Source of the DNA: Aquibium oceanicum
Lineage (GTDB): Bacteria > Pseudomonadota > Alphaproteobacteria > Rhizobiales > Rhizobiaceae
Reading direction: 5' to 3'
Assembly: GCF_001889605.1 (NCBI RefSeq)
Contig: NZ_CP018171.1
Location: 124,001-188,000, forward strand
Length of the DNA stretch: 64,000 nucleotides
The notes under the pieces were generated by a model, which saw only the letters and a program-made list of their open reading frames with translations, was not told the origin of the DNA and searched no databases. Numbering within the stretch: position 1 is the first letter of the stretch; each line of letters begins with the position of its first letter. The position numbers and the translations under genes are program-made. Shown one piece after another: positions 1 through 64,000 of this stretch.

Positions 1-96
1 AATTCCGCCAGCGAACAAGGGAGGCAGGTTGGAGAACAGACAAACAGGTCATTGCCTGCTCATATTTCGTTTGGGCATCCCAGGATGGAGACAGGT

Positions 97-1056
97 ATGT
101 TCTCAGAATGGATAATCCGCCAACCCATCAACAGCATGCCGATCTTGATGAAGAAGCCACTTCACCGGGATTGCTTCGTCGTCTTCACGAACAAGGGAGC
201 ACCCCATAGCGTTGCCCCGGTGTCAAATGGATTCGTGGAAGCGCAGGCCAAAAGTTTCTTCTGCGACGGCGCGATCGGAATTGCAAAGGAACTTAGCTAT
301 AATGGCCACATCTCTGGGGAACTAAGCTCTTCTGACGGGATCCCGATCGCTATTGGATTCCACGCACACTTCCTTACCATCGGAAATAAGGAAGAGCCCA
401 TCCTCGAAATCGCACGCGAAAGCCAAACCATTATGGCCAACCTTTCCAGTGCCATGGACCGCAGCGTGCGAAGATACATCACGCAGACACGGTTCGATGA
501 CCTAACGAATAACACTATAATCGACCGCCATGAAGATGGAATCCGGGCGCTGCTTACTGAACCACTAAGGATGTTGCGCACCGTAGAGCTGCATCGTTTC
601 ACGTTAACTGAGCTTCAATCCGGAACTCCATCTGTAAAGTCTCAGTCCATGATGGAGTTCGAGAAGAGAAGGCGGAGTGTTGAGGAGGAAGAGGCCGAAC
701 GGCTCCGCTCAATACGGCTAGCCCAAGAACGTCAAATGCTTGAAATAGGGCAAGAAGCACGCCTCTCCGAGGCCGAAGTTGAAGCTGCCGTTATCAGCGT
801 TCGTGCGGAGGCGATGCGGAAATCGGGGGAATATTCACTCTCGCAAGATCAGATATTTGAGATTTTCCGCGATCGCCTGAAATATGAAGCTCGAGTTGAG
901 GTTGCCAAGCAGGGACGTGAGCAATGGATTGCGGTAGGTGCTTTAGGCATGCTGGATAGGATCGGCCTCGGTGACTCTAGAGTACGTGTTCTCGAAGAAA
1001 AGCTCTTGAGATCAGGCGATAAAGATGAGGAAGACGACGAACGCGAAGCGTTCTGA
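97..1056 (+). CDS. SPFH/band-7-like protein with C-terminal coiled coil, first gene of a kinase/phosphatase cassette
   Basis: About 319 residues. The N-terminal two thirds read like an SPFH (stomatin/prohibitin/flotillin) fold: a strand-rich start, a central S-x-DGIPIAIGFHAHF segment like the family's 'DG-V-V' strand, a helix with RRYITQTRFDDL, and a GI-ALLTEPLRMLRTVELHRF stretch. A Glu/Arg/Ala-rich helix follows (about residues 185-245) that should form a coiled coil, as after SPFH domains. No transmembrane segment or signal peptide is visible, so it may act as a soluble or peripheral scaffold. The ATG at 97 is chosen because GGAG lies 6 nt upstream; an ATG at 85 and a TTG at 52 are alternatives. 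The VWA gene overlaps its 3' end. Base composition is AT-richer than the core genes. The SPFH assignment is by eye; its role in the cassette is inference. Confidence 0.6.
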   Translation: MFSEWIIRQPINSMPILMKKPLHRDCFVVFTNKGAPHSVAPVSNGFVEAQAKSFFCDGAIGIAKELSYNGHISGELSSSDGIPIAIGFHAHFLTIGNKEEPILEIARESQTIMANLSSAMDRSVRRYITQTRFDDLTNNTIIDRHEDGIRALLTEPLRMLRTVELHRFTLTELQSGTPSVKSQSMMEFEKRRRSVEEEEAERLRSIRLAQERQMLEIGQEARLSEAEVEAAVISVRAEAMRKSGEYSLSQDQIFEIFRDRLKYEARVEVAKQGREQWIAVGALGMLDRIGLGDSRVRVLEEKLLRSGDKDEEDDEREAF

Positions 1057-1780
1057 CACCTCACTGTACGACGGTTTTGCAATGGTAATCAAAGTAGAAC
1101 GGCCTACTGCGGCTCAGCGGCCAAATACCCGTGCCGATATAGTTTTCTGTATCGATGCGACAACCTCTATGAAGCCATGCTTCGAGGCGCTTGTCGCTAA
1201 TTTAGACACGTTCATCGCTTCCTTACAAACTGAAGCGAGCGTTGATATTCGGCTTCGGCTGGTCGGATTTCGTGACTTGCACGACCCGACTTGCGAATAT
1301 GGCTGGGACATTCATGAATTCACGGAGAACGTCGCCCAGTTTCGGTCACAACTCAGCAAATTGGAGGCAAAATGCGGGCAGAAATCTAGGGGCGCCGAGA
1401 GTTCTCTGGATGCACTTTTTTTCGCCATACATTCTGACTGGCGGAAAAGCAAAACTCATCGAACAATAATATTGATAACCGACGACGATGCATACGACAA
1501 ACTGCATGCATCACTTTATAATAGGCCAGACAACGGGGTAGAGAGAGTTATACAAGACATTCAGGAGATGAGGCATTCGATGCTTTTCATGGTGTGCCCC
1601 CGTTTTGCTATATATCGGCGAATTGCGGACTCCATGGTTTCGGCAGACCGGAAAATCGCCGCCGTTTGGGTTTCCAATAAGGATGGTGAGACCTATCAGG
1701 AACTAGCGAATTTAAACTGGGCTTCTTTGCTAAAGATGCTAGGCCAGTCGATATCCAAAACAAGCATTACGGTTACATAA
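1025..1780 (+). CDS. von Willebrand factor A domain protein (TerY-like)
   Basis: 251 residues, almost entirely one VWA domain. A metal-ion-dependent adhesion site is visible: D44-x-T46-x-S48 in FCIDATTSM, the GFRD strand at 81-84, a G-AESS-DAL helix near 123-131 and the ITDDDAY strand near 151-157. The related TerY proteins are the metal-binding partners of a PP2C phosphatase and a Ser/Thr kinase, and exactly those two genes follow here. There is no C-terminal zinc ribbon, so it is shorter than many TerY proteins. The chosen ATG overlaps the upstream gene by 32 bases. A second ATG at 1082 would avoid the overlap and leave the domain intact, but has no clear ribosome-binding site. Likely cytoplasmic. 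Substrate and partner are unknown. Confidence 0.8.
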   Translation: MRKTTNAKRSDTSLYDGFAMVIKVERPTAAQRPNTRADIVFCIDATTSMKPCFEALVANLDTFIASLQTEASVDIRLRLVGFRDLHDPTCEYGWDIHEFTENVAQFRSQLSKLEAKCGQKSRGAESSLDALFFAIHSDWRKSKTHRTIILITDDDAYDKLHASLYNRPDNGVERVIQDIQEMRHSMLFMVCPRFAIYRRIADSMVSADRKIAAVWVSNKDGETYQELANLNWASLLKMLGQSISKTSITVT

Positions 1781-1789
1781 GGAAAATGG

Positions 1790-2548
1790 ATGTTGCGCTG
1801 GGTTACCGCCTCCTTCAGCCACACCGGAACGAGAGAATGCAATGATGACGCGGTCTGTGTGCGAAGAATAACCGCGACGAAGCGGCGGTATGGGTTGTTA
1901 ATCGTGGCCGATGGAGTTGGATCCATTGCCGGGAGTGGTCAGCTCGCGAGGAGAATCTGCGATATTGTCCCCACTTTCGTAGAAAAATATTTACTGTCCC
2001 GCTATACCAAGCGAGACATTGCGCCGGGTGAAATCGCGGACCTCGCTCATGCAATAAAGATGGGACTAAATAATACAGATAACCTCGAAATGTTATGCAG
2101 TACCTTTGCTTGTGCGATCGTAGGCAGAAGAACGGTAGCTATATATTGGGCGGGTGATAGTCGAATCTACGCATTATACGAAGATGGTAGAGTATTACAG
2201 GCTTCTGAAGACGACGTTGACATAAATGGAGCGCTGACACGTTACGTAAAAGGGGACGTCGGTGTTGTAGGGAATCTAAACGGAAGAATTATTACAGCAG
2301 ATCATTTGCAACTTATTGCTGTTGCTACAGATGGTGTTTATCAGTCTTGCACAAAACAAGAGCTAACGTCTTTTTTATTATATCTGGCTTCGAATCCCGA
2401 CATTCTTAAAAAGCACTTGGCATCAGATTTCGAGGCTTTCGCTGGTGGAAACATAAGCGACAATGCTACTATGGCGGTTTTGGCCAGTCCCAAGCATACG
2501 TTGCGCGTCAAGAGGGCCGCTCATGCACGTCTGCGACAGTTGCTATGA
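1790..2548 (+). CDS. PP2C-family Ser/Thr protein phosphatase
   Basis: 252 residues forming one PPM/PP2C domain with its metal-binding and catalytic motifs: ECNDDAV (D19/D20), VADGVGS (D41-G42), the CSTF segment (S104-T105), WAGDSRIY (GDSR 122-125), VATDG (D181-G182) and SDNAT (D224-N225). All acidic metal ligands appear to be present, so it should be active. It is expected to remove phosphates placed by the kinase encoded immediately downstream, probably on the kinase itself, the VWA protein or the SPFH-like protein (inference). An AAGGAA ribosome-binding site overlaps the stop codon of the VWA gene and supports the ATG at 1790. The stop overlaps the kinase start (ATGA at 2545-2548), so the two are translationally coupled. 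Several AT-rich codons mark it as unlike the GC-rich core genes. Confidence 0.9.
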   Translation: MLRWVTASFSHTGTRECNDDAVCVRRITATKRRYGLLIVADGVGSIAGSGQLARRICDIVPTFVEKYLLSRYTKRDIAPGEIADLAHAIKMGLNNTDNLEMLCSTFACAIVGRRTVAIYWAGDSRIYALYEDGRVLQASEDDVDINGALTRYVKGDVGVVGNLNGRIITADHLQLIAVATDGVYQSCTKQELTSFLLYLASNPDILKKHLASDFEAFAGGNISDNATMAVLASPKHTLRVKRAAHARLRQLL

Positions 2549-3846
2549 ACATTTTGCGTCCCGGCCAAGTCATACACGACACAGTTAGGATTCTTGATTT
2601 CCATGGAGGCGGAGGTCAGTCTTTCACCTACATCGGCGAGTACATCGACGCCGGGGTTCCGCAGTGGAAGAAACGTGTCTTCATCAAGCAATACAACGAC
2701 TTAATCGAAGGCACAGAAGATTACAGCCGAGTTGCAGGTCACTATCAGATGATGCGCGGCCGACTGGCGGAGAAGGCGCACTACCTTTGTCTACCCGATT
2801 ACATCGCGCCCTTCGAAGGAGCGATAGTAGCACTCTATCCTTATCTTGAGGGCAAGAGCCTTGGAGACTGGATGGCAACTGGTCTCTCGTCGGAGTTGGC
2901 CACGAGGTTCGCATTCGGACTTACGACAGCCGTGCGAGCACTGCACGACGCGGGTATAGCGCATCTCGATCTCAAACCGGACAATGTAATAATTGAGCAG
3001 AACCTGAAGTCGCGAAAGTTCTTCGTCCATCTGATCGACGTTGATGCGGCGGTGATAGATGGAAAGGGGCTTCGTGAATTTCTGTATGGTTCAGCTGGGT
3101 ACATGTCTCCTGAACATGCGTCCAAAGCTAGGAGGCATTTGATCGGCCCACCATCAGATATCTATACGTTAGGGATAATGCTGTCGGAACTACTGATCCA
3201 GCGCTACCCATTCCCTGCATTCGCTGAAGGCGAGGATGTCATCAAGCAGCGCCCGGCTATTCCGGACAATGTTCTTGATAAGCGGCTGACGGAAACGGTT
3301 CGGAGGTGCTTCTGCTTGGACCCGCTCCAACGTCCCCGAGCAGCTGACATTCTTCGTTCTCTGAATGAGAGCCCGGTGCTGAAGACGTACCGCGCGCATA
3401 AAGTTGCTTCTCCCAAAGCCCAACCGCCAGATAAATACGAGAGGGCGGGTGGTGCGAAACTGCCCGACAAGCGGACTGTGCCCAAGCTCGGCCGCCAACC
3501 CGATACCAGTCCCCAGACGAGGGTCCGTTTCAGACAGCAACAGTTTGACCACAGCTATTATTCGAGTGGTACACTTACACGACGAAATTTTGTAGGCAGT
3601 AGCGTTAACAGTAAGGATCAAGGGGGAGAATTATTGTGTATAACCCTGGCGATCGAGGGCAAAAACGTCTACATCCAGAACAGGTCGGAGGGGATTACCA
3701 TTGCGGTCGGGTATCCGGGTGCACTTCGGAATCTACAAAGAAGCGAGTCCAGTGAGATATACAGCGGATATATACTAGAGATAGGCGGCTCCGGTGAGCC
3801 ATTATCAATGAGGAAAGTGCATCGGATTCAGATAGAGATCGACTAG
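2545..3846 (+). CDS. Ser/Thr protein kinase with FHA-like C-terminal domain
   Basis: 433 residues. The kinase domain spans about 10-275: glycine-rich loop GGGGQSFTY (21-29), catalytic lysine in VFIKQY (K48), catalytic loop HLDLKPDN (140-147, D142), APE-like YMSPEH (E190), SDIYTLGI helix (204-211) and the late arginine R263. The usual DFG metal motif is DVD (165-167), keeping the metal-binding Asp but losing Phe and Gly. A charged, probably disordered linker (about 275-340) leads to a strand-rich tail (about 345-433) with L-RRNFVG, VYIQNRSEG and SGYILEIGG. This resembles a degenerate FHA phosphothreonine-binding domain. No transmembrane helix is visible. Its start overlaps the phosphatase stop by 4 bases, and it is the last gene of the cassette. 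Kinase assignment is firm; the FHA-like tail is tentative. Confidence 0.88.
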   Translation: MNILRPGQVIHDTVRILDFHGGGGQSFTYIGEYIDAGVPQWKKRVFIKQYNDLIEGTEDYSRVAGHYQMMRGRLAEKAHYLCLPDYIAPFEGAIVALYPYLEGKSLGDWMATGLSSELATRFAFGLTTAVRALHDAGIAHLDLKPDNVIIEQNLKSRKFFVHLIDVDAAVIDGKGLREFLYGSAGYMSPEHASKARRHLIGPPSDIYTLGIMLSELLIQRYPFPAFAEGEDVIKQRPAIPDNVLDKRLTETVRRCFCLDPLQRPRAADILRSLNESPVLKTYRAHKVASPKAQPPDKYERAGGAKLPDKRTVPKLGRQPDTSPQTRVRFRQQQFDHSYYSSGTLTRRNFVGSSVNSKDQGGELLCITLAIEGKNVYIQNRSEGITIAVGYPGALRNLQRSESSEIYSGYILEIGGSGEPLSMRKVHRIQIEID

Positions 3847-4637
3847 AGCACATCCGCGTGAAGGTCAGCCGGTAAGTGCTAAGTGCTGGTTCATGGAAGT
3901 GTGCGCTGCGTACAGCGCGTTGACAGCATCCGGCAATTTAATGTCATAGCCGTTGTATTGAGGATGCGAGTGCCTTTGCAAGATCGGTATTCGCTTTATC
4001 TAGTGCTGGTCAATCTTCTTCGACTGACAGATAGCGGACAACAACACCCGTCTCGCGCAGAATGCGTAACGCGGCTCTCTTTGCGTCAAGCCGTCAAGCC
4101 AACGTACTTCGCCCCTTGGAACAACGAGCCGCGCTATGTTTGACCATGCAATCGCACGTGACGTTGCCCCTGACCTGCCACTGAACTTTCATCCAGTGGC
4201 GACTAGAGCCTGGGCCGTTTCTGTTACGCCGTAGGGCGCGGTTAGAGCAACCGGTGGAGACGCGAAGCCCCTATCGACCGAAGCGTCGGAGCCGGTTGCG
4301 GCGAGGGTTCCGGCGAAGGCCGCCGCAAGCTGGCAACCTGTCACGTTCTTCCACATGCCTCTGCTACTGCAGGTGTTGAGCTACAACCCCACCTCGCCGA
4401 CCACTTCCTCATGCGAGTACGTCTTCCGTGCAACCGGTGGAAAACTTCTGCATATCGAGAGGGGGTCTTCTTCACGAGTCCGTAAAGCCCATACCCATCC
4501 AGCCGAACGGTAAGGCAGCCCTCAGTTGGTTATCTCCAAAAATTTGAGGTGCTCTCGGTACACATTATCGGTACACAACTCCAGTTCAATAGTACTTATC
4601 CTGTTGTTATTATTGGCGTTTGATACGTATGGTTATC
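3847..4637. other. gene-poor island end with short repeats; no convincing gene
   Basis: This stretch between the kinase gene and the putative attachment site contains only short frames. The longest (3883-4143 +, 86 codons) shows no recognisable domain. The DNA looks like decayed accessory sequence. It includes a CCACTG/CAGTGG inverted repeat near 4180-4201, a 12-bp direct repeat (GCAACCGGTGGA at 4247 and 4430), and repeats beside the attachment site. I could not identify a transposase or integrase remnant. Confidence 0.6.
4247..4441. repeat. 12-bp direct repeat pair GCAACCGGTGGA
   Basis: The sequence GCAACCGGTGGA occurs at 4247-4258 and again at 4430-4441 in the same orientation, 183 bases apart, in the gene-poor end of the putative island. 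Its role is unknown. Confidence 0.6.
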
Positions 4638-4640
4638 TCC
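4527..4640 (+). repeat. direct repeats TGGTTATCTCC and TCGGTACAC next to the attachment site
   Basis: TGGTTATCTCC occurs at 4527-4537 and 4630-4640, the second copy abutting the tRNA-like end. CCCTCAG also appears beside both copies. Between them TCGGTACAC is repeated at 4555-4563 and 4568-4576, a 13-bp period. Closely spaced GGTACAC-type repeats next to a tRNA 3' end resemble arm-type binding sites of tyrosine integrases of the P4 type (inference). Confidence 0.5.
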
Positions 4641-4655
4641 CCCTCAGCTCCACCA
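4638..4655 (+). other. putative attachment site (attR): tRNA 3'-end fragment
   Basis: TCCCCCTCAGCTCCACCA reads exactly like the last 18 nt of a tRNA: T-stem 3' strand, the acceptor strand CAGCTCC, discriminator A and an encoded CCA. The upstream T-loop and the rest of a tRNA are absent, so this is a fragment. Elements that integrate at tRNA 3' ends leave the intact tRNA at one end and such a fragment at the other. DNA to the left is AT-richer with the kinase cassette; DNA to the right is typical core sequence. The intact tRNA would then lie upstream of the window. An alanine-type acceptor stem is plausible. Confidence 0.6.
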
Positions 4656-4778
4656 ACGGCGGTATCTCCATTCAGAGCGGGCACCGATGTCTTTTTGATG
4701 GCTGTCTCTGCGGGATCGGTTTCCGTCCCGCGCGCTGTCCGCCCATCCACCTTCCGCCACGGGGAGCAAGGGGCGGCG

Positions 4779-5135
4779 TCAGCCGCCGATGTCGATGTGG
4801 GCGGCGGATGCGGGGGCGCAGGTGAGGCAGCACTGGTCACAGACGAGCTCGCGGTCGGGGCCGACGCCATAGGCGGTCGTCTCGTCGCCGAAGCGCCAGG
4901 CGCCGTAGCAGATGGTCTCGCCGACGCGGCACTCGATTCGCACCGACTTTTGCTCGCCCTTCTCCAGCATGTAGACCTTGCCGCCGCCCGGCCACTGGCG
5001 ATCGCCATCGGGCGACGAAAGTTCGGCTGCCACCGCATGCGGCGCGCGGTTGGCGAGATAGAGCGTCAGCTCTTCGGGCTGCGCCGGCAAGGCGAAAAAG
5101 AGGGCGATACAAGCAAGGAGGGCGGGGCGAAGCAT
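4779..5135 (-). CDS. small secreted protein of unknown function
   Basis: 118 residues starting MLRPALLACIALFF, a typical Sec signal peptide that probably ends near the ALPAQPEE segment (about residue 19). The mature part has a WPGGGKVY segment, two cysteines in the middle (CRVGETIC) and a cluster near the end (CDQCCLTC), so disulfides or metal binding are possible. The internal ATG at 5135 is chosen because the frame upstream has no protein-like features and this start yields a clean signal sequence. It is the first gene on the chromosomal side of the putative island boundary and reads toward it. I do not recognise a named family. Confidence 0.6.
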   Translation of the reverse strand: MLRPALLACIALFFALPAQPEELTLYLANRAPHAVAAELSSPDGDRQWPGGGKVYMLEKGEQKSVRIECRVGETICYGAWRFGDETTAYGVGPDRELVCDQCCLTCAPASAAHIDIGG

Positions 5136-5214
5136 GGCTGGATTCTGCGCCGTCGGGGCGCGGGGTTCAAGAGGGGCGTGATCCGCCTGCATGCGGCTGC
5201 GACGGCGCCGCGTT

Positions 5215-5586
5215 TCAGGCCGTTTCGACACAGGCGCGTAGCCATTCCTCCAACACCGGCTTGCGGAAGGTACCGGCTTCGAGATTCCGGTAGATAAAGG
5301 CGATGACGTCCCCCGGCTCGGCCTCCAGCCGCGCACCGTTCAGGCCGATGAAGATGTCCGTGCAGGCGAACGCGACGCGCTTGTTGCCGTCGACGAAGCC
5401 GCGGTTCATGGCAAGGCTTTCCCACAAGGCGGCAGCCTGTTCGACGAGATCGGCGTAGTAGCCGGTTTGTGGGCGCAGTAGCGCGGATTCCACGAGGCCG
5501 TGGTCGCGCACGCCTCCCGCACCGCCGAAGAGGCGCAACTGCTCGTCATGGATGTAGAGAGCGTCGTCCAGCGTGAGGTATTCCAC
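5215..5586 (-). CDS. doc: Doc-type (death-on-curing, Fic fold) toxin with substituted catalytic His
   Basis: 123 residues matching the Doc branch of Fic proteins, which phosphorylate EF-Tu and stop translation. The core motif reads MNRGFVDGNKR (60-70). The family normally has His two residues before Phe (HxFxDGNKR), but here position 62 is Arg, encoded by CGC, one base from CAC (His). Phe64, Asp66, Gly67, Asn68, Lys69 and Arg70 are kept. The toxin may therefore be inactive or altered. The start is GTG at 5586. It lies 17 bp after the stop of the Phd-type antitoxin on the same strand, in the usual antitoxin-toxin order. Confidence 0.85.
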   Translation of the reverse strand: MEYLTLDDALYIHDEQLRLFGGAGGVRDHGLVESALLRPQTGYYADLVEQAAALWESLAMNRGFVDGNKRVAFACTDIFIGLNGARLEAEPGDVIAFIYRNLEAGTFRKPVLEEWLRACVETA

Positions 5587-5603
5587 CTGCTTCGCCGACC
5601 CTT

Positions 5604-5840
5604 CTACTTCGCGAGCGCCTCGTAGACGCTCGCCCAGCGCCTGGCGCTCTCGCCATGCAGGCGCTCGACCGCCGGATTGATCTTTCCGCGCTGGGCATCG
5701 GCCATCCGGCGGAATTCTTCCGGCGACATGACAATAGCAACGTCACGACCCTGGCGCTGTACGCGCACGGGCTCGGCCTGGGCCATGTCGATCAATTCGC
5801 CGAAGCGGTTCTTGGCGTCGGTGGCGGTGAAGGTTTTCAT
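5604..5840 (-). CDS. phd: Phd/YefM-family antitoxin
   Basis: 78 residues beginning MKTFTATDAKNRFGELID, the characteristic N-terminal DNA-binding dimer of Phd/YefM antitoxins, followed by VRVQRQGRDVAIVMSPEEF. The C-terminal part (about 50-78) should wrap around the toxin. It is the first gene of a two-gene operon with the Doc-type toxin. Phd proteins typically repress their own promoter, so an operator is expected just upstream of 5840, though I did not find a clear palindrome there. Confidence 0.88.
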   Translation of the reverse strand: MKTFTATDAKNRFGELIDMAQAEPVRVQRQGRDVAIVMSPEEFRRMADAQRGKINPAVERLHGESARRWASVYEALAK

Positions 5841-6007
5841 AGCGAGAGATTAGCTGAATTGGCTAATTCAGGCAAGGCGAAGCGCCAGATTGTCGACTGA
5901 AGCGCGAAGCGCTCTCTCTCCACCATGCTGCTCGCGCCCGTGTGCGGACGAGCCGCTCGTACGCCCGCACCGCCGACCCGGGAAGAGGAAAGGCGCCGAG
6001 GCCGGTC

Positions 6008-7813
<1,806 letters not shown>

Positions 7814-7967
7814 GGGGCGGGCATCTAGCAGGCGCGGCGCGCAAGGCAAAGCGGGAAATGGCGCGCCATCCGCCGCTGAATGCCTTCGTGCGCCGGCGCC
7901 TGAGGTCCGACGGGGCCGCCCCGGCAGTACCTTGTGGGGCGGCCGACACGATCCCAGCCTGCGTCGA

Positions 7968-8945
7968 CTAGAACGTCAGGATCTCGAAGGCCTCGTAGGT
8001 GACTTCGCTGCCGCCGTCGCCGATGTTGCATCCCTTGAAGCCCGGGCGGTACTTGCCAGCGAATTCGGTGCCGGCCGCGCGGCAGATGTAGAGCTTGCGG
8101 CCGTCGGCTTCATACCCCCCCTCGATCGCATCGTCGGGCACGTTGCCGCCCCAGGGCAACTTCCAATTGCCGCGGCCGGTCAGGACCTGGAACTGGGTCA
8201 CCCTCTGCTCCGCGCCGCCATAGCCGATGCTGCAGACGTCGCTCGACGGCAGGACCATCCCCGGGTGGAAACCACCCTGGATGTATGCCCCGCAGACGTA
8301 GACGGGCCAGCCGTCGGGCGTCTGGCCGGCTGCTACCAGATGCGGACCCTGCTGCCCCGGCTGGAAGTTGATCCAGCCGTAGCCCGTCGGCGCGCTTGCC
8401 TGGGCGACGGGAACCGGGGCGGGCGCAGCGGGAGCCTGCGCGTTCTGGAAGCAAGCATAGGTTCGCTTGGTCATCTGGTTGGAGCCGCTGAGCGAGAAGG
8501 TCGAGACTTCGAAACTGCCGCTAGGCAAGGTCAGGCCGAAGCTGACCGAACTGGCGTTGGCAAAGAGATCGAGCAGGCCGTCCGGTTCCGAATTGGAAGA
8601 AGAGTAGACCCGCCATTCGCCCGAATAGCCCATCTCGACGAACTGGGATTCGGCGCGGTTGTTGTCGAACCAGATCTCGACCTGGTTGCCCGTTCCATCA
8701 TCGTTGCTGTGCGCGCTCTTGTAGCCGATCGCGGTCGAGTTGAGCTGGGTGGAGAAGAGCATCCCCGTGCCGGAATTGGCCGACATCGTGGCGTAGCACT
8801 CCTCGATCTTGCCGTCATAGGTGTCGCGATAGAGCGTCCATGGGCCGGCCGTGCCGTATTGCGTTGCCTCGGCCTTTGCGGACAGAGGCAACGAGGAGAA
8901 AAGGACGGCCGCCCCCAGCAGCCGGAACAACCTCGGGAAGAACAT
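7968..8945 (-). CDS. secreted protein with DM9 (DUF3421)-like repeats
   Basis: About 325 residues with a Sec signal peptide (about 1-25, ending LSAKA). The middle (30-165) is a strand-rich domain of no recognised family. After an Ala/Pro linker come two DM9-like segments: about 188-262 ([39 protein letters not shown]) and about 263-325 ([39 protein letters not shown]). DM9 domains are known mainly from eukaryotes, where some bind mannose; bacterial members are scattered. Paired cysteines suggest disulfides in the periplasm or outside the cell. A start at ATG 8945 is preferred to TTG 8957. It is transcribed toward lepA. Confidence 0.65.
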
Positions 8946-9224
8946 CTGATGACCCAATGTTATGGAGAAGCCACGTCTGATGGCATCGGCCGGGATGACC
9001 GACAGCGATTTTTATAGTAAATTTTTTGTGAACTGCCACTGGATTTTCGGCTCTTCCGAAAGCCAATTCAGGTCTTTGTTTCCAGGGCTTCCGAAGGCAC
9101 CCGCCCCGGCCTGATGCCGCTCGCCGCATACGCCCTTGCCTGTCCCTCCCACCAGAACCATTTGCTCCCGAACGCTGCCGCCGGCAGTTGCGCGAGCGGC
9201 TTCGCAACCCCAAAGGGGCGGCCG

Positions 9225-9578
9225 ATGAGATATGTCTGGCTTTCCTTTGGCGTGATCTGTGTCGGGCTCGGCATCGCCGGCGCGGTGCTGCCGCTTCTGC
9301 CGGCGACGCCGTTTCTGCTGCTCGCCGCATGGGCGTTCGCCAGGAGTTCGAACCGGTTTCACCGCTGGCTCCTGGGCCACCCGACGCTCGGTCCGCCCAT
9401 CGTCGCATGGAAGACGCGGGGTGCGATCTCGCGCAGGGCCAAGATGCTCGCGATGGCGTCGCTGGCCGCCAGCCTCGCCATCTCGATCCTGGCGGGAGTA
9501 TCGGCAACGATCCTGGCGATCCAGCTTGCCGCTCTCGCCGGGGTCGCGACTTTCATCCTCACCCGGCGCGAGGCCTGA
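9225..9578 (+). CDS. YbaN/DUF454-family inner-membrane protein
   Basis: 117 residues beginning MRYVWLSFGVICVGLG with three predicted membrane segments: about 3-35 (including the conserved LPLLPATPFLLLAAWAFARSS) and two more between 80 and 112. The LPLLPTTPFLLLA/CFARSS pattern and the following R-H-WLL-HP-LGP segment identify DUF454, a small inner-membrane family of unknown function. The ATG at 9225 has AAAGGGG about 8 nt upstream. It converges with the pseudoazurin gene. Confidence 0.8.
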   Translation: MRYVWLSFGVICVGLGIAGAVLPLLPATPFLLLAAWAFARSSNRFHRWLLGHPTLGPPIVAWKTRGAISRRAKMLAMASLAASLAISILAGVSATILAIQLAALAGVATFILTRREA

Positions 9579-9626
9579 GGCCACCGATCTTCTCGCGAAG
9601 GCCGGTGACCTGCCGCCCGCCCGCCT

Positions 9627-10061
9627 CTATTCGACCTGCTCGAACAGCTCCGCAAAGGTCTTCTTGGCCTTGCCGGTCTGCTTGACGGCCTTCGCCGCTT
9701 CGAGGTTCGCCGCGGTTCCGACCTGGACCAGAAGCACCATGCCCATGCCGTAATGCGGCATGCACTTGACGCCGTAGATGCCCTCCTCGTCGAGCGTGAC
9801 CGAGATCTCCTCGTTGGTCTTGCCCTTGAAGGGCTGCGCACCCTCGGGGATCATGCCCTTGATGGTCTCGGCGTTGTGGCCCTTGTCGACGGCCACGAAA
9901 TGGAGCGTGTCGCCCGGTTCCGCTCGCAGGAAATCCGGCTCGAAGACCATGGCCCCCTTGGCTCCCTTGTTGAGCATTTTGATCTCGTGCTCGGCAGCCT
10001 GAACCGCGCCGGCGATGGTCACGGCCGCGCCGACCGCCAGGATTGCAATCAGTCTCTTCAT
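9627..10061 (-). CDS. pseudoazurin (type 1 blue copper protein)
   Basis: 144 residues. A Sec signal peptide covers 1-22 (ending VQA). With cleavage there, the type 1 copper ligands fall at mature positions His40 (precursor H62 in GHNAET), Cys78 (C100), His81 (H103) and Met86 (M108 in CMPHYGMGM), exactly the pseudoazurin spacing. Pseudoazurin is a periplasmic one-electron carrier that feeds copper nitrite reductase, nitrous oxide reductase or cytochrome c peroxidase. No denitrification gene lies next to it. I saw no FNR-type TTGAT-N4-ATCAA box in the 240-bp gap to the divergent oxidoreductase gene. Confidence 0.93.
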
Positions 10062-10305
10062 GTTCTCGAGTCCTCTCGTGTCTCAGCGCATGGGCGTGCG
10101 CCGCCGGAGGCAGGGCATAGCGAAGAAGCCGCCCGTCGGGTTTGCGCTCGGTCAAATGGCCAAGCTGGTGCGCAAGGAAAGGACAGCGCGGGGGACGAAC
10201 CATCCCGGCGCGCCTCGCGGCGACGCTTTTCGGCGTGCGGTTCGTGAGCCGGCATTCTATCGTGCGATCCGAATCCCGCCGTCCGCCCCATCCCACGAGG
10301 TTCCA

Positions 10306-11673
10306 TTGCCGTCAGGATCGATCATCGAACCCGCCCGCCGGACAGACATCGTTCACGCGACGGACGTGCTCGTCGTCGGTGCCGGCCCCGGCGGGTTGGC
10401 AGCAGCTCTGGCGGCAGCGCGGGCCGGAGCGCAGGTGGCGCTCGTGGAGCGCTTTGGCTGCTTCGGCGGCAACATCACCGTGGTGGGTGTGGAGGGTTTT
10501 GCCTGGTACCGCCACGAGGCAACCGTCGAGGCGAACGGCATCGGACGCGAGTTCGAGGAGCGCGCCCGGCAAATGGGCGCGGCGGTGCCCGAGAGCCAGT
10601 CGCTCAGCTACGAGATCGACAGCGAGGGCTTCAAGCTCGTCGCCGACCGGCTGGTCGAGGAGGCCGGCATCCATCCCATGCTGCACCGAAGCTTCGTCGC
10701 GCCCGTCATGGACGGTGACCGGGTGGCCGGGATCATCGTGGAATCCAAGGCGGGGCGCGAGGCGATCATGGCCAAGGTGGTGATCGACGCGACCGGCGAT
10801 GCTGACGTCGCCCACCGCGCCGGTGCCCCGACCGTGAAGACGCCGGTCGAGGAGATGCAGGCCGCGAGTGTCATGTTCCACCTCGCGGGCGTCGACAAGA
10901 AGGCCTTCATGGCCGAGGTGAAGGCCGATCCGCAGACCTACAAGGACTGGTCGACGGGGGAATGGACGGTCGAGACCGACGGTAAGGAGGACGACATGTT
11001 CTCGCCCTTCCTCAAAAAGCCGTTCCGCAAGGCGATCGAGGAGGGGCTGATCCCGGCGCATCTCAGCACCATCGCCGGCACCTGGGGCGCCGTGCACGAC
11101 AGCGGCGAACTGACCTACATGAACCTCGTCCACCTCGCCGGCGTCGACGGGACCGATCCCGACAGCATGACGCGCGGCGAAATTGAAGGCAGGCGGCAGG
11201 CCATGCTTGCCGTCGAGGCGCTCCGGCGCTTCATGCCGGGCTGCGACGGCGTCCGGCTGCGCAACTTCGGCATGAGCATCGGCATCAGGGATACGCGCAA
11301 GATCGACGCCGTCTACAACTTGACCGAGGCGGATGCGCGCAACCAGGGCCGGTTCGAGGATACGATCGGCATCTATCCGGAGTTCATCGACGGCTACGGC
11401 GTGCTGATCCTGCCCACGACCGGGCGCTACATGCACATCCCCTTCCGCGCCATGCTGCCGAAGAAGGTCAAGGGGCTTCTGGTCGCCGGCCGCGCCATCG
11501 GCGGCGACCGCATCGCGCATGCCGCGACGCGCAACATGGCCTGCTGCGCCGTGGCCGGACAGGGCGCCGGCGTGGCGGCCGCACTGGCGGTGAAGACGGG
11601 CCGCGACGTGGCGGAGGTCGACCTGGCGGCGGTCCAGGCGGAGCTCGAACGCCAGGGCGTCCGGATCCACTGA
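10306..11673 (+). CDS. FAD-dependent oxidoreductase (FAD_oxidored family)
   Basis: About 455 residues. An N-terminal dinucleotide fold [21 protein letters not shown] binds FAD, followed by ERFGCFGGN, like the 'GG-GT' loop of this family. Near the end [20 protein letters not shown] and a [12 protein letters not shown] helix complete the FAD site. The reaction is not clear from sequence; family members are annotated loosely as FAD-dependent oxidoreductases or dehydrogenases. The frame is open from 10015, but a TTG at 10306 with GAGG 5 nt upstream gives a normal N-terminus, so I chose it; an ATG at 10156 is possible. It is divergent from the pseudoazurin gene and ends about 130 bp before the ABC transporter operon. 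Confidence 0.8.
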
Positions 11674-11800
11674 AGCCCAGGGCACCGGCGGAGCGCGGTC
11701 GTTCCACCGCCTTCACGGCTTGCGCCCCGGCGCAGGCGGGGTAAGCTCGGGGCCAGGTTCCGCCCCTTCTCGCAAGCGCCCGTTTTTCAGGAGACCCGCC

Positions 11801-12601
11801 GTGACGAACATCACCAGACCGCTCTTCGCCGCCATCCTCGCCGCCGCGCTTTCTCCGTTTGCCGCGATCGCGCAAGCGCTGCCCGACCTCGACGGGCGCG
11901 ACGTGGTGGTGGTGACCGAGAACGCCTACCCGCCGCTGCAGTTCGTCGACCCGAAGACGGGCGAGCAGATCGGCTGGGAGTACGACGCGATGAACGAGAT
12001 CGCCAAGCGGCTGAATTTCGACGTCAGCTACCAGAACACCAGCTGGGACGCGATGATCCAGGCCGTTTCCGACGGCCAGTACGATCTCGGCATGACGGGC
12101 ATCACCATCAAGGAAGACCGCAAGGAAAAGGTCGACTTCTCAGACCCCTACATGCGCTCGGAGATGTTCATGCTCGTGCGCGGCGACGAAAACCGCTTCG
12201 ACGACGCCAAATCCTTCGCGGTCTTCGACAAGGGGCTGGTCGGCGCGCAGGCCGGCACGACGCCGTTCTACGTGGCGGTCTACGACGTCCTGGACGGCGA
12301 CGAGGCCAATCCGCGCATCAAGCTGTTCGAGACCTTCGGCGCATCGGTGCAGGCGCTGAGGACCGGCGACGTCGACGTGGTGCTGACCGACGGAACGGCC
12401 GGGCAGGGCTATGTCGATGCCTCGGACGGCGCCCTGAAGCTGGTCGGCGCGCCGCTCGGGACTGAGGATTTCGGCTTCATCTTCCCCAGGGGATCCGAAC
12501 TCGTGGCGCCGATCAACGCGGCGATCGCTGCCATGCGCGCCGACGGCACGCTGGACGCCCTGAACCGGAAGTGGTTCCTCGACTACAAGATGGGCGAGTG
12601 A
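11801..12601 (+). CDS. amino-acid ABC transporter, periplasmic substrate-binding protein
   Basis: 266 residues. A signal peptide covers about 1-25. The body is a family 3 solute-binding protein: [51 protein letters not shown] and [13 protein letters not shown]. Such proteins bind polar amino acids or related compounds; the exact ligand cannot be read. The start is GTG at 11801, with CAGGAG 6 nt upstream. The stop overlaps the permease start (GTGA), so they are coupled. The operon continues with a methyltransferase but contains no ABC ATPase gene. Confidence 0.9.
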
Positions 12602-13443
12602 CGCCGGCCACCGATCCGGCCGCACAGCCGAAGTCCGCCTCCGGCAAGGAGTTTCCCTACTGGCTGGCCGCTGCCACCCTGATCGCGGTGGCGGCCGCCC
12701 TGGCCATCGCCGCCAGCGATCTCTATTCGCAGGTCTTCGGCGTGGTGGCGAAAGGCATCGGCATCACGATCTTCGTCACCGTCGTGGGGTTCGCGCTCGC
12801 CTGCCTGATCGGCCTCGGGATCGCGCTAATGGCGCTCTCCGGATCGGTCGCGCTGCGGCAGGTCGCGCGCTTCTACGTCGAGATTGTCCGCGGCATTCCG
12901 ATACTGGTGCTCCTGTTCTGGATCGCCTTCGTCGGCGCACCGGCGCTCGTCGCCGGCTGGAATTTCCTGGCCGCGCCCCTGCACCGGGCAGGCATCGTCG
13001 AGCCGCTGATGGTGCGCGACGTGTCTCTCCTGTGGCGCGCGATCATCGCACTGACGATCGGCTATTCGGCGTTCATCGCCGAAGTCTTCCGCGCCGGCAT
13101 CCAGTCGGTCGACGCAGGGCAGGTCGAGGCCGCCAAGGCGCTCGGCCTCTCGCCGTTCCAGCGGTTCCGGCTGGTGGTGCTGCCGCAGGCGGTCCGCATC
13201 ATCCTGCCGCCGCTCGGCAACGACTTTGTCGCCATGGTGAAGGACAGTTCGCTGGTCTCGGTACTGGGCGTCGCCGACATCACCCAGATGGGCAAGATCT
13301 ACGCATCCGGTTCCTTCCGCTTCTTTGAGACCTATTCGATCGTCGCATATGTCTATCTGCTCCTCACCGTCGGCCTGTCGCTGGCACTGCGGGCGCTGGA
13401 AAGGCGGCTGCGGCGCGCCCAGGAATTGAAAGGATCGTCATGA
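12598..13443 (+). CDS. amino-acid ABC transporter permease (HisM/GlnP type)
   Basis: 281 residues with about five to six membrane segments. The EAA loop near residue 190 ([22 protein letters not shown]) docks the ABC ATPase, and [17 protein letters not shown] is typical of polar amino-acid permeases. It starts with GTG overlapping the upstream stop by 4 bases. Only one permease is encoded, so it probably works as a homodimer. The matching ATPase is missing from the locus and would have to come from elsewhere. Its stop overlaps the methyltransferase start (ATGA). Confidence 0.92.
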
Positions 13444-14066
13444 ACGACAAACGCGCCCTCGATCTCGTCTATGCCGCGAGCACACCGGAAGAACTGGCCG
13501 ACGCCTATGCCGCCTGGGCGGCAAGCTATGACCGCGAGACGGCGGAACTCGGCTACTGCCTTCCCTTCCTGATCACGAGCTGGGTCACCCGCCACGTCGC
13601 GAAGGGCGACGGGCCGTTGCTCGACGTCGGCTGCGGGACCGGCCTGACCGGGCCGTACCTCAAGGCGCTCGGCCATGAGGCCATCGAAGGGCTCGACCTG
13701 TCGGCCGACATGCTGCGCATCGCGGAAAGCCGAGGAGCCTATACGGCTCTCAAACAAGCGGAGCTCGGCAAGGACCTCCCGTGGCAGGACGGCCATTTCC
13801 GGGCGGTGTTCTCCACCGGCGTCTTCACCGAGGGGCATGCGCCGGCGACCGCGGTCGACGAGATCGTGAGGATCACGAGACCGGGCGGCCACGTCATCCT
13901 CACGGTTCGCGACAGCATTCTCGAAACGGCCGGCTTCCTCGCCAGGTTCTCCGACCTGGAAGCGTCGGGGAAGTGGCGCTCCGTCGAGGAGAGCCCGCCG
14001 TTCCGCGCCTTCGCCATCGCGGAACCGGAGGTATTGGTGAAGGCATTCGTCTTTCGGGTTTCCTGA
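13440..14066 (+). CDS. class I SAM-dependent methyltransferase
   Basis: 208 residues. SAM-binding motif I is LLDVGCGTGLTGPYLKALG (about 60-78), then GLDLSADML as the acidic strand, and RPGGHVILTVRD near 148-159. The N-terminus YAASTPEELADAYAAWAASYD resembles small-molecule methyltransferases found in many bacteria (WBSCR27-like). The substrate is unknown. It is the third gene of the transporter operon, starting inside the permease stop (ATGA at 13440-13443), so it may modify the imported compound (inference). Confidence 0.85.
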   Translation: MNDKRALDLVYAASTPEELADAYAAWAASYDRETAELGYCLPFLITSWVTRHVAKGDGPLLDVGCGTGLTGPYLKALGHEAIEGLDLSADMLRIAESRGAYTALKQAELGKDLPWQDGHFRAVFSTGVFTEGHAPATAVDEIVRITRPGGHVILTVRDSILETAGFLARFSDLEASGKWRSVEESPPFRAFAIAEPEVLVKAFVFRVS

Positions 14067-14186
14067 CCTCCGTCGCTGGCCCTCATTTCGGCATTGGAAG
14101 TCCCCGCGAAGTTCGAGGGGATTTCCCCGCGGCCCGGACCGTGCATACTGGCCGCATCTCCGCGATCCTGCCGAAGGCATCCACCG

Positions 14187-14480
14187 ATGATCACGCTCAC
14201 TGCCACCATCCGCTGCAAGCCAGGAGCGGAAGACGTAGTGCGGGCGGCCCTGGTTGAGGTCGGCGACTTCGCGGCGAAGAACGAGCCGCGCACCCTTTCC
14301 TTCTTCGTCACCGCCGGCGACACGCCAGGCGTCTTCGTCACCCACGAGCGCTTCGCGGACCGTGCCGCGATGGAGGCTCACAACGCAGGCGCCGGCTCGA
14401 AGGGCTTCTTCGCAGCGACGGAGGGTTTGCTTGCCGGCGTCGACGTCGTTACCGGCTCCGAGATATTTCCCCCGACCTGA
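14187..14480 (+). CDS. antibiotic biosynthesis monooxygenase (ABM) domain protein
   Basis: 97 residues, one ABM ferredoxin-like domain: MITLTATIRCKPGAED, R-ALVEVGDFAAKNEPRTLSF, FVTHERFADRAAMEAH and GFFAATEGLL. Such small dimeric enzymes include quinol monooxygenases and heme-degrading relatives. No cofactor motif is visible, so the reaction is open. The ATG at 14187 gives the standard family N-terminus. It lies 120 bp after the methyltransferase. Confidence 0.8.
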   Translation: MITLTATIRCKPGAEDVVRAALVEVGDFAAKNEPRTLSFFVTAGDTPGVFVTHERFADRAAMEAHNAGAGSKGFFAATEGLLAGVDVVTGSEIFPPT

Positions 14481-14533
14481 GCCTGCCGGGGAACTCGGCG
14501 CTTTCCCGGCAATTTGCCTACTCGCGCAGGTTC

Positions 14534-15091
14534 ATGATGCAAGAACTACTCGACGACATCGGCCACACGACATGGCTCCCCTTCTCCGTGATCGCCGGGA
14601 GACTGGCCCTGGCCGCTGTCCTCGGAGGCATGGTCGGGTTCGAGCGCGAGTGGCGGGAACGGCCGGCGGGGCTGCGCACGCACATACTGGTCTGCCTCGC
14701 CGCGGCGATCGTGGCCATCCTGTCGATCGAAATCACCCATTCCAGCTATTTCGACGGCGAGAACGTCCGCATCGACCCGATCCGCCTGATCGAAGCCGTG
14801 ACCGCGGGGGTAGCCTTTCTGGCGGCGGGCCTGATTGTCTTTGCGAAAGGCGAGATCCATGGGCTGACCACGGGCGCAGGCATGTGGCTTGCGGGTGCGA
14901 TCGGGCTTGCCTGCGGGCTCGGATACTGGAGCATCGCGGTCTATGCGACGGTGCTGGCGCTGATCGTTCTCGTGCTTCTGCGCCTGGTGGAGAAGAAGCT
15001 CAACATGAAGGAAGAAGGCGACGGCCTCAACGGACCGTCGCGCGGCGAGACGGAGCGGCCGGCGGCCGGGAGCAGGAAGCCCAAGCGCTGA
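14534..15091 (+). CDS. MgtC/SapB-family membrane protein
   Basis: 185 residues with four or five membrane segments in the first 150. The MgtC signature is clear: RLALAAVLGGMVGFEREWRER-AGLRTHILV, followed by a segment with GVAFLAAGLIVFAKGEIHGLTTGAG like the family's FLGAG-I-GLTTAA. MgtC proteins help cells cope with low magnesium or acid, and in pathogens modulate the F1Fo ATPase. The C-terminal tail (about 155-185) is charged and extends into the cytoplasm. I saw no Mg-responsive leader upstream. Confidence 0.88.
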   Translation: MMQELLDDIGHTTWLPFSVIAGRLALAAVLGGMVGFEREWRERPAGLRTHILVCLAAAIVAILSIEITHSSYFDGENVRIDPIRLIEAVTAGVAFLAAGLIVFAKGEIHGLTTGAGMWLAGAIGLACGLGYWSIAVYATVLALIVLVLLRLVEKKLNMKEEGDGLNGPSRGETERPAAGSRKPKR

Positions 15092-15137
15092 CGCGAACCA
15101 TTTGCTGGCGGCCCCCAATGTTGCTATGTGACGGGCC

Positions 15138-15260
15138 ATGGAAGCACTTTTCGGCGACCCGACCTACAAGCGGTTCGTCCTGCAGGACCGGAAGCGCCTG
15201 CCGGCGCGCTTTTTCGCGCGCATCTCGGGACCGCTGAACGCGCGACTTCGTCCCGCCTGA
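15138..15260 (+). CDS. possible 40-residue basic protein upstream of leuC
   Basis: A short frame starting ATG at 15138 encodes a very basic 40-residue peptide ([20 protein letters not shown] then [11 protein letters not shown]...). It fills the gap between the MgtC gene and leuC, ending 56 bp before leuC. There is no strong ribosome-binding site. It could be a real small protein or a chance frame; conservation would decide. Confidence 0.3.
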
Positions 15261-15316
15261 CGACGGCGCGATCGCCGCGCCGATTCCCGTTCGATACGCT
15301 TCACCGGAACAGTACA

Positions 15317-16726
15317 ATGACCGCACCACGCACGCTCTACGACAAGATATTCGACGACCACGTCGTCGACCGCCAGGAAGACGGTACCTGCCTGCTCTAC
15401 ATCGACCGGCACCTCGTGCACGAGGTGACCAGCCCCCAGGCCTTCGAAGGCCTGCGCATGGCCGGGCGCCAGGTTCGCCACCCCGAAAAGACGCTCGCCG
15501 TCGTCGACCACAATGTGCCGACCTCGCCGGACCGCAAGTTCGGCATCAAGAACGAGGAAAGCCGCATCCAGGTCGATGCGCTCGCCACGAACGCCGCCGA
15601 TTTCGGCATCGAGTATTACGACGCCGCCGACATGCGGCAGGGCATCGTCCACATCATCGGACCCGAGCAGGGCTTCACCCTGCCCGGCATGACGATCGTC
15701 TGCGGCGACAGCCACACCTCCACGCATGGCGCCTTCGGGGCGCTGGCGCACGGCATAGGCACGTCCGAGGTGGAGCACGTGCTCGCCACCCAGACGCTGA
15801 TCCAGAACAAGGCCAAGAACATGCTGGTGCGCGTCGACGGCCAGCTGCCGGAAGGCGTCACCGCCAAGGACATCATCCTGGCCATTATCGGCGAGATCGG
15901 CACCGCCGGCGGCACGGGATACGTCATCGAGTATGCCGGCGAGGCGATCCGCTCGCTGTCAATGGAAGGCAGGATGACGGTCTGCAACATGTCGATCGAG
16001 GGCGGCGCGCGCGCCGGCTTGATCGCCCCCGACGAGAAGACCTACGAGTACATCAATGGCCGGCCCAAGGCGCCGACCGGCGCCGCCTGGGACATGGCCA
16101 AGGCCTATTGGGAAACGTTGAAGACCGACGAAGGCGCGCATTTCGACAAGGTCGTCGTGCTCAACGCGGCGGAACTGCCGCCCGTGGTGACCTGGGGCTC
16201 CTCGCCCGAGGACGTGATCTCGGTGACCGGCGTCGTGCCAAACCCCGATGACATCGCGGACGAGAACAAGCGCAACTCGAAGCGCCGCGCCTTGGAATAC
16301 ATGGGCCTCCAGCCGGGCACGAAGATCACCGACATCCAGCTCGACCGGGTCTTCATCGGCTCTTGCACCAACGGCCGCATCGAGGACCTGCGCGCCGCGG
16401 CAAAGATCGCCGAAGGCCGCAAGGTCGATCCGCGCGTGGATGCCATGGTCGTGCCGGGCTCCGGCCTGGTGAAGGCGCAGGCGGAGAAGGAGGGTCTCGA
16501 CCGGATCTTCAAGGATGCCGGTTTCGACTGGCGCGAACCGGGCTGCTCCATGTGCCTGGCCATGAACGACGACCGGCTGAAGCCGCAGGAACGGTGCGCC
16601 TCCACCTCTAACCGGAACTTCGAGGGCCGGCAGGGCTTCAAGGGCCGCACCCATCTCGTATCGCCGGCCATGGCGGCCGCCGCCGCGATCGCCGGCCGCT
16701 TCGTGGACATCCGCGACTGGAAGTGA
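15317..16726 (+). CDS. leuC: 3-isopropylmalate dehydratase large subunit
   Basis: 469 residues, the standard length. The aconitase-type [4Fe-4S] ligands are C350 (IGSCTNGR) and C410/C413 (GCSMC). Other family marks are [30 protein letters not shown] and the final [14 protein letters not shown]. With LeuD it isomerises 2-isopropylmalate to 3-isopropylmalate in leucine synthesis. LeuD is not encoded nearby, which is common in Rhizobiales. The ATG at 15317 gives the usual N-terminus [12 protein letters not shown] hairpin follows the stop. Confidence 0.97.
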
Positions 16727-16735
16727 CGATCAGGC

Positions 16736-16756
16736 AGGCCGCCATCTCGGCGGCCT
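16736..16756 (+). terminator. hairpin after leuC
   Basis: AGGCCGCC and GGCGGCCT form a perfect 8-bp stem with the loop ATCTC, 9 bases after the leuC stop. The downstream T content is weak (CTTTCT), so this may be a terminator or an mRNA 3'-end stabiliser. Confidence 0.5.
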
Positions 16757-16888
16757 CCCGCTTTCTCACGCGCATGATCGGGTTCGTTTTGGCGTCGGCT
16801 TTCCTGCCGATCCGTCTGGATGAGGCGGATTAACGAGTTTTTGGTCTCCCTGCCCTATTAGTCCTTACTGATAGGTGTGGGAACCACG

Positions 16889-18088
16889 ATGAGTCAGGCC
16901 GGATACATCCTTGCCATCAACATTTTGGTGGCGGGGCTCTTTGCGAGCGCGTTCGCATGGGCGGCAACGTACGAGAAGGTTTCCCGACCTGCCCGCTGGA
17001 TCGTCGCGGGCTTCCTCCTGGGCATGGCGAGCTTCGGTGCGGAGTGGCTGATCGCAGTCGCAGACGACGCGCGCTTTTTCGTCTTCGCCTCCTTTGCCCT
17101 GTCGATCACGGCGTTCGCGCTCTTCGATGCCGGCCTGGCGCGGGCCTACCGCCAGCCGATCCCGTGGACGCTGCTGCTGGGCATCCTCGCCGTTTCGCTG
17201 CCGCTGAACCTCGCGATCTACGACATGCCGCGCACGTCGCCCGTGCGCGACGTGCTCTACCAATTTCCGTACTTCCTGATGCAGATGGTCGGCGCCTGGA
17301 TCGTGGCGCGCGCCAAATCGCCGCGCCCGCTCGACAAGGCGCTGGGCGTGCTGCTCGCGGTCAGCGGACTGCAGTTCCTCGTCAAGCCCTATCTGGCAGT
17401 CGCCTTCGGGACCGGTGACCGGCCGCAGGCCTATGTCGACACCTTTTATGCCGTGCTGTCGCAATCGATGGGCGCTGTGCTGATCGTGGCAGTGGGCCTG
17501 ATGATGCTCGTGATCCTCTTGCGCGACGTTCTGGCCGAGGCAACGGTCAGATCGGAGACGGATCCTCTCACCGGGCTGCTCAACCGGCGTGGCTTTGAGC
17601 AGCGGGCGCGGACGATCGCACAGCGCCTGGCGACGCCGAAACTGCCGGCATCCATCGTCATCTGCGACCTCGACCACTTCAAGTCGGTGAACGACCGCTT
17701 CGGGCATGCGGTCGGCGACAAGGTGATTTCGGCATTCGCCAAACAGCTGCACGATGCAGTCTCGGAAAACCACATCGCCGGACGAATCGGCGGCGAGGAA
17801 TTCGCCGTCATCCTGCCCGGTGTCGACGGTGCCTCGGCGCGGCTGTTCGCGGAGGGGATCCGCAGCGCGTTCGCCGCGGCGGCAATCGAGGGGGCGCCAA
17901 CCGATCTTCGGCCGACGGCCAGCTTCGGCGTCGCGGAGCTCACCCGGACCGATACGCTCTCGGACATGCTGCGCCGCGCCGATCTGGCCCTCTACGAGGC
18001 CAAGGACGCCGGACGGGACTGCGTGCGGGTCGCACGTCCCTACTTTTCCGGCGGCTCCGAGGAGCGGCGCGCCCTTCGGGACGGCTGA
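16889..18088 (+). CDS. membrane diguanylate cyclase (GGDEF domain)
   Basis: 399 residues. About six membrane helices occupy 1-220. A short linker (LAEATVRSETDPLTGLLNRRGF) leads into a GGDEF domain. The active-site loop is GGEEF at 301-305, and the metal-binding CDLDHFKSVND segment is intact, so it should make cyclic di-GMP from two GTP. I saw no RxxD inhibitory site immediately before GGEEF. The membrane part probably senses an unknown signal. ATG 16889 is used; an in-frame GTG lies at 16877. It stands alone behind leuC. Confidence 0.9.
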   Translation: MSQAGYILAINILVAGLFASAFAWAATYEKVSRPARWIVAGFLLGMASFGAEWLIAVADDARFFVFASFALSITAFALFDAGLARAYRQPIPWTLLLGILAVSLPLNLAIYDMPRTSPVRDVLYQFPYFLMQMVGAWIVARAKSPRPLDKALGVLLAVSGLQFLVKPYLAVAFGTGDRPQAYVDTFYAVLSQSMGAVLIVAVGLMMLVILLRDVLAEATVRSETDPLTGLLNRRGFEQRARTIAQRLATPKLPASIVICDLDHFKSVNDRFGHAVGDKVISAFAKQLHDAVSENHIAGRIGGEEFAVILPGVDGASARLFAEGIRSAFAAAAIEGAPTDLRPTASFGVAELTRTDTLSDMLRRADLALYEAKDAGRDCVRVARPYFSGGSEERRALRDG

Positions 18089-18103
18089 AAGGTCTGCCTA
18101 CCC

Positions 18104-18958
18104 CTACTTCGCCGCGACCTGCGCGTTGCCGGTGGCGAGACCGTAGTCGCGCATCTGGTCGGCGGACAGATAGTAGAGCGAGCGCGGCGGGGTATCGAGC
18201 GCATGCAACCAGAGCGCCGCGTCGACGCCCATGGCGGCGAGATGGCGCGAGATGCGCGCGGTGGTCGCCTGCGCGTCGGCCATTGCCTGGGCCGGATTGC
18301 CGGGATCGGCGCTGACGGAATAAAACTGGTGCACCCCGACGGCGGCCTTGGCGCTGATCGTCCGGTTCGTTCCGCCAGCGAGGATCAGCGGGCACGAGGA
18401 AGCGCACAGTGCGCCGTCCTCGACCGTGGTGGCAAGGCCGCGCTCGCGGATCAGCGTCGCCATTCCGATGGCGTCGTCCAGCGACCCGCCGGGCGAATTC
18501 AGCGAGACCGTCTCGACGTATTCGCCGCGCGCGGCGAGTTCGGTTTCGAAACGCGCCTTCGACCCGTTGTCGATGTAGCCCTCGACGGCGAGCACTCCGC
18601 CGGGCCGCAAGGTGAACGCAACCGGGGCGCGGAGCGCCGTCTCGTCGGTGGTGAGGTTATCACGTGGGTCGACCGTAAGCGAAGCGCCCTCGCCGCCGCT
18701 GACGGTAACCGCTGGGGGCAGCACCGCCGGCGCGGCCAGGTGACTGGTCGGTTCGCTGGAAAACAGCGGCTGGTTGCCCCACAGGTCCTGAAAATCGAAG
18801 ACCAGCACGCCGATGGCTCCGGCGAGCAATCCGCGGAACGCCCAGCGTATCACTTCGCCCTCGTCGAAACGGGCGAAATAGCGCATCACGGCGTTTCCGC
18901 CCCCCGCCTCTCGAGGGATCGCCGGACTGCCGGCCAGGTCTGCGTCTTTGGCGCTCAC
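18104..18958 (-). CDS. membrane-anchored ClpP-like protease-fold protein (COG3904 type)
   Basis: 284 residues. One membrane segment (about 39-55) suggests a short cytoplasmic N-terminus and a periplasmic body. From about 120 the sequence follows the ClpP/crotonase fold: VEGYIDNGSKARFETEL, LNSPGGSLDDAIGMA, then GALCASSCPLILAGG with candidate nucleophile S187 or S188 flanked by C185 and C189, and GVHQF with candidate catalytic H210. A Ser/His dyad and a possible disulfide fit a periplasmic serine hydrolase. The substrate is unknown. Its start overlaps the stop of the upstream coiled-coil membrane protein by 4 bases, so the two are made together. Confidence 0.75.
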   Translation of the reverse strand: MSAKDADLAGSPAIPREAGGGNAVMRYFARFDEGEVIRWAFRGLLAGAIGVLVFDFQDLWGNQPLFSSEPTSHLAAPAVLPPAVTVSGGEGASLTVDPRDNLTTDETALRAPVAFTLRPGGVLAVEGYIDNGSKARFETELAARGEYVETVSLNSPGGSLDDAIGMATLIRERGLATTVEDGALCASSCPLILAGGTNRTISAKAAVGVHQFYSVSADPGNPAQAMADAQATTARISRHLAAMGVDAALWLHALDTPPRSLYYLSADQMRDYGLATGNAQVAAK

Positions 18959-20289
18959 GGGTCCTGCCTCTTGCGTTCGGAAAAGGGAATGGGAGTGACG
19001 TTCTCGCCAGCGGACTGGCGGCTGGGTATCGGCGCGGCGGCCGGCTCTGCCTCGTTTGGAGCCGCCACGGGGGTTTCAGCGGGCGGCGCGACGGCGGCGC
19101 GACGCGCCACCAAGGCGTCGTGGAGTTCGAGCGAGCGCAGCATGTCCGCGGCGGTGACCCGGTCGGCATCGGCGAGATGTTCGTCACCGCGCCGGATGGC
19201 GCCCTGAACGACGCCCATGATGGCGACGAGCACGCCGGGCAGGAGATCGATCGAGATGGCGCCGGCCCAGCTCGGAATGAAGTCGCCGGCGTAACGCAGC
19301 ACGGCCTCGGCCGAGGAAAGGGGCACGTAGCGCCGCTCGGCGACCTTGGGCTGGGCTAGGATCTCGGCGGCGGCGTCCGACAGAGCCTTCGACTGCGCAT
19401 CGACCGAAGCGCGGATCGTGGCCATCACCTGGTCCTGGCGCCCGGCGAGATCGGCGGTGCTGCCGTCGGCGACCGGTGCGATGAACCCGCCGGAAAGGTC
19501 CGCCGCGGCGCGCGCGACCGACGGCGCGATCGATGTCTGTTCGAGCGAGGCGATCACGCCGGCAAGCGCCACGGCCTCCTCGGCGAACCGGTCCGAGCGG
19601 GGAGCGATGGCGCCCGATTCGGAGACGAGGCCGCGCATGGCGGCCAGCCGTTCCTGGCCCTCTTGGAAGAGTTGCGCGACCTCCTCCTGCGTTGCGCGGA
19701 TGTTGGCTTCGAGTTCGCGCATCTGCGCCGACATCTGCGTGAGGAGCTGGACGACGCTGCCTGAGCCCGAGGTGCCCGTCAGCGCCCCGGAACTGCGCTC
19801 GTCGTCGGCAAGCCGCGCGAATCGCTCTTCCGCGCGCTGGATGTCGGGCAGCAGCGACAGCGCCCCCAACGCATTGGTGTTGGCCTGGTCGAGATCGGCC
19901 GTATAGTCCTCCAGCGTCTCGGCGAGATGCTGCTCGACGGCGGCCGAACCCGCCAGTGCCGCGGCGTTGAGCCAGGACGACATGGCGATGATCATCGCCG
20001 AACCCAGCGCCATGATGCCGAGCAGCGCCATGCGCGAGGAACCGTCTCGCATCTCCGGCAGGAAACGCATGAGGTAGGTCCAGAAGCCGTAGATGCCGAC
20101 CGAGACCGCCGCCGAGTAGACGACCGCCGCGAAGAACACGATCGCGGCGGTTCCGTCCAGCAGGCTGCGCACGCCGAGATAAGTGTAGACGCCCGACGCC
20201 AGCGCGAGCGTGGCGAGCACGAACCGCGTCATCGTCTCGAGCGACGCGGAGTGGTCCTTCAGGCGGCGGGCTGTCGCGGCGTCACTCAT
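18955..20289 (-). CDS. multi-pass membrane protein with central coiled coil, unknown function
   Basis: 444 residues. Three to four membrane helices occupy about 20-120. A long, mostly helical region (about 120-330) contains a strong heptad stretch around MSAQMRELEANIRATQEEVAQL. A further hydrophobic segment at about 345-365 (AISIDLLPGVLVAIMGVV) is followed by a Pro/Ala-rich cytoplasmic-like tail. I do not recognise a named family. It is translationally coupled (ATGA at 18955-18958) to the ClpP-like protein, so the pair probably forms one membrane complex (inference). Confidence 0.7.
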   Translation of the reverse strand: MSDAATARRLKDHSASLETMTRFVLATLALASGVYTYLGVRSLLDGTAAIVFFAAVVYSAAVSVGIYGFWTYLMRFLPEMRDGSSRMALLGIMALGSAMIIAMSSWLNAAALAGSAAVEQHLAETLEDYTADLDQANTNALGALSLLPDIQRAEERFARLADDERSSGALTGTSGSGSVVQLLTQMSAQMRELEANIRATQEEVAQLFQEGQERLAAMRGLVSESGAIAPRSDRFAEEAVALAGVIASLEQTSIAPSVARAAADLSGGFIAPVADGSTADLAGRQDQVMATIRASVDAQSKALSDAAAEILAQPKVAERRYVPLSSAEAVLRYAGDFIPSWAGAISIDLLPGVLVAIMGVVQGAIRRGDEHLADADRVTAADMLRSLELHDALVARRAAVAPPAETPVAAPNEAEPAAAPIPSRQSAGENVTPIPFSERKRQDP

Positions 20290-20384
20290 GCGATCTCCGG
20301 CTCCGGTTCATCCTTCGTTAACCTTTTCCCCCGGCGAAAAAACGGCGGGAGAGGTGTCGAAAAGAGGGCCGGCGCGGCTCCGTC

Positions 20385-20762
20385 CTACCGGCAGGGATGC
20401 CGCAGGACGGGCACCACGTTGTCGGCCAGCCCGTACATGTAGCTGCGCCCGTGGACGAGCACGCCGGGGGCACGGCACGGCCGCTCGTAACCGTATGCCT
20501 CGTCGGCCTCGTCGAGGTAGACGACGTCTGCGCTGCCGGTCCTCGTGTAGGCCGCCAGTTCCTGCGCGAGGTGGCCCTGCCCGACCACGATCCGCTTGTA
20601 GCCGCCCGGGCTGCGGATGATCAGGTTGCCAAAGCTGTCGGCGTAGACGTGATCGTGAAGTCCGCCGGCAAGCGCCGCGGTCGACGTCGCGAGGGACCCG
20701 GCCGTCGCCGCCAGAACGACGCCGCAAAGTCCGCCGATGATGGTTTTCAGTTTCAAGCGCAT
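20385..20762 (-). CDS. small secreted protein of unknown function
   Basis: 125 residues. A signal peptide covers about 1-32 (MRLKLKTIIGGLCGVVLAAT, ending ALA). The mature part has HVYADSFGNLIIRSPGGYKRIVVGQGHLA and two cysteines (ERPC, RHPC at the end) that may pair. The internal ATG at 20762 is preferred because GGAAAGGAT lies 8-10 nt upstream and the signal peptide begins there. A perfect CtrA-type box lies about 50 bp upstream (20810-20824). Not recognised as a named family. Confidence 0.7.
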   Translation of the reverse strand: MRLKLKTIIGGLCGVVLAATAGSLATSTAALAGGLHDHVYADSFGNLIIRSPGGYKRIVVGQGHLAQELAAYTRTGSADVVYLDEADEAYGYERPCRAPGVLVHGRSYMYGLADNVVPVLRHPCR

Positions 20763-20809
20763 GGCTCGTATCCTTTCCTTCCAGGCTTCGAGCCTCCTCG
20801 AGCCAGAAC

Positions 20810-20824
20810 TTAACGCTTTCTTAA
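20810..20824. promoter_or_regulatory. CtrA-type box TTAA-N7-TTAA
   Basis: TTAACGCTTTCTTAA is a perfect match to the alphaproteobacterial cell-cycle regulator CtrA consensus. It lies in the divergent gap between the secreted-protein gene (start 20762, minus) and the acetyltransferase gene (start 20900, plus), nearer the former. Confidence 0.55.
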
Positions 20825-20899
20825 CCAATGTCACCGGGGAAGGTGCCGGATGCCGGCAGGCAATTGACAGACATGGTTAATATCCTCAAAGGAAGCCGG

Positions 20900-21376
20900 A
20901 TGACCAAACAGACCGCGACACCACAGCCCGCCGTCGAGATCGCCCTGCTGCGTCTCAACGATGCCCTCGACTTCGCGCCGTTGCTGGCGGCCTATGCCCA
21001 GGCGCTGAAGCGCGGTGCGCCGCGCCGGCCCGACCAGTACTACGCGGAATCGCTGTTGCAGGACCGGACGGCCGAGGTGCTCGGCGCGCGCATGAACGGC
21101 GAACTCGTCGGCTTCGCCATCTTCACCGACCTGCCCGAGCCGGTGTCGGGCATGCGTTGCGGCGCCTGCGACCACATCTACGTCCACCACGATCACCGCA
21201 ACAAGGGGATCGCCAAGGCGATGGTGGACGTGCTCGCCGACCAGGCCGAGGAGCGCGGCTGGACGAGGCTCATCCTGAACGCGCCGCGCCAGCCCGAGGA
21301 CGGCAGGAAGCTCTACGAGCAGATCGCCGCACCCGCCGACTGGACGAGCTACGTCATCCGCTTCGACGGCAAGTAG
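20900..21376 (+). CDS. GNAT-family N-acetyltransferase
   Basis: 158 residues. The acetyl-CoA site appears in VHHDHRNKGIAKAMVDVL (R/Q-x-x-G-x-G/A type), preceded by GELVGFAIFTDLPEP and followed by RGWTRLILNAPRQPEDGRKLYEQI, which orders the second half of the GNAT fold. The substrate is unknown. ATG 20900 is chosen because AAAGGAA lies just upstream. It is divergent from the secreted-protein gene. Confidence 0.88.
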   Translation: MTKQTATPQPAVEIALLRLNDALDFAPLLAAYAQALKRGAPRRPDQYYAESLLQDRTAEVLGARMNGELVGFAIFTDLPEPVSGMRCGACDHIYVHHDHRNKGIAKAMVDVLADQAEERGWTRLILNAPRQPEDGRKLYEQIAAPADWTSYVIRFDGK

Positions 21377-21452
21377 GTTCGAATGCCTCCCGCTGGGTCA
21401 GCCGGCCTGTCCGTTGATTCGGCGGCCGGTTGGCCCCTACTGTCCGCCTCAG

Positions 21453-21797
21453 ATGCCTCGTGATTCGTTCCTGCCCGCCGGTCTTGTCCTGGTGCTTCCC
21501 GTGATCCTGTCCTTGTCCGCCTGCGTCGACGGCGGCCCCGGTCGGCCGTCGGTGTCACCGGCGGCGTACACGCCGACGGTGAAGCGCTATCATTGCGAAA
21601 ACGGCTCGGACGTGGTGATCGAAAACCGCGGGACTTCCGTGGTGGTCACCGACGAGACGGGTCAGCCGGTCGAACTGCCCGCGTCGCCCACCGGCTCGCG
21701 CGCCCGCTACGGATCGGGTGCCTATGCACTCGTCCTGGAGGACGGCGAGGCCTTGTGGATGAAGGCAGGCGAGGAGCCGGGCACCTGCCTGCGCTGA
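21453..21797 (+). CDS. lipoprotein with MliC-like (C-type lysozyme inhibitor) domain
   Basis: 114 residues. The lipobox LSAC follows a hydrophobic signal (about 8-23), so it should be lipidated. The body resembles the MliC/PliC fold: KRYHCENGSDVVIENRG at the start, then SPTGSRARYGSGAYALVLEDGEALWMKAGEEPGTC at the end, where the MliC family has a conserved S-G-x-RY loop and a final Cys paired with the first. Such proteins block host or predator lysozymes. The domain call is by eye and moderate. It is a single gene before the sdh operon. Confidence 0.6.
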   Translation: MPRDSFLPAGLVLVLPVILSLSACVDGGPGRPSVSPAAYTPTVKRYHCENGSDVVIENRGTSVVVTDETGQPVELPASPTGSRARYGSGAYALVLEDGEALWMKAGEEPGTCLR

Positions 21798-21901
21798 TAT
21801 GCGCCCACCCGGCGGACCGTCGGCGACGGAGTGCCCGTCCGGTTCAAACGATTGAAGCGCGGCGGCGATTAAATATCAGGCCGGCCAAGCTTTTTGCGGC
21901 T

Positions 21902-21930
21902 TTGACGCGGTGCGAAAAGCGCTCTAGAAA
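21902..21930 (+). promoter_or_regulatory. candidate sigma-70 promoter of sdhCDAB
   Basis: TTGACG (21902-21907) and TAGAAA (21925-21930) are separated by 17 bases, matching 5/6 and 4/6 of the sigma-70 consensus. They lie about 70 bp upstream of sdhC. Confidence 0.4.
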
Positions 21931-21998
21931 GCGCCATCCATAGGCCGCTGGCAGAGCATTTTCATGCATCCGGCCGCGCCGTCCGAACTGGGGGAGCC

Positions 21999-22412
21999 AT
22001 GAGCAACTCGACAGCCACCCGTCCCGGCATGAAGCCACGTCCGCTCTCGCCGCACCTTTCGATCTACAAGCCGATCCCGACGATGATGATGTCGATCGTG
22101 CACCGCATTACTGGCGGCGCGCTCTATTTCGGCATGCTTATGGTCGCGTGGTGGCTGGTAGCCGCGTCGACATCGGAAGACGCTTTCGGCATCGCGCAGG
22201 GCGTCATGGGATCCTGGATCGGCATCCTCGTACTGATCGGCTTCACCTGGGCTCTCTGGCACCATCTGCTCGGCGGCATGCGGCATCTTCTCTGGGACAC
22301 CGGCTACGCGATGGACAAGCACACGGCGACGACGCTCGCCTGGGCGACGCTCGCCGGTTCGCTGGCGCTGACGCTGCTCACCTGGATCGCCGTCTTCGTG
22401 ATGGGAGCGTGA
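21999..22412 (+). CDS. sdhC: succinate dehydrogenase cytochrome b556 subunit
   Basis: 137 residues with three membrane helices. The motif RPLSPHLSIYKP near the N-terminus and SIVHRITGGAL are diagnostic for SdhC; the His in the HHLLGGMRHLLWD segment is the likely heme b ligand. It anchors SdhAB to the membrane and forms the ubiquinone site with SdhD. It opens the sdhCDAB operon, 2 bp before sdhD, with GGGGGAG upstream of the ATG. Confidence 0.95.
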   Translation: MSNSTATRPGMKPRPLSPHLSIYKPIPTMMMSIVHRITGGALYFGMLMVAWWLVAASTSEDAFGIAQGVMGSWIGILVLIGFTWALWHHLLGGMRHLLWDTGYAMDKHTATTLAWATLAGSLALTLLTWIAVFVMGA

Positions 22413-22414
22413 CG

Positions 22415-22798
22415 ATGGCCGACATGCAGACACCGCTGCGCAAGGTTCGCGGCCTCGGTTCGTCCAGGGGCGGAACGGCACATTTCTGGCGCGTGCGCGT
22501 CACGTCTGTCGCGCTGGTCCCGCTCAGCCTCTTCGCCATCTGGCTGGTGCTTTCGACATTCGGCTCGGGGTATCTCGAAACCCGAGCGACGCTCGCCCAC
22601 CCGGTCGTGGCGATCCTGCTCGGACTGTTCGTCGTCATCACGCTCGACCACATGCGGTCGGGCATGGAAGAGATCATCGCCGACTACATCCACGGCGAGG
22701 GGCTCAAGCTCGCGCTCCTGATGCTAAATCTCTTCTTCGTTCTCGTCGTCGGCGGAGCCTGCCTTTTCGCTCTGCTCAAGATCGCATTCGGAGGCTGA
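22415..22798 (+). CDS. sdhD: succinate dehydrogenase hydrophobic membrane anchor subunit
   Basis: 127 residues with three membrane helices. The N-terminus [22 protein letters not shown] is typical of alphaproteobacterial SdhD. The His and Asp in [22 protein letters not shown] lie where the second heme ligand and the quinone site are found. The ATG at 22415 lies 2 bp after the sdhC stop. It completes the membrane anchor of complex II. Confidence 0.93.
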
Positions 22799-22805
22799 CG
22801 CTCCC

Positions 22806-24635
22806 ATGGCCAAGGCAACATCTTCGAACGGCAAGGCCTATACCTTCGTCGATCACAAGTTCGACGTCGTGGTGGTCGGCGCCGGCGGCGCTGGACTGCG
22901 TGCCACACTCGGCATGGCCGAGCAGGGGCTGAAGACCGCCTGCATCACCAAGGTCTTCCCGACGCGCTCGCACACGGTGGCCGCGCAGGGCGGCATCGCC
23001 GCCTCCCTGCAGAACATGGGCCCCGACCACTGGCAGTGGCACCTCTACGACACCGTGAAGGGCTCCGACTGGCTGGGCGACGTGGACGCCATGGAATACC
23101 TCGCCCGCGAGGCGCCAGCCGCCGTCTACGAGCTTGAGCACTACGGCGTGCCGTTCTCGCGCACCGAGGAGGGCAAAATCTACCAGCGGCCCTTCGGCGG
23201 CCACATGCAGAACTTCGGCGACGGCCCGCCCGTGCAGCGCACCTGCGCGGCGGCCGACCGCACCGGCCACGCCATCCTGCACACGCTCTACGGCCAATCG
23301 ATCAAGAACAACGCCCAATTCTTCATCGAGTATTTCGCGCTCGACCTGATCATGACGGACGGGGTCTGCACCGGCGTTGTCGCCTGGAACCTCGACGACG
23401 GCACGATCCACCGCTTCGCCGCCAAGATGGTGGTGCTGGCGACAGGCGGCTACGGACGCGCATACTTCTCCGCCACCTCGGCCCATACCTGCACGGGCGA
23501 CGGCAACGGCATGATCGCGCGTGCCGGACTGCCCCTGCAGGACATGGAATTCGTACAGTTCCACCCGACCGGCATCTACGGCGCCGGCTGCCTGATCACA
23601 GAAGGTGCGCGCGGCGAGGGCGGCTATCTCGTCAACTCCGAAGGCGAGCGCTTCATGGAGCGCTATGCGCCCTCGGCCAAGGACCTCGCCTCGCGCGACG
23701 TCGTCTCGCGCTGCATGACCATGGAGATCCGCGAGGGCCGCGGCGTGGGCAAGGAGAAGGATCACATCTTCCTGCACCTCGACCACCTGGACCCGGCCGT
23801 GCTGCACGAGCGTCTGCCCGGAATCTCCGAATCGGCGAAAATCTTCGCTGGCGTCGACGTGACCAAGGAGCCGATCCCGGTGCTGCCGACGGTGCATTAC
23901 AACATGGGCGGCATCCCCACCAACTACTGGGGCGAAGTGCTGAACCCGACCGAGGCCGAACCGGACCGGGTCGCGCCGGGCCTGATGGCCGTCGGCGAGG
24001 CCGGCTGCGCCTCCGTCCACGGCGCCAACCGCCTCGGCTCCAACTCGCTGATCGACCTCGTCGTCTTCGGCCGCGCCGCCGCGATCCGCGCCGGCGAAGT
24101 CGTCGACAGGGCCGCGCCGATCCCTTCGATCGACGAGGCGGCGGTCGACCGGATCATGGAGCGCTTCGACCGCATCCGCCACGCCGACGGCTCCACGCCG
24201 ACGGCCGTGCTGCGCGAGAAGATGCAGAAGGCGATGCAGGAGGACGCCGCCGTCTTCCGCACCCAGGAGACGCTGGAAAGCGGCTGCGAGCGCATCTCGC
24301 AGGTCTGGAGCGAACTCGCCGACCTCAAGGTCACCGACCGCTCGATGATCTGGAACTCCGATCTGGTCGAGACGCTGGAACTCGAGAACCTGATGGCCTG
24401 CGCCATCACCACCGTCTACGGCGCGGAGGCCCGCAAGGAGAGCCGCGGCGCGCACGCCCGCGAGGATTTCGACAGCCGCGACGACGTGGACTGGCGCAAG
24501 CACACGTTGTCCTGGGTGAACGAGGCGGGCGAGGTGCGGCTCGACTATCGGCCGGTACACACCGACACGATGCTGCCGGAAAGCGACGGCGGCATCAGCC
24601 TCGCCAAGATCGCGCCCAAGGCGCGGGTGTACTGA
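22806..24635 (+). CDS. sdhA: succinate dehydrogenase flavoprotein subunit
   Basis: 609 residues. FAD fold [16 protein letters not shown] (21-36). The FAD is covalently bound at H56 in [11 protein letters not shown]. Catalytic regions include the [14 protein letters not shown] helix and the [17 protein letters not shown] segment with the substrate-binding Arg and His. It oxidises succinate to fumarate in the TCA cycle. It starts 7 bp after sdhD and is followed 12 bp later by sdhB. Confidence 0.98.
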
Positions 24636-24647
24636 GGAAGGATCATC

Positions 24648-25427
24648 ATGGTCGAACTCACCCTCCCAAAAAACTCCAAGATCAATCCGGGCAAAACCTG
24701 GCCGAAGCCGGAAGGCGCGACGAATGTGCGCGAGTACCGGATTTACCGCTGGTCGCCGGACGACGACCAGAACCCGCGCGTCGACACCTATCATGTCGAC
24801 ATGGACGATTGCGGGCCGATGGTGCTAGACGCGCTCCTGTGGATAAAGAACAAGGTCGATCCTACGCTGACCTTGCGCCGCTCCTGCCGCGAGGGCATCT
24901 GCGGCTCCTGCGCCATGAACATCGACGGCACCAACACCCTGGCCTGCACCAAGGGCATGGACGAGATCGACGGCGCGGTGAGGGTCTACCCGCTGCCGCA
25001 CATGCCGGTAGTCAAGGATCTCGTGCCCGACCTCACGGTGCCCTATGCGCAGCTCACGTCGATCGAGCCGTACCTGAAGACCGTCTCGCCCGAGCCGGCC
25101 AAGGAGTGGCTGCAGAGCCACGAAGACCGGCAGAAGCTGGACGGGCTCTACGAATGCATCCTGTGCTTCTGCTGCCAGACCTCCTGCCCGAGCTACTGGT
25201 GGAACGGCGAGCGCTATCTCGGCCCCGCCGTGCTGCTGCAGGCCTATCGCTGGCTGATCGACAGCCGCGACGAGGCGACCGGAGAGCGGCTGGACAATCT
25301 CGAAGATCCCTTCCGGCTTTATCGCTGCCACACGATCATGAACTGCACGCAGGCCTGCCCCAAGGGCCTGAACCCAGCCAAGGCGATCGCCGAGATCAAG
25401 AAGATGATGGTGGAACGGGCCGTGTGA
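24648..25427 (+). CDS. sdhB: succinate dehydrogenase iron-sulfur subunit
   Basis: 259 residues. [2Fe-2S] ligands are C80, C85, C88 and C100 ([10 protein letters not shown]...C). The second domain carries [16 protein letters not shown] (C170, C173, C176, C180) and [11 protein letters not shown] for the [4Fe-4S] and [3Fe-4S] clusters. It carries electrons from SdhA to ubiquinone. Its stop shares a base with the ATG of the next gene (TGATG), so the downstream nucleotidyltransferase may be translated by re-initiation. Confidence 0.98.
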
Positions 25428-26251
25428 TGAACCACGTTCTGCCCCCCGACATGGAGGGTGGAGCGGTCGCTGAAATCCAGGACATCCTTGACCGCCTCGC
25501 CGCAGATAATGGCGTTGCCATTCCGTTGGCAATCGAGAGTGGCAGCAGGGCCTGGGGGTTTCCGTCGCCGGACAGCGACTACGATTGCCGGTTCGTCTAC
25601 CTTCGGCCGGCGACGGAAACGTTCACGCTGTTCCCGCGACGCGACGTGATCGAACACCCGCTGTCGAGCCTGATCGACGTCGGCGGCTGGGAGCTTTCGA
25701 AAGCGCTTCGTCTTCTCATCCGTGGCAACGCGGTGATCATAGAGTGGCTCACCTCACCATTTGCCTACCGCGAACACCCCGAGTTCCGGGCCGGGTTTCT
25801 CGATCTCGCCGAAGACGTTGCCGACAGAAGCCTGGTGGCGCGGCACTACTTCCATCTCGCCGAAGGCCAGTCCGTGCGCTTTTTGGACAATCCGGATGGC
25901 GAGGTGGCACTCAAGAAGCTGCTCTATGTCCTCAGGCCCCTCATGGCGCTGAGATGGCTGTCAGCACGACCTGATGCGGCAGTAGCGCCCATGAACTTCG
26001 GCTTGCTGTTGGACGGTGTCGATCTTTCCGCGGATGTTCGCCAAGACATCAGTGACCTGCTGGAGCGGAAGCGGACGACGCGCGAACTCGGCACGGGCAA
26101 GATACCGGGGTCGATACACGAATTCATCTCCGGCACATTGCGCGATATGGAAGATTTCAGGGAAGCGCCCGCGGAAAAGGACACGGAGGCGGGCGAACGC
26201 GCTGCCGACGACTTCTGGCGCAACTGGACAGAACGTCTATCGCCAGCCTGA
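25427..26251 (+). CDS. predicted nucleotidyltransferase (YcgL/COG3541-like)
   Basis: 274 residues. The polymerase-beta-type motif ESGSRAWGFPSPDSDYDCRF (38-56) gives the GS and the paired acids D51 and D53. The rest is helical, with VIIEWL and a VRFLDNPDGEVALKKLLYVLRPLMALRW segment as in the YcgL family, whose function is unknown. The open frame extends far upstream over sdhB, but the ATG at 25427, overlapping the sdhB stop by one base, gives a protein-like start. Codon use is somewhat less biased than in sdh genes. The link to succinate dehydrogenase is probably positional only. Confidence 0.82.
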   Translation: MNHVLPPDMEGGAVAEIQDILDRLAADNGVAIPLAIESGSRAWGFPSPDSDYDCRFVYLRPATETFTLFPRRDVIEHPLSSLIDVGGWELSKALRLLIRGNAVIIEWLTSPFAYREHPEFRAGFLDLAEDVADRSLVARHYFHLAEGQSVRFLDNPDGEVALKKLLYVLRPLMALRWLSARPDAAVAPMNFGLLLDGVDLSADVRQDISDLLERKRTTRELGTGKIPGSIHEFISGTLRDMEDFREAPAEKDTEAGERAADDFWRNWTERLSPA

Positions 26252-26292
26252 GCCTCTTGCTCGACGCCTCCGCCTTTGCCACATAACGGCCC

Positions 26293-26937
26293 ATGGACAC
26301 CCCCGCCTCCGACCTCCCCCTCCTCAACGCCATCGAAGCCCGCGTGCTGGGCTCGCTGATCGAGAAGAAGGAGCTGACGCCGGACGTCTATCCGCTGACG
26401 CTCAACGCCATGCTGTCGGCGGCGAACCAGAAGACGGCGCGCGAGCCAGTGATGAGCCTGGACGCAGCCGACATCCACCGCGCCTTCAAGTCGCTGCAGG
26501 ACAAGGGCCTCGTGCGCCAGGTCTCGGGGTCGCGCGTGGAGCGTTTCGAGCATCTGCTCGGCCAGCGTTTTTCGCTGACGCGCGGCCAGACCTCACTGCT
26601 CGGCCTGATGATGCTGCGCGGGCCGCAGACGGCCTACGAACTCCTGTCGCGCAGCGAGCGCATGGCGCGCTACGCGTCGGTCGAGGAGCTCCTGTCCGAT
26701 ATGGACCTCCTGATCGGCCGCAAGTTCCCGCTGGTGCACCTGGTCCCGCGCGGCCCCGGCCAGCGCGAGGACCGCTATGCGCATCTCCTGAGCGGGCCCG
26801 TCACCGTGGCGCCGCGGGCAGCCGCCCCGCATTCTCCTTCCGCCCCGCAATCCGAACTCGAAGCCCGCGTCGCCGCCCTCGAAGAGCAGCTTGCCGAACT
26901 CAGGGCGCAGGTGGAGGCGCTGTCGGCGGGCCGCTGA
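26293..26937 (+). CDS. YceH family protein (UPF0502/DUF480)
   Basis: 214 residues. The N-terminal LNAIEARVLGSLIEKKELTPD-YPLTLNA and QKTAREPVMSLD are the DUF480 signature, two tandem winged-helix folds (about 8-165). The C-terminal 35 residues form a coiled coil (LEARVAALEEQLAELRAQVEAL). Function is unknown; the fold suggests nucleic-acid or protein binding. It is preceded by a 40-bp gap after the nucleotidyltransferase. Confidence 0.92.
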   Translation: MDTPASDLPLLNAIEARVLGSLIEKKELTPDVYPLTLNAMLSAANQKTAREPVMSLDAADIHRAFKSLQDKGLVRQVSGSRVERFEHLLGQRFSLTRGQTSLLGLMMLRGPQTAYELLSRSERMARYASVEELLSDMDLLIGRKFPLVHLVPRGPGQREDRYAHLLSGPVTVAPRAAAPHSPSAPQSELEARVAALEEQLAELRAQVEALSAGR

Positions 26938-27008
26938 AGCCCGGCGGGTATCATCTTCGCGGTTGGCGCGCTAGATTGGCGAACGCCACCAGCCGACGAG
27001 CGGATGCG

Positions 27009-28118
27009 ATGCCGGGTCAACAGGTGCGATACGTGAGAAGTTTCGACGGCGCCCAGATCGCCTATGCGGTGAGCGGGAGCGGTCCTCCGGTCGTGCTGAT
27101 GCCGAGCTGGCTGACCCACCTCGAATACCAGGGTCGGAGCGTGGCCTGGCAGCCATGGCTGGAGGCACTCACATCCCGCCATACGTTGATCCGTTACGAT
27201 CCGCGCGGCTGCGGCCTGTCCGACCGGGATGTCTCGGACCTCTCCTTCGACGCCTGGGTAAAGGACTTCGCCGCTCTCGCCGACAGGCTGGAACTTCACC
27301 ACTTTCCCCTCATCGGAGCCTGCCAAGGCGGGGCGGTCGCCATCGACTTTGCCGGAAGGCATCCCGGGCGTGTCAGCCACCTCGTCCTTTATGGCACATA
27401 CGCGAGGGGGCGGAACCGGCGCTCGTCCATCCCGCTCGAGCCGGAGAAGGCGAAGGTGATGCTCGACATGCTCGAGCTTGGCTGGGGACAGGAGGATTCC
27501 GCCTTCATGCGATCCTTTGCTACGCAATTTCAGCCCGAAGGTTCGATGGAGCACCTTCGCTCGTGGTGCGAGCTGCAGCGCCGGGCGACGTCGCCGGCCA
27601 ATGCCGCGGCACTGACGCGGATCATGTTCGATATCGACGTGAGCGACTCTGCGGCAAGAATTGCCTGTCCGACACTCGTCGCCCATCCCGATCGCGACGC
27701 GGTGGCGCCGATCGAAGAAGGGCGGCGGCTCGCGCAGATCATCCCGGACGCCCGTTTTCTCCAGCTGGACAGTCCCAATCACTTCCTGCTTGCCGACGAA
27801 CCTGCGTGGAGCACGTTCCTTCAGGCACTCGATGATTTCCTACCCGCATCGGACGCAGCGATCGACGATTTCGCACTGACGCCGCGGGAGCGTGGAGTGC
27901 TCGACCTTCTTGCCGACGGGCTCGATAATCATGCGATCGGCGGGGAGCTGGGCATCAGCGAAAAGACCGTACGCAATCATGTTACGGCGATCTTCGACAA
28001 GCTCGGAGTCACCACCCGGGCACAAGCGATCGTCGTGGCGCGCGAGGCCGGACTAGGGGACAAGCCTGACGCCTCCAGGACCGGAGTCCCCGCCGGGAAC
28101 CGCCAGACCGGCCGATAA
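27009..28118 (+). CDS. alpha/beta hydrolase fused to a LuxR-type DNA-binding domain
   Basis: 369 residues. An alpha/beta hydrolase covers about 1-275: oxyanion-loop region near MPSWLTHLEY, the nucleophile elbow GACQGG with Cys105 where most relatives have Ser, the acid in AHPDRDAVAP and the His in SPNHFLL. A LuxR-type HTH follows (about 288-350): LTPRERGVLDLLADGLDNHAIGG then ISEKTVRNHV--IFDKLGV. It is probably a regulator whose hydrolase domain binds or turns over a signal (inference). The frame is open far upstream; ATG 27009 gives a family-like start. Confidence 0.88.
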   Translation: MPGQQVRYVRSFDGAQIAYAVSGSGPPVVLMPSWLTHLEYQGRSVAWQPWLEALTSRHTLIRYDPRGCGLSDRDVSDLSFDAWVKDFAALADRLELHHFPLIGACQGGAVAIDFAGRHPGRVSHLVLYGTYARGRNRRSSIPLEPEKAKVMLDMLELGWGQEDSAFMRSFATQFQPEGSMEHLRSWCELQRRATSPANAAALTRIMFDIDVSDSAARIACPTLVAHPDRDAVAPIEEGRRLAQIIPDARFLQLDSPNHFLLADEPAWSTFLQALDDFLPASDAAIDDFALTPRERGVLDLLADGLDNHAIGGELGISEKTVRNHVTAIFDKLGVTTRAQAIVVAREAGLGDKPDASRTGVPAGNRQTGR

Positions 28119-28215
28119 CCCGCGCCAGCCGGGACATCCGCCTCATGCGGGGCATGGCGGCGCGGGAATAGAGTCTCTCCTCACGCCGTATCACCGGCCT
28201 GCCGGGAGAATCACC

Positions 28216-28530
28216 ATGATCGCGAAGGTCCGCCAGCAACTCTCATCCCCAGCACTCGTCTCATGCGCCATCGCATCCGTCTTGCTGCTCGTCCCTGCCG
28301 CCTATGCCGGCGAGGCGGGCCACCACGCCGAAACAATGTCCGTCGAGAGGCTGAAAGTCATCTATCTGGGCTGCGAGGACTCCGCGACGTCGCAGAGACT
28401 GGCGGGCGGCGACGCTATGTACTGCTCGACCGTCTACGAGGAACTCAAGGAGCGCGCATTCGACGGCAATTCGAAGAAGATCCGCGAATGGCTCGATAGC
28501 CGGTCCGGCACGCGCGGGGCGTACGGTTGA
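28216..28530 (+). CDS. small secreted protein, hypothetical
   Basis: 104 residues. A signal peptide covers about 1-31 (VLLLVPAAYAG). The mature part has MSVERLKVIYLGCEDSA, AMYCSTVYEELKERAFDGNSKKIREWL, with two cysteines that may pair. Similar short YEELK-RAF proteins are frequent in rhizobia but have no assigned function. It stands alone between the hydrolase-LuxR gene and msrA. Confidence 0.7.
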   Translation: MIAKVRQQLSSPALVSCAIASVLLLVPAAYAGEAGHHAETMSVERLKVIYLGCEDSATSQRLAGGDAMYCSTVYEELKERAFDGNSKKIREWLDSRSGTRGAYG

Positions 28531-28621
28531 CGCCGGTCGTACGCTCACGCAAGCGTGTCACGGCTTGATTTTGAAACGCTGCGCCGCTGGACTATTTCTC
28601 CGGAAAATGGAGAAGAAATCG

Positions 28622-29221
28622 ATGTTTCGCAGCCTCGTCGCAGCTTCATTCATCCTCGCCGGCGGGTTGCTTTCGCCCGCCATGGCCCAGCAGACCGAGA
28701 CCGCCATCTTCGCCGGCGGCTGCTTCTGGTGCGTGGAATCGGATTTCGACAAGGTTCCAGGGGTCGTCTCGACGACATCGGGATATTCCGGCGGGACGCT
28801 CGAGAACCCGACCTACCCGAACCATGAAGGCCACCGGGAGGTAGTCCGGATCGAATATGATCCGGCCAGGGTGGACTACGAAACGCTGGTCGACGTCTTC
28901 TTCCACACCGTCGACCCGACGGACCCCGGGGGCCAGTTCTGCGACCGCGGACATGCCTACACGACCGCCGTCTACGTGAACGGCGACGGGCAGAAGGCGG
29001 CAGCCGAGAAGGCGAAGGCCGATGCGCAGCAGTCGCTTGGCAAGAAGGTCGTGACCCCGATCGAAGCCGCCGGGCCGTTCTGGCCGGCCGAGGGCTACCA
29101 TCAGGATTACTACAAGAAGAACCCGCTCAAGTATCGCTACTACCGCTTCGCCTGCGGCCGCAACGCGCGCGTCGAGGAGGTGTGGGGCAAGGCGGCGTAC
29201 GAGGGCGTTCCCTCGCACTGA
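28622..29221 (+). CDS. msrA: periplasmic peptide-methionine (S)-S-oxide reductase
   Basis: 199 residues. A signal peptide covers about 1-22 (ending AMAQ). MsrA follows: AGGCFWCVESDF with catalytic C34, TSGYSGG, YPNHEGHREVVRIEYDP, FFHTVDPTDPGGQFCDRG and AEGYHQDYY. It reduces methionine-S-oxide in exported proteins using thioredoxin-type electrons. No MsrB is fused or adjacent. ATG 28622 is chosen because GGAGAA lies about 7 nt upstream and the signal peptide begins there; 28607 is possible. Confidence 0.93.
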   Translation: MFRSLVAASFILAGGLLSPAMAQQTETAIFAGGCFWCVESDFDKVPGVVSTTSGYSGGTLENPTYPNHEGHREVVRIEYDPARVDYETLVDVFFHTVDPTDPGGQFCDRGHAYTTAVYVNGDGQKAAAEKAKADAQQSLGKKVVTPIEAAGPFWPAEGYHQDYYKKNPLKYRYYRFACGRNARVEEVWGKAAYEGVPSH

Positions 29222-29274
29222 TCCATCCGCTGACGCGATGGCGATCGCCGGTTACCGGCGTTCGCCATCTGTTT

Positions 29275-30396
<1,122 letters not shown>

Positions 30397-30547
30397 CTTT
30401 CGGATCCTCCCGAGATCTTTGAAACGATGCTTCAGATATAGGTCGAACCGGCCGATCTTTCCTTTCGAAGATGGCCGGGCCGGCGAGCTTCCATTGCGGA
30501 TTCAGGCGCCGTGGCGCCAGAATCGGGCCGAATACGTTGAAGCGCTT

Positions 30548-30973
30548 TCAGGCGAGACGCGCGTCCAGCGTCACGTTGATGGCGCCGAGAGCCTTCGAAA
30601 CGGGGCATTCCGCCTTGGCCTTGTCGGCGAGTTCCTTGAACTTTGCCTCGTCGATGCCCGGAACGGTCCCGGTCAGGGTCAGCGCGCTGCCGGTAATGCC
30701 GGTGCCCGGCACCAGGGTCACGACCGCCTTGGCGTCGAGCTTATCGGCCGGCGTGCCGTTCTCGGCCAGGAAGTGCGACAGCTGCATGGCGAAGCAGCCG
30801 GCGTGGGCGGCGGCGATCAGCTCTTCCGGATTGCTGCCGGCCTTGCCGCTCTCGTCCTCGAAGCGCGATTTGAATGAATAGGCGAGCCCGCTGAGCGCGC
30901 CGCTCTGCGAACTGAAGGTTCCGGTCCCTTCCTTGAGGTTTCCCTCCCAGGTGGCGGTGGCTGAGCGGTCCAT
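30548..30973 (-). CDS. OsmC-family peroxiredoxin-like protein
   Basis: 141 residues, the full OsmC length. The reactive cysteines are C60 (AAAHAGCFAM) and C123 (ECPVSKALG), both present. The N-terminus RSATATWEGNLKEGTGTFS is typical. OsmC/Ohr enzymes reduce organic hydroperoxides using lipoyl or dithiol donors. No MarR-type OhrR regulator is adjacent, which favours OsmC over Ohr. Confidence 0.93.
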   Translation of the reverse strand: MDRSATATWEGNLKEGTGTFSSQSGALSGLAYSFKSRFEDESGKAGSNPEELIAAAHAGCFAMQLSHFLAENGTPADKLDAKAVVTLVPGTGITGSALTLTGTVPGIDEAKFKELADKAKAECPVSKALGAINVTLDARLA

Positions 30974-31070
30974 GCAGAATCTCCATTGTCGTGATGTTGG
31001 ATTGCGTCTGACGACAATACCTTGGCGGCCGGTCGCGATCCGACAAGTTTCCGTTACCGGTGTGCCGACA

Positions 31071-32318
31071 TCAGATCGGCTCGCCGCGCAGCAGGTTCGG
31101 GGCGGGCCCCGCGAGGCCAGCGGCCTGCCGGATGAAGAACTCCTTCAGCCACGGCATGCGGTCGACCATGCCGAGCCCAACGTCGCGGATCGTGCGCAGC
31201 GGTGCGAAGTCGTTGGAGAACATGCGGTTCAGCACGTCGGTGGTGATGCCCATCTGGACGGTGTCGAAACGGCGCCAGCGGGTGTAGCGATCGAGCACAT
31301 CGATGGCGCCGATATCCTCGCCAAGGCGGTCGGCCTCCACGACGACCTGGGCCAAAGCGGCGGCGTCCTTCAGGCCGAGATTAAGCCCCTGCCCGGCGAT
31401 CGGGTGGATGCCGTGCGCGGCATCGCCCGCGAGCGCGAAGCGGGGGGCGACGAATTCGCGCGCGAGCGTCAGCCCCAGCGGCCACGCCTTGCGCGGACCG
31501 TCGACACGTATCTCGCCGAGCTTGAGGCCGAAGCGAAGTTCCAGTTCCGTCTCGAACACGATGTCGTCCTCCGCCACCAGGCGGTCGGCCACCTCGGTGC
31601 GCTCGGTCCAGACGATCGAGGAGCGATTGTTGCCCTTCTCGTCGGGCTTGAGCGGAAGGATGGCGAAGGGACCGGCCGGCAGGAAATGCTCCTCCGCGCG
31701 CCCTTCGTGCGGCCGCTCGTGCGCGACAGTGCAGACGATGCCCGACTGCCCGTAATCCCAGTGCACGGTCTTGATGCCCGCCATCTGGCGCAGGCGCGAC
31801 TTCACCCCGTCCGCGGCGACCAGCAGCCGCGCCTCGATGGAACCGCCGTCGGCGAGCGCGACCGTCACCGATGCGCCGTCCACGTCGAAATGGTCCACGG
31901 CCACGCCTTCGACGATGGCGATGCCCAGTTCGCCGGCGCGGCGCCGCAGCGCCGCGTTCATCGCCCGGTTGGGAACCATGTGCGCGAAGGGTTCTCCTTC
32001 CTTCACCTCGCCGTCGAAGGTGAGGAAGACAGGCCGCACCGGGTCGGTGGTGCGGGAATCGGTGACGATCATGTCCATGATCGGCTGCGCGGATGGCTCC
32101 ATCTGCGACCAGCAGCCGAGCTGTTCGAGCATGCGCCGGCCAGCGGCGGCGATCGCCGAGGCGCGGGCGTCGCGCTCCCAGACGCCGGCGGGCGCCGCAT
32201 CCACGACCGTGATCTTCAGGTCGGGCCGCGCCTGCACGATGGAAACCGCGGTGGCGAGACCGACATACCCCGCGCCCGCCACGACGATATCGACATTGTC
32301 CTGCATCTCTTCCGGCAT
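31071..32318 (-). CDS. UbiH/UbiF-family FAD monooxygenase (ubiquinone biosynthesis)
   Basis: 415 residues. The FAD fold begins VDIVVAGAGYVGLATAVSI (about 9-27). The DG motif LVAADGVKSRLR and the GDAAHGIHPIAGQGLNLGLKD motif are the three hallmarks of flavin hydroxylases of ubiquinone synthesis (UbiH/UbiF/COQ6; alphaproteobacteria have variants such as UbiL and UbiM). It hydroxylates the ring of a ubiquinone precursor at the membrane. Which ring position cannot be told from sequence. It is divergent from tesB. Confidence 0.9.
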   Translation of the reverse strand: MPEEMQDNVDIVVAGAGYVGLATAVSIVQARPDLKITVVDAAPAGVWERDARASAIAAAGRRMLEQLGCWSQMEPSAQPIMDMIVTDSRTTDPVRPVFLTFDGEVKEGEPFAHMVPNRAMNAALRRRAGELGIAIVEGVAVDHFDVDGASVTVALADGGSIEARLLVAADGVKSRLRQMAGIKTVHWDYGQSGIVCTVAHERPHEGRAEEHFLPAGPFAILPLKPDEKGNNRSSIVWTERTEVADRLVAEDDIVFETELELRFGLKLGEIRVDGPRKAWPLGLTLAREFVAPRFALAGDAAHGIHPIAGQGLNLGLKDAAALAQVVVEADRLGEDIGAIDVLDRYTRWRRFDTVQMGITTDVLNRMFSNDFAPLRTIRDVGLGMVDRMPWLKEFFIRQAAGLAGPAPNLLRGEPI

Positions 32319-32433
32319 CCTCGTACTCCGCTCCCGCAGCGATGCGGCCGCCGGCCGCTTGACTTATCCTGCCTAACTGTCCGAAACCGGCCTCCCGGCA
32401 AGCCGGCGCCAGCGCGAGAGGGGCCAAAGCACC

Positions 32434-33300
32434 ATGTCTTCAGCCATGCAGGAACTCCTCCGCATTCTCGACCTGGAGCACCTGGAGCACAACCTGTTTC
32501 GAGGTCGCAGCCCCCAGACGACCTGGCAGCGGGTGTTCGGCGGCCAGACCATAGGCCAGGCGCTGGTCGCGGCGCAGCGCACCGTCGACCCCGACCGGCA
32601 CGTCCATTCGCTGCACGGCTACTTCATGCGGCCCGGCGACACACAGGTACCGATCGTCTACGAGGTCGACCGCATCCGCGACGGCGGCTCCTTCACCACC
32701 CGCCGCGTCGTGGCGGTCCAGCACGGCAAGGCGATCTTCTCGCTGGAAGCTTCGTTCCAGGTCCTGGAGGACGGGCTGGACCACCAGGTCGAGATACCGG
32801 CGGACGTGCCTTTCCCGGACGAACTGAAAAGCCAGCGCGAACTCCTGGAGACGACACCCGAGGTTCCAGAAAACATCCGACGCTTCTGGGCACGCGAGAG
32901 GCCGCTGGAGATCAAGCCGGTCCACCTGGAGCACTATGTCAGCCGGGACAAGCTGCCGCCCCGTCAGAGCGTCTGGATCAGGACGACGGGGCCCGTGCCG
33001 GCGCAATGGCCGGTGCAGTCGGCGGTGCTGGCCTACCTTTCGGACATGACGCTGCTCGACACGGCGACCTTCGCCCATGGCCGGGCGATCTTCGATCCCG
33101 ACCTGCAGGTGGCGAGCCTCGACCACGCCATGTGGTTCCACCGTCGCGATCCGCTCGACGACTGGCTCCTCTACACGCAGGACAGCCCGTCGTCCTCCGG
33201 CTCGAGGGGTTTCACCCGCGGCGCGCTCTATTCGCGCAACGGCACGCTGGTCGCATCGGTGGCTCAGGAAGGGCTGATCCGGGTGAGGACGCGTGCCTAA
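32434..33300 (+). CDS. tesB: acyl-CoA thioesterase II
   Basis: 288 residues with a double hot-dog fold. The N-terminal FRGRSPQTTWQRVFGGQTIGQALVAA and HSLHGYFMRPGD are typical of TesB. The C-terminal half has LAYLSDMTLLDTA with the catalytic Asp, and SLDHAMWFHR. TesB hydrolyses medium- to long-chain acyl-CoAs to free acids. In Rhizobiales it often sits beside the UbiH-like gene and ahead of glnK-amtB, as here. Confidence 0.94.
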   Translation: MSSAMQELLRILDLEHLEHNLFRGRSPQTTWQRVFGGQTIGQALVAAQRTVDPDRHVHSLHGYFMRPGDTQVPIVYEVDRIRDGGSFTTRRVVAVQHGKAIFSLEASFQVLEDGLDHQVEIPADVPFPDELKSQRELLETTPEVPENIRRFWARERPLEIKPVHLEHYVSRDKLPPRQSVWIRTTGPVPAQWPVQSAVLAYLSDMTLLDTATFAHGRAIFDPDLQVASLDHAMWFHRRDPLDDWLLYTQDSPSSSGSRGFTRGALYSRNGTLVASVAQEGLIRVRTRA

Positions 33301-33426
33301 TATTTAGGCATTTCGCTTTTTTTGCATATTTGTTAACCCAATCCATTGTGCAGCGCGACATAGATGCGTGACCGGGCTGCGCCATCGCCTATGGATTCCA
33401 GCAGGTTAACCCCTTCTCGCCCGAAC

Positions 33427-33442
33427 TGGCACGGAGCTTGAA
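33427..33442 (+). promoter_or_regulatory. sigma-54 (RpoN) promoter of glnK-amtB
   Basis: TGGCAC-N5-TTGAA matches the -24/-12 sigma-54 consensus TGGCAC-N5-TTGCA except for one base at -12. It lies about 85 bp upstream of glnK, an operon that is normally NtrC- and RpoN-dependent under nitrogen limitation. I did not find a clear NtrC palindrome upstream. Confidence 0.7.
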
Positions 33443-33527
33443 TCACCTTGGGCACGCTCTGGCTGCCTAGGCGTGCCGGCGGTGTCACGTAACGCGGGGG
33501 ACCCGCAAGAAAAGAGGGTGAAACCTT

Positions 33528-33866
33528 ATGAAGATCGTGATGGCTATCATCAAGCCTTTCAAGCTCGACGAGGTGCGCGAGGCGCTCACCGCCGTCGGGA
33601 TCCAGGGCCTGACCGTCACCGAAGTCAAAGGCTACGGGCGTCAGAAGGGGCATACCGAAATCTACCGCGGAGCCGAATATGCGGTGAGCTTCCTGCCCAA
33701 GATCAAGATCGAGGTCGCCGTCGGTGGCGACATGGTCGACAAGGCCGTCGACGCGATCAGCGGAGCCGCCAAGACCGGCCAGATCGGCGACGGCAAGATC
33801 TTCGTCTACGGGATCGATCAGGCCGTGCGCATCCGCACCGGCGAGACCGATGTCGACGCGCTTTGA
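33528..33866 (+). CDS. glnK: nitrogen regulatory protein PII (GlnK)
   Basis: 112 residues, the standard PII length. It starts MKIVMAIIKPFKLDEVREAL. The T-loop carries the uridylylation site Y51 in TEIYRGAEYAV. The VGDGKIFV-like region reads IGDGKIFVYGIDQAVRIRTGE, the ATP/2-oxoglutarate site. Being directly upstream of amtB marks it as GlnK. It binds AmtB and blocks ammonium uptake when nitrogen is plentiful. It is co-transcribed with amtB, 28 bp downstream, from the sigma-54 promoter. Confidence 0.96.
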   Translation: MKIVMAIIKPFKLDEVREALTAVGIQGLTVTEVKGYGRQKGHTEIYRGAEYAVSFLPKIKIEVAVGGDMVDKAVDAISGAAKTGQIGDGKIFVYGIDQAVRIRTGETDVDAL

Positions 33867-33894
33867 GAGCCAATTCGATTTCAAGGAGACAGAA

Positions 33895-35262
33895 ATGAAC
33901 CTTTCGAACATTTCCAGGGCTGCGTGGCGGCCTGCATTGCTCGGCGGCCTCGGACTTGCGGCTCTCGGGGCAAGCGCGGCTTTCGCCCAGGATACCGCAG
34001 CCCCCGCGGCCGAAGCTGCCGCGACCACCATGGACAAGGGCGATACCGCCTGGATGATGTTGTCGACCATCCTCGTCCTCTTCATGGTGCTTCCGGGCCT
34101 GGCCCTCTTCTACGGCGGCCTGGTGCGCGCCAAGAACATGCTTTCGGTGCTGATGCAGTGCACGATGATCACCGCGGTCGTCATCGTCATCTGGGTGGTC
34201 TACGGCTATTCCTTCGCCTTCGGCGGCGGCACCGGCGCCTATTGGGGTGGGCTCGGCAAGCTGTTCCTGTCGGGCGTGACGGCTGAAAGCGAGGCTGCGA
34301 CCTTCTCCGACGGCGTAGTGATCCCGGAATTCGTGTTCATCTGCTTCCAGATGACCTTCGCCTGCATCACGCCGGCGCTGATCATCGGCGCCTTCGCAGA
34401 GCGCATCAAGTTCTCGGCGGTCATCCTGTTCGTGGTGCTCTGGGTCACCTTCGTGTACTTCCCGATCGCACACATGGTGTGGGATGCCAACGGCCTGCTG
34501 TTCGGATGGGGCGCTCTCGACTTCGCCGGCGGAACGGTCGTCCACATCAATGCCGGCATCGCCGCGCTCGTCGGCTCCATCATGATCGGCAAGCGCGCCG
34601 GATACGGCAAGGACAACATGGCTCCGCATTCGATGACGCTGACCATGGTCGGTGCATCGATCCTTTGGGTAGGCTGGTTTGGCTTCAACGCCGGCTCCAA
34701 CCTCGAGGCCAATGGCGGCGCCGCACTGGCGATGATCAACACCTTCACCGCGACCGCCGGCGCCATCATCGCCTGGGTCGTCATCGAAGGCCTCGCCCGT
34801 GGCAAGGCCTCCATGCTCGGCGCTGCCTCTGGTGTCGTCGCTGGCCTGGTGGCAGTCACTCCGGCCGCCGGCCTGATCGGACCGGTCGGCGCCATCGTGC
34901 TCGGCGCCATTGCCAGCGCGGTCTGCTACTATTTCGTGGCCGTCGTGAAGATCAAAGCCGGCTACGACGACTCGCTGGACGTGTTCGGCATCCACGGCAT
35001 CGGCGGCATCGTCGGCGCCATCGGCACGGGCGTGTTTACCTCGTCCTCGCTCGGTGGCATCGGCTATGCCGAAGGCGTCAGCATGGGCGGTCAGGTTTGG
35101 ATCCAGATCCTCGCCGTTCTCGTCACCGTCGTATGGTGCGGCATCGGTTCGGCGATCCTCTACAAGATCGTGGACCTGATCGTCGGCCTGCGTCCGACCG
35201 AAGAGGCCGAGCGCCAGGGGCTGGATCTCACCTCGCACGGCGAAGTGGCCTACCACTCCTAA
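33895..35262 (+). CDS. amtB: ammonium transporter
   Basis: 455 residues. A cleavable signal peptide covers about 1-31, then eleven membrane helices. Amt signatures include WMMLSTILVLFMVLPGLALFYGGLVR and DFAGGTVVHINAGIAALV with one pore His; the second pore His is in DVFGIHGIGGI. It conducts ammonium across the inner membrane and is gated by GlnK. AAGGAG lies 6-8 nt before the ATG at 33895. A strong terminator follows. Confidence 0.96.
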   Translation: MNLSNISRAAWRPALLGGLGLAALGASAAFAQDTAAPAAEAAATTMDKGDTAWMMLSTILVLFMVLPGLALFYGGLVRAKNMLSVLMQCTMITAVVIVIWVVYGYSFAFGGGTGAYWGGLGKLFLSGVTAESEAATFSDGVVIPEFVFICFQMTFACITPALIIGAFAERIKFSAVILFVVLWVTFVYFPIAHMVWDANGLLFGWGALDFAGGTVVHINAGIAALVGSIMIGKRAGYGKDNMAPHSMTLTMVGASILWVGWFGFNAGSNLEANGGAALAMINTFTATAGAIIAWVVIEGLARGKASMLGAASGVVAGLVAVTPAAGLIGPVGAIVLGAIASAVCYYFVAVVKIKAGYDDSLDVFGIHGIGGIVGAIGTGVFTSSSLGGIGYAEGVSMGGQVWIQILAVLVTVVWCGIGSAILYKIVDLIVGLRPTEEAERQGLDLTSHGEVAYHS

Positions 35263-35325
35263 AACTACCGCGGCGGTTCGCCCGCCGCGCCCATCCGGTG
35301 CCCCAGGGCACATCCTCCCAGGAAA

Positions 35326-35359
35326 CGGAGCCCGGCACCGCCGGGCTCCGTTTTCTTTT
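35326..35359 (+). terminator. rho-independent terminator of glnK-amtB
   Basis: CGGAGCCCGGC (35326-35336) pairs perfectly with GCCGGGCTCCG (35340-35350) around the loop ACC, giving an 11-bp GC-rich stem followed by TTTTCTTTT. Confidence 0.92.
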
Positions 35360-35390
35360 CGGCCGCGGAGTTCCGCGCGCCGCTGGATGG

Positions 35391-35405
35391 TTAATGCCGC
35401 TTTAA
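35391..35405. promoter_or_regulatory. CtrA-type box TTAA-N7-TTAA upstream of ftsK
   Basis: TTAATGCCGCTTTAA is a perfect CtrA consensus site, 80 bp upstream of the ftsK start and just past the amtB terminator. CtrA controls cell-cycle genes in alphaproteobacteria, and ftsK is a plausible target. Confidence 0.65.
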
Positions 35406-35484
35406 CCTCGCCACCCTAGTCTGACCCCGATTTCGTGACCCGCCTGCGCGTGGATTGCGAGAGGTCGATCAGAGGAAGGAAAGC

Positions 35485-38136
35485 ATGCGCCAAGGCAACC
35501 CCGCAGCCTTCGCCATGTCCGGCATCGGATATGGCATCCAGACGTTCCTGCGCCGGCAGTTCCTGCGCGCGCTCGGTCTGGCGCTGCTCGCCTCCTGTGC
35601 CTTCGCGATCGCCGGCCTCGCGACCTGGAACGTCGCGGACCCGAGCTTCAGCCACGCCACCGCCAACGAGGTGACGAACGCGATGGGTTATCCCGGCGCG
35701 GTGTTCTCCGACCTCGCCATGCAGTTCTTCGGGCTCGCGGCGGTTGCCGGTCTGCTTCCCGCATTTTCCTGGAGCCTGTTCCTGCTCGCGGCGCGCCGGC
35801 TCGACCGGCTGCCGCGCCGCGGCCTCGCCTGGTTCGGCGCGCTGTCCCTTTCGGCCGGCATCACCGGCTGCATCGCGGCCCCGCAGACCTGGCCGCTTCC
35901 TTCCGGGCTCGGCGGTGTTGTCGGCGACATCGTCCTGAAGCTGCCCGGCGCCCTGGCCGGCGGATATCCGACCGGCTGGGTCGCAGCTCTTTGCGCGGTG
36001 GTTCTGGCCGCGCCCACCGTCTGGCTCATGCTCTTCGCAACCGGTCTCATCGGACGCGTTCCGGTCTCCGAGGAGGACTTTCCGTCCGAGGCGGACGAGA
36101 TCGACGACGCGCAGCAGGACCCGGAAGAAAGCGGCGGTATCCTCGCGCTTGGCGCGGTTGTTCACTTGTGGCTCTCGCTGCGCGCCTTCGTCCGCCGCAC
36201 CTTTAGCGCCGTGCGTCCTGCGCCCCGCACCGTCTACGAAAAAGACGAGCCAGAGGACGATGCGCTGCTCGACCTCGAAGTGTCGCGGGACGACCGACTG
36301 ACGCCCGCTGCGCCGGCCGCCCCTCGCGCCGCGCGGATCGAACCGAAATTCACGGCCGAGCCGGCGTTCGAGCCGTCCATCGACGAGGATGACGACGCCT
36401 TCGCCGACGAACCGATGGATTTCGACGACGACGTGCCGCCCGTACCGGAACGCCGTCGGGCCGCACCGCAACAGGAGGAGACCGACCTCCAGGTTCGGAA
36501 TTTCCGCTCCGTGCCGGGCCAGGCGCGCGTCGAATCCCCCGCGCCCCGGCCGCAGCCGGGAAGCCGCGTCCAGCGCGAGGCACAGACCAGCCTGATCGAG
36601 GCCGACAGCTTCGAGATGCCCTCGCTGCACTTCCTCGCCGAAGCCAAGAACGTCGTGCGCGACGCCAGCCTCTCGGCCGAGGCGCTGGAACAGAACGCGC
36701 GGCTCCTGGAAGGCGTGCTGGAAGATTTCGGCGTCAAGGGCGAGATCATCCACGTGCGTCCCGGCCCGGTGGTCACGCTCTACGAACTGGAGCCGGCGCC
36801 CGGCATCAAGTCGAGCCGCGTCATCGGCCTAGCCGACGACATCGCGCGCTCCATGAGCGCCATCGCCTGTCGCGTCGCGGTCGTTCCTGGCCGCAACGCC
36901 ATCGGCATCGAGCTGCCGAACGCCAAGCGCGAGACGGTCTATCTGCGCGAGATCCTCGCCAGCCGCGATTTCGAGCAGTCGAAGGCCAAGCTGGCGCTGG
37001 CGCTCGGCAAGACCATCAACGGCGAGGCGGTGATCGCCGACATCGCCAAGTTCCCCCACTTGCTCGTCGCCGGCACCACCGGCTCGGGCAAGTCGGTGGC
37101 GATCAACACCTTCATCCTGTCCATCCTCTACCGCATGAAGCCGGAGGACTGCAGGCTGATCATGATCGATCCGAAGATGCTCGAACTCTCCGTCTATGAC
37201 GGCATCCCGCATCTGCTCACCCCCGTCGTCACCGACCCCAAGAAGGCGGTCGTGGCACTGAAGTGGACAGTGCGCGAGATGGAGGACCGCTATCGCAAGA
37301 TGTCGAAGGTGGGCGTCCGCAACATCGACGGCTTCAATCAGCGCGTGGCGCAGGCGCAGAAGAAGGGCGAGGGCATTTCCCGCACCGTCCAGACCGGCTT
37401 CGACCGGGAGACCGGCGAGGCGATCTACGAGACCGAGAACCTCGACCTGTCGCCCCTGCCCTACATCGTCGTCATCATCGACGAGATGGCCGACCTGATG
37501 ATGGTGGCGGGCAAGGAGATCGAGGGCGCCGTGCAGCGCCTCGCGCAGATGGCGCGCGCGGCCGGCATCCACGTCATCATGGCCACGCAGCGCCCCTCCG
37601 TCGACGTCATCACCGGCACGATCAAGGCAAACTTCCCGACCCGCATCTCCTTCCAGGTCACCTCCAAGATCGACAGCCGCACCATTCTGGGCGAGATGGG
37701 CGCCGAGCAGCTGCTGGGCATGGGCGACATGCTCTACATGGCCGGCGGCGGGCGCATCCAGCGCGTCCACGGGCCCTTCGTCTCCGACGACGAGGTCGAG
37801 AAGGTCGTCGCGCACCTCAAGCTGCAGGGCGTGCCGGAATATCTCGATTCCATCACCGAGGACGATGACGACGACGAGGGCGGCTCCTCCGGCGCGGGTA
37901 CCGGCGGCAGCGGCGCGGGCGGCATGGACGATTCCGACGATCCCTACGATCAGGCGGTCTCGGTGGTCTTGCGGGACGGCAAGGCCTCCACCAGTTATAT
38001 CCAGAGACGGCTGGGCATCGGCTACAACCGCGCTGCCTCGATCATCGAGCGCATGGAGAAGGAAGGGATCGTCGGTCCCGCCAACCATGCCGGCAAGCGC
38101 GAGATTCTCGTGCCGACCGAGGAAGAGACCTACTGA
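35485..38136 (+). CDS. ftsK: DNA translocase FtsK
   Basis: 883 residues. Four to five membrane helices (about 20-190) anchor it at the division septum. A Pro/Glu/Arg-rich linker (about 200-370) follows. The RecA-like motor carries Walker A GTTGSGKS at 530-537 and Walker B-like [11 protein letters not shown]. The C-terminal gamma winged helix is [21 protein letters not shown], which reads KOPS and activates XerCD at dif. ATG 35485 follows AGGAAAG; an in-frame TTG at 35455 is less likely. It is preceded by a CtrA box. lolA lies downstream, a common rhizobial order. Confidence 0.97.
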
Positions 38137-38208
38137 GCCGGCGCATCAGCCAAACTAACGCCGCAGTCGCCGCCTAGGCCCGGTGGCATGAACAGGAGAA
38201 TCGGAATC

Positions 38209-38889
38209 ATGACCGCATCGTTTTCCGCGCGTGTGAACCGCTTCCGCCGCGCGGCATCGGCCTTCGTCGTTGGCGTCGCCTTGTCGGGAGCAGCCCTTCT
38301 CGCCATGCCGGTGACCGAAAGCCCGGCCCAGGCGGCAACCATCGCGGACGCGCAGAAGATCGCCGACCACTTCGCGAACGTGCGCACCATGTCGGGCGAG
38401 TTCGTCCAGTTCGGCCCGCGCGGCGAGCAGACGGGCGGCAAGTTCTTCATCGAGCGGCCCGGCAAGATCCGCTTCAACTACGAGGCGCCATCCGGTTTCA
38501 AGGTGATTTCCGACGGCGATTCCGTGGTCATCAACAACGCCAAGCTGAATACCTGGGATCTCTATCCGCTGTCGAAGACGCCGCTCAAGCTGCTCCTCGA
38601 CAACCGCATCGACCTCTCGGGAAACAAGGTGCGCAGCGTCAAGCAGGACGAGGACCTCACCACGATCCAGTTGCAGGACAAGTCGGTCTTCGGCGATTCG
38701 ACCATCACCATGATGTTCGATCCCAAGTCCTACGACCTGCGGCAGTGGACCATCACCGACGCGCAGGGCAAGGACACGACCGTGATGATCTTCAACGTCC
38801 AGCAGGGCGTGAACGTGGACCCGAGCGTCTTCAAGATCGACTACGACTACATCTCCGAGAACACCGGACAGGCGACGGGCAGGCGCTGA
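38209..38889 (+). CDS. lolA: outer-membrane lipoprotein carrier protein LolA
   Basis: About 226 residues from ATG 38209 (an ATG at 38188 would add seven). The N-terminus is basic, then a long hydrophobic signal sequence ending near AQAA. The mature part has the LolA pattern: ANVRTMSGEFVQFGPRGEQTGGKFFIERPGKIRFNYE, then VINNAKLNTWDLYPLSKTPLKLLLD. LolA shuttles lipoproteins from the LolCDE complex to the outer membrane through the periplasm. It follows ftsK by about 70 bp. Confidence 0.9.
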   Translation: MTASFSARVNRFRRAASAFVVGVALSGAALLAMPVTESPAQAATIADAQKIADHFANVRTMSGEFVQFGPRGEQTGGKFFIERPGKIRFNYEAPSGFKVISDGDSVVINNAKLNTWDLYPLSKTPLKLLLDNRIDLSGNKVRSVKQDEDLTTIQLQDKSVFGDSTITMMFDPKSYDLRQWTITDAQGKDTTVMIFNVQQGVNVDPSVFKIDYDYISENTGQATGRR

Positions 38890-39017
38890 GCTCGGCCTGA
38901 CTCCGGACGTTCGACAGCGAACTCGGCCGCATGACGGCGCGGATACCCTCCGCGCCGCTTGTGTTTCGGGCCGGCGGCTGACACTGCTGCTGCGACGTTC
39001 AACAGCCCCGCAGCCGC

Positions 39018-39824
39018 ATGCCCCTTTCCATCGCCACCTGGAACATCAACTCGGTACGCCTGCGCCTCCCGATCGTGGAGAAGTTCCTGCGCGAGCATCA
39101 GCCGGACCTCCTGTGCCTGCAGGAGACGAAGTGCCCCGACGAGTTCTTCCCGGTCGAAGCCTTTCATGCGCTCGGCTATCCCTTCGTGGCGATCAGCGGA
39201 CAGAAGGGCTACCACGGCGTGGCGACCATTTCCCGGCGCCCGGTCGAGGTGACCGAGAAGCGCGAGTTCTGCAGCAAGGGCGACTGCCGCCACATCGCGA
39301 CGCGCTTCGAGGCAGGCGACAGGTCGGTTCTGTTGCACAATTTCTACGTTCCGGCCGGTGGCGATGAACCCGACCCGGAGATCAATCCGAAGTTCCGGCA
39401 CAAGCTCGACTTCATCGAGGAGATGCGCGACATCGCCGCCGCGCGCGACGGCTCTGACGCGTCGATCCTGGTGGGCGATCTCAACATCGCTCCGCTGGAG
39501 GAGGACGTCTGGTCGCACAAGCAGCTTCTCAAGGTGGTCAGCCACACGCCCGTCGAGACCGAGGGACTGGAATCGATGCGCAAGGGCGGCGGCTGGCAGG
39601 ACCTGATGCGCATCCACACCCCGCCGCCCCAAAAGATCTACACCTGGTGGAGCTACCGCGCGCGCGACTGGCAGGCGGCCGACCGCGGGCGCCGGCTCGA
39701 CCACATCTGGTCGTCTGAGAACCTGGTCGAGAGCCTGCGCGGCATCGAGGTGCTGAAGGAGGCACGCGGCTGGGAACGGCCTTCCGACCACGTCCCGATC
39801 ATCGCCCGGTTCGCGCTCGACTGA
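39018..39824 (+). CDS. xthA: exodeoxyribonuclease III
   Basis: 268 residues of the exonuclease/endonuclease/phosphatase fold: SIATWNINSVRLRL, LCLQETKCPDEFFP with the metal-binding Glu, GDLNIAP with Asp and Asn, and RRLDHIWSS plus RPSDHVPI with the catalytic His. It is an AP endonuclease and 3'-5' exonuclease of base-excision repair. It converges with the GNAT gene, with 6 bp between the stops. Confidence 0.95.
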   Translation: MPLSIATWNINSVRLRLPIVEKFLREHQPDLLCLQETKCPDEFFPVEAFHALGYPFVAISGQKGYHGVATISRRPVEVTEKREFCSKGDCRHIATRFEAGDRSVLLHNFYVPAGGDEPDPEINPKFRHKLDFIEEMRDIAAARDGSDASILVGDLNIAPLEEDVWSHKQLLKVVSHTPVETEGLESMRKGGGWQDLMRIHTPPPQKIYTWWSYRARDWQAADRGRRLDHIWSSENLVESLRGIEVLKEARGWERPSDHVPIIARFALD

Positions 39825-39830
39825 TCCGCC

Positions 39831-40625
39831 TCAGCGCGTGAAGCGCGATCCTTGCGTCGGCGTCGCGATACCGCAGACCAAGCCGCTTTGCAGGCGAAGA
39901 CCGCACGCCTCGACCATCCGCCGCGATGCAGCGTTGGTCGCCGAAACCAGCTCGTAGATGTGGGTCGCCGTGAGACGCTCGAACACGCGCGAGATCATCA
40001 GCGCGTTGACGTAGTTGCCTAATCCCTTGCCACGCAGGGTATCCGCGACCGCGACCAGGCCACCCCAAGCATAGCGGTGGAAGTCGCTGTGGGAATTGTG
40101 CGGCATGTAGCCATGAGCGACGGCCACGACATTCCCGTCGGCGTCTCCGATGGCCGTGGTCGTAGCGGGACCGATGGCTCCGACCAGCATGGAACCCGAG
40201 AACGGAGCCACGCCGGCGGCGCTCATGATCGACTGAATACGTTGCGTGCGTTCGCCCGTCGGATCGGTTGGGCTCTCGAGCTCGAACAGGCCGGCCGGCA
40301 GGCTACGTGACAGTATCCCTTTCGAGGCCAGGAGCGCGGTGGACCGGTCCGCCAGGAAGACGTCCCAGGTATCCAGGCGGTAGCCGCGTTCGCCCAGGCG
40401 GTCCTCAAGTTCGGCCACCCCGTCGGCGGAAATTAGTCGAAAGCCGCAGATGCCGTCGCGATCGAGATACTCGTCGATCCGTTCCCATCCGAGCTTTGCC
40501 GGATCATCGCAGCCCATCGTGCGGCCGGTCTGGCATGCCCCGGGTGTGGCCTCGATGAAGGCAGCCGCCGCTTCCGCCCGTGCTTGAAGTCGCTGCTGCG
40601 TTTCGGTGCCGAAATAGCCAGCCAT
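39831..40625 (-). CDS. GNAT-family acetyltransferase with N-terminal extension
   Basis: 264 residues. The acetyltransferase fold is in the second half: GGLVAVADTLRGKGLGNYV has the acetyl-CoA R-G-K-G-L-G loop, followed by YELVSATNAASRRMVEACGL, the classic N-x-AS--M-E--GF helix. The first 130 residues are of no recognised family. The substrate is unknown. It reads toward xthA. Codon use is slightly less biased than in its neighbours. Confidence 0.82.
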   Translation of the reverse strand: MAGYFGTETQQRLQARAEAAAAFIEATPGACQTGRTMGCDDPAKLGWERIDEYLDRDGICGFRLISADGVAELEDRLGERGYRLDTWDVFLADRSTALLASKGILSRSLPAGLFELESPTDPTGERTQRIQSIMSAAGVAPFSGSMLVGAIGPATTTAIGDADGNVVAVAHGYMPHNSHSDFHRYAWGGLVAVADTLRGKGLGNYVNALMISRVFERLTATHIYELVSATNAASRRMVEACGLRLQSGLVCGIATPTQGSRFTR

Positions 40626-40745
40626 CCGATAGCCCTCCGGCAGGGATCATAACGATTTCACAAGCAGCCGCCAGCCGACGGGATCTCCGTTCTCCGGACG
40701 CGCTCCCGGTTCAGTGGACCGCGGACCGCAGCGTAGCCGCCGCGG

Positions 40746-41198
40746 TTAGAGGAACTTGGGCGCCAGCCGCTCGATCCGTGAGGCCATCGCCGCGAAGCCT
40801 TGCGACAGCCTCTTGTGGAGCTTGGCCGCCACTTCCGGGTATTCCTCGAGGATCCGCCTAAACAGCGTGCGGTTGAGCCGCATCACCTCGGTATCGCTGG
40901 CGGCGGCGGCGCCGGTGAGGCGCCGCGTGTCGGCGATCAGTGCCAGTTCTCCGAGAATAGCGCCGGGGCCGTGCGACGACAGCATCACGCGGCCTTCGCC
41001 GGTGTCGCGAAAGAGCGTCACCGACCCCGAAACGACCACATAGGCGCATTCGGCGCGCGCGCCCTCGCGATAGAGTTCCTTGCCGGAGGAGAGTTTCAGA
41101 CGCTCGGTACCGAAGGCCAGAAGGCGCAGCTGATCGGGTGTGAATTCCTCAAAAATCCCCACGCCGGCAAGGATGCCGATATCGTCTTCAAGCGCCAT
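40746..41198 (-). CDS. cyclic-nucleotide-binding-domain protein without HTH
   Basis: 150 residues, nearly all one cNMP-binding jelly-roll domain: FEEFTPDQLRLLAFG, G-ELYREGARAECAYVVVSGSVTLF, GPGAILGELALIADTRRLTGAAA (the phosphate-binding cassette, with an LGELALI pattern) and MRLNRTLFRRILEEYPEVAAKL. The helix-turn-helix of Crp/Fnr proteins is absent, so it is not a standalone DNA-binding regulator. It lies 54 bp downstream of the CenR-like regulator on the same strand and may act with it. Confidence 0.88.
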   Translation of the reverse strand: MALEDDIGILAGVGIFEEFTPDQLRLLAFGTERLKLSSGKELYREGARAECAYVVVSGSVTLFRDTGEGRVMLSSHGPGAILGELALIADTRRLTGAAAASDTEVMRLNRTLFRRILEEYPEVAAKLHKRLSQGFAAMASRIERLAPKFL

Positions 41199-41252
41199 GA
41201 AGCAGTCCCGGCTTCCCCCGCCCCGCCGTGAGCTTGCTAGTCGTTGGCCGAC

Positions 41253-41936
41253 TCAGGGAACGAGCTTGTATCCACCGCTTTCTGTCACAAGTATTTCGGC
41301 ATTGGAAGGATCGCGCTCGATCTTCTGGCGCAGCCGGTAGACGTGGGTTTCGAGCGTGTGGGTGGTGACGCCGGAATTGTAGCCCCAGACTTCCTCCAGC
41401 AGCACGTCGCGCGTGATGACCTTCTGGCCGGCGCGGTAGAGATACTTGATGATGGAGGCTTCCTTCTCGGTGAGCCTGATCTTGCCGCCGCGCTGGTCGA
41501 GCAGCAGCTTCTGGCTCGGCTTGAAGGTGTAGGGCCCGACCGCGAACGTCGCGTCCTCGCTCTGCTCGTGCTGGCGAAGCTGCGCCCTGATGCGCGCCAG
41601 GAGCACGGCAAAGCGGAACGGCTTGGTCACATAGTCGTTGGCGCCGGCTTCCAGCCCGAGGATCGTGTCGGAATCCGTGTCCTGGCCCGTGAGCATGATG
41701 ATCGGCGACTTGAAGCCGCCCTTGCGCAGGAGTTTCACCGCCTCGCGCCCGTCCATGTCGGGCAGGCCGACATCCATGATGAGGAGGTCGATCAGCCCGC
41801 CGCGCGCGGTCTGGACGCCCTTCGTGGCGGTCGATTCCTGGAGGACCCGGAATTCCTCGTAGAGGGAAAGCTGCTCGACGAGGGTCGAGCGAAGGTCGTC
41901 GTCGTCATCGACTATGAGTATCGTGCGTGAGGTCAT
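41253..41936 (-). CDS. OmpR/PhoB-family response regulator, CenR-like
   Basis: 227 residues. The receiver domain (1-120) has the acidic pocket D10-D12, phospho-acceptor D55 (LLIMDVGLPD), T83 and K105 (YVTKPF). The winged-helix output (about 135-225) has RLTEKEASIIKYLYRAGQKVITRDVLLEEVWGY and THTLETHVYRLRQKIE. The receiver opening (TLVEQLSLYEEF) and overall pattern resemble CenR, an essential envelope regulator in alphaproteobacteria. No histidine kinase is adjacent, as with cenR elsewhere. The L,D-transpeptidase gene is divergent. The start at 41936 is chosen by family length. Confidence 0.88.
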   Translation of the reverse strand: MTSRTILIVDDDDDLRSTLVEQLSLYEEFRVLQESTATKGVQTARGGLIDLLIMDVGLPDMDGREAVKLLRKGGFKSPIIMLTGQDTDSDTILGLEAGANDYVTKPFRFAVLLARIRAQLRQHEQSEDATFAVGPYTFKPSQKLLLDQRGGKIRLTEKEASIIKYLYRAGQKVITRDVLLEEVWGYNSGVTTHTLETHVYRLRQKIERDPSNAEILVTESGGYKLVP

Positions 41937-42019
41937 TTCCCGATCCAGTTTCCCTATCGACAGCCCGGCGCAAGCGCCTTCTTCTAGAGAGCGCACAGAA
42001 TCCGCGAAAGCCGATCACC

Positions 42020-42613
42020 GTGATTTGTTCGCAACCGCAGTCTTACCCGAAAAAAAGTGAACGCAATGGGGCATTAACGCAAGGGACCCCGAAGCGTACG
42101 ATCATCGAGGTTCGCGCCAGGGCCGGGGACCGGTCCAGAGGCTTCCTGGCTGTCGGCGGGACGGTCTTCCCCTGCGCGCTCGGAAGAGGCGGGATTTCGT
42201 CGCGGAAACGCGAGGGAGACGGCGCAACGCCGCTGGGGTCGCTGCGGGTTCTTTGGGGATACTGCCGGCCGGGACGCGGCGCACTTCCCCCGACGCGGCT
42301 CCCCTTGCTGCCGGCCTTCGAAGCGCTCGGCTGGTGCGACGCACCGGGCGACCGCAACTACAACAGGCCGGTGCGGCTTCCCTATCGGGCCAGCCACGAG
42401 GCCATGCAGCGCGACGACCACCTCTACGACATCGTGGTGGTGCTCGACTGGAACATGCGCCCGGCGGTTCGGGGCCGCGGCAGCGCGATCTTCCTGCACC
42501 TGGCGCGCCCCGGCTACCCGCCGACGGAGGGCTGCATCGCCGTCTCGCGGCGGACGATGCTGCGGCTCCTGCCGCTTCTGCGGCCGGGAACGGAAATCAG
42601 GGTGAAGCGCTGA
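42020..42613 (+). CDS. L,D-transpeptidase catalytic-domain (YkuD) protein
   Basis: About 197 residues from GTG 42020; another in-frame GTG at 41927 is possible, and the true start is uncertain. The YkuD-type active site is IFLHLARPGYPPTEGCIAVS with H160 and C172 (from 42020), although the usual Ser before x-GC is Thr. KREGDGATPLGSLRVLWGYCR is typical of a short L,D-transpeptidase group. No convincing signal peptide is visible. It is divergent from the CenR-like regulator, which fits a peptidoglycan or envelope role. Confidence 0.8.
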   Translation: MICSQPQSYPKKSERNGALTQGTPKRTIIEVRARAGDRSRGFLAVGGTVFPCALGRGGISSRKREGDGATPLGSLRVLWGYCRPGRGALPPTRLPLLPAFEALGWCDAPGDRNYNRPVRLPYRASHEAMQRDDHLYDIVVVLDWNMRPAVRGRGSAIFLHLARPGYPPTEGCIAVSRRTMLRLLPLLRPGTEIRVKR

Positions 42614-42637
42614 GCGCCGGGAACCCGATCCGTCTTC

Positions 42638-43051
42638 TCACCCCCACCAGCCGATGGTGGCGCCCATCAGCAGCGCCACGCCGAGCCAGTGGCCGGCATC
42701 GATCAGCGTCAAGTCCCAGCCGAACCCTTCGTAGCGCTGGTTGACGGCGAGCGTGGTGGCCATGAAGCCGAGCCAGACGAAGAAGGCCGAGGTGAGGCCG
42801 TTCGCCAGTGTCACCTGACCGGCCCCGAGATGGCCGACGATGCCGGCGAGCGTCCAGGCCATGACGAGTTCGCAAATGAAGCTGGTGATCAGCAGGCTTG
42901 CGCCTGGCATGGCGGGTCCGCCGCCCTTCGGCGCGATGCGCGCTGCCTTCATCCACGGTTTCGACAGGACGCCGTAGTAGGCCGCGCCGAAGGCGAAACC
43001 CGCGATCGCGGCAATCAGGATCGCGACGTAACTCACCCCGCCGAACTGCAT
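42638..43051 (-). CDS. DUF1761 membrane protein
   Basis: 137 residues with four membrane helices. The N-terminal VSYVAILIAAIAGFAFGAAYYGVLSKPWM and the WLGF-ATTLAVNQRYEG region are typical of DUF1761, small integral membrane proteins of unknown function. It converges with the L,D-transpeptidase gene and lies 60 bp after the methyltransferase gene on the same strand. Confidence 0.82.
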   Translation of the reverse strand: MQFGGVSYVAILIAAIAGFAFGAAYYGVLSKPWMKAARIAPKGGGPAMPGASLLITSFICELVMAWTLAGIVGHLGAGQVTLANGLTSAFFVWLGFMATTLAVNQRYEGFGWDLTLIDAGHWLGVALLMGATIGWWG

Positions 43052-43111
43052 GTCCTTCCCTCCGGCCGCCCCGCGCGGCGCGGTCGATGAAACCCCGAAA
43101 CCCGTGTGAGG

Positions 43112-43768
43112 TCAATCGAACCGCCACACCGTCGTGCGCTTGACCTCTGCGTCTTCCAGGGCGCGCGTGACCGGCACTTCGTAGCGGGCCAGTTCGCTCA
43201 GCCGGTCGCGTGGGAGGTAGGAGCGGCCGGGATCGCCCACGAGCACCGTGGTGCCTGAGGCGGCGAGCGATGCGAACCATGGGCAGAGGCTCTCGGTCAT
43301 GGTCCTGTCGTAGAACACGTCTCCGGCGAGGAGAACGTCCCAGCCTCCGTCGGTACCGGTCAGGTCGTCGCTGGTGAAGGGAACCGACACGCCATTGGCC
43401 TGCGCGTTGAGCGCCACCGCAGCGCGGCAGAACGGATCGATGTCGGCCGCGAGCATCCGTGCCGCGCCGGCCTTCAGCGCAGCGATGGCGACCAGCCCCG
43501 AGCCGGTGGCGAAATCGAGCACAGACTTGCCGGCCACGATACCGGGATTGTCGAGCAGGTAGCGGGCGAGCCCCTGGCCGCCGGCCCAGGCGAACGCCCA
43601 AAAGGGCGGCGGCAGGCCGATCTCTTCGAGCTCCTCCTCCGTGCGCTGCCATAGGTGGTGCGCCTCGTCGGCGAGGTGCAGGGCGATTTCCGGCACGTGC
43701 GGAGGTGCTGACAGCGCGGTGTTGGCACGGATGAAGTCTTCCGCGTGCTCCAGCGTGATCAGGCGCAT
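43112..43768 (-). CDS. ETF-beta lysine methyltransferase-like (METTL20/PrmA-type) protein
   Basis: 218 residues. The SAM site is VLDFATGSGLVAIAALKAGA, then ADIDPFCRAAVALNAQANG. The segment PPPFWAFAWAGGQGLARYLLDNP before it is the signature of the METTL20 family, whose mitochondrial and Agrobacterium members methylate lysines on the electron transfer flavoprotein beta subunit. Activity on ETF here is inferred from family. It starts 16 bp after the EVE-domain gene stop on the same strand. Confidence 0.82.
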   Translation of the reverse strand: MRLITLEHAEDFIRANTALSAPPHVPEIALHLADEAHHLWQRTEEELEEIGLPPPFWAFAWAGGQGLARYLLDNPGIVAGKSVLDFATGSGLVAIAALKAGAARMLAADIDPFCRAAVALNAQANGVSVPFTSDDLTGTDGGWDVLLAGDVFYDRTMTESLCPWFASLAASGTTVLVGDPGRSYLPRDRLSELARYEVPVTRALEDAEVKRTTVWRFD

Positions 43769-43784
43769 CGGCGCGGGGAACGGC

Positions 43785-44201
43785 TCAGCGGAGGCCGCCC
43801 ATCCGGCAGACCTCGGCCCATTCGGCCTCGCCGACCGGCTGCACCGACAGGCGGGAGTTCTTGACCAGCACCATCTCCGAGAGCTTCGGGTTGGCCTTGA
43901 TGTCGTCGAGGGAGACCGGCTTCGGCATGTCCTCGACGGCCTTCACGTCGACGCATTCCCAGCGCTCGTCGTCGGTCGTGGTATCGCGGTGAGCGGTGGC
44001 GCAGACCTCGACGATACCGACCACCGCCTTGCCCTCGTTAGAATGGTAGAAAAAGCCGCGGTCGCCGACCGCCATGGCGCGCATGTTGTTGCGCGCCTGG
44101 TAGTTGCGCACCCCGTCCCACTGCTGGCCTGCCTCGCCCTTCGCCTTCTGCTGGTCCCAGGACCAGGCGTCCGGTTCGGACTTGAAGAGCCAGTAGGCCA
44201 T
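43785..44201 (-). CDS. EVE domain protein
   Basis: 138 residues, a complete EVE (PUA-like) domain: MAYWLFKSEPDAWSWDQQKA, WDGVRNYQARNNMRAM, GDRGFFYHSN, GIVEVCATAHRD and WECVDVKAVEDMPKPVSLDDIKA. EVE domains bind modified bases in DNA or RNA and resemble YTH domains. The role here is unknown. Its ATG overlaps the stop of the YciI-family gene by one base, so the two are coupled. Confidence 0.92.
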   Translation of the reverse strand: MAYWLFKSEPDAWSWDQQKAKGEAGQQWDGVRNYQARNNMRAMAVGDRGFFYHSNEGKAVVGIVEVCATAHRDTTTDDERWECVDVKAVEDMPKPVSLDDIKANPKLSEMVLVKNSRLSVQPVGEAEWAEVCRMGGLR

Positions 44202-44497
44202 CACGCGCCCTCGGGCTTGTTGAAGGTCCAGTTCCACGGCCGGATGTCGGTCGATGCGAACAGGCCGGCCATAGCATAGGGATCGCCCGCCGCGATCGCC
44301 CTCGCAGCCTCCTCGTTCTCCGCCTCCACGACGAGCATGCTGCCGTTCGGCTTGCCGTCGGGGTCGAGGAAGGGGCCGGCGATCTTCAGCACGCCCTTGT
44401 CGTTGAGGCCGGTGAGGTAGGCGACGTGGTCGGGCCGCGTGTCCATGCGCAGTTGCAGGTGTCCGGGCTTGTCGTTGCAGATCAGTGCGAACAGCAT
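44201..44497 (-). CDS. YciI-family protein
   Basis: 98 residues of the YciI ferredoxin-like fold: LFALICNDKPGHLQLRMDTRPDHVAYL, AGPFLDPDGKPNGSMLVVEAEN and GDPYAMAGLF-S--IRPW. The conserved His-Asp pair is in RPDHV. The family includes small dehydrochlorinase-like and stress proteins of mostly unknown role. It is encoded 13 bp after gpsA on the same strand, probably one operon: tsaD-gpsA-yciI-EVE. Confidence 0.9.
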   Translation of the reverse strand: MLFALICNDKPGHLQLRMDTRPDHVAYLTGLNDKGVLKIAGPFLDPDGKPNGSMLVVEAENEEAARAIAAGDPYAMAGLFASTDIRPWNWTFNKPEGA

Positions 44498-44510
44498 GTC
44501 GTTCCTCTCC

Positions 44511-45497
44511 TCAGGTCTCGCGCTTCAGGGGCCGCGCCAGAAGGTTCGATACCGCTTCGCGCACCGTGATCCTTTGGTCAAGGAGCATCACCACGCTTTG
44601 CGTGATCGGCGCGTCGAGCCTGCGCTCTTGCGCGATCGTCCAGGCGATGCCGGCAGTCGCCACGCCTTCCGCCAGCGGCAGGTTCGCGACCGGCTGGCCA
44701 CGCCCGACCGCGTGCCCATAGGAGAAGTTGCGCGACTGGCCCGAGCCGCAGGTGAGGATGAGGTCGCCCAGGCCGGAAAGCCCCATCAGCGTCTCCGGCC
44801 GGGCGCCGAAGGATTCGGCGATGCGGCGCAGTTCCACGAAGCCGCGCGTCACCAGCGAGGCCTGAGCGCTGGCGCCGAGCCCCGCGCCCGCGACCGCGCC
44901 GGCCGCGATGGCGAGCACGTTCTTCAGCGCACCGCCGACCTCGACACCGACGAGATCGTCGCTGGAATAGCAGCGCAGGCTGGGGGTGGACAGCAGCGTT
45001 GCGAGCCGGTCGGCGGTGCCGAGATCCTCCGCGGCGACGGTGACGGCGGTCGGCAGTCCCGCCGCGACGTCGTGCGCGAAGCTCGGCCCCGAGAGCGCCG
45101 CGACAGGGCTTTCCGGCAGTACTTCCCGCGCAACCTCCGAAAGAAGTTGGCCAGTGCTCGCCTCGATGCCCTTGGCGCAGAGCACGACGGGCACGTCGTT
45201 TGGGAGGAGTGGCGCGACTGTTTCGAGAACGATGCGCATGGTCTGCGCCGGAACGACCGCGAGCACGCACTCGACGCCCCGCAGCGCCGACCCCGCATCG
45301 CCCGAAGCCGTCAGCGCCTCATGCAGTCCGATCCCCGGCAGATAGCGCGGGTTGGCATGGTCGTGGTTGATGGCCTCGACGTTGGCCGCGTCGCGCGCCC
45401 AGAGCCGCACCGTGTTGCCCGCCATGCAGAGCGTCTGCGCCAGCGCGGTACCCCACGCTCCGCCGCCGAGCACTGCGATGCGAGCTCCGCCGCTCAT
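44511..45497 (-). CDS. gpsA: glycerol-3-phosphate dehydrogenase [NAD(P)+]
   Basis: 328 residues. The nucleotide fold is [15 protein letters not shown] (7-21). The catalytic lysine lies in [20 protein letters not shown] and [11 protein letters not shown] are GpsA signatures. It reduces dihydroxyacetone phosphate to glycerol-3-phosphate for phospholipid synthesis. Its ATG overlaps the tsaD stop by 4 bases, so the two are translationally coupled. Confidence 0.96.
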
Positions 45498-46603
45498 GCC
45501 TTGGCGCCCCGCTTGCCGGCACCGACCAGCGGCGCAGCGTTCGCATCCAGCGGCCAGCGCGAGCGCGGCGCCATGGCCATCGGATCGCCCTCCTCCGCGA
45601 GCCCTGCCCGCATCCGCTCGATGCCGGCCCAGGCGATCATGGCGGCGTTGTCGGTGCAGAGCGCCGGAGGCGGGGCGACGAAGTCGAAGCCCAGGCGTTC
45701 GCAGAGCGAAAGCAGTGCGGCGCGGATCGGGCCGTTGGCGGCGACGCCGCCGGCCACGATCAGCGTCGGGCTCTTCGCCTGCGGGTACTCGTTGCGGAAG
45801 CGTTCGAGGCTGCGGGCGACCCGGTCGGCCAGCGTCTCCACAACCGCGCGCTGGAAGGAAGCGGCGATGTCGGCGACGTCTTGGTCGGCGAGTGGGGCGA
45901 TGGCGGTCGCGGCCTGCCTGACTGCGGTCTTCAGGCCGGAAAAGGAAAAGTCCGGCCGCGCCTCGCCCTTCAGCGGATGCGGGAAGTCGAAGCGATGCGC
46001 GTCTCCGGTCAGGGCCACGCGCTCGACGTTAGGCCCGCCGGGATAGGGCAGCCCGAGCAGCTTGGCCGTCTTGTCGAAGGCCTCGCCGATGGCGTCGTCG
46101 ATGGTGGAGGCCCAGCGCGCGTAGTCGCCCGGTCCGCGCACCAGCAAGATCTGCGTATGCCCGCCCGAGACGAGCAGCATCAGGTAGGGAAATGCGACGT
46201 CGTCGAGCAGCCGCGCGGAGAGCGCATGGCCCTCAAGGTGGTTGATCGGGATCAGCCGCTTGCCCGACGCAGCGGCGATCGCCTTGGCCGACATCATGCC
46301 GACCAGCAGCCCGCCGATGAGGCCCGGACCGGCCGTTGCCGCAATGGCATCGACATCGGACAGTGCGACGCCGGCCTCGGCCAGCGCCGCCTCGACGATG
46401 CCGTCCAGCGCCTCGACATGGGCGCGCGCGGCGATCTCCGGCACCACGCCACCGAAGGCCGCGTGCTCCTCGAGCTGGCTCAGCACGATGGTGGAGAGGA
46501 TGCGCGGCATCTCCCCATCGCGCCACGCGACGACGGAAGCCGCGGTCTCGTCGCAGCTCGTCTCGATGCCGAGCACCCTTATCTCGCCAATCGGAGGCAG
46601 CAT
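45494..46603 (-). CDS. tsaD: tRNA N6-adenosine threonylcarbamoyltransferase
   Basis: 369 residues. ASKHA fold: [16 protein letters not shown] (10-25), the metal ligands H122 and H126 in NHLEGHALS, and [10 protein letters not shown]. It transfers threonylcarbamoyl to A37 of ANN-decoding tRNAs with TsaB and TsaE. The frame is open about 630 bases upstream over hemC; the start at 46603 gives the family N-terminus. It is divergent from hemC and coupled to gpsA. Confidence 0.97.
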
Positions 46604-46684
46604 GATTGCCCCAAAATCCTTTCGCCGATAGGAAGACGCGGAGGTTGGACCGCGACCGGCGCGGGTTAACACGGACGGTGACGG

Positions 46685-47614
46685 ATGCAAACTCGGCCCT
46701 TGAGGATCGGTACGCGCGGAAGCGCCCTGGCACTCGCCCAGGCGAGCGAGACGCGCGCCCGGCTGATGGCCGCGCACGGATTGCCGGAGGAGGCGTTCGA
46801 GATCGAGGTGATCTCGACCAGCGGCGACCGCATCCAGGACCGGCCGCTGTCGGAGGCTGGCGGCAAGGGGCTCTTCACCAAGGAGATCGAGGAGGCGATG
46901 CTCGACGGCCGCATCGACATCGCCGTGCACTCCTCCAAGGACATGCCGACGATCCTGCCGACCGGCTTGAAGCTCGCCGTCTTCCTCGAACGCGAGGACG
47001 TGCGTGACGCCTTCATTGGCCGCGACGTGGCCGCGCTCGCCGACCTGCCGCGGGGCGCCACCGTCGGTTCGTCCTCGCTGCGGCGCCAGGCGCAGATCAG
47101 GCGCCTGCGTCCGGACCTGAAGGTGGTGATGTATCGCGGCAACGTGCAGACGCGGCTGAGGAAGCTCGCCGACGGCGTCGTGGACGCCACGCTCCTCGCG
47201 CAGGCCGGGCTGAGGAGGCTCGGGCTGGAGCATGTCGCGACCAGCATCTTACCGGAGACCGATTTTCTCCCTGCCCCCGGTCAGGGCGCCATCTGCATCG
47301 AATGCCGCGAGGACGACGCGCGGGTGGAGGCCATGCTGGCGCCGATCGCGCATCGCGACACGGGCATCGCGCTCGCCTGCGAGCGGGCCTTCCTCGCCGC
47401 GCTCGACGGCTCCTGCCGCACGCCGATCGCCGGCCACGCGGTGGTCGACGGCAATAAGCTGCACTTTAGAGGCATGATCCTGCGGCCGGATGGCAGCGAG
47501 GCACACGACGTCGCCGGCGAGGGCGCGAGCGCTGATGCCGAGGCGATCGGGCACGATGCCGGCATGCGCGTCCGCGCCCAGGCCGGAGCAGGGTTCTTCG
47601 AAGACTGGTCGTGA
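46685..47614 (+). CDS. hemC: porphobilinogen deaminase
   Basis: 309 residues. The start is [14 protein letters not shown], followed by HSSKDMPT and [11 protein letters not shown], the basic substrate site. The dipyrromethane cofactor is attached to C244 in [11 protein letters not shown]. It polymerises four porphobilinogens to hydroxymethylbilane. It opens the heme operon and is divergent from tsaD, with only 81 bp between them for both promoters. Confidence 0.96.
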
Positions 47615-47618
47615 GCGC

Positions 47619-48326
47619 GTGGCGCGGGTCCTGGTCACACGGCCGGAGCCGGGTGCTTCGGCGACGGCGAAGCGGCTGAGAGCGCTCGGGCATGAGGCGA
47701 TCGTCCTGCCGCTCAGCGAAATCCGTCCGCTCGATCCGGACCTTCCCGAACCCGCCGCCATCGATGCGGTCGCCGCGACCAGCGCCAACGCGCTGCGCCA
47801 CCTCAACCCGGAACGCGCGGGATCGCTGCTGGAAAAACCCTGCTTCACGGTCGGCGGTCGAACCGGCGATGCGGCACAGCGGGCGGGCTTCTCGGACGTG
47901 CGAAGTTCGGACGCCGATGCCGCCGCGCTCGCCCGGCTCGTCGCAGCGGAACTGCCGCAACAGTCCCGCGTCCTTTACCTGTGCGGTCGCGTCCGGCGGC
48001 CAGAATTCGAAGCCGGCCTCGACACCGCGGGAATTCGCTGCCTGCCAGTGGAAATCTACGACACGACCTTCACCCAGCCGGATGCGGCGCTGCAATCGCT
48101 GGCGGCCGCACCGCCGGACATCGTCCTGGTCTACTCGGTCAAGACCGCTGAAGTGCTGCGGGACATGATGTCCCCTCCGGAACCCGCCTCGGCCCTCGCC
48201 AATGCACGCTTTTTCTGCCTTTCGGAGGCGGTGGCACGCGCGCTCGGAACCCTTGTCGAAGGCCGGACTTACTGGAACAAGGAACCTGACGAACAAGCCC
48301 TGTTCGCCCTGCTTTCAGAAGCCTGA
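47619..48326 (+). CDS. hemD: uroporphyrinogen-III synthase
   Basis: 235 residues. It is poorly conserved as is usual for HemD, but starts VARVLVTRPEPGASATAKRLRALG, with FTVGGRTGDAAQRAGF in the first half and PPDIVLVYSVKTAEVL and FFCLSEAVARAL in the second, the two lobes of the fold. It closes and inverts ring D of hydroxymethylbilane. The GTG at 47619 lies 4 bp after the hemC stop. Position between hemC and a mitofilin/hemY pair supports the call. Confidence 0.9.
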   Translation: MARVLVTRPEPGASATAKRLRALGHEAIVLPLSEIRPLDPDLPEPAAIDAVAATSANALRHLNPERAGSLLEKPCFTVGGRTGDAAQRAGFSDVRSSDADAAALARLVAAELPQQSRVLYLCGRVRRPEFEAGLDTAGIRCLPVEIYDTTFTQPDAALQSLAAAPPDIVLVYSVKTAEVLRDMMSPPEPASALANARFFCLSEAVARALGTLVEGRTYWNKEPDEQALFALLSEA

Positions 48327-48407
48327 CGCAAAAGGGCTATCAAAGCCCATGTTGCACGTGCGAAAGTGGCGGGAGTCAACGAGGTAACCAATGCCCCGGA
48401 GCCAGCG

Positions 48408-50267
48408 ATGGTAAAACCGCCGAAGATCCGCCATTCCAAGCCGCGCCGCGACCCCGTCACGATCGACCTCGATCCCGCGGATGTGAAACGCGAGTCGGCC
48501 TCCAAGGAGCCGCCGGCCACCGCGTCGGCAAAGTCTACGGCGAGCGCGGCGGAGCCCGAGAGCGCCAAGGCCGGAAGCCAGCCAGCCGCCGGCACGTCGC
48601 CTTCCAAGGCAGAGACGCCGGAAAGCACTGCTGCGAAGCCAGCCGAGGGCAGCGAGAAGGCAGCGGCCAGCAAGCCCATGGCGACCGGCTCGTCGCCGAC
48701 TACGACGGGATCGAAGGACGACAAAGCCACGTCTCCCGGAACGGACACCTCTGGCACGGCCTCCCCATCCGCAGGCGGCAAGGACGACAGGATGACGACT
48801 TCCAAGTCTGCGACCATCGGATCCACTTCCACGTCGGCAAGCTTGAAGGACGACAAGGCCACATCTCCCAAGCCTGCGACGGCGGGATCCACATCGGCGG
48901 CAACGGGCGCGAAGGACGACAGGAAGCCAAGCGGTCCCTCCGTACCCGAAACCAAACCCGCGCCCGAGGCCAAGCCCGCGACCATTACCGCGGAGGCTGC
49001 TAATGCAGGAGCCGCGACGTCCGTCCCGCCGAGCGGTAGGTCCGACCCGGGCAAGACGGCTTCGCCGGGCGCAAGCTCGCCCGCTTCATCCAAACCAGCC
49101 GGCGATCCGAAGGAGCCGCCGACCTTTGGACGCGGTGCGACGAGCGGACCCCAAAAAACCGAGCGGAAGGACGATCCAGCACCAGCTCCGGCCAAACGCG
49201 ACGCGTCGCGCCGTGGCGGGGTCTCCGCCATCGCAGCCGGCATCGTCGGCGCGGCCATCGCGCTTCTCGGCGCTGGCGCGCTTCAATATGCCGGTGTCCT
49301 GCCCGCGGTCCAGACCGGTGGAACGGACGGTTCCGAAGTCGCCGAACTGCGCACGCAGATCGATACGCTGCGCGAGGAGATCGCCGCGGCGGGGACGGAC
49401 GGCGCGACCGCCGATACGGCGCGGGTCGAGGAACTCGCCTCCGGCCTGGAGCAGGTCAGGTCGCAGATAGCCGAGCTTCAGGCCGCTCCGCCGGAAGGCG
49501 GCGGCGCGAACACCGAAGCCTTGCAGACGCGGCTTTCCGAACTGGAAAACACGATCGCATCCCTGCAGGACGGGCAGCCGGGCGCATCGTCCGAGGATCT
49601 CGTGACGCTCCGCGAACGCGTCGCTGCGCTGGAAGGACAGGTCGCCGGCGCATCGAATGCGGCCACGGCGGCGCAGGGCGCCATATCGGGGATAGAAGAG
49701 CGGCTGGCCTCCCTGGAGACCAGAGTGCAGGAGCTTTCGGGCCAGGTCGAGGAACAGGCTTCCGATAACGGCGCGGCACTCGCCATTGCCGCCGCCGGCC
49801 TGAAGGCCGCGATCGACCGCGGCGATCCGTTCATGACCGAACTCGAGACCTTTGCCGCCGTCGCGCCCGACGCGCCCGAAGTCGCCGCGCTGCGCGACCT
49901 CGCGGCGACCGGGGTTCCGACCCGCACGGCAATCGCCGAGAAGTTCGACGACGTGGCCGAGAGGATGATCGCGGCTGCAAATCCGGCTCCCGAGAACGCG
50001 GGATACTTCGACCGGCTGCTCGACAGCATGGGTTCGCTGGTCTCGGTGCGGCCGATCGGCGAGGTCGAGGGTGAAGGCGTCGGCCCGACCGTCGCGCGGA
50101 TGGAAGCCGCGATCGACGCCGGCGATTACCAGCGCGCAATTGCGGAATACGACACCCTGCCCGAGGCGGCGAAGACCGCGGGGGCGGATTACATCGCCAG
50201 CGTTCGCGCCCGTCAGTCCGCCGATGATCTGGTGGCCAAGGCGCTGGCCGGCGCCTTGCGGGCGTGA
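48408..50267 (+). CDS. mitofilin-like (Mic60) inner-membrane protein with repeat-rich cytoplasmic region
   Basis: About 619 residues. The N-terminal 270 residues are disordered and rich in Ser/Ala/Lys/Pro/Thr, with a 22-residue tandem repeat beginning KDD (residues 103-168). One membrane helix covers about 271-298 (AGIVGAAIALLGAGALQYAG). A long periplasmic coiled coil follows (about 310-450), then a C-terminal mitofilin signature region (about 470-619, with the repeated GVPTR and AAIDAGDYQRAIAEYD). Alphaproteobacterial Mic60 is encoded in this same heme operon and shapes intracytoplasmic membranes. ATG 48408 is preferred, with GGAG upstream; a GTG at 48366 is possible. It sits between hemD and hemY. 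Confidence 0.85.
   Translation: MVKPPKIRHSKPRRDPVTIDLDPADVKRESASKEPPATASAKSTASAAEPESAKAGSQPAAGTSPSKAETPESTAAKPAEGSEKAAASKPMATGSSPTTTGSKDDKATSPGTDTSGTASPSAGGKDDRMTTSKSATIGSTSTSASLKDDKATSPKPATAGSTSAATGAKDDRKPSGPSVPETKPAPEAKPATITAEAANAGAATSVPPSGRSDPGKTASPGASSPASSKPAGDPKEPPTFGRGATSGPQKTERKDDPAPAPAKRDASRRGGVSAIAAGIVGAAIALLGAGALQYAGVLPAVQTGGTDGSEVAELRTQIDTLREEIAAAGTDGATADTARVEELASGLEQVRSQIAELQAAPPEGGGANTEALQTRLSELENTIASLQDGQPGASSEDLVTLRERVAALEGQVAGASNAATAAQGAISGIEERLASLETRVQELSGQVEEQASDNGAALAIAAAGLKAAIDRGDPFMTELETFAAVAPDAPEVAALRDLAATGVPTRTAIAEKFDDVAERMIAAANPAPENAGYFDRLLDSMGSLVSVRPIGEVEGEGVGPTVARMEAAIDAGDYQRAIAEYDTLPEAAKTAGADYIASVRARQSADDLVAKALAGALRA
48714..48911 (+). repeat. 66-bp tandem repeat within the mitofilin-like gene
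   Basis: Three in-frame copies of 66 bp (48714-48779, 48780-48845, 48846-48911) encode 22-residue units beginning KDDKATSP, KDDRMTTS and KDDKATSP. A partial fourth starts at 48912 with KDDR, and a half copy precedes the first. The copies have diverged at the DNA level, so the expansion is not recent. Confidence 0.85.
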
Positions 50268-50283
50268 GAGAAGGAGTTCCGGG

Positions 50284-51957
50284 ATGTTGAGAGTGCTCCT
50301 TTTCGTCGCCGTGGTCTTCCTGCTCGGCCTCGGATTCGCGTGGCTGGCGGAGCGGCCGGGCGACATGGTCATCACGTTCGGCGGCTACCAGTACGAAGTG
50401 ACGCTGATGGTCGCGGCGGTGATCGTGACCGCGATCGTCGCCGCCGTGATGATCGTCTGGTGGCTGCTCAAGGCGATCTGGAACAGCCCCTACACGGTTG
50501 CCCGCTATTTTCGCGTTCGCCGCCGTGATCGCGGCTACCAGGCGCTGTCGACCGGCATGATCGCCGCCGGCGCCGGGGATGGCGTGCTCGCCCGCCAGAT
50601 GAACCGGCAGGCCGCCAAGCTCATCAGTTCCGACCAGGAGCCGCTCATCCACCTGCTCGACGCCCAGGCATCGCTGCTGGAGGGCGATCACGACACCGCT
50701 CGCAAGAAGTTCGAGGCGATGCTCGAAGATCCCGAGACGCGCCTGCTCGGGCTGCGCGGCCTTTACCTGGAGGCGCAGCGGCTGGGCGACCGGGATGTCG
50801 CGCGTCACTATGCCGAGCGGGCGGCCGAAACGGCGCCGCAGCTCGGCTGGGCTTCCAATGCCACGCTCGAGGCGCGCACCGCCGAGGGCGACTGGGACAG
50901 CGCGCTGTCTCTGCTGGAGGCGCAGAAGTCGACCAAGCTCATCGATTCCGCGAAAGCGAACCGGATGCGCGCCGTGCTCCTGACGGCGAAGGCGACCTCG
51001 CTGCTCGAACGCGACGCGCTGGCCGCCAAGAACGCTGCCGTCGAGGCCAACCGCCTCGCGCCGGATCTCGTGCCGGCCGCCGTCATGGCGGCGAAGGCGC
51101 TGTTTCGGCAGGGCGACCTGCGCAAGGGCTCGAAGATCCTGGAAGCCGCGTGGCGCAAGCACGCGCACCCCGAGATCGCGGATACATACGTCCATGCCCG
51201 TCACGGCGATTCCGTTGGGGACCGCCTGTATCGCGCCAAGAAGCTGAAGTCGCAGCGCGAGAACAATGCCGAATCGTCGCTGACGGTGGCGCGCGCCGCC
51301 CTGGAAGCAGGGGACCTGACGCTCGCCCGAAAGGCGGCCGAAGAGGCTCTGCGCATCCAGCCCCGCGAGGGCGGCTATCTCCTGATGGCCGACATCGAGG
51401 AAGCGGACACGGGCGACGAGGGTCACATCCGGCAATGGCTCGCCCGCGCGGTGCGCGCGCCGCGCGATCCGGCCTGGGTGGCCGACGGCGTGGTCTCGGA
51501 ACGCTGGGCGCCGGTGTCGCCGGTGACCGGCCGGCTTGACGCCTTCGAATGGCGCACACCGCTGGAGCGGCCCCTGGCGCTGATCGACCAGGAAACCCAT
51601 CTCGACCTTCCCTCCCGGCCGGTCCTCATCCCCTCCGCTCCCGCCGAGGCGCCGGAAGCGCCTGCCTCCGGCACCGCCGGTGAGAGCGAGGAGATCGCGA
51701 CCGCAGAGACGGTGGTGGACGAACCCGACGTCGAGGAGACAGAAAAGCCTGAGGCGCCGCCGCGGACTTCCGGCAGCGCTCCCGCGCCGGTCGCACATGC
51801 GACGGCTGTGCCGATCGACGCCCGGCCGGCCGCGGCCAACGACGACGCGACGGCAAAGAAGTCCGTGACCGGCCCCGAATTCCCCCGCCCGGACGATCCG
51901 GGCGTCGATTCGGACGACGACAACGACCCGCGCTCGAAACGGTTCCGGCTCTTCTGA
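50284..51957 (+). CDS. hemY: heme biosynthesis protein HemY (HemY_N/TPR)
   Basis: 557 residues. The N-terminus has two membrane helices (about 1-20 and 40-65), then FRVRRRDRGYQALSTGMIAAGAGD, the HemY_N signature. TPR-like helices extend to about 420. The last 130 residues are Pro/Glu/Ala-rich and probably disordered. The family lies in heme operons but its exact role is unclear; it is unrelated to the HemY protoporphyrinogen oxidase. ATG 50284 follows AAGGAG. It completes hemC-hemD-mitofilin-hemY. Confidence 0.92.
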   Translation: MLRVLLFVAVVFLLGLGFAWLAERPGDMVITFGGYQYEVTLMVAAVIVTAIVAAVMIVWWLLKAIWNSPYTVARYFRVRRRDRGYQALSTGMIAAGAGDGVLARQMNRQAAKLISSDQEPLIHLLDAQASLLEGDHDTARKKFEAMLEDPETRLLGLRGLYLEAQRLGDRDVARHYAERAAETAPQLGWASNATLEARTAEGDWDSALSLLEAQKSTKLIDSAKANRMRAVLLTAKATSLLERDALAAKNAAVEANRLAPDLVPAAVMAAKALFRQGDLRKGSKILEAAWRKHAHPEIADTYVHARHGDSVGDRLYRAKKLKSQRENNAESSLTVARAALEAGDLTLARKAAEEALRIQPREGGYLLMADIEEADTGDEGHIRQWLARAVRAPRDPAWVADGVVSERWAPVSPVTGRLDAFEWRTPLERPLALIDQETHLDLPSRPVLIPSAPAEAPEAPASGTAGESEEIATAETVVDEPDVEETEKPEAPPRTSGSAPAPVAHATAVPIDARPAAANDDATAKKSVTGPEFPRPDDPGVDSDDDNDPRSKRFRLF

Positions 51958-51999
51958 GTTTGGCAAGACGTCGATGAACGCCGACCCGGGAGCCCGCGC

Positions 52000-52479
52000 A
52001 TGTTCGAACGCCTGATTTCCTTTCTGAACGACATCCCCGGCGCAGGGTCGGGGAGCGAGCGGCGAGACGATTCCGAAGATCCCCGGCTGGCCGCAGCCGC
52101 CCTCATGGTCCATGTCATGGATGCCGATGGCGTGCGCCTGGATGAGGAGCGCGCGGCTCTTCGCGAGGCCCTGACCCGGGCTTACGGCCTGTCGGGCGCC
52201 GAACTGGAACGCTTCGTTGCACGCGCCGAGGAGGAAGCCCGCGAGGCCGTCGATCTCTATGCCTTCACCAGCGTGCTCAAACGCCATCTGGACGAACAGG
52301 CGCGGATCGAGTTCATTGGGATCATGTGGGAAATCGTCTTCGCCGACGGTGAAATGAACGAACTGGAAGACAACATCGTCTGGCGTGTGGCAGAACTCAT
52401 CGGCGTCGACCGGCGCGACCGCGTGCTGATGCGGCGCAAGGCCGATCCCTCCAAGGACGACAGCGAACCGGGGCTCTGA
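52000..52479 (+). CDS. TerB-family protein (COG4103 type)
   Basis: 159 residues. A helical TerB domain covers about 25-145: LAAAALMVHVMDADGVRLDEERAALREAL and IEFIGIMWEIVFADGEMNELEDNIVWRVAELIGV, with the acidic D-DG--DE and ADGEMN-LED motifs that bind divalent metal in TerB. It is linked to tellurite resistance by homology only. It follows hemY by about 40 bp. This is chromosomal and far from the kinase cassette, so the two should not be joined on this basis. Confidence 0.82.
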   Translation: MFERLISFLNDIPGAGSGSERRDDSEDPRLAAAALMVHVMDADGVRLDEERAALREALTRAYGLSGAELERFVARAEEEAREAVDLYAFTSVLKRHLDEQARIEFIGIMWEIVFADGEMNELEDNIVWRVAELIGVDRRDRVLMRRKADPSKDDSEPGL

Positions 52480-52489
52480 CCGAACGGGC

Positions 52490-53221
52490 ATGCCGCAGAA
52501 GCCGAATCCGAAAATCCTCATCGTCCTGCATCAGGAACTGTCCAGCCCGGGCAGGGTCGGGCACCTGCTCCTCGAAGGCGGCTTCGATCTCGACATCCGC
52601 CGGCCGCCGCTCGGCGACCCGCTGCCGGAGACGCTCGAGCTTCATGCAGGGGCGGTCGTGTTCGGCGGACCGATGAGCGCCAACGACAAGGATGAGTTCG
52701 TGCGGCGCGAGACGGACTGGCTCGCCGTTCCGCTCAAGGAGGACAAACCATTCCTCGGCATCTGCCTCGGCGCGCAGATGCTGGTGAACCATCTCGGCGG
52801 CAACGTCGCGGGACGCGAGGACGGACTGGTCGAGATCGGTTGGTATCCCATTCGCCCCACCGAAGCCGGCGAGGAACTGCTTCAATGGCCCGAGATGGTC
52901 TACCAGTTCCACCGGGAGGGTTTCTCGCTGCCGCAGGGCGCCACGCTGCTGGCCGGCGCGGAGGCCTATCCGAACCAGGCCTTCCGCTACGGCGCGAACG
53001 CCTGGGGCATCCAGTTCCACGCCGAACTGACCCGCGCCATGATGCAGCGATGGGTGGTGCGTGGCGCGCAGCGCTTCACGCTGCCGGGCGCCCAGCAGGG
53101 GCGCGACCATCTCGGTGGCCGCTTCATCTGGGACATGCACCTGAAGCGCTGGCTGGTCGAGTTCCTCGACCTGATCTTCCACACCCCGCGCCGGCATCCC
53201 GAGGAGACCGAGAGGCGCTGA
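52490..53221 (+). CDS. class I glutamine amidotransferase-like protein
   Basis: 243 residues. The class I GATase triad is C92 (LGICLGAQM), H177 and E179 (IQFHAEL). GAVVFGGPMSANDKDEF is the oxyanion region. Such stand-alone proteins hydrolyse glutamine or gamma-glutamyl compounds (GuaA-N/PuuD relatives). The partner is unknown. It starts 10 bp after the TerB-family gene and converges with the MFS gene, with 3 bp between the stops. Confidence 0.88.
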   Translation: MPQKPNPKILIVLHQELSSPGRVGHLLLEGGFDLDIRRPPLGDPLPETLELHAGAVVFGGPMSANDKDEFVRRETDWLAVPLKEDKPFLGICLGAQMLVNHLGGNVAGREDGLVEIGWYPIRPTEAGEELLQWPEMVYQFHREGFSLPQGATLLAGAEAYPNQAFRYGANAWGIQFHAELTRAMMQRWVVRGAQRFTLPGAQQGRDHLGGRFIWDMHLKRWLVEFLDLIFHTPRRHPEETERR

Positions 53222-53224
53222 GCC

Positions 53225-54466
53225 TCAGGCCCGTCCGTCGAGGTGCCGGGCCTTTCGCAGGGCCGGGAAGAGCCATGCCCACAGCCCGGCGATGCCGACG
53301 GCGCCGATGCCGCCGACCACCACGGCGGGAACCGTCCCGATGACGGCCGCCATCGCGCCAGCGCGGAACTCGCCCACCTCGTTCGAGGCACCCACGAACA
53401 CCATGTTGACCGCGTTGACCCGGCCGCGGACGCGGTCGGGCGTCCATAGCTGGATCAGGGTCTCGCGAACGTAGACGCTCACCATGTCGGTCGCGCCGAG
53501 GAGGGCCAGCGCGAGGATCGACAGCCACGGCACCGTGGAGACGCCGAAGACCACGGTGAAGACCCCGAACAGCGCGACGAAGAAGAGCATGGCGATGCCG
53601 GCGTGGTCGCGGATCGGATGGCTGGTCAGCCAGATCGCGACCGTGATCGCGCCGATGCCGGGCGCCGCGCGGAGCAGCCCCAGCCCCCATGGACCGAGCT
53701 CCAGAATGTCGCGCGCATAGACCGGCAGCAGCGCGACCGCGCCCGACAGGAGCACGGCAAAAAGATCGAGCGAGATGGCGCCAAGCACCACCTTCTCGCT
53801 CCAGATGTAGCGGAAGCCGGCAAACAGTGTTTCCAGCGTCGGCTTTTCGGCCTCCGTGCGCTGTGCCGGTTTCGGGATGGCGAGGATCAGCAGGGCGGCC
53901 GCGGCCATGAACAAGGCCGCGATAGTGTAGGAAACGATGGGCGAGAGGCCGTAGAGCAGGCCGCCGGCCACCGGGCCGACAATGGTCGCGGTCTGCCAGG
54001 CTGAGGAATTCCATGCCACGGCATTGGCGAAGTCCTCCGCCGGCACGAGGTTCGCGACCAGCGAGGCCGCGGCGGGACCGAATAAGGCGCGGGCGATGCC
54101 GAAGAACGCCAGCGTGACGAAGACGCCGGCCGGCGATGTGAGGCCCCGGATCGTCAGCACCAGCAGCACCACGGCACACACCGCTTCGAGAACGGCCGAG
54201 ACGGCCATCACGAGCCGCCGGCCGAAGCGGTCGGAGGCCGTGCCGGTCACCAGCACGAGCAAAAGGGCGGGCGCGAACTGGATGAGCCCGACATAGCCGA
54301 GATCGAGCGGATCGCGTGTCAGGTCGTAGATCTGCCAGCCGACCGACACCGACACGATCTGGGTCGAGAAAGTGGTCAGGAACCGCGCCAGCCAGTAGCG
54401 CAGGAAGGGTCCGTGGCGGAAGGCGGCGAAGCGGTCTGCGCCGGCGGCGCCGGTGTCGGGGCTCAT
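53225..54466 (-). CDS. MFS transporter (enterobactin-exporter/MFS_3 type)
   Basis: 413 residues with about twelve membrane helices. FRHGPFLRYWLARFLTTFSTQIVSVSVGWQIYDLT at the N-terminus and GTASDRFGRRLVM at loop 2-3 (the MFS R-x-G-R signature) place it in the MFS_3/enterobactin-exporter branch of drug and siderophore exporters. The substrate is not readable. It stands alone, transcribed toward the GATase gene. Confidence 0.88.
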   Translation of the reverse strand: MSPDTGAAGADRFAAFRHGPFLRYWLARFLTTFSTQIVSVSVGWQIYDLTRDPLDLGYVGLIQFAPALLLVLVTGTASDRFGRRLVMAVSAVLEAVCAVVLLVLTIRGLTSPAGVFVTLAFFGIARALFGPAAASLVANLVPAEDFANAVAWNSSAWQTATIVGPVAGGLLYGLSPIVSYTIAALFMAAAALLILAIPKPAQRTEAEKPTLETLFAGFRYIWSEKVVLGAISLDLFAVLLSGAVALLPVYARDILELGPWGLGLLRAAPGIGAITVAIWLTSHPIRDHAGIAMLFFVALFGVFTVVFGVSTVPWLSILALALLGATDMVSVYVRETLIQLWTPDRVRGRVNAVNMVFVGASNEVGEFRAGAMAAVIGTVPAVVVGGIGAVGIAGLWAWLFPALRKARHLDGRA

Positions 54467-54631
54467 TGTGGTCCAGGTCTTTCGTTCGAACCGGAAGTGG
54501 CAATCGCGTGCCTCCCCGGAGCCGGTAACGCAATTCGCCCGCCGCGGGACCGTCTATCTGGCCCTGGACCAACAGGATTTTTGGCCGGCCGGCCGGCACT
54601 CGCCGATTCCATGCAAGGCCCCTCGGCCAAC

Positions 54632-54656
54632 AAAAAAGGCGGCCGGAGCCGCCTTT
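54632..54656 (-). terminator. rho-independent terminator of rplS
   Basis: On the minus strand AAAGGCGGC pairs with GCCGCCTTT around a 4-base loop, a 9-bp stem, and is followed by a run of T (seen here as A at 54632-54637). It lies just past the rplS stop. Confidence 0.88.
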
Positions 54657-54679
54657 CGGGATCGATTGCCGGGCGAAGC

Positions 54680-55210
54680 CTATTCGCCCTTGGCCTCGGC
54701 GGCCTCTTCCTCGGCGGCCTTCGCTTCGGCAGCTTCGGCCGCAGCCTTCTCGGCGGCGAGCGCCTGGGCGGCGGCGGTCTTCTCTTCCTCGATGCGCGCC
54801 TTCTCGGCGTTCATCAGCTCGCGCTCGGAATCGTTGAGCCGGCGGGCGCGCACGCCCGTGTTTTCGGAGATGCGGGCCGACTTGCCGCGACGGTCGCGCA
54901 GGTAATAGAGCTTGGCGCGGCGCACCTTGCCGCGGCGCACGATCTCAACGCCCTCGACCAGCGGCGAGTAGACCGGGAACACGCGTTCCACGCCTTCGCC
55001 GTAGGAGATCTTGCGGACGGTGAAGTTCTCGTGGAGCCCGGAGCCGGCGCGGCCGATGCAGACGCCCTCGTAAGCCTGCAGACGGGTGCGCGTGCCTTCG
55101 GTCACGCGGACCTGCACGCGGATGGTGTCGCCGGGCTGGAATTCGGGGAGCTTGCGCTTTTCTTCGATCTTCGCGGCCTGTTCGGCCTCGAGCTGACGGA
55201 TGATGTCCAT
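54680..55210 (-). CDS. rplS: 50S ribosomal protein L19 with long Ala/Glu/Lys tail
   Basis: 176 residues. Residues 1-118 are a normal L19: [29 protein letters not shown] and [24 protein letters not shown]. The last ~58 residues are a helical Ala/Glu/Lys-rich extension ([20 protein letters not shown] and so on), longer than the usual 115-120-residue family, as in many Rhizobiales. L19 lies at the 30S/50S interface. The ATG at 55210 is the family start. A terminator follows the stop. Confidence 0.97.
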
Positions 55211-55433
55211 CGCTTCATACCTCTTCTTGCTTCTCGACAGCCAGAGCGCCCTGCACTTGCCCAAAGGTTCATGACCGCTGGGCTATGCCGTTCGCCGGAT
55301 CGGCGAGAGGCAGGGGCGAATTCACCGCGCTTGTTGACGGGTCCGGAACGACGGGGTCTTCCGGTTCGGGCGCGCTATTACACCGTCCGCGGGCGTTTGT
55401 CACCACCCGCGGCAAAATTCGCGGTGCCGAGGA

Positions 55434-55814
55434 TTACTGGACAGGCGTGGCGAGCGGCTTGCCGCGCTCGATGATGTAGATCCCGATGACCTTGACCGGC
55501 TTGTCGCCCACCGCCTTGGCATCGTGCGGCACCCCGGCGGGGATCGTGTAGGAATCGCCGGCCTTCATCGTCCGGTCCGGTTCCCCGTCGATCGACATCA
55601 CGGTCTCGCCTTCGAGGACGTACCCCGTCTCGATACCGGGATGTGTGTGCCGTCCCGCCGAAACGCCAGGTTGGATCTCGGCCAGGCCGGTGATCGTCGT
55701 GTAGCCGTCGGGAAAATCGGTCTTCTGCAGCGGCGTGCGCTTGATGCCGTCCTGTGCCGTGGCGGCGGCGGTCGTCAGCACGATCGCGAACGCGGCGAGC
55801 GCGAGCTTCTTCAT
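55434..55814 (-). CDS. secreted cupin-domain protein
   Basis: 126 residues. A Sec signal peptide covers about 1-20 (ending ATAQ). A single cupin barrel follows with the metal ligands H57 and H59 (RHTHPG), E62 (IETGYVLEG) and the second-motif His near 98 (PAGVPHDA). Small cupins bind a metal and may be dioxygenases, isomerases or ligand binders; function is not readable. It lies between rplS and the TauE-type gene, on the rplS strand. Confidence 0.85.
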   Translation of the reverse strand: MKKLALAAFAIVLTTAAATAQDGIKRTPLQKTDFPDGYTTITGLAEIQPGVSAGRHTHPGIETGYVLEGETVMSIDGEPDRTMKAGDSYTIPAGVPHDAKAVGDKPVKVIGIYIIERGKPLATPVQ

Positions 55815-56009
55815 TCGTCATTCCTCCCGGGTGTCGCCGCGGCACCATGCGCGGCATATTAGAACGCCGAGATTAGCCGAACCCACGCCGCAGGCAAGCG
55901 GCGTCGAGCGGTCTCGGGCGGCCGAATGGATCGTCTGGACCATTGCACGAAACGCGCAATCTTCCTAAACCGCCCGGGCCTCGCCGGAAGCCCGCATCGG
56001 AACCCGCCC

Positions 56010-56765
56010 TTGACCCTCCTCCTCGCCTGCCTGCTCTTCCTCTCTGGCTTTCTATCCGGCGCCATCAACGCGGTAGCGGGCGGCGGTACCTTCATCACCT
56101 TTGGCGCCCTGACGCTTGCCGGCATTCCGCCGATCTCGGCCAATGCGACATCGTCCATCGCCCAGTTTCCCGGCTACGTCACCTCGACGCTCGCCTACTG
56201 GAGCGACATCAAGCGCATGTGGCGCGGCGCGCTGCTCCTGTGCCTGGTGTCGGCGCTCGGCGCCCTCCTCGGCGCGCTGCTTCTCCTGGCGCTGGACAAC
56301 CCGTCCTTCCGCGCCATGGTGCCGTGGCTGCTCATCGGCGCGACGACACTCTTCGCCGGCGGCCCATGGCTGAAGCCAAAGCCGCGCAATCCCGGCGAGG
56401 CAGCTCAGGTCGGCTCGTTCGCCGGGCGCGCCGTGCAGTTCGTCACCTCGATCTATGGCGGCTTTTTCGGCGCCGGGATGGGCATCATGATGCTCGCCAC
56501 GCTCGGCCTCACCGAGAGCGGCGACTATCACCGCCTGAACGCGCTGAAGAACATGCTGGCGATCGTCATCGCGGCCGTCGCCATCGTCGTCTTCGTGTCG
56601 GGCGGCGTCGTGGCCTGGCTGGAGGTGCTGTTCATGATGCCCGGCGTCGCGCTCGGCGGCTATGCCGGCGTCTGGGCCGCCAAGCGCGTCCCGCAGGTGA
56701 TCGTGCGGGTTTTCGTCATCGCCATCGGCTTGTTCCTGGCAGGGTACTATTTCTGGTTGGGCTGA
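56010..56765 (+). CDS. TauE/SafE (TSUP)-family permease
   Basis: About 251 residues from TTG 56010, with about eight membrane helices. The family signature is GFLSGAINAVAGGGTFITFGALTLAGIPPISANATSSIAQFPGY and the repeat KNMLAIVIAAVA. TSUP proteins export sulfite, sulfoacetate or other organic anions. An in-frame GTG/ATG start farther upstream (from 55926) would add a non-hydrophobic leader, so the TTG giving a membrane-helix start is preferred, but start confidence is low. It converges with the DUF4279 gene. Confidence 0.85.
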   Translation: MTLLLACLLFLSGFLSGAINAVAGGGTFITFGALTLAGIPPISANATSSIAQFPGYVTSTLAYWSDIKRMWRGALLLCLVSALGALLGALLLLALDNPSFRAMVPWLLIGATTLFAGGPWLKPKPRNPGEAAQVGSFAGRAVQFVTSIYGGFFGAGMGIMMLATLGLTESGDYHRLNALKNMLAIVIAAVAIVVFVSGGVVAWLEVLFMMPGVALGGYAGVWAAKRVPQVIVRVFVIAIGLFLAGYYFWLG

Positions 56766-56770
56766 GCGCT

Positions 56771-57202
56771 TCAAGGCTCGTCGGGATTTTCTTCCTCAGA
56801 TTCGGCATAGATATCCAGCAAAAGCGGAATGTTACGCAAACCGAGCGCTTTCAGACTCCGAGGTGATATCCCGAGCATCTCGTTCAACTCGCTGAGCCAC
56901 AGGCCGCAAAACATGTCGAGGTGGTGGCGATTCGATATACTGTCCCATACCGACAGATCATCGGTGAGTTGATCCAGGATCTCTTTGATTTGTCCATCCA
57001 GGTCGGCGGGGCAGGCATAATCAGTTTGTATCCGCCAGATACCGGTGCGCGCGATTCGCACACGGCCGCGCGGATAGTTGCTGAGTCCGTTTTTGGGAAC
57101 CGAGTAAGTCGGTCTGCCACCAAGGAGCGACGATACTTCTTCAGGATCCAAGTCATCGCCGAAGAGGCGCAACGTGACAATCGATTTTGAGACCTCGGGC
57201 AA
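56771..57202 (-). CDS. DUF4279 protein
   Basis: 143 residues. The pattern KSIVTLRLFGDDLDPEEVSSLLGGRPTY near the start and GIWRIQTDY fits DUF4279, a small cytoplasmic family often found as immunity proteins beside polymorphic toxins. No toxin gene is adjacent. It reads 9 bp upstream of the trmD stop region and its sequence is visibly AT-richer than trmD and rimM. It converges with the TauE-type gene (5 bp between stops). Confidence 0.75.
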   Translation of the reverse strand: MPEVSKSIVTLRLFGDDLDPEEVSSLLGGRPTYSVPKNGLSNYPRGRVRIARTGIWRIQTDYACPADLDGQIKEILDQLTDDLSVWDSISNRHHLDMFCGLWLSELNEMLGISPRSLKALGLRNIPLLLDIYAESEEENPDEP

Positions 57203-57211
57203 CTGATTGTC

Positions 57212-57907
57212 CTAGTCCGGCAGTCTGACCGCCAGCAAATCAGGCCGCCGTTCCCGCGTCAGCCTTTCGGCCTGCTCACGCCGCCATGCTGCAACTTTTG
57301 CATGATTGCCCGACGTGAGCACTTCCGGGATAGCTCGCCCTTCCCACTCCTGCGGCCGCGTGAAATGTGGATGTTCGAGCAGGCCGCCTTCGAAACTCTC
57401 TTCCGTGCCGGAGGCCTCGTTGCCCATCACGCCGGGGAGCAGGCGCACGACGGCATCGAGCAGCACGAGCGCCGCAGGCTCGCCGCCGGAGAGGATGTAG
57501 TCGCCGATCGAGACTTCCTCGAGCCCGCGGGCCTCGATCACCCGTTGGTCGACGCCTTCGAAGCGGCCGCATACGATAACCGCGCCCGGGCCGGACGCCA
57601 GTTGGCGCACACGCGCCTGGCTGAGCGGTTTTCCGCGCGGGCTCATGAGGAGCTTCGGGCGCGGATCGCCTTGCGGCGCGGCGTGGTCGATCGCCCTGGC
57701 AAGGATGTCGGCGCGCATCACCATGCCGGCGCCGCCGCCGGCAGGCGTGTCGTCGACGGTGCGGTGGCGATCGGTCGCGAAGTCGCGGATCTGCACGGTT
57801 TCGAGCGACCAGTCGCCGCGCTCCAGTGCCCGGCCCGCCAGCGAGATGCCCAGATGGCCCGGGAACATCTCCGGGTAGAGCGTGAGGACGGCAGCACAAA
57901 AACTCAC
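57212..57907 (-). CDS. trmD: tRNA (guanine-N1)-methyltransferase TrmD
   Basis: 231 residues. SPOUT knot: [23 protein letters not shown], then [31 protein letters not shown] and [17 protein letters not shown], the SAM-binding loop. It methylates G37 of tRNAs reading CNN codons. It begins with GTG at 57907, overlapping the rimM stop by 4 bases (GTGA). In most bacteria rplS follows directly; here three genes intervene. Confidence 0.96.
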
Positions 57908-58494
57908 CGGTTTCCTCCGGCCGAGCGCGGTCCGCGCGGACGATCCGCGCCGCCACCGGACGGCTCGTCCTCGTCCTCTTCGTCACGCAATCCGGCCGCG
58001 GCGGTGTCGATCGTCACCGTTCCGCCCGCGACATCGATCGCGGGCACCGCGGCCTTGGTGAAGGGGATGAGTTCGCTCCGCCCGCCCGAGGTCGCGACTT
58101 CTATGATGTCGCCGCCGCCGAAGTCGTGCAGCGCGCGGATCGTCCCGATCTTTCCTCCCGTCTCGTCGACGACGGCCAGGCCGATCAGGTCGGCGTGGTA
58201 GAACTCGTCCTCCTCCAGGTCGTCGGGAAGCACCGAACGGTCGACGAAGAGCTCGGTCCCGTTCAGCGCCTCGGCCACATTGCGGTCGGAGACGCACTCG
58301 AAGCGCACGACCAGCATATCCTTCTGCGGACGCAGGTCGCGGATGACGAAAGTTTGTCCGTCCGAGGCGTGGAGCGGGCCATAATCGCCGAGCGCCATCG
58401 GTTCGCCGGTGAAGGTCTTCACGCGCACCTCTCCCTTGATGCCGTGGGCGGCACCGATGGTGGCCATGAGAACCGGGTTTTTCAGCTTCGGCAT
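57904..58494 (-). CDS. rimM: 16S rRNA processing protein RimM
   Basis: 196 residues. The N-terminal domain starts [24 protein letters not shown]; the PRC-barrel part has [36 protein letters not shown], and [12 protein letters not shown] ends the core. RimM helps 30S maturation near helix 31/33. A Gly/Glu/Asp/Arg tail of about 20 residues follows. ATG 58494 gives the family start. rpsP is not adjacent upstream; xerC is divergent. Confidence 0.95.
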
Positions 58495-58609
58495 GGGATG
58501 CATCCTTCGCGCCGCTCCTAGAGCCAAGGCGCGGCGATGGCAATGACGGCGTTCACGAAGCGCTAACGCCTGCGCCCCAGCATACGTCACACCCAGGGAC
58601 CCGTCTCCG

Positions 58610-59548
58610 ATGCAGGAATTCCTCGTTTCAGCCAAAGCAGACCTGATGGAGGCCCGCGCCGGCTGGCTCTCGGCGCTCGGGCGCGAACGTCGCCTGGCTG
58701 CGTTGACGCTGGAGGCTTACGAGCGCGATACGCGGCAGTTCTTCCAGTTCCTGACCGGCCACTGCGGCGGGCCGCCAGGTCTTTCCGACATCGCCGATCT
58801 GCGCCCGGCGGACCTGCGCGCCTTTCTCGCCTATCGGCGCAAGGAAGGGGTCGGCGCCCGCACGCTCGGGCGCGGGCTGGCGGCGATCCGCTCCTTCCTG
58901 CGCCATCTCGAACGGCGCGGCCTCGCCAATGCGGCCGGGGCGGCGTCGCTGCGATCGCCGAAACTTCCCAAATCCCTGCCGCGTCCGCTGACCGCCCCCG
59001 ATGCGAGACGGGTCGTGTCGGCGGGCGAGCAACTCGCCGAGGAGCCCTGGATCGCCGCCCGCAACGCGGCGGTCCTCACGCTCCTCTACGGGTCCGGCTT
59101 GCGCATCTCGGAAGCGCTCGGCATCACCGCGAGCCAGATCGCGGGCAAGGGCGAAACCATTCTCAGGATCACCGGCAAGGGCGGCAAGACGCGGCTGACG
59201 CCGATGCTCCCGGTCGCCCTGCAGGCGGTCGGCGAATACCGACGGCTCTGTCCCCACCATCTTCCGCCCAACGGTCCGCTCTTCCGCGGCGCGCGCGGCG
59301 GCCCGCTCGACCCTTCCGTCGTGCAGCGCGAGATGCGCAAGCTGCGCTCGGCGCTTAACCTGCCCGACAGCGCGACCCCGCACGCCCTGCGCCACTCCTT
59401 CGCCACCCATCTTCTGGCGCGCGGTGGCGACCTCAGGACGATCCAGGAGCTTCTCGGGCACGCCAGCCTGTCGACCACGCAGCTCTACACCGGTGTCGAC
59501 ACCAGCCGCCTGCTCGACATCTACGACAAGGCGCATCCGCGTGCCTGA
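58610..59548 (+). CDS. xerC: tyrosine recombinase XerC
   Basis: 312 residues. A SAM-like core-binding domain (about 12-100) precedes the catalytic domain. The catalytic Arg is in YGSGLRISEALG, then HALRHSFATHLLARGG (His and Arg), GHASLSTTQLYTGVD with the Tyr nucleophile, and the C-terminal IYDKAHPRA, which matches XerC rather than XerD. It resolves chromosome dimers at dif with XerD and FtsK. It is divergent from rimM. Confidence 0.92.
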   Translation: MQEFLVSAKADLMEARAGWLSALGRERRLAALTLEAYERDTRQFFQFLTGHCGGPPGLSDIADLRPADLRAFLAYRRKEGVGARTLGRGLAAIRSFLRHLERRGLANAAGAASLRSPKLPKSLPRPLTAPDARRVVSAGEQLAEEPWIAARNAAVLTLLYGSGLRISEALGITASQIAGKGETILRITGKGGKTRLTPMLPVALQAVGEYRRLCPHHLPPNGPLFRGARGGPLDPSVVQREMRKLRSALNLPDSATPHALRHSFATHLLARGGDLRTIQELLGHASLSTTQLYTGVDTSRLLDIYDKAHPRA

Positions 59549-59620
59549 GCAAGCAGGACGCACGGCGTTTTCGGCTTCCGCTTAACGGTTTCGCCGTTTT
59601 TGGCCCTTAACATACGCCCC

Positions 59621-60682
59621 ATGAACCGTGCGATTGCCATCTCCGACCGCGTCTGCCGCGTCGCGCTTGCCCTGGTCGCAGCGGCGAACGTGCTCTTCCT
59701 CGTCGGCTTCCTGGCGGCCGTGTTGCTCGCGATGGAGGCCGGCGCCGCCACGCCGGACTGCAAGGGTACGGATCTGCTCGAACGGATGCGGACCGAGGAG
59801 CCCGCCCTCCTGGCCAGGATCGAGGCCAAGGCGAACGCCGTGCCGAACGGGCGCGGACTGCTCTGGAAAGTGGAAAAGCCGGGTGTCGAGGCATCGTACC
59901 TTTTTGGAACCATGCACCTGACCGATGCGCGCGTGGTTGACCTCACGCCACGGGCGCGGGACGCATACCTGTCCGCCGGCACCGTGGTGATCGAGACCAC
60001 AGACGTCCTGGACGAGAAGCGCATGCTGGCGACGATGATGGAGCGCCCGGAACTGACCATGTTTACGGACGGCTCGACGCTCAATTCCCATCTCGACGCG
60101 GACAAGGCGGCGCAACTCGGGGCGGCGCTCGCCGACCGCGGGATACCGCCCGCGAGCGTGCAGAAGATGAAGCCCTGGATGCTCGCCGCCGCACTTTCGC
60201 TGCCGGCCTGCGAAATGGCCCGCAAGGCAGCCGGCGCACAGGTGCTCGACGTCAAGCTCGCGAAGGAGGCGGAGGCCGACGGCAAGCGCATCGCTGGGCT
60301 CGAATCCGCCACCGACCAGCTGGAAGCCATGGCCTCGCTGCCGATTGACTTCCACATCGACGGCCTGATCGCGACGTTGAAGCTCGGCGACGAACTGGAC
60401 GACCTGTTCGAGACCATGATCGTGCTCTACGAGCGCGAAGAGGTCGGCATGGTCTGGCCGCTGTTCCAGGCCGCCGTGCCGGAAGCCGCCGACCAGAGCG
60501 GCTACGCTGCGTTCGAAGAGGTGATGATCACGCGGCGCAACAGGACGATGGCGGCAGAGGCCGCGGCATTCCTCGACGAGGGAAACAGCTTCGTCGCCGT
60601 CGGCGCCCTCCATTTGCCAGGTGAGGAAGGGCTCGTCGCACTCCTGCGGAAGGCGGGCTATACCGTCACGCCGGCCGGCTGA
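59621..60682 (+). CDS. TraB/GumN-family protein
   Basis: 353 residues. A signal or membrane segment covers about 10-40, ending near AGAATPDC. The TraB/GumN (TIKI-like) fold has two conserved blocks: YLFGTMHLTDARV early and FVAVGALHLPGEEGLVALLRKAGY at the end, with Glu/His residues that bind metal in relatives. Some relatives are metalloproteases or pilus-shutdown factors; function here is unknown. ATG 59621 is used over an upstream TTG. Confidence 0.87.
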   Translation: MNRAIAISDRVCRVALALVAAANVLFLVGFLAAVLLAMEAGAATPDCKGTDLLERMRTEEPALLARIEAKANAVPNGRGLLWKVEKPGVEASYLFGTMHLTDARVVDLTPRARDAYLSAGTVVIETTDVLDEKRMLATMMERPELTMFTDGSTLNSHLDADKAAQLGAALADRGIPPASVQKMKPWMLAAALSLPACEMARKAAGAQVLDVKLAKEAEADGKRIAGLESATDQLEAMASLPIDFHIDGLIATLKLGDELDDLFETMIVLYEREEVGMVWPLFQAAVPEAADQSGYAAFEEVMITRRNRTMAAEAAAFLDEGNSFVAVGALHLPGEEGLVALLRKAGYTVTPAG

Positions 60683-60780
60683 TCCCTCCGGACCAATTGG
60701 CCGATAACACGAAGCGTGATTTGGAGCCAGCGATCGGCTGCGATACCTTCCTCGGCGTCAACGATTTGAGGAGAGTGCCC

Positions 60781-60990
60781 ATGAAGACGATCCTGGTCCT
60801 TGCCGCTTCGTTCGGACTGTCGATGTCCAGCGCCTATGCCTGCTCCGTGCACAAGACCGCCCACTCCGGCCAGATGACGGTCGCGAGCGTCCAGAGCGAC
60901 GCGGTTGCAGTCGACAGGGAGGCCAGCACCGCATCCATCTCCGCGCAACCGGTCGAGAAGCCGGCCGCCGACGACGCGACGGAAGAGTAG
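60781..60990 (+). CDS. small exported protein, hypothetical
   Basis: 69 residues. A signal peptide covers about 1-20 (MKTILVLAASFGLSMSSAYA) and the mature part is short, Ala/Ser/Thr-rich, with one Cys directly at the start. GAGGAG lies 8 nt upstream of the ATG at 60781. It resembles small exported rhizobial proteins with no assigned role and has no near neighbour of known function. Confidence 0.65.
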   Translation: MKTILVLAASFGLSMSSAYACSVHKTAHSGQMTVASVQSDAVAVDREASTASISAQPVEKPAADDATEE

Positions 60991-61126
60991 CGACGTCTTT
61001 TCGGCGGGATCTTCCCGGATCCCGGCGCGATCACGCTCGATATGAATAAGAGTCGCATCGTGATGCAACGATGCTCTTCCTCCACACGTTCTGGTGGTCC
61101 GAAACGTTGCGAAGGAGACAAGCGCC

Positions 61127-61516
61127 ATGACTTATCCCGGAAGACGTCCAGACGTTGACCCGGTCGACCCGGCGGGTCGAGACTATTCAGACCCCGCGGC
61201 CCCGGGTGCAATCGAGCGGGACGTGCCCGATCCGGCGGTTCCCGATCCGCGTGCCTACCCGCGCACGACGTCCAGCCCGCGCGGTATCGCGGCGGCGACG
61301 ATCGCGGTGGCCATCATCCTGCTCGCCGTCATCGCCTTCAGCTTCCTCGGCAACGGACCTGACGACCAGGTGACGGTTGCCCCCGAAGCCGCGCCGGTCG
61401 AAGGCACGATCGACCAGGCCCCGACGGCCTCGATTTCGCCCGATGGCGACGCAGCCATCCCGCCGATCCAGCCGAACAATTCCGCGGAACCCGTCGAGAC
61501 GGCTCCCGCGAACTAG
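61127..61516 (+). CDS. single-pass membrane protein, hypothetical
   Basis: 129 residues. A Pro/Asp-rich cytoplasmic part (1-52) with VDPVDPAGRDYSDPAAPGA leads to one membrane helix (about 55-73), then a short acidic Pro-rich periplasmic tail. GAAGGAGA lies about 8 nt before the ATG at 61127. No family recognised. A GNRA-loop hairpin follows. Confidence 0.7.
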   Translation: MTYPGRRPDVDPVDPAGRDYSDPAAPGAIERDVPDPAVPDPRAYPRTTSSPRGIAAATIAVAIILLAVIAFSFLGNGPDDQVTVAPEAAPVEGTIDQAPTASISPDGDAAIPPIQPNNSAEPVETAPAN

Positions 61517-61559
61517 CTCCCGCAAGTCTGTCACGGGTCAACCCGGGAGATGCGGCAAG

Positions 61560-61583
61560 GCCCCGGTGCGAAAGCGCCGGGGC
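61560..61583. terminator. hairpin between the membrane-protein gene and lpdA
   Basis: GCCCCGGTGC and GCGCCGGGGC form a 10-bp stem (one G-T pair) with the loop GAAA. It lies between two genes that converge on it, so it could end transcription from either side. No long T run follows on either strand. Confidence 0.55.
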
Positions 61584-61601
61584 TTAGCTCATTCCAGAAT
61601 G

Positions 61602-63008
<1,407 letters not shown>

Positions 63009-63244
63009 GAGAACACCCTTTCGTTTCGCCGGTCCGCCAGCGCCGCTGACATGCGTTTTCGTGCCCGTGGTATAGGACGCCTCGGCCGAAAAAAGCCAGA
63101 CCGAAGCCGTTCGAAAATCCCGATCCGTTCCATTGGCCGGCCGGCGCCGACCGCTACAGGCCCAATCCTTATACCGGCCCCGCTCATTTACTTCGATGAC
63201 ACGAGCGAATAGGCGGATGCCTTTCCAGCAGGTCCGGAAACCCG

Positions 63245-64000
63245 ATGCACCGCCAAGCCTACATCTTTCTCCTTCTGACCACGCTGATGTGGGGCGGCAA
63301 TACCATCGCGGGCAAACTCGCGGTCGACCATGTTTCCCCGATGCTGATGGCTACGATCCGGTGGAACATCGCATTTGCCGTCCTGTATTGCGTCGGGCGC
63401 CACAAGCTCGCGGCGGACTGGGAACGGGTCCGTCCGCGGCTTCTCTATCTCTCCGCGATGGGATTCTTCGGGTTCGCGGCATTCAACATCGCGCTGTACT
63501 GCGCGCTCCTGTTCACGTCCGCCGTCAACGCCAGCATCGAGCAGGCGGGCATCCCGATGGTCATCTTCGGCCTGAATTTCCTGATTTTCAGACAGCGCCT
63601 GTTCCTTGGCCAGATGATCGGATTCGTCCTGACCATCGCGGGCGTGGTGCTCACCGCCACCCATGGCGATCTCCGCAACCTCCTGCTGCTCGATCTCAAT
63701 GCCGGCGACGCGCTCGTGCTGGTGGCGGTCATGGTCTATGCCGGCTACACGGTGGCATTGCGGTTCCGACCGGCTATCCACTGGCTGAGCTTCATGATCG
63801 TCCTTTCCGCTTCCGCGTCCATCACCTCGATCCCGTTCGCGTTGGGCGAGTACGCCGCCGGTAGCGCCATCTGGCCCGATGCCACCGGCTGGGGATGCAT
63901 CCTCTATACCGCCGCCTTCCCGTCGCTGCTTTCGCAGGTCTTCTTCATACGCGGCGTGGAGGCGATCGGCGCGAACCGCGCAGGCCTGTTCATCAACCTC
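63245..64000 (+). CDS. DMT/EamA-family permease, cut by the window end
   Basis: 252 codons are visible and the frame stays open to base 64000, so the C-terminus lies outside. About eight membrane helices are already present: it opens [26 protein letters not shown], the EamA signature (the WG-N motif), and the second EamA repeat begins near residue 160. It is a drug/metabolite exporter of unknown substrate. It is divergent from lpdA. Confidence 0.88.

Follow-up and report, generated by a model that had tools for sequence, protein, structure and literature searches.

A block of four tightly packed genes stands at the start of the window (the whole 64,000-nucleotide stretch analysed), in which a first gene, cut off by the window edge and here called gene 1, is followed by adjacent, co-oriented genes for a VWA-domain protein, a PP2C-type phosphatase and a Ser/Thr protein kinase. 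The block is real, it is carried as cargo by a mobile 19.3-kb island at tRNA-Ala, and its neighbours on the island are of defence type. We tentatively read it, at somewhat less than an even chance, as a TerY-P-like switch that forms one operon with a HEPN-type coiled-coil partner and serves as the defence cargo of that island.

Gene calls and genomic setting of the cassette

The VWA, phosphatase and kinase frames were recovered at the positions listed in Table 1, and their identities, as given in the sequence-only reading, were borne out by Pfam with E-values of 6.3e-07 for the best VWA match, 2.1e-13 for PP2C_2 and 1e-20 for Pkinase. All four cassette frames are open, and the 9-base gap and the 4-base overlap between the last three genes were found as described. 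A 32-base overlap of gene 1 with the VWA gene, also claimed, holds with the VWA start at 1025 but not with a second in-frame ATG at 1082, which leaves a 25-base gap and gives a protein matching the closest VWA relative in length. Gene 1 had been given a start at 97, but its frame is open to window base 1 and its real start lies upstream of the window; position 97 corresponds to residue 126, and 125 N-terminal residues were absent from the earlier version of the protein.

Table 1. Features of the cassette, its first gene product and the island end. Positions are those of the window unless residues are given.
Feature	Position	Strand	Details
Gene 1, 3' part	1..1056	+	whole gene G000:C1:123722-125056, 444 aa, start 279 bases before the window
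VWA-domain protein	1025..1780	+	251 aa from ATG 1025, or 232 aa from ATG 1082
PP2C-type phosphatase	1790..2548	+	252 aa, Pfam PP2C_2
Ser/Thr protein kinase (P0002)	2545..3846	+	433 aa, Pfam Pkinase
Right attachment repeat	4638..4663	+	26 bases identical to C1:109311-109336
Gene 1, N-terminal part	residues about 1-102		HEPN-like helical bundle with R55-AAYA-H60, predicted structure
Gene 1, middle part	residues about 108-300		between the N-terminal bundle and the long helices
Gene 1, C-terminal part	residues about 309-413		long predicted helices (low confidence)

That the cassette is AT-rich and lies at the end of an island was confirmed in both respects. On the left the island has tRNA-Ala and an integrase, and the exact 26-bp repeat, made up of the final 18 bases of tRNA-Ala(CGC) and 8 more, recurs at the right end. 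The GC content of the cassette is 0.505, compared with 0.568 for the island, 0.655 for the left flank and 0.664 for the right flank. The defence-type neighbours on the island encode a TmtA-like protein (E 1.5e-70) and a UvrD-PD-(D/E)XK protein. Just upstream of the cassette is a transposase that appears to be frameshifted.

The three switch genes and their relatives

The proposed likeness of the last three genes to the TerY-P triad was upheld by their domains and arrangement. Passages of PMC7699616 and PMC10889362 describe TerY-P as an established anti-phage system, and the work of Gao 2020 on it is relayed in passages of PMC7699616 and PMC11090510; the components named in these passages are kinase, phosphatase and metal-binding protein, and no effector is stated. 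TerY-P, like the window, has the same three domains in adjacent genes within islands or defence settings and does not need Ter genes. That Ter genes are missing was correct as far as TerD (PF02342) is concerned, which was not found in the whole genome at E ≤ 0.01 (a control search detected it in 2 of 14 genomes). Their absence is, however, not unusual, because E. coli K-12 has yegL-pphC-yegI and TerY-P itself is a published system. The K-12 locus, with no Ter genes annotated in 12 kb, has the same three domains and a 4-base overlap of yegL and pphC; it differs in having yegJ on the opposite strand between pphC and yegI, a YegI of 648 aa and no gene 1.

Several features set the window apart from the known systems. 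Compared with TerY-P, it has an extra orphan first gene, and a possible relation of its VWA protein to YegL, the yardstick for the TerY lineage, is visible only through a family profile (E 4.6e-4, against 0.097 directly, both in a three-protein set). The kinase of the CoCoNuT form of TerY-P ends in a zinc ribbon, whereas the tail of the window kinase after residue 319 has one cysteine and no such ribbon; in the stand-alone anti-phage form the kinase is fused to a C-terminal OB fold. In the third theme of the GAP1-N2 DO-GTPase conflict systems, passages of PMC7159879 describe neighbouring kinase, PP2C and stand-alone VWA genes, but a Pfam scan of seven island ORFs found no GTPase.

Judged from their motifs, the catalytic residues of both enzymes are kept. 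In the kinase, K48, H140, D142, D165 and D167 are invariant across 15 aligned kinases, with DxD replacing DFG, and NDDA, VADGVG, ATDG and SDNAT, which we take to be the metal-site motifs of PP2C, were all found by eye in the phosphatase. The FHA tail attributed to the kinase was not recovered: Pfam FHA is present in the kinases of 9 of 14 chosen relatives and absent from P0002, whose tail aligned to FHA in hhalign at shuffle level (reached by 6 of 40 shuffles). The kinase tails of two related loci, L016 and L017, scored above 40 of 40 shuffles, but their hhalign probabilities were as low as 2.6 and 3.7. The claim of an intact MIDAS in the VWA protein stood in part, since the protein has DxTxS (DATTSM) and the later TDD, whereas CGQKSRGAESS stands in place of the GG[DE]xxE found in 85 of 102 relatives. 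The strict pattern fails in the other 17 relatives, 8 of which keep GG[DE]; in the window protein, the altered motif could be a sign of decay.

Searches with the VWA protein returned only its own genome among 398 genomes of the phylum (E ≤ 1e-10) and 327 of the order (E ≤ 1e-18). In the phyla of the two closest relatives, with 343 and 198 genomes searched at E ≤ 1e-12, nothing but the seed genome came up, and viral contigs yielded no relatives. These genome searches have a loose first step that distant kin may escape, and the genomes are samples of larger groups. When seven VWA or PP2C proteins from relatives and from E. coli were scanned with PADLOC at E ≤ 0.01, none was matched, which makes the lack of a PADLOC match for the window VWA uninformative. 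In a tree that excluded L008, L012, L041, L061, L073 and matches without a DxSxS start, the window VWA has a long branch and groups with the Pirellulaceae locus L016 (99/98) and less firmly with the Desulfuromonadaceae locus L017 (94/59).

These two closest relatives both have a kinase and a further gene directly 5' of the VWA gene, and neither has a relative of gene 1. In L017 the triad is intact and the slot of gene 1 is occupied by a NERD (nuclease-related) gene; the locus also includes a TraG/HerA-type ATPase and two further genes, one coiled-coil-like and one, by eye, radical-SAM-like. In the 7.1 kb of L016 there is no PP2C; unlike the cassette, this locus carries a DO-GTPase2 gene. The L016 neighbour gene containing RNRIAH matched Pfam HEPN_RiboL-PSP below the cut-off (E 0.06), and a sequence link between this gene and the N-terminus of gene 1 was not borne out, since 225 of 2000 shuffles scored at least as high. 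By eye, FHA-like tails appeared plausible on this L016 gene and on the NERD gene of L017; in hhalign the former scored above 40 of 40 shuffles, by 0.1, and the latter was beaten by 32 of 40.

Altogether 88 loci were fetched (the best 80 of 123 candidates and 8 of 13 plasmid records), and 87 distinct loci remained after L061, a duplicate of L013, was dropped. A kinase is present in 80 of the 87. The phosphatase of these 80 loci is PP2C in 40 and PPP-type in 29, never both, and absent in 11. The PPP-type count depends on the pattern (6 loci with a tight one, 29 with the widened one), the profiles for PP2C and kinase were built from the very loci in which they were then counted, several contigs end early and the PP2C profile misses a PP2C-like gene seen by eye at L017:2418-4013. 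Upstream sequence was sufficient in 57 VWA-first loci, of which 13 have a co-directed ORF of at least 150 aa directly 5' and 44 do not; this count excluded 3 loci with incomplete sequence and 20 not starting with VWA, including L017, which has a weak kinase-like frame far upstream. The idea that the four genes recur together is thus sustained for the VWA-kinase pair and, in half of the loci with that pair, for PP2C, but fails for gene 1, the outcome that the sequence-only reading had itself named as refuting a single system: gene 1 has no relative in the collections searched, and its tie to the triad therefore rests on one genome.

The product of the first gene

No relative of gene 1 was found by pattern search of genome contigs with the N-terminally shortened protein, by tblastn on plasmids (shortened and whole query) or phages, or in viral contigs. 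Only its own copy was returned from 297 genomes of the family (shortened query) and 385 of the class, both at E ≤ 0.001, and none from the genomes of six relatives or from one plasmid record at E ≤ 0.1; here too the genome searches have a loose first step that may miss distant kin, and they draw on samples of larger groups. The ORFs of the 88 fetched loci gave five chance matches (E 2-3.6) and no relative, and the protein had no Pfam match at E ≤ 10 and no PDB sequence match at E ≤ 1.

The sole usable predicted fold of gene 1 is that of the N-terminal part lying outside the window. The best 11 of 616 chains compared with it (VIA list) belong to the HEPN superfamily (Z 9.1 to 6.9, 88-104 residues aligned, rmsd 2.7-4.8), with Z-scores, obtained from a single-sequence model, below the tool's trust level of about 13 for helical bundles. 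An Rx4H motif, of the Rx4-6H type, lies at the end of predicted helix 3 (residues 42-59), which is where a passage of PMC3710099 locates the HEPN motif; the pattern also occurs at positions 109 and 286. In the same source the residue after R is typically polar in HEPN RNases, whereas alanine follows R55. Foldseek with the N-terminal model gave no match at E ≤ 0.001. Because helical bundles match easily, the HEPN reading is a lead only; a HEPN fold with a candidate Rx4H motif is weakly supported by the model, and this end of the protein could be an RNase domain. Passages of PMC11090510 describe TerY-P joined to HEPN-bearing proteins in CoCoNuTs of types II and III-A.

Possible function of the cassette

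In the explanation that we favour, the VWA protein, the phosphatase and the kinase would act as a TerY-P-like phosphorylation switch, and gene 1 would encode a fast-evolving partner in the same operon. The phosphorylation state of the partner would be set by kinase and phosphatase, the VWA protein would couple a trigger to their balance, and assembly of the partner would be driven by its long C-terminal helices. Once released, the partner would act on RNA through its HEPN domain and stop phage growth.

A 5' partner is not general among the VWA-first loci (absent in 44 of 57), which counts against this explanation and favours the possible, if rather doubtful, alternative that the triad works alone, as in TerY-P, with gene 1 as a sensor, scaffold or RNA-binding accessory devoid of RNase activity. 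According to passages of PMC10889362, TerY-P protects PAO1 with most infected cells surviving and some death, an outcome that gives no hint of a suicidal RNase. The K-12 triad likewise has no annotated gene-1-like neighbour in 12 kb, and for some HEPN domains RNA binding without cleavage is probable (PMC3710099). On the other hand, gene 1 heads a tight operon, and the second-closest relative has its NERD gene in the same slot. An unlikely further reading is that of a defence chassis, in which a VWA-kinase core would be combined with a slot for either of two unrelated phosphatases, PP2C or PPP-type, and, in the lineage of the window, with exchangeable 5' partners, phosphorylation arming nuclease effectors. 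The partners would be the HEPN-like coiled-coil protein in the window and the NERD protein in its relative.

We consider it still less probable that the cassette is an island passenger, decaying or with a housekeeping stress role and no defence function. The apparently frameshifted transposase upstream, the missing VWA loop motif and the rarity of close VWA relatives would fit, but the four frames are open and the catalytic residues of kinase and phosphatase appear intact. The membrane-associated SPFH scaffold under phosphorylation control, in stress or defence, that the sequence-only reading proposed is very improbable: an SPFH-like run is seen by eye in the middle of gene 1 and its low-confidence models show strands followed by helices, long ones in the whole protein, but a Band_7 search that recovered seven other genes of this genome over the cut-off gave no match to gene 1 at E ≤ 10, and none of the four cassette proteins has a hydrophobic segment (best 19-residue mean 1.24). 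In hhalign, gene 1 scored 13.5 (residues 108-312) and 16.7 (whole protein) against an SPFH profile, within the range of shuffles (up to 17.8) and far under the 86-217 of 6 of 7 left-out Band_7 proteins; the failing control, L106, was probably read in a wrong frame. The model of residues 108-312 had no match at Z ≥ 5 (VIA list), which at its pLDDT of 33 is uninformative about the fold of this part.

The exchange of phosphatases across the loci suggests that the conserved need is to oppose the kinase, whichever enzyme does so. If gene 1 of the favoured switch is the effector, the four-gene cassette makes both the target of phosphorylation and the arming of an RNase testable.

The cassette and its island

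The three genes proposed in the sequence-only reading for a VWA protein, a PP2C phosphatase and a kinase were borne out by complete open reading frames and Pfam matches, and together with gene 1 they are closely packed. The start placed at 97 for gene 1 was wrong, as the ATG there is internal and that version lacked 125 N-terminal residues. The overlap of 32 bases described for the VWA gene exists with the ATG at 1025 but is gone if the ATG at 1082 is the start. The PP2C gave a weak partial match to the PADLOC candidate PDC-M21C (E 3.7e-05).

Coordinates of the cassette genes and of island features (window positions unless prefixed C1, contig NZ_CP018171.1, on which the window spans C1:124001-188000)
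Feature	Position	Strand	Remark
tRNA-Ala(CGC)	C1:109253-109328		island left end
TmtA-like sacsin/NOV gene adjoining UvrD-PD-(D/E)XK gene	C1:112735-118847	-	outside the window
Gene 1 (P0001)	C1:123722-125056	+	444 aa; whole frame in the genome, cut by the window edge
VWA gene	1025-1780	+	complete ORF, Pfam support
PP2C gene	1790-2548	+	complete ORF, Pfam support
Kinase gene (P0002)	2545-3846	+	complete ORF, Pfam support
26-base repeat	4638-4663		exact copy of the bases across the tRNA-Ala 3' end

A phage-type integrase gene comes after the tRNA, the two 26-base repeats are 19.3 kb apart, and the GC content is 0.568 in the island and 0.505 in the cassette, against 0.655 and 0.664 in the flanks, so the description of an AT-rich cassette at an island end was correct. 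Among the cargo are a DUF3800 gene and a serine resolvase, together with a sacsin/NOV protein, which matches PADLOC TmtA models at a best E of 1.5e-70, and a UvrD helicase that bears a PD-(D/E)XK nuclease domain; an apparently frameshifted transposase lies directly upstream of gene 1. From the tRNA, integrase, exact repeat, GC drop and cargo, we conclude that the region is an integrated mobile island carrying defence-type cargo. An empty integration site was sought in the genus and none was resolved.

VWA-kinase loci and phosphatase exchange

Relatives of the VWA protein came from 8 of 13 plasmid records and the best 80 of 123 genome-contig candidates, giving 88 loci, 87 of them distinct, whose gene content was called by iterated profiles. 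A PPP-type phosphatase was counted only if GDxHG...GNH[DE], the motif used for that type, occurred within 400 bases. In this sample, 80/87 loci had a kinase within the stretch, six had the VWA alone and one VWA with PP2C. Among the 80 VWA-kinase loci, 40 had PP2C without a PPP-type phosphatase, 29 the reverse, 11 neither and none both (split exemplified by L009, L010, L018 and L037). The proposed four-gene unit stood for the recurrent VWA-kinase pair and, in those 40 loci, PP2C, but gene 1 had no relatives in plasmids, phages, viral contigs, family and class genome samples, the fetched loci, Pfam or PDB sequences. Rhizobium and Microvirga loci combine VWA, a kinase (FHA-tailed in part), a PPP phosphatase and, by eye, a zinc-ribbon membrane protein.

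Within the same sample, the nearest VWA was that of a Pirellulaceae locus (42-43% identity, support 99/98), followed by a Desulfuromonadaceae locus (support 94/59), with a tool warning of the window VWA's long branch. Upstream of the former (L016:55-3455) lie genes for a DO-GTPase2, for a protein with an RNRIAH motif and for what by eye is likely a membrane protein. In the latter, a MAG, the triad sits inside a long co-oriented gene run (L017:2418-14205) with a second PP2C-like and a radical-SAM-like gene (both by eye), a coiled-coil-like protein, a TraG/HerA-type ATPase resembling mad8 and a NERD protein, whose gene occupies the slot 5' of VWA.

The kinase keeps K48, H140, D142 and D165, and DxD replaces DFG, as it does in all 15 kinases aligned. 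An FHA tail is present in 9/14 chosen relatives' kinases; the one claimed for P0002 was not recognised by Pfam, and its profile alignment scored at shuffle level. The supposedly intact MIDAS retains DxTxS and TDD but lacks the GG[DE]xxE found in 85/102 VWA relatives, and because of this loss the metal site may be altered. Nine two-VWA loci (L018, L019, L020, L021, L030, L033, L036, L038, L043) each pair one copy with the strict motif and one without.

The gene 1 protein

The SPFH identity suggested for gene 1 gained no support. Band_7 found seven genes of this genome above cut-off and an eighth below, with no match to gene 1 at E <= 10. A profile of the seven scored 13.5 (residues 108-312) and 16.7 (whole protein), both inside the spread of 30 shuffled versions of the region, which averaged 12.8 and peaked at 17.8. 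Of the leave-one-out controls, 6/7 scored 86-217 and the seventh failed. Modelled alone, residues 108-312 gave a pLDDT of 33 and no structural match at Z >= 5. No membrane segment was found in gene 1.

Only the stretch from about residue 5 to 96 was usable in the single-sequence AlphaFold2 model, which had ten-residue means of 51-78 across residues 1-100 and a mean of 38 for the whole protein. Foldseek returned nothing at E <= 0.001. In a second look by VIA-align at 616 Foldseek-ranked chains, the top eleven (2hsb, 1wwp, 6m6u, 7bxo, 7ae9, 6tug, 6m6w, 1ufb, 7ae8, 3c8g, 6kcr) were all of the HEPN superfamily, at Z 9.1 to 6.9, a range to be read knowing that unrelated helical bundles reach about Z 13. 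We take 6tug and 1ufb to be HEPN chains; the other nine were assigned from titles or from PMC3710099. R55-AAYA-H60 is predicted to end helix 3, where the same paper places the HEPN catalytic motif. A candidate HEPN-like N-terminal domain is the best lead from the model.

A proposed switch and its possible partner

Of the reported lack of Ter genes, the absence of TerD was confirmed for the whole genome; near the E. coli K-12 triad yegL-pphC-yegI, too, no Ter genes are annotated. According to PMC10889362, TerY-P protects PAO1, with activity listed for Autographiviridae, and most cells survive with some death. Type II and III-A CoCoNuTs combine TerY-P with HEPN-bearing CnuE (PMC11090510), so the combination has precedent in larger systems.

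We tentatively favour, as quite possible, a TerY-P-like switch controlling a HEPN-type gene 1 partner as defence cargo on the tRNA-Ala island. The VWA would couple a trigger to the switch, the kinase would phosphorylate the gene 1 protein or else a phage or host target, PP2C would reset it, and gene 1 would act via its N-terminal domain, perhaps on RNA. A co-directed ORF of at least 150 aa lies directly 5' in only 13/57 VWA-first loci with enough upstream sequence. This counts against a general 5' effector slot and lowers the favoured explanation, while raising the somewhat doubtful alternative that the triad alone is the working system and gene 1 an accessory lacking RNase activity. The same scarcity weakens the unlikely proposal of a VWA-kinase core with a swappable phosphatase and, in the window lineage, exchangeable 5' partners, whose nuclease effectors phosphorylation would arm.

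No description of a compact triad with an orphan partner and exchange of the phosphatase was found among the literature titles and abstract beginnings listed, a search outside which most subscription papers fell. The triad is of an already known kind; what is new is its compact form with an orphan partner, together with the exchange of the phosphatase.
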